Source: Bacteroidetes bacterium SB0662_bin_6
GTDB taxonomy: Bacteria; Bacteroidota; Rhodothermia; Rhodothermales; VXPQ01
Assembly (NCBI GenBank): GCA_009839485.1
Contig: VXPQ01000026.1
Location: 1-37,256, forward strand
Direction: 5' to 3'
DNA: 37,256 nucleotides
The translations under genes and the position numbers were made by a program. The notes below the pieces were generated by a model, which was given only the letters and a program-made list of their open reading frames with translations, was not told the origin of the DNA and ran no database searches. Shown piece by piece: positions 1-37,256 of this stretch; within the stretch, counting starts at the first letter, position 1; every line of letters starts with the position of its first letter.

Positions 1-1302
1 GATCCGGTGCGGGGCCTGGGCGGGCTGGTGGAGCAACTGGTGGCTGTTTTTCAGGATGCGGGCAATACGCGGATCATCTTTTTCTGCCTGCTCGTGGGCG
101 GTCTGATCGCGCTGATGCAGGCGTCCGGCGGCGTGCATGGCTTTGTGGAATGGGCGCAGCGCCGGGGATGGGGAACGTCGCGGAGGGGGGCCGAACTCCT
201 GGCCTGGGTCGTCGGGATGGTCGTGTTCGTGGAGTCGAACATCACGTCCCTGACGGTTGGTGCGATCAGCCGGCCTCTGTTCGATAAACTGAAATTGCCC
301 CGGGAGAAACTCGCTTATTATTGCGACGCGACGAGTGCGCCTGTGTGCATGTCTATTCCCCTGAACGGCTGGGGGGCGTATTTGCTCGGTCTGTTGGCGG
401 CTCAGGGAATTTCGGAGGGCGCCGTGTCCCTGCTGGCCCAATCGCTGCTGTTTAACTTTTACAGCATAGGAGCCATCGTTTTTGCCCTCGTACTGGCCCT
501 GACAGGGTGGGGGTTCGGTTCCATGAAACGGGCGGAGATGCGGGCGGCGCAGACGGGAGCGCTGACCCGTCCCGGCTCAAAGCCGCTCATTGCCGACGAG
601 CTGGCGGGCATAGAACCGGTCCCGCGCGCGCCCCGTCACGTCCGGGACCTGATGATCCCCCTTGGGGTCATGGTGGCGATGATTTTCGTCGGGCTGTACG
701 TGACGGGCGACGGAAATATCATGGAGGGGAGCGGCTCGAAGGCGGTGCTGTGGGCGGTGGGATCCGCAGTGATCGTGGCCATAATCCTGTATGTCATGCC
801 CCGGGGCGGCCGCCCGATTCTGACGATCGGGGATTCGATGGATCAGGTGTTGAAGGGGTCTTCCGGGCTGGTCGGGGTGTCTTTTCTGGTCGTGCTGGCC
901 TTTGCACTGGGGCGCGTGGCCCGCGAAATGGAAATGGGTGCGTATGTAGTGGGCCTGCTGGACGCCGGTGGCCCGGTGTGGTGGTTGCCCGCCGCCGTGT
1001 TCCTGATCGGGGCCTTCATCTCGTTCGCGCTGGGCTCTTCCTGGACGGGATTCGCGCTGCTGCTGCCCATTGCGCTTCCACTGGCGGAGGGGGCCGGCGT
1101 GCCGGCTCCGCTTATGCTGGGGGCCGTGCTTTCCGGGGGTGTTTTCGGCGATCATGCCTCCCCGCTCTCCGACACGTCTATCATTTCGTCGATGTCGGCC
1201 GCATGCGACCACGTGGACCATGTGAACTCGCAGATGCCCTATGCGCTCATCGTAGCGGGAGGGGTACTGCTCGCATACGTCGTGGCGGGGTTGTCGATGT
1301 AA
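1..1302 (+). CDS. NhaC-type Na+/H+ antiporter, 5' end missing
   Basis: Inner-membrane carrier of the Na_H_antiporter (NhaC/ArcD-like) family, expected to exchange sodium for protons; relatives use other substrates, so the exact ions are not certain. The frame is open to the first base of the window, so the true start lies upstream; the first in-window candidate is GTG at 7. About 433 residues are visible, mostly hydrophobic, with roughly ten membrane segments. The family signature GDHASPLSDTSIISS lies near residue 380, and a conserved polar stretch (VESNITSLTVGAISRP) near residue 77. The 3' end (TAA at 1300) overlaps the convergent glucan phosphorylase gene by 64 bp, leaving no room for a separate terminator. 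The family is clear; the physiological role is inferred. Confidence 0.85.
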   Translation, partial: DPVRGLGGLVEQLVAVFQDAGNTRIIFFCLLVGGLIALMQASGGVHGFVEWAQRRGWGTSRRGAELLAWVVGMVVFVESNITSLTVGAISRPLFDKLKLPREKLAYYCDATSAPVCMSIPLNGWGAYLLGLLAAQGISEGAVSLLAQSLLFNFYSIGAIVFALVLALTGWGFGSMKRAEMRAAQTGALTRPGSKPLIADELAGIEPVPRAPRHVRDLMIPLGVMVAMIFVGLYVTGDGNIMEGSGSKAVLWAVGSAVIVAIILYVMPRGGRPILTIGDSMDQVLKGSSGLVGVSFLVVLAFALGRVAREMEMGAYVVGLLDAGGPVWWLPAAVFLIGAFISFALGSSWTGFALLLPIALPLAEGAGVPAPLMLGAVLSGGVFGDHASPLSDTSIISSMSAACDHVDHVNSQMPYALIVAGGVLLAYVVAGLSM

Positions 1303-3359
1303 GGGGAATCGCCATCCGATTCTTCCGTTGCGAAGTACATCTTCTCGGCGTATTCCTTCACCATGCGTATCGCGGAAAACCGGGGCGTCAGTTCCACCAT
1401 GGCGGCGCGCATGCGTCCGATCCACTGTATCGGAATGCCGCGCTCGTCTCGTTCGTAGAACGCCGGAACCACCCCCTGCTCGAGTTGCCGATAGAGGCTT
1501 TCGGCGTCGCGGCGGTCCAGTTCATTCTTGTCGAAGCTGCCGTCGGCGTATCCGTGACCGATGGCCCAGCCGTTTTCGCCGTTGTATCCTTCCGGCCACC
1601 ACCCGTCGAGTACGGACAGATTCAACCCGCCGTGTACCGCCACTTTCTGCCCGCTCGTGCCGCTGGCCTCCATGGGGCTCCTTGGATTATTGAGCCATAC
1701 GTCGCAGCCGGAGGTCAGCATGCGGCCTATCTGCATGTTGTAATTTTCAAGAAACACGACGCGCCCCTGCAATCCGGGCCGTTGGGCCGCTTCCAGGATT
1801 TGTCGTATAAATTGTTTGCCTTCTTCGTCTTCCGGGTGTGATTTCCCGGCGTAGATGATCTGTATCGGGCGCTCCGGATTATTGAACAGGGCGATGGTGC
1901 GTTCGATGTCCGTGAACAGGAGCGGCGCGCGCTTGTACGTGGCGAAACGGCGGGCGAAGCCGAGCGTCAGCGCATCGGGATCGAGTTCGCAGGAGATGGA
2001 CAGGGAGTGTTTTTCCGCGTGCTCCCTGGCGAAGCGAATCAGTTGCCGGCGCAGCTCGTTGCGGTATTTCCACAGGACTTCATCCGGAATGTCGTCGATG
2101 CCTCGCCAGAAGTGCAGGTTGTCGGTGTGTTTTTTCCAGTTTCCGAGTTTTTCGTTGAGAAAGGCGCGCGCGATCGGAGCCGCCCAGGTGGCGACATGAA
2201 TTCCGTTCGTGATGGCGCCGATGGGCACATCCTGTACGCGCCGATCCGGAAACATGGGATGCCATTGCCGCTGCGCTACATGTCCGTTGCGCTGCGAGAC
2301 GCCGTTGGCTTTCCGCGACATGTTCAGCCCCAGCACGGTCATCGTGAACCATTCGCCGTGATTGTCCGGGTCTACCCGCCCATAGGCCATGAGGTCATGT
2401 TCGCTGTGCCCCAGTTCTTCCCGGAGGGCGCTCATTTCGTTAAGAAACATGCCGGGGTCGAACCGGTCGTGCCCGGCGAGAACAGGCGTATGCGTCGTGA
2501 ACACGCATTGGCTGCGCACGGCGCGTACGGCTTCTTCCCGACTTTTACCCAGGTCCAGTTGTTCGCGGAGCAGTTCGAGAGACAGAAAGGCGCAATGTCC
2601 CTCGTTCATATGGTACACGTCGGTTTTCACCCCGAGCGCGCGCAGGAGCCGGAGCCCCCCGATGCCAAGGACGATTTCCTGCTGGAGCCGTGTGCGGCGT
2701 TCTCCCTGGTACAACCGGGCGGTGATATTCCGGAATTCCTCCGGATTGTCCTCAAGGTGGGTGTCGAGCAGGTACAGGGTCGTGCGGCCGACCCGGGCCC
2801 GCCATGCCTGTATCCGTATGGGCTGGTTGCCGAAGTGGACGGTGACGAGGATGGGTTTCCCGTGCTCCCCGCAAACGAGTTCAAGCGGGTGGTTTTCCGG
2901 ATCGAGCGCGGGATACCGCTCCTGCTGCCAGCCGTCTTCGGTGAAGTGCTGCTCGAAGTAGCCTTGCTTCAGAAAAAGGCCGATCGCCGTGAAGGGGATA
3001 CAGAGGTCCGAGGCCGCCTTCGTATGATCGCCGGCCAGTATGCCCAGCCCGCCCGCATAGATCGGCAGGCTTTCATGGATGCCGAACTCCATACAGAAGT
3101 AGCTGGTCCGGGGGGCATGCGGGAAAGGACAGGGCGCTTCGAGGTACGCGGTCATCGCGGCATGCGCCGTGTCTATGTCGTTTGCAAGGGCCTCCTCGAA
3201 CGTTGTCTTCGGAGAGAGCGTTTGCAGTACGGCGATCGGATTGTTTCCTGCGTTCCGGAACGTCGTTCGATCCAGGCGTTCGAAGAGATCAAGGACTTCG
3301 GGATTCCAACTCCACCAGAGATTTTCTGCGAGCGCTCCGAGTTTTTGGTACGTATTCAT
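1239..3359 (-). CDS. glgP: Alpha-glucan phosphorylase (GT35)
   Basis: Pyridoxal-phosphate enzyme releasing glucose-1-phosphate from the non-reducing ends of glycogen or maltodextrin in the cytoplasm. The 706 residues match the short bacterial alpha-glucan phosphorylase type rather than the roughly 800-residue glycogen phosphorylase type. The PLP site EASGTSGQKVAVHGGLNLSV is present, with the Schiff-base lysine at about residue 572, and so is the substrate-pocket segment FTTHTPVLAGHDRF. The frame opens further upstream (to 3479), but ATG at 3359 (MNTYQKLGALAENLWWSWNP) is chosen because this is the usual family N-terminus and the extension looks non-coding. Only 60 bp separate it from divergent prmC; that gap has an AT-rich box (TATATTTA on the minus strand, 3410-3417) resembling a Bacteroidota -7 element, without an obvious -33 box. 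The 3' end overlaps the antiporter gene. Confidence 0.93.
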   Translation of the reverse strand: MNTYQKLGALAENLWWSWNPEVLDLFERLDRTTFRNAGNNPIAVLQTLSPKTTFEEALANDIDTAHAAMTAYLEAPCPFPHAPRTSYFCMEFGIHESLPIYAGGLGILAGDHTKAASDLCIPFTAIGLFLKQGYFEQHFTEDGWQQERYPALDPENHPLELVCGEHGKPILVTVHFGNQPIRIQAWRARVGRTTLYLLDTHLEDNPEEFRNITARLYQGERRTRLQQEIVLGIGGLRLLRALGVKTDVYHMNEGHCAFLSLELLREQLDLGKSREEAVRAVRSQCVFTTHTPVLAGHDRFDPGMFLNEMSALREELGHSEHDLMAYGRVDPDNHGEWFTMTVLGLNMSRKANGVSQRNGHVAQRQWHPMFPDRRVQDVPIGAITNGIHVATWAAPIARAFLNEKLGNWKKHTDNLHFWRGIDDIPDEVLWKYRNELRRQLIRFAREHAEKHSLSISCELDPDALTLGFARRFATYKRAPLLFTDIERTIALFNNPERPIQIIYAGKSHPEDEEGKQFIRQILEAAQRPGLQGRVVFLENYNMQIGRMLTSGCDVWLNNPRSPMEASGTSGQKVAVHGGLNLSVLDGWWPEGYNGENGWAIGHGYADGSFDKNELDRRDAESLYRQLEQGVVPAFYERDERGIPIQWIGRMRAAMVELTPRFSAIRMVKEYAEKMYFATEESDGDSPYIDNPATTYASSTPPATMSA

Positions 3360-3419
3360 AAAAACAGGGATCGGTTCAATGGTTCGTGCCGCAACGGGCA
3401 AACACGCCCTAAATATATA

Positions 3420-4298
3420 ATGGGCCCGGGTGAAAAGAACGGGGGTTTTGTGGGGATTCTTTTGGAAGACTCCGTGCAACGGCTGGTTGCCGCAGGAATC
3501 GACGATCCGCGCCGGAATGCGGAATGGCTTCTGTGCGAGGCCCTGGCGGTGTCTCGCGCCGGGTTATACGCGGCATCCGGGGAATGGGTCGAACCGGAGG
3601 CGGTGAGGCGTTTCCGCGAAATGCTGGCGCGCCGGCTGCGGCGCGAACCCGTCCAGTATATTCTTGGATATGTGGAATTCATGGGGCTCCGGATGACCGT
3701 TACGCCGGATGTGCTCATCCCGCGGCCTGAAACCGAAGAAGTGGTGGAGGCGGCGCTTGCGCGCCTCGGTGCCCGGAAGACGCCTGTTATACTCGATGCC
3801 GGGACGGGGAGCGGTTGCATTGCGCTGGCCATAAAAACAGCCCGTCCCGACGCCGAGGTCTATGCGTGCGACGTTTCGGGGTCGGCGCTTGCGGTGGCCC
3901 GCCGTAATGCGGCTGCGCACGATCTGGCTGTTACGTGGATCGAGGCCGATATGCTGGGAGAGGATTTGCCGGATACGATTCCTGCCGGACTTGATTTGCT
4001 GATTTCCAATCCGCCGTACGTGCCGGAGGAAGAAATCCCGACCTTGCCGGAAGAGGTGCGCAGTTGGGAACCGTGCGCGGCGCTGATTGCGCCCGGGGAC
4101 CCGCTCGTTTTTTACCGGAGACTGGCGCAACATGGCCTGCGCATGCTCCGGGAGGACGGCTGGATCGTGCTGGAGACGCATGCGGACTACGGCGAGCCCG
4201 TGCGCCGGATCCTGAAAGAAGCCGGATACGCGGGGGTTTGCCTCGAGAAGGATATGGCCGGACGGGACCGGATCGTGATAGGGCGACGGGGCGGATAA
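3420..4298 (+). CDS. prmC: Peptide chain release factor N5-glutamine methyltransferase
   Basis: SAM-dependent enzyme that methylates the glutamine of the GGQ motif in release factors RF1 and RF2. With ATG at 3420 the protein has 292 residues, normal for the family. Visible are the helical N-terminal domain, the linker motif IPRPETEE (about 100-107), the SAM-binding DAGTGSG (126-132) and the catalytic NPPY (197-200). The frame is open far upstream, antisense to the phosphorylase gene, so the start is a judgement; GTG at 3450 is the main alternative, and neither has a clear Shine-Dalgarno site. The stop codon TAA forms the first three bases of a motif that recurs elsewhere in the window (4296-4316). 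Confidence 0.92.
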   Translation: MGPGEKNGGFVGILLEDSVQRLVAAGIDDPRRNAEWLLCEALAVSRAGLYAASGEWVEPEAVRRFREMLARRLRREPVQYILGYVEFMGLRMTVTPDVLIPRPETEEVVEAALARLGARKTPVILDAGTGSGCIALAIKTARPDAEVYACDVSGSALAVARRNAAAHDLAVTWIEADMLGEDLPDTIPAGLDLLISNPPYVPEEEIPTLPEEVRSWEPCAALIAPGDPLVFYRRLAQHGLRMLREDGWIVLETHADYGEPVRRILKEAGYAGVCLEKDMAGRDRIVIGRRGG

Positions 4299-4316
4299 TC
4301 AGCGTATCCTTGAATG
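4296..4316 (+). promoter_or_regulatory. Recurrent stop-overlapping motif with -7-like box
   Basis: TAATCAGCGTATCCTTGA begins with the prmC stop codon. TATCCTTG at 4305-4312 is one base from the Bacteroidota -7 consensus TAnnTTTG. Near-identical strings overlap the stop codons at 23262 and 24835. It is read as a candidate promoter for the downstream glycosyltransferase; no -33 TTTG was found at the expected distance. Confidence 0.35.
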
Positions 4317-4439
4317 CGTAGCGCTGACGGCCAGGAACCGTCCTGTACGGAGGTCGTTGCGTTGCAGGGCTGGCGCGCTTCATTATGCGGTTGCTCTTCC
4401 GATCCGGCTCTCCTTGTTTTATCTCTTCCCCGTTCTCCT

Positions 4440-5582
4440 GTGTGTGCTAAAGACCGGTTCGATGTAGCATTCGCCCTGTATGGCGATCTGCGCAATAATT
4501 CGAGGGCGCTCCGGCAACTCAGGGTTCTTGGCGATGCGGGCCTGCGCATCCGGGTTATTGCCGCGGGATCGGGAAGATCCGGCGCTCCGGAAATACCCGA
4601 CGCAAGCCTGTGCGCCATCCCCGTCCCGGATTTCTCCGGTCCTCGTTTTTTTCGGGCATTGCACTGCCGCGTACGCGAGGCGCTTCTCGAAACCCCGGCG
4701 CGGGTATATCATGCATCGGGCCTGTACGTGCTGCCGGCTGCCTGTTCGGCGGCCCGCAGGCACGGGGGGCGTATCGCGTACGACGCTCGGGAATTGTACA
4801 CCCACGTTTCCGCTACGGCCGGAAGGCCCTGGGTGCGTGCGTTCTGGCATCTGGTCGAACGCCGGGGCATCCGCCGGGCCGATGCGGTCCTGACCGTGGG
4901 GAACGCCATTGCAGACAGGCTCGCCGCAACCTACGGGGTGGTTCGCCCTGCGGTGCTCCATAACATTCCCGATCGAAAATTCCCTGCCCTGCCGCCGTCT
5001 CCGCTTGTTCCGGGCCTCGATCCGGATACCGTGGTGATTTTGCATCAGGGCCACATGATGAAGGATCGGGGCTGCGAGCAACTCGTGGACGCCATGCGGG
5101 ACATCGAAGGAGCTGTGCTCGTGTTTCTTGGTGGAGGACCGCTTCGTCCTGCGTTGCAAAAGCAGGCAGCCGACGCCGGTGTCGCCGATCGTATACGTTT
5201 CGTGGATTCCGTTCCTGCGGACCGGCTGCCGGCGTACACCGCTTCCGCCGATCTCGGCGTCACGCTGCTTCAGGATACCTGCCTGAACCATCGCTTTGCC
5301 CTGCCGAACAAATTATTCCAGTACTTTATGGCCGGGCTTCCGGTCATAGCCTCGGACCTGCCCGAGATCCGGCGGGTGGTTGCGCCGCACGATACCGGTA
5401 TCCTGGTAGAATCCGGCAATCGAACTGCGCTGGTGGCTGCTCTGCGCCAAGCCGTCGCACAGAAACCGCTTCGGGAGCAGTGGCGTCGAAACATTCCCCG
5501 GGTTTTCGAAACTTTTAACCCGGATTCGGTATCAGAACGACTTATGCATATCTACGGGGAATTGCTCCGAGAAGCGCCATGA
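4440..5582 (+). CDS. Glycosyltransferase, GT4-like (GT-B fold)
   Basis: Predicted cytoplasmic or membrane-associated retaining glycosyltransferase; donor and acceptor are unknown. The 380-residue version starts at GTG 4440 (MCAKDRFDVAFALYGDLRNN), which matches the family N-terminus. The frame extends to ATG 4314, but that extension is unlike protein and would begin within a few bases of the predicted promoter. The C-terminal half has the GT-B donor-site pattern: VVILHQGHMMKDRGCEQLVDAM, then FLGGGPLR, then the acidic NKLFQYFMAGLPVIASDLPE segment. The stop codon overlaps the start of the following thioredoxin-like gene (ATGA), so the two are translationally coupled and probably co-transcribed. 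The link between a sugar transferase and a secreted redox protein is not explained by the sequence. Confidence 0.85.
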   Translation: MCAKDRFDVAFALYGDLRNNSRALRQLRVLGDAGLRIRVIAAGSGRSGAPEIPDASLCAIPVPDFSGPRFFRALHCRVREALLETPARVYHASGLYVLPAACSAARRHGGRIAYDARELYTHVSATAGRPWVRAFWHLVERRGIRRADAVLTVGNAIADRLAATYGVVRPAVLHNIPDRKFPALPPSPLVPGLDPDTVVILHQGHMMKDRGCEQLVDAMRDIEGAVLVFLGGGPLRPALQKQAADAGVADRIRFVDSVPADRLPAYTASADLGVTLLQDTCLNHRFALPNKLFQYFMAGLPVIASDLPEIRRVVAPHDTGILVESGNRTALVAALRQAVAQKPLREQWRRNIPRVFETFNPDSVSERLMHIYGELLREAP

Positions 5583-6112
5583 ATCGTCCCGGACCGGTTA
5601 TTTCGTTTGGTCTCGCGAGCCTGCTTGCGTTTTCGATCTGCGTGCTTGCGCCGGCGGACGCACGCGCGCAAGACGCCAGCGTACCTGCCGAAGGGCTTGA
5701 CTGGAAAGCATTCGAAGAAGCCGTAACCCAGGCGGAGGCGCAGGACAAGAAATTGATTGTGGACGTCTATGCGGCGTGGTGCCCCTGGTGTCGGCGATTG
5801 CAACGCGAGGTCTACACGGATGAATCGGTGCAGGCGTATGTCCGCGACCATTTCGTACTGACCCGTCTCGATGCGGAGAACACGGAGGACAGTCTCAGTT
5901 TCCGCGATTACACGCTGACCCCCTCGGAAATGGCGGCCGGCCTCGGTGCTTCGGGATTTCCGACGACCGTGTTTCTGGATGAGGAAGGCAGATATATCAC
6001 CCGTTTGCCCGGCTTCATGGCGGCTCCGGAGTTTCTGGAGGTGCTGACCTACATCGGAAGCGAAGCGTTCGTGGATTTTACGTTCGAAGAGTACCAGGAG
6101 GAAGAGGAATAG
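5579..6112 (+). CDS. Secreted thioredoxin-fold protein (CPWC)
   Basis: Predicted periplasmic thiol-disulfide protein of 177 residues. A signal peptide occupies residues 1-31 (hydrophobic core FGLASLLAFSICVLA, probable cleavage after ADARA). The thioredoxin domain follows, with redox motif CPWC at 68-71 inside VYAAWCPWCRRL and a cis-proline segment GFPTT around 127-130. The C-terminus is very acidic (EEYQEEEE). It resembles the SoxW/thioredoxin_2 type, which keeps periplasmic partners reduced. The start overlaps the stop of the glycosyltransferase gene by four bases. A hairpin right after the stop suggests the transcript ends here. Confidence 0.87.
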   Translation: MNRPGPVISFGLASLLAFSICVLAPADARAQDASVPAEGLDWKAFEEAVTQAEAQDKKLIVDVYAAWCPWCRRLQREVYTDESVQAYVRDHFVLTRLDAENTEDSLSFRDYTLTPSEMAAGLGASGFPTTVFLDEEGRYITRLPGFMAAPEFLEVLTYIGSEAFVDFTFEEYQEEEE

Positions 6113-6141
6113 GGGAAACCGGATTCCCCGGCGTATCTTTG
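6112..6141 (+). promoter_or_regulatory. Hairpin followed by -7-like promoter box
   Basis: GGGGAA (6112-6117) and TTCCCC (6124-6129) form a perfect 6 bp stem with a 6-base loop directly after the preceding stop, without a U tract. It is followed by TATCTTTG at 6134-6141, an exact match to the Bacteroidota -7 consensus TAnnTTTG, 23 bp before the acyltransferase ATG. No -33 TTTG is visible. It is read as the end of one transcript and the start of the next. Confidence 0.4.
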
Positions 6142-6164
6142 GACGTCATCTTTCCCCTGTATGC

Positions 6165-6938
6165 ATGTACCGTCTTCTGAACGTCCTGAGGATATTCCGC
6201 CTGATGCTTTCGCGCGCGTCGCAGGCGAACCGCAAGGCTGCGGGCCTGGAGCGCAGGGAAGAGTTGCAGTGCCGGGCTGAACAGATTCACGAGGGGTGCG
6301 CGCAGCTTTGCGAACTGGCGGGCATCCGCGTGCGGGCGAAAGGGAATATCCCGGATCGGTCGGGCATGCTCGTGGTGGCGAATCACTTTACGGTGCTCGA
6401 TCCGCTCATACTCGCTTCCGTGGCGCCGATGGTGCCGGTTGCACGGGCCGATCTGCAGGGCTGGCCGATCATCGGCAACGTGTCTATGGCGCACGGCATG
6501 ATCCCTGTGGACAGGGACCGCCGGACCGCTGCGGCTTCTTTTGTCAAACGGGTTGGCGAGCGGCTGGCGGCGGGACTGAACGTCCTGGTTTTTCCGGAGG
6601 GAAACACCAGCGAGGAGCTCGCTATCCGTCCTTTCAAGACCGGCGCATTCGAGGCCGTGGCCGGACAGGCCGGCGGCATGGTGGTGCCCGCGTACCTGTC
6701 TCTTGACAGCGTGGAGGACGAGCCGGCAACCGACGATGTGCGCCGCCGCATCGTATGGCTGGAGCATACGTCCTTCTGGGCGCACATATGGGGATTGGCT
6801 GCGCTTCGGGGCCTGGAATACACGGTGCACATCGGTGAACCGATATCCACCGAAGGACGGAATCGCAAGAAATTGGCACAACTTGCCCGCAATGCGGTTG
6901 AACAAATTCGGATGTCTCTGCATCCGGTCCGTACCTGA
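6165..6938 (+). CDS. PlsC-family acyltransferase (1-acylglycerol-3-phosphate type)
   Basis: Membrane-associated acyltransferase of the LPLAT/PlsC superfamily, most likely making phosphatidic acid from lysophosphatidic acid, though relatives acylate other lipids. Within 257 residues the ordered family motifs are visible: NHFTVLD (73-79, the NHx4D catalytic pair), PVDRD (about 114), FPEGNTSE (143-150, the substrate-binding motif III) and VPAYLSL (about 174-180, motif IV). The N-terminus is only weakly hydrophobic. ATG at 6165 is preceded closely by another ATG (6161) in a different frame. A predicted -7 promoter box lies 23 bp upstream. The gap to the following HtrA gene is 48 bp, so co-transcription is possible. 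Confidence 0.85.
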   Translation: MYRLLNVLRIFRLMLSRASQANRKAAGLERREELQCRAEQIHEGCAQLCELAGIRVRAKGNIPDRSGMLVVANHFTVLDPLILASVAPMVPVARADLQGWPIIGNVSMAHGMIPVDRDRRTAAASFVKRVGERLAAGLNVLVFPEGNTSEELAIRPFKTGAFEAVAGQAGGMVVPAYLSLDSVEDEPATDDVRRRIVWLEHTSFWAHIWGLAALRGLEYTVHIGEPISTEGRNRKKLAQLARNAVEQIRMSLHPVRT

Positions 6939-6986
6939 TCGGATTTTCCACGAGCCTTTCGCAGGGCTCACGACGGTGGTTGCGCT

Positions 6987-8594
6987 ATGACCGACAAACA
7001 GCTCAATACGCGGTTGCGCAAGAGCATCCATGTCCTGATCGGGATCGGACTGGTGCTGGTCGGGCTTGCGGCGGGCATTTTATGGGTGCTGGTCACGGGG
7101 GGCAATGAGCGCGCTCTTCCCGGGGAAACGCGCGTGGTGGAGCCCGTCCAGTTGGGTCGCCCGTATACGCCGTCGGATATTCCGGTTACGGATTCGCTGG
7201 AACGACTGCCTGACATCGCCGCCCTGAACCGGGTATTTCGCCAGGTAGCCGACCGGGTCACGCCCTCGGTGGTGTACATAGAGGTGGAGGCGCCTTTCGA
7301 AGGAGATCAGTATCACGATTTCGACGATGAACCGCGGCGTTTTTTCCGGAGAGATCCGTCGCAGGCAGCCGTCGGGAGCGGCGTGTTGATCAGCCCGCAG
7401 GGGTATGTGGTGACGAATCATCATGTGGTGGAGCGTGCGGAGCGTGTCCGGGTGACGCTTTCCGACAAGCGCGCGTTCGATGCCCGGATCGTAGGCGCCG
7501 ACCCTTCCACGGATCTTGCCGTGCTCCGGATAGAGGGGGCTGAGGATCTCCCCGCGATCCTGTTCGGCGATTCCGACGGGTTGCATGCGGGCGAGTGGGT
7601 GCTTGCCGTGGGCAATCCGTTCCGTCTTACTTCGACCGTTACGGCGGGGATCGTCAGCGCTACGGGCCGCCAGGTGAACATCATCGAGGACGATTTCGGG
7701 ATCGAGGATTTCATTCAGACCGATGCCGCCATCAACCCCGGAAATTCGGGCGGGGCCGTCGTCAATCTGAACGGCGAGCTGGTGGGTATCTCCACGGCCA
7801 TCGCCACCGAAACCGGCTCGTACGAAGGCTACGGATTTGCGGTCCCCGTCAACCTGATGGCGCGGGTGGCCGGCGACATTATCGAGTACGGAGAAGTGCA
7901 GCGGGGGTATCTGGGCGTGCGTATTCAGACCGTGGATGCGGCGCTTGCGCGGCAGCTCGGTATGGATCGGATTCGCGGCGTATATATAGCCGGCATTGCG
8001 AATAACGGCTCGGCGGCTATTGCCGGCATGCGCGACGAGGACGTCATCCTGTCGGTGGACGACCGTACCGTGAATGCCTCCAACGAGTTGCAGAGTATGA
8101 TTGCCCGCAGGCGTCCGGGAGACAGGTTGATGGTGCAAGTGTGGCGGGACGGGGAGGTTCGCGAACTCCCGGTGGAATTACAGCCGCGTGACGCCCCGGC
8201 GTATACGGCATGGTTCAGCCAGTTCGAAAGACAGCCGCGCGTACCTGAAGAGTCTCCCGTTCCCGAAACGCCCCCGGCTCCGCGGGAACGCGAGAGTATT
8301 TATGCGTTGGGGGATTGGGGTATTGGTCTCCGGGCTCTTACCGAGGAGGAGGCCGGTGATTTCGGCATAGAGGAAGGGGTGTACATTGCCTGGGTGGAAC
8401 ACGGCAGTCCGGCGGGCGAAGCAGGATTGCCGAGAGATGCGGCGATCGTGCAGATCGAAGAGATGGATACAGGCTCTCCCGGCCAGGCGTTGCGCGCATT
8501 GAGCCGGGCGGCCCGTTCGGGAGAATGGGTGCTCGTCAAGGTGCGCCGGCGCGACGGCAGCGCTGCGTTTTACGAAATGGAAGTTCCCCGGTGA
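6987..8594 (+). CDS. htrA: HtrA/Deg-type serine protease with two PDZ domains
   Basis: Envelope protease and chaperone for misfolded proteins. The 535 residues begin with a membrane anchor (about 14-38), followed by a trypsin-like domain with triad His146 (TNHHVV), Asp176 (PSTDLAVL) and Ser254 (NPGNSGGAVV). The first PDZ follows (about 305-400, beginning RGYLGVRIQTVDAALARQLG). A proline- and glutamate-rich linker (about 415-437) leads to a second PDZ (about 440-535). The last 83 bases of the reading frame before the final codons are repeated exactly at 9940-10022, beyond the downstream ATPase gene. Here the protein ends EMEVPR-stop; in the downstream copy the same frame would end EMEVP-stop. 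The present tail may therefore have been altered by the insertion event. Confidence 0.93.
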   Translation: MTDKQLNTRLRKSIHVLIGIGLVLVGLAAGILWVLVTGGNERALPGETRVVEPVQLGRPYTPSDIPVTDSLERLPDIAALNRVFRQVADRVTPSVVYIEVEAPFEGDQYHDFDDEPRRFFRRDPSQAAVGSGVLISPQGYVVTNHHVVERAERVRVTLSDKRAFDARIVGADPSTDLAVLRIEGAEDLPAILFGDSDGLHAGEWVLAVGNPFRLTSTVTAGIVSATGRQVNIIEDDFGIEDFIQTDAAINPGNSGGAVVNLNGELVGISTAIATETGSYEGYGFAVPVNLMARVAGDIIEYGEVQRGYLGVRIQTVDAALARQLGMDRIRGVYIAGIANNGSAAIAGMRDEDVILSVDDRTVNASNELQSMIARRRPGDRLMVQVWRDGEVRELPVELQPRDAPAYTAWFSQFERQPRVPEESPVPETPPAPRERESIYALGDWGIGLRALTEEEAGDFGIEEGVYIAWVEHGSPAGEAGLPRDAAIVQIEEMDTGSPGQALRALSRAARSGEWVLVKVRRRDGSAAFYEMEVPR

Positions 8595-8618
8595 TCCTTG
8601 GCAGGCGCGGCGGGATGC
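8506..8618 (+). repeat. Direct repeat, copy 1 (3' end of htrA)
   Basis: Bases 8506-8588 are identical to 9940-10022 (83 bp). After a short unmatched stretch, 8602-8618 (caggcgcggcgggatgc) also matches 10026-10042. This copy is continuous with the complete htrA gene. The pair flanks the ATPase gene. Confidence 0.95.
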
Positions 8619-8653
8619 GGGCCAGGCAAACCATCTGACGCTTCACGCCTGAC

Positions 8654-8711
8654 TTATAGGAAGATTAGGAAATTTAGTGATTTTTGATAAATTAGGATAA
8701 ACTTCCTATAA
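8654..8711 (+). promoter_or_regulatory. Nested inverted repeats abutting the ATPase start codon
   Basis: TTATAGGAAG (8654-8663) and CTTCCTATAA (8702-8711) are perfect 10 bp inverted repeats, the second ending one base before ATG at 8712. Inside them AATTTA (8671-8676) and TAAATT (8688-8693) form a second stem, and ATTAGGA occurs twice (8664, 8691). This could be an operator for a dimeric regulator or an RNA hairpin that hides the start codon. Confidence 0.55.
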
Positions 8712-9899
8712 ATGGATGGCATGGATCCGATTCTCAACCCATACGCTCCTGGAGCAGGTACGCCACCTCCCGAACTTGTCGGTCGCGATGAGATAAGGGA
8801 ATCCGCGCGTATCGCTTTGGGGCGGATCAGAGCAGGACGTTCGAGTCAGAGTGTACTGCTGATTGGTTTGCGGGGCGTGGGAAAAACCGTGTTGCTGGAT
8901 AGAATTCGGAGGGATGCCGAGGAGAACGATGTCTACGCATTGCGGATTGAAGTTCCCGAGGATCGTTCTTTTCCTTCTGTGTTGGTGCCGCAGTTACGAA
9001 ATGTCTTGCTTAAACTCTCGCGCAAGGAAAAGGCAAAGGTATTGGCCCAGCGTGCACTCAGGGGACTTGCAGGGTTTGCGAATGCTCTGCAAATGACATA
9101 TCAGGACATCGAGTTCGGTTTGAAATTCGAGACTGAACCCGGCTTGGCGGACAATGGGGACCTGGAGGCCGATCTACAGGATCTACTTGAAGCTATTGGG
9201 GATGCCGCCAAGGCAGACGAAGGTTGCGTTGCATTCTTCGTCGACGAGTTACAATATGTGAAGGAGACAGAATTCGCGGCTTTGATTACGGCATTGCACC
9301 GTGCATCCCAGCGGCAACTTCCAGTGACTATGTTTGGCGCCGGATTGCCGCATCTGCGGGGCCGCGCCGGAAAAGCGAAATCGTACGCTGAGAGACTTTT
9401 TACATTTTCCGAAATAGGGTCTCTGTCCCCCGAAGATGCGCGGCGCGCGATCGCCAAACCTGCGAAAGACGCTGGCGTGACCATAGAAACTACAGCTCTT
9501 GACGCCATCGTTTCCGGTACGCAATGCTATCCCTATTTTTTGCAGGAGTGGGGTAAATATGTATGGGATGTTGCCGAGCGTTCGCCCATAACGGTTTCTG
9601 ATGTAGAAATTGCTTCGGAGCAGGCTATTGCCCACCTTGATGGGAGTTTCTTCCGGATGAGGTTTGAGCGGCTTACGCCTGTAGAGAAGAAGTACTTGCG
9701 GGCTATGGCGGAACTTGGCGAAGGGCCTCATCGCTCCGGGGATGTTGCCGGTGTGCTTGGGCGCGATGTGACCTCTGTGGCCCCTGTCCGTAGTCAGTTG
9801 ATCAACAAGGGCATGATATGGAGTCCCGGTCATGGCGATACGGCCTTCACCGTTCCGCTTTTTCACGAGTTTATGATGCGTATCATGCCCGAAGTCTGA
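8712..9899 (+). CDS. P-loop ATPase (AAA_16/archaeal-ATPase-like) with C-terminal winged helix
   Basis: A 395-residue cytoplasmic ATPase. Walker A is GLRGVGKT (52-59), Walker B is CVAFFVDEL (172-180), and a sensor-like PVTMFGAGLPHL lies near 204-215. The C-terminal part (about 325-395, starting LTPVEKKYLRAMAELG) looks like a winged-helix domain. This is the architecture of ORC/Cdc6- and STAND-related ATPases often found as stand-alone accessory genes; the specific function is unknown. An N-terminal VGRDEI motif before the P-loop is typical of the AAA_16 group. The gene has its own AT-rich leader with nested inverted repeats and sits between direct repeats of the htrA 3' end, which suggests horizontal acquisition. 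Neighbouring convergent nuclease-like gene hints at, but does not prove, a defence role. Confidence 0.8.
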   Translation: MDGMDPILNPYAPGAGTPPPELVGRDEIRESARIALGRIRAGRSSQSVLLIGLRGVGKTVLLDRIRRDAEENDVYALRIEVPEDRSFPSVLVPQLRNVLLKLSRKEKAKVLAQRALRGLAGFANALQMTYQDIEFGLKFETEPGLADNGDLEADLQDLLEAIGDAAKADEGCVAFFVDELQYVKETEFAALITALHRASQRQLPVTMFGAGLPHLRGRAGKAKSYAERLFTFSEIGSLSPEDARRAIAKPAKDAGVTIETTALDAIVSGTQCYPYFLQEWGKYVWDVAERSPITVSDVEIASEQAIAHLDGSFFRMRFERLTPVEKKYLRAMAELGEGPHRSGDVAGVLGRDVTSVAPVRSQLINKGMIWSPGHGDTAFTVPLFHEFMMRIMPEV

Positions 9900-9939
9900 T
9901 CGAAATCCGGTATCTGCAATGGCTTCGGGGTCGCGGGGC

Positions 9940-10042
9940 GGGCGGCCCGTTCGGGAGAATGGGTGCTCGTCAAGGTGCGCCGGCGCGACGGCAGCGCTGC
10001 GTTTTACGAAATGGAAGTTCCCTAACAGGCGCGGCGGGATGC
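9940..10042 (+). repeat. Direct repeat, copy 2 (orphan htrA 3' end)
   Basis: Bases 9940-10022 repeat 8506-8588 without a mismatch and 10026-10042 repeat 8602-8618. In the htrA frame this copy ends EMEVP followed by TAA at 10023. It has no upstream protease sequence, so it is a non-functional gene remnant, and may preserve the original 3' end of htrA. Confidence 0.93.
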
Positions 10043-10056
10043 AGGAGAAGGGGGCG

Positions 10057-11385
10057 TTACTCCGGGTTTTGCTTCAGGTCGTCAGGTAATTTCTCCCAGA
10101 TTTCTTTCAATTCTCGCGCGATCTCTTGCGCACACTCTTCTAAGTTACTTTTGTCGTTCAGTTTGAGCCATTGTTCGGGGGCCTTGCCTATACGTAGATG
10201 GAGGCGAGTGTTTTCGAATTTTGCCCAGCGCCAAAAAGGCAAGCGGCCGTAGTCTTTCTTTTCATATACCAGACCCTTGTCTTCCAGGCTGCTTCGAATT
10301 TTACAATATCTATCCCCATCTTCTTCTTTATCACATTCTATCCCATACCACAAGTAACCTCCCTCAAGCTCAATAACAATCGATGGCTGCTTTGCAGACG
10401 AGTTGTTTTTATCCGGCGAACTGCTTTTTCCGAGCGGATAATACAAGCCATGCCTCCTGGGAATACCATTCGTTTGGATGTTCTCGATTTTTGCTTTAGC
10501 CACGTTGCCATTTTGCGAAACGGAATTGATCCTGGAATCGGGGCCAATTTCTAAAATCCCCGTTCCTTTAAATTCATCATCCATCGCCTCCTTTATCTGC
10601 TCCCACATTCTCACGAGACGATCAATGCAGACCTTTTTGTACGCTTCCTTCAGATCGTGTATAAGACGAAAATTGTCGTCATCCTCGAGGCAGAGATCTT
10701 TCAGTTTTTCCATGTATTCCTCGTATTCCTCATTAATGTATAAGCCGGTGAGGCCGCGAACGACTTCCATGTACTGTGCAATCGATTCATGAAGCCGGGC
10801 ATTAGTGCCCGCCTGCCGCTGGCAAGTTTTCAGCCAAGGTAAAATGTCCTCGTAGGAAACACATATGCACTTGCCCTTGAATTTACCGGCGCTGGATTTG
10901 GGCGGTTCGCGTCCGTCGAGAGTAAGATACAGGATATGGATGTCGTTCGTGCTTATCCCCAGTTTTTCGACATGCTGGTGATATTTCTCCAATTGCCGTT
11001 TCTGGTCGGGGCCCCGTATCTTGTTTTCGATGACAACGGCCCATGGCGGATCTGCCATTTGATTGATGATCAGCAGATCAATGCGGTCTTTTTCCTGATG
11101 GACTTTCGCTTCCTGATCGACTTTCGCGTAGCTGATGTCGAAATCCTTTTTAACGAAGGTTTTGAGAAAATCTTCCAGGTTTCGGCGCTTCTCGTCCTCG
11201 CCCGGCTCACGGGGATCAAGGAGGGCGTGAAGGAACCGGGTGTGCATGACCTCCTTTTCTGGCCTATACAGCACCGTGAAGACATTGAAGGAATCGGGAC
11301 GCCTTGCTTCGTATTCCTCGTAGTACTCCTTGGTCTTTTTCAGAAATTCCTCGGCGCGCACCAAAGTACTGGCGTTGTTGTTCAT
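10057..11385 (-). CDS. PD-(D/E)XK nuclease superfamily protein
   Basis: A 442-residue protein resembling the PDDEXK_4 type of restriction-endonuclease-like proteins. The N-terminal part has the family signature MHTRFLHALLDP (about 47-58), then the putative active site: Asp103 in DRIDLLII and Glu120/Lys122 in AVVIENKI, followed by DQKRQLEKYHQHV with the extra glutamines common in this family. The C-terminal half (from about 230) is charged and partly coiled and is not recognised. Base composition is clearly lower in GC than the flanking core genes (my count at 10321-10380 is 22 of 60), which suggests recent transfer. It faces the ATPase gene tail-to-tail across the orphan repeat. Such proteins occur in prophages and defence islands; substrate and partner are unknown. 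Confidence 0.78.
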   Translation of the reverse strand: MNNNASTLVRAEEFLKKTKEYYEEYEARRPDSFNVFTVLYRPEKEVMHTRFLHALLDPREPGEDEKRRNLEDFLKTFVKKDFDISYAKVDQEAKVHQEKDRIDLLIINQMADPPWAVVIENKIRGPDQKRQLEKYHQHVEKLGISTNDIHILYLTLDGREPPKSSAGKFKGKCICVSYEDILPWLKTCQRQAGTNARLHESIAQYMEVVRGLTGLYINEEYEEYMEKLKDLCLEDDDNFRLIHDLKEAYKKVCIDRLVRMWEQIKEAMDDEFKGTGILEIGPDSRINSVSQNGNVAKAKIENIQTNGIPRRHGLYYPLGKSSSPDKNNSSAKQPSIVIELEGGYLWYGIECDKEEDGDRYCKIRSSLEDKGLVYEKKDYGRLPFWRWAKFENTRLHLRIGKAPEQWLKLNDKSNLEECAQEIARELKEIWEKLPDDLKQNPE

Positions 11386-11825
11386 GGTAGTATGTACGTC
11401 ATGAATGTGGGCCTGATCGTCCGGGACTTACATACATAAGTTGCCAAGCCTCTGTTTGCTTCTTCGGCTCCGGTCTGTCTACCTGACCGCATTCACTCCG
11501 TCATGGGTTGCCGCATCCCTCACAAGTAATTATTTATGCAAATCATTGTGTGGATTCCATAGTTATCAGGGCTTAATTAGTGTTATTTCGGTGTGTATAT
11601 GCCGCCATCGCTAATGGAAAGCCGTGTTCCAAGCAACGTAAACGCCATGTCGGACAGCGATCGGCTACGAAGCCCTTTGGCCACTTTGGTATATAAGCCT
11701 CGATCGTCCGGAGTTGACCGGGCAACATGACATGGTGCGTTGACGGCGCGTACAAGGCGGAACGCCATTATCGTCGGGTATGTATGATGATGCGACCGGA
11801 AATGCGTTACAGGATACACTGAGAA
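11386..11825. other. 440 bp spacer without a recognisable gene
   Basis: This spacer separates the accessory patch from aroC. It is AT-richer around 11520-11590. ACTTA (11426-11430) and TAAGT (11437-11441) form a short palindrome upstream of the nuclease gene, and CACAA (11521-11525) pairs with TTGTG (11546-11550). The only reading frames are about 60 residues or less on either strand, with no recognisable motif. It probably holds the nuclease and aroC promoters, but no convincing -33/-7 pair was found. Confidence 0.5.
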
Positions 11826-13034
11826 ATGCCGGACAGCATACGTTTCTTGACTGCAGGGGAATCGCACGGCGAGGCGCTTGTGGGGATCGTCGAAGGAATG
11901 CCGGCGGGCGTGCCGCTTGCGTCCGAGGATATCGACCGCCAACTGGCCCGGCGCTGGCAGGGCTACGGGCGGGGAGGCCGGGCGAAGTTCGAACGGGACC
12001 GGATACATATCTATTCCGGGGTGCGCTTTTCCAGGACGATGGGAAGCCCTATTGGATTGCGCCTCGACAACGCAGCCTATACAAAAGATCGCTCCGGGTG
12101 GCCCGAGGTGATGGCCCTGACCGGCACGGGCGAAGGCGTGGAAAAGGTGACGTTGCCAAGGCCGGGCCATGCAGACCTGATCGGCTTGCAGAAGTACGGT
12201 TTCGACGATATCCGGCCCGTCATCGACCGGGCCAGTGCGCGTGAGACGGCCATGCGGGTGGCGTGCTGCACTATTGCCCGGCAATTCCTGGCCCAGTTCG
12301 GTATCGAGGTGGGCAGTCATGTGCTGCGCATTGGAGAAGTGGGACACCAGGGGTATATGTCGGATGCGGTAGCGAAACTGCTCGCCGAAGGGGCGGAGAA
12401 GGTGAGTGAGGCTGCCGATGCGAGCGAGGTGCGCATGCTGGACGCGGCGCTCACCCGCCAGTGCATCGAGCATATCGATGCGACGAAGCAGCAGGGAGAT
12501 TCGCTGGGGGGCGCGTATGAAGTGATCGTAACGGGCGTTCCTCCGGGGCTCGGTTCGTATGTACACTGGGACCGGCGGCTCGACGGGCGTCTGGCGCAGG
12601 CCATCCTGTCCATTCAGGGCCAGAAAGCGGTCGAGGTCGGCGACGGAGTGGCCGGCTCGGCGCGTCCGGGATCGCGGGTGCATGACCCTGTCGTCACCGA
12701 CGGGGAGGGGTATTCCCGGCGCACCAATCATGCAGGCGGCGTGGAGGGCGGCATGGCCAACGGGATGCCCATCGTGGTCCGCGGCTACATGAAGCCCATT
12801 CCTACGCTCATCAAGCCGCTCGATACGGTGGATGTGGCTTCGGGCGAGGCGCAGCCGACCCGGTACGAGCGAAGCGACGTTACCTCTGTGCCGGCGGCCT
12901 CGACCGTTGCGGAGGCCACGGTGGCGCTTGCAGTCGCCAATGCATTTCTGGAAAAGTTCGGCGGAGACAGCCTGTCGGAGATTCGGGCCCGCTACGACGC
13001 CGAAGTCGCCGGGTCCGGCCGGACAGGACAGTAG
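11826..13034 (+). CDS. aroC: Chorismate synthase
   Basis: Final enzyme of the shikimate pathway, converting 5-enolpyruvylshikimate-3-phosphate to chorismate with reduced FMN. The 402 residues are slightly above the usual 350-390. Family signatures are clear: FLTAGESHGEALVGIVEG (about 7-24), the RWQGYGRGGR basic loop, RPGHADLIGLQKYG, DRASARETAMRVA, and the C-terminal GGVEGGMANGMPIVVRGYMKPIPT. ATG at 11826 gives the standard N-terminus. It lies 76 bp upstream of valS on the same strand, so the two may share a transcript, although TATATTCC at 13052 could serve as a weak extra promoter. Confidence 0.96.
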   Translation: MPDSIRFLTAGESHGEALVGIVEGMPAGVPLASEDIDRQLARRWQGYGRGGRAKFERDRIHIYSGVRFSRTMGSPIGLRLDNAAYTKDRSGWPEVMALTGTGEGVEKVTLPRPGHADLIGLQKYGFDDIRPVIDRASARETAMRVACCTIARQFLAQFGIEVGSHVLRIGEVGHQGYMSDAVAKLLAEGAEKVSEAADASEVRMLDAALTRQCIEHIDATKQQGDSLGGAYEVIVTGVPPGLGSYVHWDRRLDGRLAQAILSIQGQKAVEVGDGVAGSARPGSRVHDPVVTDGEGYSRRTNHAGGVEGGMANGMPIVVRGYMKPIPTLIKPLDTVDVASGEAQPTRYERSDVTSVPAASTVAEATVALAVANAFLEKFGGDSLSEIRARYDAEVAGSGRTGQ

Positions 13035-13110
13035 ACAAGCAGAGGAAAACGTATATTCCGGGCGGATATTTCGAGGATTGCCCGGCGCATTTTATCTGTC
13101 CGAAATAACG

Positions 13111-15783
13111 ATGTCTACGAAGGAAACATCCCGCAAGGAGCAGGTCGATCGCAATTCGGCGTACCGTCCCGCCGAGATCGAAGCCAGATGGTATGCCTGG
13201 TGGGAAGAGAATGATCTCTTCCGGGTCGAGGCGAACTCCGGGAAGCCTCCGCATGTCATTGTCATGCCGCCCCCCAATGTGACCGGCGCGCTGCATATGG
13301 GGCATGCGCTGCAGGATACCATTCAGGACGCCGTGACGCGGCTCCGGCGCATGCAGGGCTACGAGGCGCTCTGGATGCCGGGCATCGATCATGCCGGTAT
13401 TGGAACGCAGAATGTCGTGGAACAGCAGTTGGCCAAAGAGGGCAAGACCCGCCACGATCTCGGCCGCGAGCGTTTCGTCGAGCGCGTTTGGGCGTGGAAG
13501 CACGAATACGGCGGCAGGATTCTGGAACAGAAACGCCGTCTCGGGGACTCGTGCGACTGGAGCCGGGAGCGGTTTACGATGGACGAGGGCTTCACGCGGG
13601 CGGTGCAGGAAGTGTTCGTGCGTCTGTACGCAGAAGGGCTGGTCTACCGGGGGGATTACCTGGTCAACTGGGACCCGGAAAACCGCACGGCGCTGTCCGA
13701 CGAGGAAGTGGACAATGTGGAGCGGGAAGGGCATCTGTGGTATATCGATTATCCGCTGGCGGACGGTTCCGGCGCGATTACGATCGCCACGACTCGCCCG
13801 GAAACCATGCTGGGAGATACGGCGGTCGCCGTACATCCCGACGATCCGCGGTATACCGGCCTCATCGGGAAGAAGGTGGTGCTTCCGCTTTTGGGTCGGG
13901 AGATTCCCGTGATTGCGGACGAGTATGTCAAGATGGATTTCGGCGGCGGGGCGCTGAAGGTCACGCCCGGCCACGACCGGAACGATTTCGAGATCGGCCG
14001 GCGGCACGGGCTCGAGGTTCTTAATGTGATCCGGCCCGACGGCGCGATCAACGAGCAGGGGGGACCGTACGAGGGAATGGATCGCTTTGCCGCCCGCGAC
14101 CGCATCGTGGCGGACCTGGAAGCGCAAGGGCTCCTTGTCAGGACGGAGCCCATGAAAGGCACGATCCCTGTGTCGAGCCGGTCCAAGGCGATCATCGAAC
14201 CCCTTATTTCCCGGCAGTGGTTCGTGAAGATGGCGCCGCTGGCCGAACCGGCTATCGAGGCGGTCCGCACGGGGAAGGTCACGTTTTACCCGAAACGTTG
14301 GGAGAACGAATATTTCCGGTGGATGGAAAATATCCGGGACTGGACCATCTCGCGGCAACTCTGGTGGGGGCACCGCATCCCTGTCTGGTATCATACCGGC
14401 GAGGACGGCAGGATCGACGAACAGCGCGGGTATGTCGTTTCGGTGGATCAGCCTGCGCCCGGCATGGTGCAGGATAAGGATGTGCTCGACACCTGGTTTT
14501 CATCGTGGTTGTGGCCGTTCGCCACGCTGGGATGGCCGGAGGAGACGGAAGACCTTGCCTGTTTCTACCCCACGCAGGTGCTTGTATCCGGGTACGACAT
14601 TCTTTTCTTCTGGATCGCCCGCATGATCATGGCGGGATGCCATTTCATGGGTAAGCCGCCCTACAGCGACATCTTCATTACGGGGATGATCAAGGACAAG
14701 CAGGGGCGCTGGATGTCCAAAAGCCTCGGGAACGGCATCGATCCGCTGGATATGATCGATCAGTACGGCGCCGATGCCGTCCGCTTCTCGCTGGTCATTT
14801 TGTGCGCCCAGGGACAGGATATCCGGCTGGACCCGACGAAATTCGAGATGGGCCGCAATTTTGCGAACAAGATATGGAATGCGTTCAAGGTGTTCGGACG
14901 GTTCATGGAGGAGGGGAAAACGTACCGCCGGGCGCGCTCTTTCGAAGAACTGGAACTGGTGGAGCGGTGGATGGTGCACCGGCTGCACGCTGCGATCGAA
15001 GAGGTGGATGAGGCGCTGGCGCGTTATCGCCTCAACGAAGCCCTGGGCCGGATATACGATCTTTTCTGGAAGGATTACTGCGACTGGTATCTCGAACTGA
15101 TCAAGCCGGCGCCCGGCGAGGAACCGGACGAGGAAACGCTGGCGCTCGCCGTCGAACTCTACGATGCCATGATCCGGCTCCTGCACCCGTTCATGCCGTT
15201 CATTACCGAAGAGTTGTGGGCGCAGTTGCAGCCCCGGGAGGAGGGAGCCTGCTGTATGACGGCGCCCTGGCCCGGGCAGGACCTTTCCCTGATGGACCGC
15301 GACACGGCCGCTGCGTTCAACCTGATTCAGGACATCATATCCGGCATTCGCACCATCCGCAGTGAATACGGGGTGGCGCCCGGTGCGGAGATAGAGGCGC
15401 TGGTGCATGTTTCTCCCGATGCGGAAGCAATGGGCGAGGCATTGGCGGCGCACGAGGACTATTTCCGCAAGCTGGCCCGCGTGCACACCCTGACCGTGGG
15501 CAGCGATCTGGCCCGTCCGTCCGGCGCCGCCTCCCATGTGGCCGGTCCGTGCGAAGTGTTCGTTCCGCTGGCGGGGATCATCGATCTCGATGTGGAACGT
15601 GAGCGCCTGCAAAAGGAGGTCACGCAAAAGGAACGTTTTCTCGACAGCGTGCGCCGGAAGTTGCAGAACGAACAATTCGTTACAAGAGCGCAGCCCGAGG
15701 TGGTCGAACGGGAGCGCAGAAAGGAACAGGACGCTGCCGCGGACATCGCCCGCCTGCGAAAGAACCTCGAATATCTTGGATGA
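13111..15783 (+). CDS. valS: Valyl-tRNA synthetase
   Basis: Class I aminoacyl-tRNA synthetase charging tRNA-Val. With ATG at 13111 the protein has 890 residues, normal for the family; the frame is open upstream but antedates the real N-terminus MSTKETSRKEQVDRNSAYRP. The HIGH signature appears as HMGH (62-65) within PPPNVTGALHMGHAL, and the KMSKS signature as MSKS (535-538) within GRWMSKSLGNG. The editing domain contains TTRPETMLGDTAVAVHP, and the WWGHRIPVWY block is present. The C-terminal 70 residues form the usual charged tRNA-binding coiled coil (DVERERLQKEVTQKERFLDS). It ends just before the promoter region of the sugar porter. Confidence 0.97.
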   Translation: MSTKETSRKEQVDRNSAYRPAEIEARWYAWWEENDLFRVEANSGKPPHVIVMPPPNVTGALHMGHALQDTIQDAVTRLRRMQGYEALWMPGIDHAGIGTQNVVEQQLAKEGKTRHDLGRERFVERVWAWKHEYGGRILEQKRRLGDSCDWSRERFTMDEGFTRAVQEVFVRLYAEGLVYRGDYLVNWDPENRTALSDEEVDNVEREGHLWYIDYPLADGSGAITIATTRPETMLGDTAVAVHPDDPRYTGLIGKKVVLPLLGREIPVIADEYVKMDFGGGALKVTPGHDRNDFEIGRRHGLEVLNVIRPDGAINEQGGPYEGMDRFAARDRIVADLEAQGLLVRTEPMKGTIPVSSRSKAIIEPLISRQWFVKMAPLAEPAIEAVRTGKVTFYPKRWENEYFRWMENIRDWTISRQLWWGHRIPVWYHTGEDGRIDEQRGYVVSVDQPAPGMVQDKDVLDTWFSSWLWPFATLGWPEETEDLACFYPTQVLVSGYDILFFWIARMIMAGCHFMGKPPYSDIFITGMIKDKQGRWMSKSLGNGIDPLDMIDQYGADAVRFSLVILCAQGQDIRLDPTKFEMGRNFANKIWNAFKVFGRFMEEGKTYRRARSFEELELVERWMVHRLHAAIEEVDEALARYRLNEALGRIYDLFWKDYCDWYLELIKPAPGEEPDEETLALAVELYDAMIRLLHPFMPFITEELWAQLQPREEGACCMTAPWPGQDLSLMDRDTAAAFNLIQDIISGIRTIRSEYGVAPGAEIEALVHVSPDAEAMGEALAAHEDYFRKLARVHTLTVGSDLARPSGAASHVAGPCEVFVPLAGIIDLDVERERLQKEVTQKERFLDSVRRKLQNEQFVTRAQPEVVERERRKEQDAAADIARLRKNLEYLG

Positions 15784-15826
15784 GTCGGGGCTTTATCTCT
15801 CTTTTTCCGGTGTATCCCTCGAAAAA

Positions 15827-15858
15827 TTTGTATACCGCAGGAAAGGGAGATATGTTAG
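15827..15858 (+). promoter_or_regulatory. Candidate Bacteroidota-type promoter for the carbohydrate region
   Basis: TTTG at 15827-15830 and TATGTTAG at 15851-15858 are separated by exactly 20 bp, matching the -33 TTTG / -7 TAnnTTTG arrangement (the -7 box has one mismatch). This would place the transcript start about 28 bp before the GTG of the sugar porter gene. Confidence 0.45.
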
Positions 15859-15892
15859 GGGGCGCAAAAACGTTAAAAAATGTGGACATATC

Positions 15893-17449
15893 GTGTCTGA
15901 TCGCGGCTATATAACCCGGACCGCCCTGATCGTAGCACTCGGGGGCTTCCTGATGGGTTTCGACGCCTCCGTCATATCCGGCGTTGTCGGATTCATCGAG
16001 ACGCAATTTACCCTGACCAAACTTGAGCTCGGATGGGCGGTCAGTTCGTTAACTCTTACGGCCACGCTGGCCATGATGGCGGCCGGCCCGCTGAGCGATG
16101 CTCTCGGGCGGCGTCGGGTGCTGTTTTTCGCCGCCGTACTGTATGCCGTGTCGGCGATCGCTTCCGCGCTGGCGCCTTCTTTCTGGTTTCTGGTGGCGGC
16201 CCGCATGATCGGGGGATTCGGAGTAGGGGCCTCGCTCATCATTGCCCCGATGTATATCGCCGAGATTTCGCCTCCGGCCGTGCGGGGGAAGATGGTGTCG
16301 TTCAACCAGTTGAATATCGTGATCGGCATTTCGGTGGCGTTCTTCACGAATTACCTCGTATTGCGATTGGGGCAATCGGATATGGCATGGGCTCAGGCGC
16401 TGCGCTTCGGCCCGTGGAACTGGCGCTGGATGCTGGGTCTGGAGACGCTTCCCGCCGTGCTCTACTTCACATGTCTCTTCTTCGTGCCTGAAAGTCCCCG
16501 CTGGCTGATCATGCGGGGACGGGAGGCGCTGGCGCGGCCCATCATGATCCGGGCCAGCGGCGAGGGACGTGCGGACGAGGAGATACAGGCCGTAAAAGCG
16601 AGCATCGCCAGCGATGTCGGCAAGGAAAAGGCGCCCCTGCGCGAATTGTTCGCCCCGGCCATGCGCCTGGTGCTGCTCATCGGCGTCGTCGTGGCCGTCA
16701 TCCAGCAGATCACCGGCATCAATGCGGTGTTCTTCTATGCGCCGATGATCTTCGAGCAGTCCGGCATCGGCACGAATGCGTCGTTCATGCAGGCCATTCT
16801 GGTAGGCTTGGCCAATCTGGTTTTTACCGTGCTGGCCATATTGCTTATCGACCGCCTCGGGCGCAAGCCGCTGCTCGCCGTCGGGCTGGGTGGCGTCACG
16901 GTGTCCATGGTGGTGCTGGCGTTCGGCTTCTTCCAGGCGAGTTATACTCTTACCCCGGATGCCATTGCTTCGCTGCCGGAAGAGGTTCCAACCGTTGCGC
17001 TCGAATCCATGAGCGGCCGGACGTACGATTCCGACGTGGCCTTCAAGACCGCCGTGGCCGATGCGCTTGGCGAGGAAGCCGCCCAGCAACACGAAAGTAC
17101 GCTGGTGACGGCTGCCATAGACATCAACTCGGGACTGATTCTGGCAGGCATCCTCGCCTTCGTCGCCTTTTTCGCGGTGTCGATCGGACCGGTGATGTGG
17201 GTGCTCTTTTCCGAACTGTTCCCCAACCGTATTCGCGGGCTGGCTATTTCGTTCGTGGGTCTTATCAACTCCGCCGTGAGTTTTACGGTCCAACTCGTGT
17301 TTCCGTGGGAATTATCTCAACTCGGCAGCGCCCCGACGTTCCTGATTTACGGCGTCTTCGCTGCCGTCGGATTCATTTTCGTGATGACGGTGATCCCTGA
17401 AACGAAAGGGAAATCGCTGGAGGAACTGGAAAAAGTTCTCATAAAATGA
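15893..17449 (+). CDS. MFS sugar porter (XylE/GLUT-like)
   Basis: Inner-membrane sugar transporter of the major facilitator superfamily, probably proton-coupled. The 518 residues start at GTG 15893 (MSDRGYITRTALIVALGGFL), the last plausible start before the first membrane helix; no Shine-Dalgarno site is evident. Sugar-porter signatures are visible: GPLSDALGRRRVLFF after TM2, PESPRWLIMRGR after TM6, QQITGINAVFFYAP in TM7, DRLGRKPLL after TM8, and PETKGKSLEELE at the C-terminus. About 60 acidic residues lie between TM9 and TM10 (SLPEEVPTVALE onward), an enlarged external loop. It leads a same-strand run of glycan genes, so a monosaccharide released by them is the likely substrate. L-fucose is possible but unproven; known fucose permeases (FucP) belong to a different MFS family. 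Confidence 0.9.
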   Translation: MSDRGYITRTALIVALGGFLMGFDASVISGVVGFIETQFTLTKLELGWAVSSLTLTATLAMMAAGPLSDALGRRRVLFFAAVLYAVSAIASALAPSFWFLVAARMIGGFGVGASLIIAPMYIAEISPPAVRGKMVSFNQLNIVIGISVAFFTNYLVLRLGQSDMAWAQALRFGPWNWRWMLGLETLPAVLYFTCLFFVPESPRWLIMRGREALARPIMIRASGEGRADEEIQAVKASIASDVGKEKAPLRELFAPAMRLVLLIGVVVAVIQQITGINAVFFYAPMIFEQSGIGTNASFMQAILVGLANLVFTVLAILLIDRLGRKPLLAVGLGGVTVSMVVLAFGFFQASYTLTPDAIASLPEEVPTVALESMSGRTYDSDVAFKTAVADALGEEAAQQHESTLVTAAIDINSGLILAGILAFVAFFAVSIGPVMWVLFSELFPNRIRGLAISFVGLINSAVSFTVQLVFPWELSQLGSAPTFLIYGVFAAVGFIFVMTVIPETKGKSLEELEKVLIK

Positions 17450-17456
17450 TCGTTTC

Positions 17457-17496
17457 CGGCGCCTGATGCGCGGCAGTTCCGTGCGGATCGGCGCCG
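17457..17496 (+). terminator. GC-rich hairpin after the sugar porter gene
   Basis: CGGCGCC (17457-17463) and GGCGCCG (17490-17496) are perfect 7 bp inverted repeats around a 26-base loop that can form a smaller internal stem. No U tract follows. It could attenuate transcription between the porter and the lipoprotein gene. Confidence 0.3.
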
Positions 17497-17530
17497 TACC
17501 CCCTGCATACATGCCGTTCCGGCAAACATC

Positions 17531-18871
17531 ATGAAATTATCGTATTGCTCCATCGCAGGCCTGTTGCTTTCCGCGCTTGTTTTTTCGGGATGCCAGTCGA
17601 GCGTCGAATCCCCTTCCGTTGAGGGGCCGGTCAAGATGGAATTGCGGCAGGTAGACGGCCGCTATGAACTTTTCAGGGACGGGGAGCCTTTTTACATCCA
17701 CGGTGCAGGCCTTGAATTCGGCGATATAGAGCGGTTGGCGCAGCACGGGGCCAATTCGTTCAGAACATGGCGCACGGACAACGGGCGCGATACGGGCGAC
17801 GAGGTGTTGCGCCGTGCCCATGAAGCGGGTCTGGTGGTTACGATGGGACTGGAGATCGCGCGGGAGCGCGAGGGCGAAGGACGGGGTGTTTTCGGATTCG
17901 ACTACGACGACGAAGAGGCCGTGGCGGAACAGCTCGAACGGATTCGGGCCGAAGTCATGCAGTACAAGGACCATCCGGCGTTGATCATCTGGGGCATCGG
18001 CAACGAACTGAACCTCGGCGCCACCAACCCTCGCGTGTGGGACGCCGTCAACGGAATCTCGGAAATGATTCACGAGATCGATCCCAACCACCTGACCACC
18101 ACCATGCTGGCGGGGATATGGCAGGAGCTGGCCGACGATATAACGACACGGGCTCCCGACCTGGACCTGATCAGCATTCAGATGTATGCGGATATCGAGA
18201 ATCTGCCCCGGTACATCGAAGAAATCGGATGGGACGGGCCGTTTATGGTCACCGAGTGGGGCGCTACCGGCCACTGGGAGGTTCCGAGCACGCCCTGGGG
18301 GGCGCCCCTGGAAAACAACAGTTCCGTCAAGGCCGATGATTACCTGAGGCGCTACCAGACTGTCATCGAACCGCTTCGGGACCAGTGTGTGGGGTCGTAT
18401 GTTTTTCTGTGGGGGCAGAAGCAGGAGCGCACGCCGACCTGGTACGGCATGTTTTTGCCGACAGGAGAAGAAACCGAGACCATCGACGTAATGCATTACG
18501 TATGGAACGGGGCGTGGCCGGAGAACCGGAGCCCCCGCCTGGAACAGGCCCTGCTTGACGGCAAGGAAGCCCATGAAGGCATTTATCTTCGTTCCGGGCA
18601 GGCCTACGCGGCCCTGGTTGCGTCCGTCGATCCGGACGGCGATGCGCTGCGATACGAATGGGAAGTGCGCCGTGAGAGTACGGCGCAAAGCGAGGGGGGC
18701 GATGACGAGGAGGTTCCCGAACGTATGGAAAACGTGCTGGACCGCATGGATACCCCTGAGGTCACGCTGACCGCGCCTGCCGAAGAAGGCGCGTACCGCC
18801 TCTTTGTCTATGTGTATGACGGCGAGGGGCACGCTGCTCACGCCAATATTCCCTTCTACGTCGAGTCGTAA
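17531..18871 (+). CDS. Lipoprotein glycoside hydrolase (clan GH-A, GH2/GH5-like barrel)
   Basis: Predicted outer-membrane or periplasmic lipoprotein. The signal peptide ends in a lipobox FSGC with the lipidated cysteine at residue 21 (phenylalanine at -3 is slightly unusual). A TIM barrel follows (about 45-330): YIHGAG start, IWGIGNELN with the probable acid/base Glu159, and MVTEWGATG with the probable nucleophile Glu242. Both sit where clan GH-A retaining enzymes carry them. The C-terminal region (about 350-446, VASVDPDGDALRYEWEV onward) resembles a PKD-type beta-sandwich, possibly a carbohydrate-binding or spacer domain. At 446 residues it is much shorter than a full GH2 beta-galactosidase. 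It is two bases upstream of the following large gene, so co-transcribed. Substrate cannot be read from sequence. Confidence 0.82.
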   Translation: MKLSYCSIAGLLLSALVFSGCQSSVESPSVEGPVKMELRQVDGRYELFRDGEPFYIHGAGLEFGDIERLAQHGANSFRTWRTDNGRDTGDEVLRRAHEAGLVVTMGLEIAREREGEGRGVFGFDYDDEEAVAEQLERIRAEVMQYKDHPALIIWGIGNELNLGATNPRVWDAVNGISEMIHEIDPNHLTTTMLAGIWQELADDITTRAPDLDLISIQMYADIENLPRYIEEIGWDGPFMVTEWGATGHWEVPSTPWGAPLENNSSVKADDYLRRYQTVIEPLRDQCVGSYVFLWGQKQERTPTWYGMFLPTGEETETIDVMHYVWNGAWPENRSPRLEQALLDGKEAHEGIYLRSGQAYAALVASVDPDGDALRYEWEVRRESTAQSEGGDDEEVPERMENVLDRMDTPEVTLTAPAEEGAYRLFVYVYDGEGHAAHANIPFYVES

Positions 18872-18873
18872 TC

Positions 18874-21800
18874 GTGCGCGCATCCAGTGGGAGTCGCAGG
18901 TCCAACGGAGCGCCCGTTTTTGCGGGAGCCGCCCCCATGCGGCATGTGGACGGGCCGGTTACCGGGGCATTCGTCGAACTTGACGGCGATACGTTCTACA
19001 GGATCGGGCGTTGCGACCGGTTACCTCCTTTTTTCATGTCGATGGTCAGCGACGGCGATCATTGGCTGTTTGCGTCGAGCAATGGGGGGCTGACGGCGGG
19101 TAGGGGAACCGCCGGGCAGGCGCTTTTCCCCTATTGCACGGACGACAAGATCCACGATGCGCAGGATCAGGTGGGCGGAAAAACCATCCTGCTGGTGGAA
19201 CGGCAGGACGGACACGCGCTGTGGGAGCCGTTTTCGGATCGGCATCAGGGAGCGTATGCCGTCGAGCGCAATCTGTACAAGAGCCTGTACGGACACAAGA
19301 TTCGCTACGAGGAAATCAATCACGACCTCCAGCTTGTCTTTGCGTATACCTGGGCCGCCAGCCGGCGATTCGGTTTCGTTAAACGGTCGACGCTCCGCAA
19401 CACCGGTTCCGGGCAGACAAGGGTGAAGGTTCTGGACGGGATCCTGAATGTTCTGCCATACGGCGTGCCCCAGGTTTTGCAAACCGACCGCAGCAACCTG
19501 GTGGACGCCTACAAGAAGAGCGAATGGTATGGCCCGGCGGGCCCGGCGCTGTTCGTATTGAGTTCCATTCCAGTGGACAAGCCTGAACCGAGCGAGGCGC
19601 TCATGGCTACCGCGGCATGGTCGGTGGGACTGGAAGCCGAGGCGCACCTGTTGTCTGCGGCCCAACTGGACCGCTTCCGGAGGGGAGCGTCCGTCGAACC
19701 GGAGCAGGATGTGCGGGGCGTACGGGGCGCCTACTTTGTACAGGCGGCCTTTGATGTGATGCCCGGCGCGGAGCGCGTCTGGTATGTCGTCGCTGATGTC
19801 AAACAGGGACCGGACGATGTGGTGGCGTTACGGGCCTTGCTGAACGATTCCTCCCGCAGCAGGGAAGACATTGTTTCCCTGATAGACCAGGATGTTCAGG
19901 AGGGGGGCGAGCGGCTGGCCCGCCTCGTGGCCGCCGGGGACGGGTTGCAGCGCACCGCCGAACCCATGATGGCGGCGAGGCACTTTTCCCATGTGATGTT
20001 CAATGTGATGCGGGGTGGAGTGTTTGTCGGCGACGGCGAGGTGGCCTGCTCCGACCTGGCCGCTTTTCTGCATAGCCGCAACACTTCTGTGGCTGCCCGG
20101 CATGAGGCATGGGTCGCCGGACTCCCTGACCGGATGCCGGTCAACCGGTTGCTTGCGGAAGCGGCGTCCCTGCACGATCCGCAGATGGAGCGCCTGTGTC
20201 ACGAGTACCTGCCGCTTACGTTCGGACGCCGTCACGGCGATCCGAGCCGTCCGTGGAACCGTTTCGCCATCGATACGCACAACGAGGACGGCTCACGTAA
20301 AATCGCCTACGAGGGCAACTGGAGAGACATTTTCCAGAATTGGGAAGCGCTGGCTTTTTCCTGGCCGGAATATGTCGAAAGCATGGTTTGCAAGTTCGTC
20401 AATGCGTCGACCCCCGACGGGCACAATCCCTACCGCCTGACGCAGGACGGCATCGACTGGGAGGTGCTCGATCCTAACGATCCCTGGTCGTACATCGGGT
20501 ACTGGGGGGACCATCAGATCGCCTATCTGCTCAAACTGCTCGAATGCTCCCGCGCGCATCATCCCGGCCGACTCGAGGAATTTCTTGCGCGGAAGATATT
20601 TGCCTATGCCGATGTGCCGTACCGCATCCGGCCGTATAGCGAGATACTGGCCAATCCCCACGAGACGATTGATTTCGACCATGACTCGGCGGCGCGCTCT
20701 ACCCGGCGGGTTGCGGAGATCGGGGGGGATGGCAAGCTCGTTCCGGGCTCCGACGGCACGGTGTGTCTGGTGAATCTGGGCGAAAAATTGCTGGTGACGC
20801 TGTTGGCCCGGCTAACCGGTTTCATTCCCGGGGGCGGCATCTGGATGAACACGCAGCGCCCGGAGTGGAACGACGCGAATAATGCGCTGGTGGGGTACGG
20901 CGTATCCATGGTGACGCTGTGTTACGTACGGCGTTTTGTGGACGTCGTCGCTGATCTCTTTGCCGGTCTTCCGGACGAAACCCTCGAGCTTTCCAAAGAA
21001 GTGGCCGGTTTCATGGAGGCGATTTCCGAAGCGCTGGGCCGGTACGAGCATCTTGCGGACGGGGTCTGGACCGACGAGGACCGGAAAAAGGTGATGGACG
21101 CGCTGGGCGAAGCGGGGAGCGCGTACCGCGGGAATATCTACGAGGATGGATTTTCCGGTAAAGCGCAGGCTGTGCGCCGCGATGCGGTGCTGACCTTGCT
21201 CGGGCGCGCTTCGGCGTTTGCGGAGCACAGCATCCGGGCCGCCCGGCGCCCCGATGGGCTGTTTCATGCCTACAGCCTGATGTCGGTTACGTCCCCGAAG
21301 ACCGTAGCGCTCCGGTCCATGTACGCCATGCTGGAAGGACAGGTCGCTGTGCTGAGCGCCGGAACGCTTTCGGGCGCGGAGGCGCTCGAGGTGTTATCGA
21401 CGCTCCGGGCGGGGCCGCTGTATTGTCCGCGCCGGAACACCTATCTCCTGTACCCTGATCGCACGTTGCCCCGGTTCACCGAAAAGAATCGTATCGAAGC
21501 TGGTCGCGTGGAGGGAATCGTGCTGCTCCGGTCGCTGGCCGGCGCGGGAGATCGCCGGTTGATCGTGCAGGACGAGGAAGGGGGATGGCATTTCAACGGC
21601 TTCTTCCGCAACGCGGACTCGGTACAAGCCGCGCTCGATGCCTTGCGGCGGGAGGGGTACGCTGAGGCGGTCGAACGGGACGGGGACGCGGTGCTTGCCC
21701 TGTTCGAGGACGTGTTCGATCATCGCTCGTACACCGGGCGCTCCGGGACCTTCTTCGGATACGAGGGGCTGGGAAGCGTGTACTGGCACATGGTATCCAA

Positions 21801-22383
21801 GTTTTTGCTTGCGGTCCTGGAGTGTTTTCGCGCGGCGGAAGACGCCGGGGAGGATATGGCCGTGCGGCAGGGACTGGCCGAGCAGTACTACGCCATTCGC
21901 GGGGGATTGGGTATGCACAGAACGCCGGAGCAATTCGGGGCCTTTCCCTCCGATCCGTATTCGCATACGCCGGCGCATGCGGGAGCACAGCAGCCGGGTA
22001 TGACCGGGCAGGTGAAGGAAGATATCCTGTGCCGCTGGGGGGAGTTGGGCATGGTGATCCGGGACGGCAGGATCCATTTCCGCCCCACGCTGCTGCGCCG
22101 TTCCGAATTTCTTACGCATCCTGCCGAATTCCGCTGGTACGATCCGCACGGGCGCCTTCAGACGCTGGAACTCCAGCCGGGTATGCTGGCCTTCACCTGT
22201 TGCCAGACCCCCTTCGTCTATCGTGTGGCTGAGCAGGCAGGTATCCATATCACGGACCGGGACGGCTCCACCCGCACGTTGGACGGATTGGTCCTCGATC
22301 GCTCCTCCAGCGAAAGCATATTCCGCCGCGAGGGAGCGATTGACAGGGTCGAGGTCGCCCTGGCCCCGGGATTGCAGGCGTAG
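18874..22383 (+). CDS. Large (alpha/alpha)6-barrel, GH94-like carbohydrate enzyme, family unassigned
   Basis: An 1169-residue protein without a signal peptide, so probably cytoplasmic. The N-terminal half (about 30-350) reads as a beta-sandwich domain. The central part has tryptophan-rich helical-barrel segments: EGNWRDIFQNWEALAFSWPEY (about 478-498), DPWSYIGYWGDHQIAYLLKLLE (about 530-551) and MNTQRPEWNDANNALVGYG (about 657-675). This layout is typical of GH94/GH15/GH63-like enzymes such as cellobiose-type phosphorylases, but I cannot fix the catalytic acid or the phosphate-binding residues. GTG at 18874 is used, two bases after the previous stop; ATG at 18937 is an alternative. Position directly after a lipoprotein glycosidase and before a KDPG-type aldolase supports a glycan role. 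It may act on oligosaccharides imported after external cleavage. Confidence 0.7.
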   Translation: MRASSGSRRSNGAPVFAGAAPMRHVDGPVTGAFVELDGDTFYRIGRCDRLPPFFMSMVSDGDHWLFASSNGGLTAGRGTAGQALFPYCTDDKIHDAQDQVGGKTILLVERQDGHALWEPFSDRHQGAYAVERNLYKSLYGHKIRYEEINHDLQLVFAYTWAASRRFGFVKRSTLRNTGSGQTRVKVLDGILNVLPYGVPQVLQTDRSNLVDAYKKSEWYGPAGPALFVLSSIPVDKPEPSEALMATAAWSVGLEAEAHLLSAAQLDRFRRGASVEPEQDVRGVRGAYFVQAAFDVMPGAERVWYVVADVKQGPDDVVALRALLNDSSRSREDIVSLIDQDVQEGGERLARLVAAGDGLQRTAEPMMAARHFSHVMFNVMRGGVFVGDGEVACSDLAAFLHSRNTSVAARHEAWVAGLPDRMPVNRLLAEAASLHDPQMERLCHEYLPLTFGRRHGDPSRPWNRFAIDTHNEDGSRKIAYEGNWRDIFQNWEALAFSWPEYVESMVCKFVNASTPDGHNPYRLTQDGIDWEVLDPNDPWSYIGYWGDHQIAYLLKLLECSRAHHPGRLEEFLARKIFAYADVPYRIRPYSEILANPHETIDFDHDSAARSTRRVAEIGGDGKLVPGSDGTVCLVNLGEKLLVTLLARLTGFIPGGGIWMNTQRPEWNDANNALVGYGVSMVTLCYVRRFVDVVADLFAGLPDETLELSKEVAGFMEAISEALGRYEHLADGVWTDEDRKKVMDALGEAGSAYRGNIYEDGFSGKAQAVRRDAVLTLLGRASAFAEHSIRAARRPDGLFHAYSLMSVTSPKTVALRSMYAMLEGQVAVLSAGTLSGAEALEVLSTLRAGPLYCPRRNTYLLYPDRTLPRFTEKNRIEAGRVEGIVLLRSLAGAGDRRLIVQDEEGGWHFNGFFRNADSVQAALDALRREGYAEAVERDGDAVLALFEDVFDHRSYTGRSGTFFGYEGLGSVYWHMVSKFLLAVLECFRAAEDAGEDMAVRQGLAEQYYAIRGGLGMHRTPEQFGAFPSDPYSHTPAHAGAQQPGMTGQVKEDILCRWGELGMVIRDGRIHFRPTLLRRSEFLTHPAEFRWYDPHGRLQTLELQPGMLAFTCCQTPFVYRVAEQAGIHITDRDGSTRTLDGLVLDRSSSESIFRREGAIDRVEVALAPGLQA

Positions 22384-22469
22384 CGGCGACCGGGGGGCGT
22401 TACAGCGTAATGCAGGCTGCCCATAATGATGGCGTCGTCGAATTGCGGGGCTATCTCTTCCTGTTCCCG

Positions 22470-22490
22470 GCGCAAGACCTTATCTTGCGC
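22470..22490 (+). terminator. 8 bp perfect hairpin between the large GH-like gene and eda
   Basis: GCGCAAGA and TCTTGCGC form a perfect 8 bp stem around the 5-base loop CCTTA, followed by TTTC. A second, weaker hairpin (GCGCA/TGCGC) lies about 30 bp downstream. Possible terminator or mRNA-processing structure in the 224 bp gap before the aldolase gene. Confidence 0.4.
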
Positions 22491-22607
22491 TTTCGCGCCG
22501 CGCACTTTAGGGTATGACGCGCAATGCTTGTGCGCTTCCGGATATGGATGCGCAATGTCTTGCTCGACAGGCCCCGGTTCGCATCCGAAAATCAGCCCGT
22601 TCAGCGT

Positions 22608-23264
22608 ATGTCCGCCGTAAATGACCGCGAAGCGATTCTGGAGCGTATCCTCGCCACCGGGGTGGTGGCTGTGGTGCGTTTGCCTGATGCTGCGCATGTG
22701 CTCCGCGTTGTGGACGCTATCCGGGAAGGAGGGGTTCACGCCATCGAAATCACCATGACGACCCCGGGCGCCTTGCAGGCGATCACCGAGGTGGCCGGCA
22801 GCATGAGCGATGTGGAGATCGGGGTGGGTTCCGTGCTGGATGCGACGGGCGTGCATCGGGCTGTCGACGCCGGCGCCCGGTACGTAGTGAGCCCGGTGTA
22901 CAAGAAGGAACTCATAGACGCTGGGCACGAACGGGGCGTGCCCGTAATGCCGGGGGCGTTCTCCCCCACGGAAATCCTTGAAGCCACCGAGGCCGGCGCC
23001 GACGTAGTCAAGGTATTTCCTTCCGGCGTGGTGGGGATGTCGTATTTCAAGGCGGTGCTGGCGCCCATGCCCCACCTGAAATTGATGCCGACCGGGGGGG
23101 TGTCCCCAGAGAATGCGGGCGACTGGATCCGCGCCGGAGCCGTGGCGGTGGGCGTGGGGTCTTCTCTGCTGAACAAGCAGGCCATCGCGGAAGGCAACTT
23201 CGGCAAACTGACGGAAAACGCGCGTGTGCTGTGCCGGAGCGTGGCGGAAGCGAAAAAGGAGTAA
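22608..23264 (+). CDS. eda: KDPG/KHG-type 2-keto-3-deoxy acid aldolase
   Basis: Class I aldolase cleaving 2-keto-3-deoxy sugar acids (typically 6-phospho-KDG) to pyruvate plus an aldehyde. With ATG at 22608 the protein has 218 residues, the normal size; the frame continues upstream, but those 28 residues do not fit the family. The general-base glutamate Glu47 (AIEITMTTP) and Schiff-base Lys135 (VVKVFPSG) are present, as are the phosphate-loop segments PTGGVSPENA and VGVGSS. It could link the region to Entner-Doudoroff or uronate catabolism. It is not required for the L-fuconate steps encoded further on, so a second sugar acid may feed in here. The stop codon begins the recurrent motif at 23262. 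Confidence 0.9.
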   Translation: MSAVNDREAILERILATGVVAVVRLPDAAHVLRVVDAIREGGVHAIEITMTTPGALQAITEVAGSMSDVEIGVGSVLDATGVHRAVDAGARYVVSPVYKKELIDAGHERGVPVMPGAFSPTEILEATEAGADVVKVFPSGVVGMSYFKAVLAPMPHLKLMPTGGVSPENAGDWIRAGAVAVGVGSSLLNKQAIAEGNFGKLTENARVLCRSVAEAKKE

Positions 23265-23281
23265 TCAGAGTATCCTTAAGG
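23262..23281 (+). promoter_or_regulatory. Recurrent stop-overlapping motif, second copy
   Basis: TAATCAGAGTATCCTTAAGG starts with the aldolase stop codon and matches the copy at 4296 in 15 of its first 16 bases. TATCCTTA at 23271-23278 resembles a -7 box; the sulfatase start lies 161 bp downstream. Confidence 0.35.
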
Positions 23282-23439
23282 CGAAATCCGTTTGTCCCGC
23301 ATGTATTTTACAGAGCGGAGGCATATTCTTCCGTTCAGACTTTTCCTGAAACAATCCCCCTGACGATTCCATGTTTGCTCCGAGGCGTGGCGCCATCCGT
23401 TATCCGGCGTTTTTCGCATTTCGATCCCATTTTCTTTCC

Positions 23440-24837
23440 ATGCGCTGCCTGGTGTGTGCAGCGCTTTTCGCAGGTCTGACGATGTTCGCCGGGCGTCCGG
23501 CGGCGGCGCAGGACGACCGTCCCCCGAATGTGGTGCTCATCTTTGCGGACGACCTCGGCTACGGCGATATCGGTGTGTACGGACACCCGACGATCCGCAC
23601 GCCCCATCTGGACCGCATGGCGGCGGAAGGGATGAAATTCACCCAGTTCTATGTGGGCGCTTCGGTATGCACGCCGAGCCGGGCTGCGCTGCTGACGGGC
23701 CGTCTGCCGATCCGGAGCGGGATGGTCAGCGATCAGCGCCGGGTGTTTTTTCCGGATTCCAAACTGGGCCTGCCGGCGCGCGAAATTACGATTGCGGAAG
23801 CGCTCAAGGAGGCCGGGTATGCTACAGGCATAGTGGGGAAGTGGCATCTCGGCCATCTCGAACCGTTTCTGCCCACAAACCACGGCTTCGATTCCTACTA
23901 CGGGATTCCCTATTCCAACGACATGGATCGCGTGGTAGGCGGCGAATGGCAGGAAATATTCTGGGAGCCCAAATCCGAATACTGGAACGTGCCGCTGCTG
24001 CGCGATACGGAAGTTATCGAGCGGCCGGTCGATCAGGAAACGATAACCCGGCGGTATGCGCAGGAGGCGGTGGCCTTTATCCGCAATCATGCCGGGGAGC
24101 CGTTCTTCCTGTATCTGGCGCACAGCATGCCGCACACGCCGCTTTTCCGCAGCGCCGCGTTTGCCGGTCATAGCAAGGCGGGACTCTACGGGGACGTGAT
24201 CGAAGAGATCGACTGGAGCGTAGGACAGGTCATGCAGGCGCTCGAGGAAAAGGGCATTGCGGAGAACACGCTCGTTTTCTTTACGAGCGACAACGGTCCC
24301 TGGCTGATTTTTCGCACGCACGGCGGTTCGGCGGGGCTTTTGCGGGACGGCAAGGGCACCACTTACGAGGGAGGCATGCGGTCGCCTGCGCTTGCATGGT
24401 GGCCCGGCACGGTCCCGGCAGGAGCGGTGAATTCGGCGCTCGTGACGGCGATGGATGTGTTTCCCACAGTGCTGGGCATGGCGGGCGTGCCGGTTCCGGA
24501 CGACCGCACGATCGACGGGATGGATATTGGGAATATCCTCCGGGGAAGTGACGAGGATGCCCACGACATGATCCTGTACTACCGGGGCACGCGCATTTTC
24601 GCCGCGCGGGTGGGGCCCTGGAAAGCGCACTTCATCACGCAGCGGGCCTACATCGGGGACAGTCCTGTGTCGCACGACACACCGATACTGAATCATCTGG
24701 AACACGATCCGTCCGAGCGGTTCGATGTGTCCGCGGAGCACCCGGAGGTGCTGGAGGAGATTGCTGCGCGTGTGGCGGAGCATCGGGCCGGACTGGACCC
24801 CTGGCCGATCCAGCTTGACGCCCGCATCGAGGAATAA
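23440..24837 (+). CDS. Secreted formylglycine-dependent sulfatase
   Basis: Type I sulfatase of the alkaline-phosphatase superfamily, exported to remove sulfate esters from an external substrate. ATG at 23440 (465 residues) gives a clean signal peptide ending GRPAAAQ; ATG at 23371 would add a basic 23-residue extension. The modification motif is CTPSR (Cys77 to Arg81), whose cysteine must become formylglycine. Metal-binding residues include the paired aspartates in FADDLGYGDIG (37-38) and TSDNGPW, and VGKWHLGH carries the conserved lysine and histidine. A maturation enzyme (FGE or anSME) is not present in the window. With fuconate-pathway genes nearby, a sulfated fucan is an attractive substrate, but sulfatase subfamily cannot be assigned by eye. 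Confidence 0.92.
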   Translation: MRCLVCAALFAGLTMFAGRPAAAQDDRPPNVVLIFADDLGYGDIGVYGHPTIRTPHLDRMAAEGMKFTQFYVGASVCTPSRAALLTGRLPIRSGMVSDQRRVFFPDSKLGLPAREITIAEALKEAGYATGIVGKWHLGHLEPFLPTNHGFDSYYGIPYSNDMDRVVGGEWQEIFWEPKSEYWNVPLLRDTEVIERPVDQETITRRYAQEAVAFIRNHAGEPFFLYLAHSMPHTPLFRSAAFAGHSKAGLYGDVIEEIDWSVGQVMQALEEKGIAENTLVFFTSDNGPWLIFRTHGGSAGLLRDGKGTTYEGGMRSPALAWWPGTVPAGAVNSALVTAMDVFPTVLGMAGVPVPDDRTIDGMDIGNILRGSDEDAHDMILYYRGTRIFAARVGPWKAHFITQRAYIGDSPVSHDTPILNHLEHDPSERFDVSAEHPEVLEEIAARVAEHRAGLDPWPIQLDARIEE

Positions 24838-24854
24838 TCAGAGTGTCCTGAACG
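24835..24854 (+). promoter_or_regulatory. Recurrent stop-overlapping motif, third copy
   Basis: TAATCAGAGTGTCCTGAACG begins with the sulfatase stop codon and shares TAATCAG-GT-TCCT with the copies at 4296 and 23262. It lies five bases before the SDR start codon, too close to serve as a promoter for the annotated start unless translation begins further on. Confidence 0.3.
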
Positions 24855-24858
24855 AGAT

Positions 24859-25665
24859 ATGAATAAGCTCGCTTCGGATATGCGGGAGGCGAATCGCCCC
24901 GGCGGGCGGCTTGCGGATCGTACGGCGGTGGTGACCGGCGCGGCTTCAGGCATCGGCAAAGCCACGGCGGAGTTGTTTGTGCGGGAAGGCGCCTGCGTGG
25001 TCCTCCTGGATGTGAACGAGGAAGCGGGCGGGGCGCTGGCCGCCGACCTGGGGTCGTCTGCGGCTTTCTATGCCTGCGATGTGTCCGACGGGGAGGCCGT
25101 GCGCGAAACCTTCCGGGCTATCGCTGCGGATCTGGCCCCTGTAGATGTGCTGTTCAACAATGCCGGCGTGTCCCATGTCGGCACGGTGGCGACGACTGCC
25201 GAAGAGGATTTCGACCGGGTCTACCGGGTCAACGTGAAGGGCGTGTACCATTGCCTCCAGGCCGCAGTGCAGGGCATGTGCGGGCGGGGCGGGGCTATCG
25301 TGAACATGGCCTCGACGGTGTCCACCATCGGCATCCCGGATCGCTTTGCCTATTCGATGAGCAAGGGCGCCGTGCTGACCATGACCCTTTCCGTGGCCTG
25401 CGACTATCTGCAGGAGGGCATACGCTGCAACGCCATTGCTCCTGCCCGCATTCACACCCCGTTCGTGGACGGGTACCTTGCGAAAAACTATCCGGGCAGC
25501 GAGCAGGAAATGTATGACCGGCTGGCGGCCGCGCAGCCCATCGGAAGGATGGGCACGCCGGAAGAAGTGGCGGAACTGGTGCTGTACCTGTGCTCGGATG
25601 CTTCGGCATTCATTACCGGGGCGCTTTTTCCCATAGACGGGGGGACGATCCTGCTTCGCCCGTGA
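24859..25665 (+). CDS. SDR oxidoreductase, probable 2-keto-3-deoxy-L-fuconate dehydrogenase
   Basis: Classical short-chain dehydrogenase of 268 residues. The cofactor motif is TGAASGIG (26-33), with NNAG (100-103), the catalytic serine Ser152, and Tyr165/Lys169 in YSMSK. An aspartate after the second beta strand (LLDVNE) indicates NAD preference. The segment NAIAPARIHTPFVDGYL (191-207) resembles, from memory, that of 2-keto-3-deoxy-L-fuconate dehydrogenases, which oxidise the 4-hydroxyl to give 2,4-diketo-3-deoxy-L-fuconate. Context supports this: the FAH-family hydrolase that would take the product is the next gene (31 bp gap), and an L-fuconate dehydratase follows nearby. The first 18 residues are an extension that may be shorter if translation starts at ATG 24880. 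Confidence 0.85.
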   Translation: MNKLASDMREANRPGGRLADRTAVVTGAASGIGKATAELFVREGACVVLLDVNEEAGGALAADLGSSAAFYACDVSDGEAVRETFRAIAADLAPVDVLFNNAGVSHVGTVATTAEEDFDRVYRVNVKGVYHCLQAAVQGMCGRGGAIVNMASTVSTIGIPDRFAYSMSKGAVLTMTLSVACDYLQEGIRCNAIAPARIHTPFVDGYLAKNYPGSEQEMYDRLAAAQPIGRMGTPEEVAELVLYLCSDASAFITGALFPIDGGTILLRP

Positions 25666-25696
25666 TCTGCAATTATCGACACGAATCCATTAACCG

Positions 25697-26602
25697 ATGC
25701 GACTTATTCGATTCGGTTCGCTCGGCGCCGAAAAGCCGGGCCTCCTGCTCCCGGACGGAACGCGCGTGGACGCCTCCGGCGTAGCCTACGACTACGACGA
25801 AGCATTCTTCGCCGGGGATGGCATTGCCCGGCTGCGCACATGGCTGGAGAAGGGCAAGGCCGCCGATGCGCCGCGCGTCGATGAAAGCGTGCGTCTTGCG
25901 CCGCCGGTAGCCCGTCCGAGCAAGATTATCTGCATCGGACTGAATTACCACAAGCATGCGCAGGAATCGAAGATGGCCGTGCCGGATGAACCGGTATTGT
26001 TCATGAAGGCGAGTTCGTCGCTCAGCGGGCCGTTCGATCCCATTATCCTGCCGCGCGGTTCGAGAAAAACCGACTGGGAAGTCGAACTGGCCGTGATCAT
26101 CGGACGCCGGGCGAAGTATGTAGCGGAAAGCGAGGCGCTGGAGTACGTAGCGGGGTATTCGATTATGAACGACGTTTCCGAGCGGGCATACCAGATCGAG
26201 CGGGGCGGGCAGTGGGTGAAGGGCAAGAGTTGCGACACCTTTTCTCCGCTCGGCCCGGCACTCGTCACCCCGGACGAGATTGCGGATGTACACGATCTGG
26301 ATATGCGGCTTGCGGTCAACGGAGAGGAGATGCAGCGCAGTTCGACGGCGGATATGATCTTTTCCGTTCCTTTCCTCGTAAGCTACGTGAGCCGTTTCAT
26401 GACGCTGCTTCCGGGAGATATTCTTTCCACCGGTACGCCGGAGGGAGTCGGGCTGGGCATGACGCCCCCGAGATATCTGCGGGTGGGCTATGTGGTGGAT
26501 CTGGAAATCGAGCGACTGGGAGCAATGCGGCAGGAAGCGGCGCCGCCCTGGGCGCCTGTCGGCAGACCGTGGAATCCGGAAGCGGCGCAACCGCCTTCCT
26601 GA
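25697..26602 (+). CDS. FAH-family hydrolase, probable 2,4-diketo-3-deoxy-L-fuconate hydrolase
   Basis: Metal-dependent carbon-carbon hydrolase of the fumarylacetoacetate hydrolase family, 301 residues. Metal ligands are Glu128 and Glu130 (DWEVELAVIIG) and Asp159 (IMNDVSER); the active-site start GLNYHKHAQE (81-90) is also typical. The N-terminal 70 residues form the small beta domain. In the non-phosphorylative L-fucose pathway this enzyme splits 2,4-diketo-3-deoxy-L-fuconate into pyruvate and L-lactate; it lies directly after the matching dehydrogenase, which favours that role over aromatic-ring degradation. The final 25 residues, rich in proline and alanine, extend beyond the usual fold. 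The next gene starts 10 bp downstream. Confidence 0.87.
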   Translation: MRLIRFGSLGAEKPGLLLPDGTRVDASGVAYDYDEAFFAGDGIARLRTWLEKGKAADAPRVDESVRLAPPVARPSKIICIGLNYHKHAQESKMAVPDEPVLFMKASSSLSGPFDPIILPRGSRKTDWEVELAVIIGRRAKYVAESEALEYVAGYSIMNDVSERAYQIERGGQWVKGKSCDTFSPLGPALVTPDEIADVHDLDMRLAVNGEEMQRSSTADMIFSVPFLVSYVSRFMTLLPGDILSTGTPEGVGLGMTPPRYLRVGYVVDLEIERLGAMRQEAAPPWAPVGRPWNPEAAQPPS

Positions 26603-26612
26603 TACCGATCCT

Positions 26613-27056
26613 ATGGACGATCCCGGCCCTGTTATCCTGTTTGACGGCGAGTGCAACTTCTGCAACGCCACCGTTCGCTGGACCGCATCGCGGGAAAAGC
26701 ACAAGCGGCTTCATTTTGCAAGCCTCCAATCCCGGGCGGCCCGCCGCATTATCGCCTTGGCCGACCCCGGAATCGATTTTGAAGCGCTTCCCGACAGCCT
26801 GGTGTTTGTGGACGAAGAAGGCGTCCATACCGATTCTACCGCCAACCTCCGCATCGCCCGGCACCTGCGTTTTCCCTGGTCCCTGCTGGTTCTCGCACAG
26901 ATTATTCCCCGGCCGCTGCGGGACGCGGCCTATCGTTCTTTTGCCCGTAACCGCTATCGCTGGTTCGGTCGAAGCGATGCGTGCCCTGCCTCTCCGCCCG
27001 ACTTTGCCGCTCGCTTTCTGGACACGGAAGAAGAACCGGGTGTGGATGACGCGTGA
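26613..27056 (+). CDS. DCC-family thiol-disulfide protein (DUF393)
   Basis: A small protein (147 residues) of the DCC1-like/DUF393 family, thioredoxin-like proteins named for a conserved Asp-Cys-Cys pattern. The signature is FDGECNFCNATVRW (about 10-23), with the CNFC pair expected to be redox-active. The conserved YRWFGRSDAC lies near 113-122. ATG at 26613 is chosen because the family begins just before FDG; the frame is open upstream within the hydrolase gene. No signal peptide is visible. The gene sits 10 bp after the FAH hydrolase, so it is likely co-transcribed, but its role in the sugar pathway, if any, is unclear. Confidence 0.85.
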   Translation: MDDPGPVILFDGECNFCNATVRWTASREKHKRLHFASLQSRAARRIIALADPGIDFEALPDSLVFVDEEGVHTDSTANLRIARHLRFPWSLLVLAQIIPRPLRDAAYRSFARNRYRWFGRSDACPASPPDFAARFLDTEEEPGVDDA

Positions 27057-27135
27057 CCGGGAAACCGGGATGTGCTGTGCTGCAAGGTCGCGGATACGGT
27101 ACGCGCGCTTATTTTGCCTGTTTGTCCCGGCGGAA

Positions 27136-27211
27136 TGGTGGAGCCAAGGGGAATCGAACCCCTGACCTCTACAATGCCATTGTAGCGCTCTACCAACTGA
27201 GCTATGGCCCC
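27136..27211 (-). tRNA. tRNA-Ala (GGC)
   Basis: On the minus strand the gene begins GGGGCCATAGCTCAG and folds as a complete cloverleaf. The acceptor stem GGGGCCA/TGGCTCC carries the G3:U70 pair that marks alanine tRNAs. The anticodon stem CTACA/TGTAG encloses loop ATGGCAT with anticodon GGC. The T arm contains GGTTCGATTCC. Discriminator A is at 27139 and the 3' CCA (27136-27138) is encoded in the DNA. No integrase or repeat of the tRNA 3' end is visible nearby. Confidence 0.97.
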
Positions 27212-27237
27212 GGCATCGGCAATACGGCAGCGGGCAA

Positions 27238-28530
27238 CTATTGTTTCCAGGCCGCTCCTCCCGGATACTCGTACCGGTCGAGCGAAGCCGGATGCATTTC
27301 GATGCTGTAGCCGGGGGCTTCCGGCACGACATAGTTTCCGTCCCTGATCGTGACGGGATGGACAAAATGCTCGTGCAGGTGATCCACATATTCCAGCACG
27401 CGGTGCTCCAGGTTTCCGCTCACCGCGACGTAATCGAAGATGGACAGGTGCTGTACGTACTCGCACAGGCCGACCCCTCCGGCATGGGGGCACACCGGGA
27501 CGCCGCATTTTGCAGCCATGAGCAGCACGGCCAGCACCTCGTTCACGCCGCCCAGACGGCAGGCGTCGATCTGACACACGCCGATAGCGTCCGCCTGCAG
27601 GAATTGCTTGAACAGGACGCGGTTCTGGGCGTGTTCGCCGGTCGCCACGCGAATGGGACGCAGCGCCCGGGCGATGGCGGCATGGCCCAGCACGTCGTCC
27701 GGGCTGGTGGGCTCCTCGATCCAGTACGGATCGAACTCACGCAAGCGGTTCATATGGCGAATCGCCTCGTCCACATCCCAGTACTGGTTCGCATCCATCA
27801 TAAGGATGCCGTCTTTCCCGATCTCTTCCCGGATGATGCGCGCCCGCCGCCGGTCGTCCTCGATATTTGCGCCGACCTTCTGTTTGAAGCGGGTCCACCC
27901 CTGGGCAACGCCTTCGCGGCATAAATTGCGGAGCTTTTCGTCGGAGTAACCCAGCCATCCGGCGCTGGTCGTATAGGCGGGGTAGCCGTTCTTTTGCAAG
28001 TCGTCGAGCCGGGCGGCGCGGGAAGGCTCGAGCGCCCGCAGCATATCCGTTGCTTCCTCCGGCGTAATCAGGTCGGTGACGTACCGGAATTCGATACACG
28101 CCACCAGCGTTTCCACAGGCATATCCAGCAGATACCGCCACAGCGGTTTTTCGTCGCAGCGGGCCATCAGGTCCCATACGGCATTGGAAATGGCCGCCGT
28201 GGCAAGGTGGATCACTCCCTTTTCCGGTCCCAGCCACCGCATCTGGCTGTCTGACGTCAGGCGCCGCCAGAATCCCAGCATGTCTTCGCGGATTTCGTCG
28301 AGCGTCAGCCCTTCGACAAGCGGGGCAAAGGCCCGGATCATCGCGACCACGATCTCCGTCCCGCGCCCGCAGGTGAACGCAAGGCCGTTGCCTTCGAGAC
28401 CGTCCTGATCGGTTTGGAGGGTAACGTATGCGGCGGAGTAATCGGGATCGACATTCACCGCATCCGATCCGTCCAGCATCCGTGAGGTGGGAAACCGGAT
28501 ATCCCGGGCTTCTACATGGGTAATGCGCAT
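27238..28530 (-). CDS. fucD: L-fuconate dehydratase (enolase superfamily)
   Basis: Magnesium-dependent dehydratase converting L-fuconate to 2-keto-3-deoxy-L-fuconate. ATG at 28530 gives 430 residues (MRITHVEARDIRFPTSRMLD); the frame runs 31 codons further upstream without family resemblance. The catalytic set is Lys216/Lys218 (FKQKVGAN), metal ligands Asp246 (MMDANQYW), Glu272 (WIEEPTSPDD) and Glu299 (VATGEHAQNR), and base His349 (CPHAGGVGLCEY). From memory, the characterised Xanthomonas enzyme has Lys220, Asp248, Glu274, Glu301 and His351: the same set shifted by exactly two, which argues for fuconate rather than a generic mandelate-racemase-family acid. It is transcribed towards the SDR/FAH genes, separated from them by tRNA-Ala and the DCC gene. 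Confidence 0.92.
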   Translation of the reverse strand: MRITHVEARDIRFPTSRMLDGSDAVNVDPDYSAAYVTLQTDQDGLEGNGLAFTCGRGTEIVVAMIRAFAPLVEGLTLDEIREDMLGFWRRLTSDSQMRWLGPEKGVIHLATAAISNAVWDLMARCDEKPLWRYLLDMPVETLVACIEFRYVTDLITPEEATDMLRALEPSRAARLDDLQKNGYPAYTTSAGWLGYSDEKLRNLCREGVAQGWTRFKQKVGANIEDDRRRARIIREEIGKDGILMMDANQYWDVDEAIRHMNRLREFDPYWIEEPTSPDDVLGHAAIARALRPIRVATGEHAQNRVLFKQFLQADAIGVCQIDACRLGGVNEVLAVLLMAAKCGVPVCPHAGGVGLCEYVQHLSIFDYVAVSGNLEHRVLEYVDHLHEHFVHPVTIRDGNYVVPEAPGYSIEMHPASLDRYEYPGGAAWKQ

Positions 28531-28814
28531 GGAGCAAGAGGGGAATGTGCTGTTTGCGAGGGGTACGATATGGGCGATTCCGGGCTTCGGTTCCCTCAAT
28601 TTTTGCAATGAGCGAATGGACACAGGATAAGTGAAGGATTAGTGAAGAAAACATTGATATGTATGTGTTTTTCATGTATCATGGAGGCGTACAGACCGCA
28701 GAGGGTGCATACCTTCATTGCTACTGTACCTGTACCTGTGCTTCAAGAACTTATCAGGTGCATTTCTCTCTCATGCACGGCGCTTGTGCTTGGTGGGGTG
28801 GAAGGGTAAACACA
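28531..28814. other. 284 bp divergent spacer between fucD and the giant repeat protein
   Basis: This region must hold the promoters of two divergent genes. Two direct repeats TAAGTGAAGGA (28628-28638) and TTAGTGAAGAA (28639-28649) lie one helical turn apart and could be an operator. The plus-strand frame is open from ATG 28659, but its product up to 28815 is cysteine-rich and unlike protein, so it is treated as leader. No clear -33/-7 pair was found. Confidence 0.4.
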
Positions 28815-31800
28815 GTGAAGAAATGGGGCATGCGTTTGGGGCTTGCTGGTCGCTATACGACCCCAGGTGTCCGCATGGCGTGTGTCCTTGCCGTCGCATT
28901 GCTTGTCTGCATGTCGTCGGCGCAGGCTCAGGTCATTGAGGAAGGGGGATTTCCCGTCAAGGGTCAGAATATCTCCGGGGACTCTTTTTCGTTGTCCTGT
29001 CCGCTTCGCCTTGTTGCCCGGGCGGGTGCATCCATTCCGTTTTCGTGTGCTGCGGAGGGCATATCCGAAGAGGTCGTTCACTACCGTTGGGAGGCGGTCT
29101 CTGGCGATGATCTTCGTCTTTTGAGCGATGCGCAGTCGCAGGCGCCATTCTTTACGGCCCCTGTATCGGGAGGCAGGGAATATACATACCGGTTGACGGC
29201 GATGGCTTCGGGCGTGTACCGGACCGCGACGGTGACGGTCACGGTACAGGGCGCTTCGGGAGAAACGGTTGGAACACCCGGCTTGCAGGATGAATGTGAC
29301 CCTTTGGCGATTCCTGACGAGCCCGGGCAAGGTTGCGTGCCGTGGGAGAGGGAGCCGGAGCCTTTCGGATATGGCCCGGAGTCGGAAGGGGGCTTTCTTT
29401 TTCCGGAAGTGTCCGGCCTGCCTGATCGGGAAGGCGGACTCGATAGTCAGTCGCCTCCCCGCCTGGAGTGCCCTGCGGCGGTGTTTCTGGACGAATTGGA
29501 GACGGGCGCCATCGAGTGCCTCGTATCGGACGCATCGGGAGAAGAGTATCTGGAATACGCATGGGAGCCCGTGGGCAGCACCACGCGGGACTATCTGGAC
29601 AATCCCCGGTTGATTCCCGAGGACAGTCCGACGCCGTCGGTGATTGCTCCGGAGGCGCCCGTGTACGAGACGCTGGAATCGTTCCGTTCGGGGGAGACCA
29701 CGTTTCGTTATCGCTACCGTTTGACGGCGGCCTCCCACGTGACGGGTCTTTCCTCGTCCTCGGAGGTGGAGGTATTCGTATCGAGCAGCCGTCCGAGCGT
29801 GTACTGTCCGCTGGAGGTTGTGGTGGAAGAGGGCGAGACGGTTCCGCTCAATTGCGAGGGGGTGGATCCGCTATCGCTTCGCATGGACTACGATGAGGAC
29901 GCCGCGTCGGTACTGTGGGAATGGGAGGGTCTTTGGGGCACGAGCACGGCGCCTCTTGCCGCGACGGAGTTGTCCTCTCCCTTGTTTACGGCGCCGCCCG
30001 GCAGCGTAGGCAAGGAATACCATTACATTGCGAGCATGACGACGTCGGCTTCGGGCGCGCCGCGGACGGCGAGAAGAAGGGTGACGATCCGGGTGGTCGA
30101 AGGCAGGGAGGGTGCGCAGGCCGCCGGGGACGCTGTGGCGCTGGCGAACAGGGGAAGGGCTCCTTCCATCGACTGCGAAGACAAAACGTTGCCTGATGTA
30201 GTCCCTTATTTCGGGACGCCTTATACCTATGACTTCGTGTGTTCGGTGACGGACGAGCCGGATGACCCCACCTATCTCTGGGAAGGTACGCAGGCGAATA
30301 GGTTGACCAGGACGGACGCGCTCCAAACGACGTTGAACGTTTGGGACATCACGACGAACAACAAGAATCAGCAAACGCAGGATTTCACTTTCACAGTCAC
30401 GCTGTCGGCCCCGGATCTGGATGATGACGTTACGGGAACCGTTACGATCACGCTGGAAGAAAGCCAGATCATCTGCTGGATCACCGACACCTCGAAACTT
30501 CAGCCTTACTATGAAATCGACGTCGACGAAGGTGGCAGTAACGAGGAGCTTACGACCTGCGAAGGGGGCATAACCTCTTTGGACGGGGGGCCCTATGAGT
30601 ACAGATGGCACTCCTCCGTCCCGCCTGCGTCGGGAAATCTTTCGTCGCTGTTGACCAATAGGAATCAACAGACTTCAGAGTTCATACCCCCCGACGATGT
30701 GCCGCGTGACATACAGTACAACATTAGTGTTTATGTAACCAGGCCGTCCGAGCCCCGGAACCCGATTAATTACGATGCGACAAGTTTTCGTGTTACGGTA
30801 GAGAATCTCGATCCGGTGGACTGCCCTGCGGAGTACGCCGTGTATGAAGGAGATCCTGCCTTTACGCTCGACTGTACGGATAAGGGGACGCTGAGCGGCG
30901 TTACCTGGCAGTGGAGCCCCACAACCCATCTGACGAATACCGGCCGGGTCAACCCAACGTTCACCCCGCCGGCTGATGTGCCCTTGGGGGGCGAGCAATA
31001 CAGATACACAGTAAGGGCAATGGTGAGCGGCGTCGATAGGGGAGGGTCTGAAGTGGCAGTGCGTGTGCGGCGCAGAACCCGACTCTCTGTTTTCTGCTCC
31101 CCATCGTCCTATCGGGTATTTGAGGGGGCAGGCACTATTCAGTTGGATTGTGAGGGTCAGGGCGTCGCCGGGGGAAACTATAATTTCGTGTGGACGCCGC
31201 GTGGCAGTACAACCAACACGGATCTTCTGAACCCGTCACAGCACAGGGGAAACAGATCGACCCCCGTGTTCTCTGTGCCGGAGGAAGTGGATAGCGACCA
31301 GACGTACGAGTACACGGTGACCGCATCGCTGGGAAATGCGAGGGACGGTTCGGCGGACGTTACGGTGACGGTGCTGAACAAGCCGTCGTTGGGACTGGTG
31401 TGTACGTCTCCCCCTCCGGTGTACGAGGGGGATCCGGACTTCGATCTGGACTGCACGGCCTCGAATGCTCCGGTGGGTTCCGACTATGAATACGAATGGA
31501 CGGGACGCGGCAGTACTGTGGTCCCGGGTAGATTGAACAGCACGACCATTGAGGATCCGACGTTCAGGGTGCCGGACAATGTGGACAGCGACGAGACGTA
31601 CGAATACAGGCTGAAGGTAAGCGCCGACAATGCAGAACCTGATTCGGCGGATGTTACGGTGACGGTGCGGAACAAGGCGGAGATAACGGTCACGTGCACA
31701 GATCATTCCCCCGAGGTGTATGAGGGGGCGGCCGACATTACGCTGAACTGCTCGGCTACGGGTGTGCCTCAGGGTACCACACCCGACTACGAATGGACGG

Positions 31801-34800
31801 CGGGGAATGCATTGGACCTGTCGCTTTTGAGTAACAAGGATGTGGCTTCGCCGACATTCTATGTGCCGGACAATGTGGACAGCGACAAGACCTATGCGTA
31901 CACGCTGACCGTCTCTGCGCAGGGTGTGCATGATGAGACAGCCAACGTGACGGTGACGGTGCTGAACAAGCTCCCGATAACGGTCACGTGCACGGATTCT
32001 TCCCCCGAGGTGTACGAGGGGGCGGCCGACATTACGCTGAACTGTTCGGCTTCGGGCGGGCCTTCGGGTGCTACCTACAACTACGTGTGGACGGGACGGA
32101 GCGGTACCGTGGTCCCGGGCAGGTTGAGCAGTGCGACCGTCAGGAATCCGACGTTCGATGTGCCGGCTGATGTGGCCGGCGACGAGACCTACGAGTACAC
32201 GCTGACCGTCACGGCGGACAATGCGGAGGACGGCGCCGCCGACGTGACCGTGACGGTGCTTGACAAGAAACCGCTGAATGTGGCATGCGCAACGCCTGCT
32301 CCGGTGTTTGAGGGTGCGCCGGACTTCGCTCTGGATTGCACGGCGTCGGGGGAACCTCCGGGTTCCACCATCCAATACGCCTGGACGTCGCGCGGCAATA
32401 CGCCGAACACGGACAGGTTGAGCAGTACGACGGTTGAGGATCCGACGTTCGACGTGCCGGCGAGCGTGCCCGCGGAAGAAACGTACGAGTACACGCTTAC
32501 GGTATCGGCCGAGAATGCGATAGACGCCGCGGCCGGGGTAACGGTGAGGGTGCTTAAACTCGGATCCATTGCCCTCATTTGCGAATCGCCTCCCCTGGTG
32601 TACGAGGGGGCGGAAGATTTCGCTCTGGACTGCTCGGTTTCAGGGGGTACGGGGAATACCGACTATACGTACGCGTGGACGGCCAGAGGCGAGACGCAGG
32701 GCACATCGCTGCTCAGCAACGTGAACATTGCTTCACCGACGTTCCGGGTGCCTGACAGTATAACCGAAACGACGACATACGAGTACCTGTTGACGGCGAG
32801 CGCGCAGGGGGTGCGAGACGCGACGGCGCCGGTTTCGGTGACGGTGCTCAACCGCGCTACGCTGGATATCGACTGCGTATCTCCCCTTTCAGTGTACGAA
32901 GGTTCGGCGGACTTCGCGCTGGACTGCACGGCTTCGGGTGCGCCTGAGGGCTCCACCGGCTACGAGTACATCTGGACGGCGCGGGGCAGTACGGCGAACA
33001 CGAACCTGCTCTCGGATGTGACGCTCCTTACCCCGACCTTCCGTGTGCCGGATAGGCTGGACGAGACGACGAGGTACGAGTACCTTTTGACGGTCAGTGC
33101 GGAGAATTCGGATGACGGTTCGGCGGCGGTGACGGTGACAGTGCTCGACTACGGCGCCTTAAGCGTGGTATGTGCGGATCCGCCTTTGGTATTTGCGGGC
33201 TCGGAGAACTTCGATCTGGGTTGCGAGGCGTCGGGTGCTCCGGAGGGTTCCGAATACACGTATGTCTGGGCGGCGCGGGGCTCGACGCCGAACACGGATC
33301 TTTTGATAGACGGCACGGACGGCCCCACACCGACGTTTGCAGTACCGGCGGAGGTGGATGAGATAACGACGTACGAGTACCTTTTGACGGTCAGTGCGGA
33401 TAGGGTGGATGACGGTTCGGCGGAGGTGACGGTGACGGTGCTTAAAGAGGGTGAGATACACGTGGCATGCGTGGATCCGCCTTCGGTCTATGAGGGCTCG
33501 GCAGACTTTGAACTGGACTGCTCGGCTTTGGGCGCTCCGGAGGGTTTTTCCTACGAATACGCATGGACGGCGCGCGGCAGTACGGTGAACACGGACCTGC
33601 TTTCGGATGTGAATTCTCTTACTCCCACATTCCTTGTGCCGGATGACTTGCCCGGGACCACTACCTACGAGTACCTGCTGACGGTCTCGGCGGAGAATTC
33701 GGATGACGGTTCGGCGGAGGTCACGGTGACGGTTTTGAACAGGGAAGTGCTGACCCTGACGTGCGTGGAACACCGTTCCGTATACGAAGGATCGGAGGAC
33801 TTCGAGATGGATTGTTCGGCTTCGGGCACACGTTCACCCTCCGGGTACACGTACATCTGGACGCCGTCGGGCGATACGCAGGATACGTCGCTGCTCAGTG
33901 CGACGGACATTGCTTCGCCGACCTTCTACGTCCCCGATGATCTCGACGAAACGACGACATACGAGTATCTGCTGACAGTCTCGGCGGAAAATGCGATTTC
34001 CGACGCAAGGGAGGTGTCGGTGACGGTGCTGAACAAGCCTGCACTTGCGGTGGTATGCGCGGATCCCGGCTCGGTATACGAGGGCTCGGAAGACCTTGCG
34101 TTCGATTGCTCGGCCTCGGGCGCTCCGGGAGACAATCCTCAGTACACATATGCCTGGACGGGTCGGGGCGATACGCAGGGCACGGCCTTGCTTAGCGCAA
34201 CGGACATTGCTTCGCCGACCTTCTACGTGCCGGAGGATCTGGATGCGACGACGGAATACGAGTACCTGCTGACGGTCTCAGCGGAGAATGCCGTGGATGC
34301 GATGGCAGAGGTGACCGTGACCGTGCTTGACATTCCACCGCTTGCTTTCACGGACGATTCGATAGACGGTCGGGTATTCATCTTTACGGTAGGCGAGGCC
34401 ATTGCGGATATTCTTCTTCCGGAAGCCACAGGCGGTTGGCTCCCGTATACCTATACGCTCGCGCCGGTCTTGCCTCCGGGACTTGAATTTGACGATCCGA
34501 CGCGGACGATCTCCGGGACGCCTTTGGAGATAAGTTCCCGGTCTGAATACACCTGGCAGGTTGTCGACGCCAAAGCGCAGGCAGTGCAGATTGCGTTCTT
34601 CATAGAGGTGGTGCCTGTGCCCGTGGCGGAATTGCTGTCTCTTGGCGTAACGATAAGCGCGTCGTCTCTGGATTTCGGCGTGCAGTCGGCGGACACCGAA
34701 GTGTCGCTCGATCCGATGACCGATCGGATATCGACCTACATATCAGGTCCCTACCACAGGGGCCGCATGACGCTTGCGCCGGATGGTAGCGAACCCCTTG

Positions 34801-35996
34801 ATGAGAACGGAGAGATGAACCTCTCCATTGAGCTGGTCTCCCCGGTCGTGCTCAAACGTCGGGATGCTGTCGAGCCATCTTCGCTCGTGCTTACGCCCGG
34901 TTGGTCCCTTGCAGCCTCGTGCGAGCAGCTCTCATCTCAGACGGTAGGGGGTCTGTATACGGAGGTGGCGCTATCGGAGGACGACTGCCGGCTGCTTCGT
35001 TTCGGCGGCGAACTGGACCTTACGGGCGCGCCTTCGGGGCAGTATGCGGGGAATATGGACCTCATTCTGCGTTCGGGCGAGCGCGAGGAGACGTTCTCGG
35101 TGGAGGTGTCGGTGACGGTCGTTCCCGCACAGCGTGTGATCACGATAGGTCCGGGCGGGGTGCGCTTCAGCACATCGCGCGAGCTTCCTGCGGGCTTGAC
35201 CGAGGAACAGAACCTGAGCATCTACCCCGATGTGGCGTTTTTGACCGAGGAGAAGCCCCACGGGGTGTTCGAGCTTTCGAATCCGTCGCTCGTTCCACTG
35301 GAGGTATCCGTGTCGGCCCGTTTCGGGCATACGGAGGCGACGGAGAATGGGCGGGAGATAGTGGTAGAGGATGTGTCGGCATCTCGTCTTGGCGATTTGT
35401 CGTCCGTGGTGGACATCCATCCGGGGATGCTGGTGCTGATGCCCGGCGAGAAGGGCCTTATTCGTTACGGGGTCGAAGAGGAAGCGCATGCGGCGATGGC
35501 CGAGCAGGGCTACGCGGCGTTCTTCGACGTTGTGTCCGTTCCACGTCAGTACGCAGATCTGGATCAAATGCCCGAGGAGGTTACAGGGGACCGCACGGCC
35601 CGTGTGACGATGCGTGTTCCTGGAGTGTACGTACCTGGAGAAGGGGCCTCGCAGCTTAGGGCTCGGCTGCTATCGATCTCGTATGTGGGTACGATGTCGG
35701 CGACGTTCCTGTTGGAGACGCTGGATCATCCGTTTGTAGGCGAGGTGGTGGCCTACGACGGGGACGGTCGTGAGTTGGGCCGACGCGAGACGCTGGTGCA
35801 TACGCGCAGCCGCGTACGTATCCCGTTGGATCGCATGCCGGAAGAAAGGTCTGTGTTTTTGCGTTTTGAGCCCCGTGGATCGGGCCGGGCGCCTTTGCCG
35901 ACATCGGTTGAGTGGAATGCGCCGCGTAGAGACATAGGCGATGCGGGAGACAAAGCCCGCACAGGGCCCCCGGCAACGCTTGTCCGGAAACCGTGA
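28815..35996 (+). CDS. Giant secreted Ig/PKD-like repeat protein with DUF4402-like and PapD-like C-terminus
   Basis: A 2393-residue exported protein. GTG at 28815 is preferred because GGAAGGG (28800-28806) lies 8 bases upstream and the product then starts with a normal signal peptide (cleavage near SSAQAQ, about residue 39). Order of parts: five divergent beta-sandwich domains (about 40-660) split by a proline-rich linker with two cysteines (ECDPLAIPDEPGQGCVPWE); a sixth divergent unit; an array of eleven near-identical units (about 756-1840); a putative-Ig domain (PPGLEFDDPTRTISGTP); a DUF4402-like domain (SSLDFGVQSADTEVSL, ending GQYAGNMDLIL); and a PapD-like domain (GVFELSNPSLVPLEVSV, then LMPGEKGLIRYGV). 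Units resemble K319L/PKD-type domains. No LPXTG or Por-secretion tail is evident. A surface adhesin, stalk or appendage role is inferred. A paralogue follows 10 bp later. Confidence 0.85.
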   Translation: MKKWGMRLGLAGRYTTPGVRMACVLAVALLVCMSSAQAQVIEEGGFPVKGQNISGDSFSLSCPLRLVARAGASIPFSCAAEGISEEVVHYRWEAVSGDDLRLLSDAQSQAPFFTAPVSGGREYTYRLTAMASGVYRTATVTVTVQGASGETVGTPGLQDECDPLAIPDEPGQGCVPWEREPEPFGYGPESEGGFLFPEVSGLPDREGGLDSQSPPRLECPAAVFLDELETGAIECLVSDASGEEYLEYAWEPVGSTTRDYLDNPRLIPEDSPTPSVIAPEAPVYETLESFRSGETTFRYRYRLTAASHVTGLSSSSEVEVFVSSSRPSVYCPLEVVVEEGETVPLNCEGVDPLSLRMDYDEDAASVLWEWEGLWGTSTAPLAATELSSPLFTAPPGSVGKEYHYIASMTTSASGAPRTARRRVTIRVVEGREGAQAAGDAVALANRGRAPSIDCEDKTLPDVVPYFGTPYTYDFVCSVTDEPDDPTYLWEGTQANRLTRTDALQTTLNVWDITTNNKNQQTQDFTFTVTLSAPDLDDDVTGTVTITLEESQIICWITDTSKLQPYYEIDVDEGGSNEELTTCEGGITSLDGGPYEYRWHSSVPPASGNLSSLLTNRNQQTSEFIPPDDVPRDIQYNISVYVTRPSEPRNPINYDATSFRVTVENLDPVDCPAEYAVYEGDPAFTLDCTDKGTLSGVTWQWSPTTHLTNTGRVNPTFTPPADVPLGGEQYRYTVRAMVSGVDRGGSEVAVRVRRRTRLSVFCSPSSYRVFEGAGTIQLDCEGQGVAGGNYNFVWTPRGSTTNTDLLNPSQHRGNRSTPVFSVPEEVDSDQTYEYTVTASLGNARDGSADVTVTVLNKPSLGLVCTSPPPVYEGDPDFDLDCTASNAPVGSDYEYEWTGRGSTVVPGRLNSTTIEDPTFRVPDNVDSDETYEYRLKVSADNAEPDSADVTVTVRNKAEITVTCTDHSPEVYEGAADITLNCSATGVPQGTTPDYEWTAGNALDLSLLSNKDVASPTFYVPDNVDSDKTYAYTLTVSAQGVHDETANVTVTVLNKLPITVTCTDSSPEVYEGAADITLNCSASGGPSGATYNYVWTGRSGTVVPGRLSSATVRNPTFDVPADVAGDETYEYTLTVTADNAEDGAADVTVTVLDKKPLNVACATPAPVFEGAPDFALDCTASGEPPGSTIQYAWTSRGNTPNTDRLSSTTVEDPTFDVPASVPAEETYEYTLTVSAENAIDAAAGVTVRVLKLGSIALICESPPLVYEGAEDFALDCSVSGGTGNTDYTYAWTARGETQGTSLLSNVNIASPTFRVPDSITETTTYEYLLTASAQGVRDATAPVSVTVLNRATLDIDCVSPLSVYEGSADFALDCTASGAPEGSTGYEYIWTARGSTANTNLLSDVTLLTPTFRVPDRLDETTRYEYLLTVSAENSDDGSAAVTVTVLDYGALSVVCADPPLVFAGSENFDLGCEASGAPEGSEYTYVWAARGSTPNTDLLIDGTDGPTPTFAVPAEVDEITTYEYLLTVSADRVDDGSAEVTVTVLKEGEIHVACVDPPSVYEGSADFELDCSALGAPEGFSYEYAWTARGSTVNTDLLSDVNSLTPTFLVPDDLPGTTTYEYLLTVSAENSDDGSAEVTVTVLNREVLTLTCVEHRSVYEGSEDFEMDCSASGTRSPSGYTYIWTPSGDTQDTSLLSATDIASPTFYVPDDLDETTTYEYLLTVSAENAISDAREVSVTVLNKPALAVVCADPGSVYEGSEDLAFDCSASGAPGDNPQYTYAWTGRGDTQGTALLSATDIASPTFYVPEDLDATTEYEYLLTVSAENAVDAMAEVTVTVLDIPPLAFTDDSIDGRVFIFTVGEAIADILLPEATGGWLPYTYTLAPVLPPGLEFDDPTRTISGTPLEISSRSEYTWQVVDAKAQAVQIAFFIEVVPVPVAELLSLGVTISASSLDFGVQSADTEVSLDPMTDRISTYISGPYHRGRMTLAPDGSEPLDENGEMNLSIELVSPVVLKRRDAVEPSSLVLTPGWSLAASCEQLSSQTVGGLYTEVALSEDDCRLLRFGGELDLTGAPSGQYAGNMDLILRSGEREETFSVEVSVTVVPAQRVITIGPGGVRFSTSRELPAGLTEEQNLSIYPDVAFLTEEKPHGVFELSNPSLVPLEVSVSARFGHTEATENGREIVVEDVSASRLGDLSSVVDIHPGMLVLMPGEKGLIRYGVEEEAHAAMAEQGYAAFFDVVSVPRQYADLDQMPEEVTGDRTARVTMRVPGVYVPGEGASQLRARLLSISYVGTMSATFLLETLDHPFVGEVVAYDGDGRELGRRETLVHTRSRVRIPLDRMPEERSVFLRFEPRGSGRAPLPTSVEWNAPRRDIGDAGDKARTGPPATLVRKP
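31080..34334 (+). repeat. Eleven-unit in-frame tandem repeat, about 296 bp each
   Basis: The conserved VYEG-type codons recur at about 31115, 31420, 31716, 32010, 32304, 32598, 32892, 33189, 33486, 33780 and 34074, giving periods of 294-305 bp. Each unit follows a pattern of Cys, about 16 residues with VYEGS-DF, LDC, then YEY-WT-RGST, LLS, PTF-VPD, TYEYLLTVSAEN and VTVTVL. The two cysteines per unit are kept in every unit. Units 3 and 4 of the array share long nearly identical DNA (31681-31770 against 31975-32064). Confidence 0.93.
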
Positions 35997-36006
35997 GGGG
36001 TTGCTC

Positions 36007-37256
36007 ATGAAGCATGCGGGGCACAGCCGGATGCGTCTGGTGCGGTATATTCTGTCGGCGTTTGCCTTTTCGGGGCTGCTCTTCGCATCTTCGGTGCACG
36101 CTCAGGTGATTCGGGAAGAGGGTTTTCCGCAAAAGGGCGGTGTTGCGGAGGAATCGGTCAGGGCGCCCGTTGTGCAAGAGGAGTGCGATCCTTTTACGGT
36201 TCCTGACAAGTTTGGTGAAAGTTGCGTGCCGCGGGAGAAGGAGCCGGATCCTTTAGGGTTCGATCCGGAAGCACCCGGCGTTTCGGATCGTCCGTCACCT
36301 GGGTTTGCGGCGCCTCCTCGCCTCGAATGTCCGGTGGCGGTGTTTCTGGAGGAGTTGGAGACGGGACAAGTCGAGTGTCACGCATGGGATGCTTCGGGGG
36401 AGGAATACCTTGATTATTTCTGGGAGCCTGTAGGCAGTACGACACGGGACTATCTGGACAATCCTCGTTTAGTCCCGGAGGACAGTCCTCATCCGTTTGT
36501 GATCGCTCCGGAGGCGCCGGCGTACGAGACGCTGGAGTCGTTCCGTTCGGGGGAAACGACGTTTCGTTACCGGTACCGGTTGACAGCTACTTCCCGCGTG
36601 ACGGGTTTGTCGTCACATGAGGAGGTGGAGGTGTACGTATCGAGCAGCCGTCCGAGCGTGTATTGTCCGTTGGAGGTGGTGGTGGAAGAGGGCGATACGG
36701 TCACGCTCGATTGCGAGGGGGTGGACCCGCTGTCTTTCCGCATGGACTACGAGGACGAAGCGGCGGTGCTATGGGAGTGGGAAGGTTTATGGGGCACGAG
36801 TACAGAGCCTCTTGCTGCGACGGAGCAGTCCTCTCCCTTGTTTACGGCGCCGCCCGGCAGTGCGGGCAAGGAGTACCATTACATTGCAAGCATGACGTCG
36901 TCGGCTTCGGCCGCGCCCCGCACGGCGCGGCGGAGGGTAACGGTGAGGGTCGCTGATACGGAGGGAGCGACACAGGCTGCAGCAGCCGGTTTGGCGCTGG
37001 CGAACAAGGGAAGTGCCCCTGGCATCACGTGCAATGATGCCGAGATATACGAAGCCGCGGCTGATTTCACGCTGGACTGTTCGGTGACGGATGAGCCTTC
37101 CGGTGCTACGTACGCGTGGACGGCTCGCGGCAGTACGTCGGGTACGAGCGAGCTAAGCAGTACGACCGTTCTGAAACCGACATTTTCCGTACCGGACGAT
37201 ATAGATGAGTCGGGCGGAGCGGATAAGGACTACGAATACACGGTGACGATGACGGC
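36007..37256 (+). CDS. Paralogous secreted Ig/PKD-like repeat protein, 3' end beyond window
   Basis: Open reading frame from ATG 36007 to the window edge (416 residues, no stop). GAGGGG at 35995-36000, overlapping the previous stop, is a good Shine-Dalgarno site. A signal peptide ends near SSVHA; the mature start QVIREEGFPQKGG parallels AQVIEEGGFPVKG of the upstream gene. It lacks the first beta-domain of its neighbour and goes directly to the two-cysteine linker (EECDPFTVPD, SCVPREKEP). It then carries the two domains matching 29457-30110 of the neighbour at high DNA identity, and next a unit of the eleven-unit type (TCNDAEIYEAAADFTLDCSV). Same strand, 10 bp gap: an operon of tandem duplicates. 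Total length and C-terminus are unknown. Confidence 0.88.
   Translation, partial: MKHAGHSRMRLVRYILSAFAFSGLLFASSVHAQVIREEGFPQKGGVAEESVRAPVVQEECDPFTVPDKFGESCVPREKEPDPLGFDPEAPGVSDRPSPGFAAPPRLECPVAVFLEELETGQVECHAWDASGEEYLDYFWEPVGSTTRDYLDNPRLVPEDSPHPFVIAPEAPAYETLESFRSGETTFRYRYRLTATSRVTGLSSHEEVEVYVSSSRPSVYCPLEVVVEEGDTVTLDCEGVDPLSFRMDYEDEAAVLWEWEGLWGTSTEPLAATEQSSPLFTAPPGSAGKEYHYIASMTSSASAAPRTARRRVTVRVADTEGATQAAAAGLALANKGSAPGITCNDAEIYEAAADFTLDCSVTDEPSGATYAWTARGSTSGTSELSSTTVLKPTFSVPDDIDESGGADKDYEYTVTMT

Follow-up and report, generated by a model that had tools for sequence, protein, structure and literature searches.

What kind of structure would be specified by a giant gene with a long array of cysteine-paired Ig-like domains, what holds each domain together, and by what route could so long a chain leave the cell? 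These questions are raised by the end of the window (the whole 37,256 nt stretch analysed, contig VXPQ01000026.1 of the Rhodothermales genome SB0662_bin_6). The open reading frame for the putative giant surface protein runs on the forward strand, as do all window features given below, from 28659 to 35996, and has 2445 aa as listed. Its true start is probably the GTG at 28815, which is preceded by GGAAGGG at 28800–28806, and from there the protein has about 2,390 residues. What reads by eye as a hydrophobic N-terminal signal peptide, VRMACVLAVALLVCMSSAQAQ (28815–28931), is followed by five degenerate Ig-like domains between 28980 and 30740, identified from unit HMM matches and cysteine positions, with a cysteine pair 16–28 residues apart in each (28980–29249, 29451–29780, 29790–30101, 30174–30455 and about 30470–30740). 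Then comes the regular array. Its unit 1 (30807–31079) scores 90.9 bits with the unit HMM and has the same cysteine pair and VYEG, and units 2 to 12 (31080–34331), assigned by Pfam, unit HMM and alignment, are cysteine-paired K319L-like PKD/Ig domains of 96–102 aa. Aligned on their cysteines, the twelve units start at 30807, 31080, 31386, 31680, 31974, 32271, 32565, 32859, 33156, 33453, 33747 and 34041. A He_PIG-type Ig-like domain (34335–34652; PF05345, E 3.8e-6), without the cysteine pair, separates the array from a conserved C-terminal module of 447 aa.

A sequence-only reading had described eleven units with a strict period of 98–99 residues between 31080 and 34334. Those eleven units are indeed there, though as units 2 to 12 of an array that is longer, with the degenerate domains ahead of it. 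Its regularity also stands (the first start-to-start interval is 306 bp and the others 294–297 bp). Each unit has, as described, two cysteines 17–18 residues apart that bracket V[YF][EA]G. The profile search that had been suggested as a check gave, for the whole protein, K319L-like_PKD (PF22352) with E 1.3e-60 in 12 stretches, and the 201.8 bits are well over the curated cut-off of 27; single units, at 20.7–37.6 bits, lie around that cut-off.

How strict is the cysteine pair? An HMM built from the 12 window units was used to collect complete units from five genomes of the genus, this one among them, and from four of family f15. The resulting 158 complete cysteine-type units are from 24 gene pieces, two of which overlap in one gene of the same-genus genome G003, so that 1–2 near-identical units may be counted twice. 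All 158 carry the pair and none has a further cysteine; in 149 both cysteines are at the aligned columns, and in the other 9 the first comes slightly before the start of the alignment. Most often the two are 17 residues apart (104 units), with a range of 16–20 among the aligned ones. In contrast, the 54 ordinary K319L-like units taken from G003 and G004, both of the same genus, are all free of cysteine, which agrees with the earlier statement that ordinary PKD/K319L domains lack such a pair. Conservation of the pair is not due to chance, and from these two counts the cysteine-type units are therefore a clean subtype of the K319L-like units. In a phylum sample of 296 genomes, searched at E 1e-8, the subtype was found only in this genome and the four f15 genomes, which belong to the same order (the remaining same-genus carriers come from a separate search and not from that sample). 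No relatives of the units were found in the viral contigs searched.

Whether the two cysteines of a unit are bonded to each other was approached through structure prediction, as had been proposed. AlphaFold was run on units 10–12 with an alignment limited to sequences from the window and from L020, a locus of the sister species (G005, MAG IP30a_bin.15), and gave an Ig fold with mean pLDDT 93.5 and pTM 0.67. The predicted limits of strands A and B are 3–6 with 23–26, 101–103 with 122–124, and 199–202 with 219–222. An antiparallel A–B register, as we infer it from these limits, would set C6 and C23, C104 and C121, and C202 and C219 face to face. For the idea of a disulfide-locked variant, then, the strict pair and the modelled register in all three units are in favour, and the bond itself, an intra-domain A–B disulfide in each unit, is likely. 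An alternative is that the cysteines are not paired within the unit but link adjacent units to each other, coordinate a metal or remain unbonded. The cysteines of adjacent units are also regularly spaced, by about 81 residues, as this alternative would allow. However, the model places the two cysteines of one unit opposite each other, each degenerate domain keeps its own pair though the distance between one pair and the next ranges from 78 to 107 residues, and neither a histidine nor an additional cysteine is conserved alongside the pair in the 158-unit alignment. Pairing other than within the unit is thus improbable.

Matches to the modelled fold from Foldseek and VIA-align include cadherin, titin, Ig chains, an ice-binding adhesin and GhpA, the last (PDB 9fly) being the top VIA-align row with Z 10.7. 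Because Z values near 10 are spread across many unrelated chains, the GhpA and cadherin rows are taken to indicate shared arrangement of the predicted domains only. They fit the extended extracellular stalk that had been envisaged.

If the likely intra-domain bond is accepted, the stalk would consist of 12 regular and 5 degenerate K319L-like PKD Ig domains, each with one A–B disulfide. A precedent for a function is available from the fimbrial subunit DraE, whose conserved A–B disulfide stabilises the fold by ~50 kJ/mol and in simulation alters which strand yields under pull (PMC5625045). In the window protein the staple would, by the same token, hold the first strand of every domain to the core, and pulling could then not easily peel off strand A. 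The disulfides would form after secretion, with a VKOR-type oxidase as a possible catalyst. Such an oxidase is encoded in all six genus members, but one of these, G004, has only cysteine-less arrays, so that its presence indicates capacity only and as specific support for the disulfide it was set aside.

The near-identical DNA that had been attributed to neighbouring units, and the recent duplication or gene conversion deduced from it, are not borne out in the window gene. DNA identity over all unit pairs is 58–75% (61–75% for neighbours), protein identity between units is 31–73%, no exact match between units exceeds 30 bp and Tandem Repeats Finder reported no array over the units. Comparison with the sister species is more telling. 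Units u4–u10 match the same-position sister units with 85–94% DNA identity, which exceeds every within-gene value, and recent duplication is rejected there; u11–u12, at 76%, are the closest call. From these same-position identities most units appear to be older than the split of the two species. For u2–u3 (31080–31679) identity to the sister ortholog is 59–63%, which suggests either a replaced segment or faster divergence. An additional unit is present in the sister ortholog around u11–u12, and unit number, to judge from the sequences, shifts slowly. The expectation that copy number varies is thus partly upheld. That the window array arose by recent duplication, or by gene conversion still in progress, is very improbable, even with this extra unit in its favour; the description does hold for G003, a one-contig genome with nine units of 97–99% DNA identity, and partly for G002, with four of 88–96%. 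Duplication would seem, then, to occur in the family, and not recently in the window gene.

The gene is not alone of its kind. The 3' end of the giant gene overlaps the start of a tandem paralogue (35941), which has a putative signal peptide of its own, is missing the first Ig-like domain and is truncated at 37256, where the contig stops. This genome has at least five complete copies of the C-terminal module, against one in G003, and additional fragments where contigs end, and so appears to contain several paralogous giant genes. Many of its contigs stop within a giant-gene copy (C10, C31, C32, C36, C37, C38, C45, C59 and C65; L006, L009–L016), and the multi-copy family probably broke the assembly.

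A clue to the export route is the C-terminal module. Its first half (34653–35130) is DUF4402-like, as judged from homologues and from separate genes in f15 genomes, with a cysteine pair 22 residues apart; PF14352 was detected in 5 of 13 homologues and not in the window copy itself. The second half (35130–35996) is homologous to a stand-alone protein of 255–290 aa encoded upstream of an usher-like gene in f15 genomes. In three of these (G029, G044 and G056) the two halves match separate consecutive genes, the DUF4402-like one and then that for the 255–290 aa protein, after which comes the gene for an outer-membrane protein. At L030, L031 and L039, also f15, genes for DUF4402-like proteins and for the 255–290 aa protein form a separate operon with one for an usher-like protein that is shorter (~755 aa). 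This may be a pilus type not yet described; the literature searched had nothing on DUF4402 together with ushers. Neither the sequence of the C-terminal module nor its profiles gave a meaningful match in the PDB, and its model has pLDDT 37, from an alignment of two sequences.

The identity of the outer-membrane protein was addressed by profile comparison. A classical usher was rejected, as PF00577 has no match in this genome and none among 12 homologues. With hhalign, the profile of the protein reached a probability of 64% (E 6.6e-5) against five E. coli K-12 ushers over 460 columns that include a plug-like stretch, and the controls FhuA and BamA, which were single sequences, gave 0.1% each. 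Against FimD alone the figure was 7.7%, in a different region. There is moderate support from these comparisons for calling the protein usher-like. A PapD-like chaperone was considered for the second half of the C-terminal module, and neither profile comparison nor Pfam nor PDB supports it: hhalign against fimbrial chaperones gave 2.5% and 0.5%, values from a weak profile that do not exclude the fold, and Pfam and PDB searches with this half had no match. The label chaperone would thus be a guess, based only on the order of the genes and on length.

Homologues of the usher-like protein, of about 860 aa, are encoded in this genome and in 10 of 59 relatives (G001, G002, G003, G005, G019, G029, G038, G044, G050 and G056). 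Among them is every searched relative that has cysteine-type arrays, eight in all (G001, G002, G003, G005, G019, G038, G050 and G056), an association between related genomes that is not a count of independent events. G004, of the same genus and with cysteine-less arrays only, is without the gene; G029 and G044 have the usher-like protein and the separate genes, and no cysteine-type arrays. Directly downstream of the window copy, up to the contig end, is the second giant gene rather than an usher-like gene. In ten fetched neighbourhoods, however, usher-like and giant genes are on the same strand and mostly no more than about 5 kb apart. They directly adjoin in G003 and G038, and are separated by about 0.5–0.7 kb in G001 and G002, about 2.5 kb in G056, and about 4–5 kb in contig C38 of this genome, in G005 and at both G019 loci; in G050 the distance is about 10 kb, on the upstream side.

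Other genes accompany the pair. Directly after the usher-like gene in 9 of the 10 neighbourhoods is an ExbB/MotA-like gene (PF01618, E 2.6e-6), the exception being G056, whose stretch extends only a short way on that side. Its product, a channel protein of ~235 aa (L142 4437–5144, and homologues), prompts one to ask whether the system is energised. Six of the ten stretches (this genome, G005, G003, both G019 loci and G038) also encode a TPR lipoprotein homologue, as do the G050 and G056 genomes elsewhere; none was found in G001 or G002. The lipoprotein gene is on the opposite side of the giant gene in G003 and G038, and gene order is thus not fixed. Between the giant gene and the TPR lipoprotein gene, several neighbourhoods encode two more conserved proteins, one of about 267 aa and one of about 342 aa (L142 9776–12112; L145 6022–8198). 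Neither has a Pfam match, and the larger has, by eye, one N-terminal membrane segment.

On balance the product is rather probably a giant adhesin or surface fibre with a signal peptide and a disulfide-stapled Ig stalk, whose C-terminal module is handed to, or anchored at, the usher-like pore. That the module would pass the chain to the pore, or anchor it there, is suggested because it is homologous to the genes that precede the usher-like protein in relatives. The main rival for the export route has the same stapled stalk exported by type 9 secretion, like other giant surface proteins of Bacteroidota and relatives, with the usher-like locus no more than a neighbour. Large multi-domain Ig proteins are commonly type 9 cargo, and SprA is encoded in all six genus members. 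Yet no sorting-domain model is among the NCBIfam matches at E up to 1, and the C-terminal module has its homologues beside the usher-like gene, which tracks the cysteine-type arrays. Type 9 export is on this evidence unlikely, and the usher-like pore is the route preferred. A bolder, and quite doubtful, extension of the usher-like route is that this is an undescribed Rhodothermales system in which a single covalent chain of stapled Ig domains replaces an assembled pilus, carries a fused DUF4402-like pilin and possibly a chaperone-like module, and exits via the usher-like pore beside the ExbB/MotA-like channel, often near the TPR lipoprotein; export or movement might then be energised.

If the main reading is right, each domain of a giant stalk made of one chain would bear the A–B staple of pilus subunits, which would be a natural test of the bond's protective effect under pull, and a genome without a classical usher would have an usher-like locus with a probable substrate that bears a fused pilin-like module. 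As to what the chain might adhere to, the sample name of MAG IP30a_bin.15 is also that of a coral-skeleton metagenome from Isopora palifera (PMC11070183, PMC9868349), which makes attachment to host or mineral a sensible hypothesis.

How does this compare with what is known? The units share with PF22352 the V-E-G turn, the tryptophan and the Y-x-Y core, and differ in having one cysteine each on predicted strands A and B, whereas the ordinary units of the genus are cysteine-less. Classical Ig domains (PF13895, PF13927) are also among the Pfam matches of the window protein. Their hallmark is a disulfide between strands B and F; in the 158 units cysteines are only at the A and B positions, and the strand-F region has an invariant tyrosine and no cysteine. 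The second cysteine of the unit occupies the place of the strand-B cysteine of Ig domains, the partner being on strand A instead of F. GhpA of Aureispira (PDB 9fly) is likewise a giant Ig-like array forming an extracellular stalk. So, from its abstract, is SiiE of Salmonella a very long chain of Ig-like domains serving as extracellular stalk, though with type 1 secretion and calcium-binding domains, and with no cysteine pair mentioned in that abstract (PMC5466336). An A–B disulfide in an Ig-like fold is already known from fimbrial subunits, and with chaperone–usher subunits such as DraE (PMC5625045) the window units would share that bond, an extracellular adhesive chain and the link to an usher-like pore. 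Fimbrial subunits have an Ig fold without strand G that is completed by a donor strand; in contrast, each modelled window unit owns its last strand (86–95, for example), and the units are complete domains of one covalent chain, without donor-strand exchange and with no sequence relation shown. The novelty lies mainly in the strict cysteine subtype and in its link to the usher-like locus.
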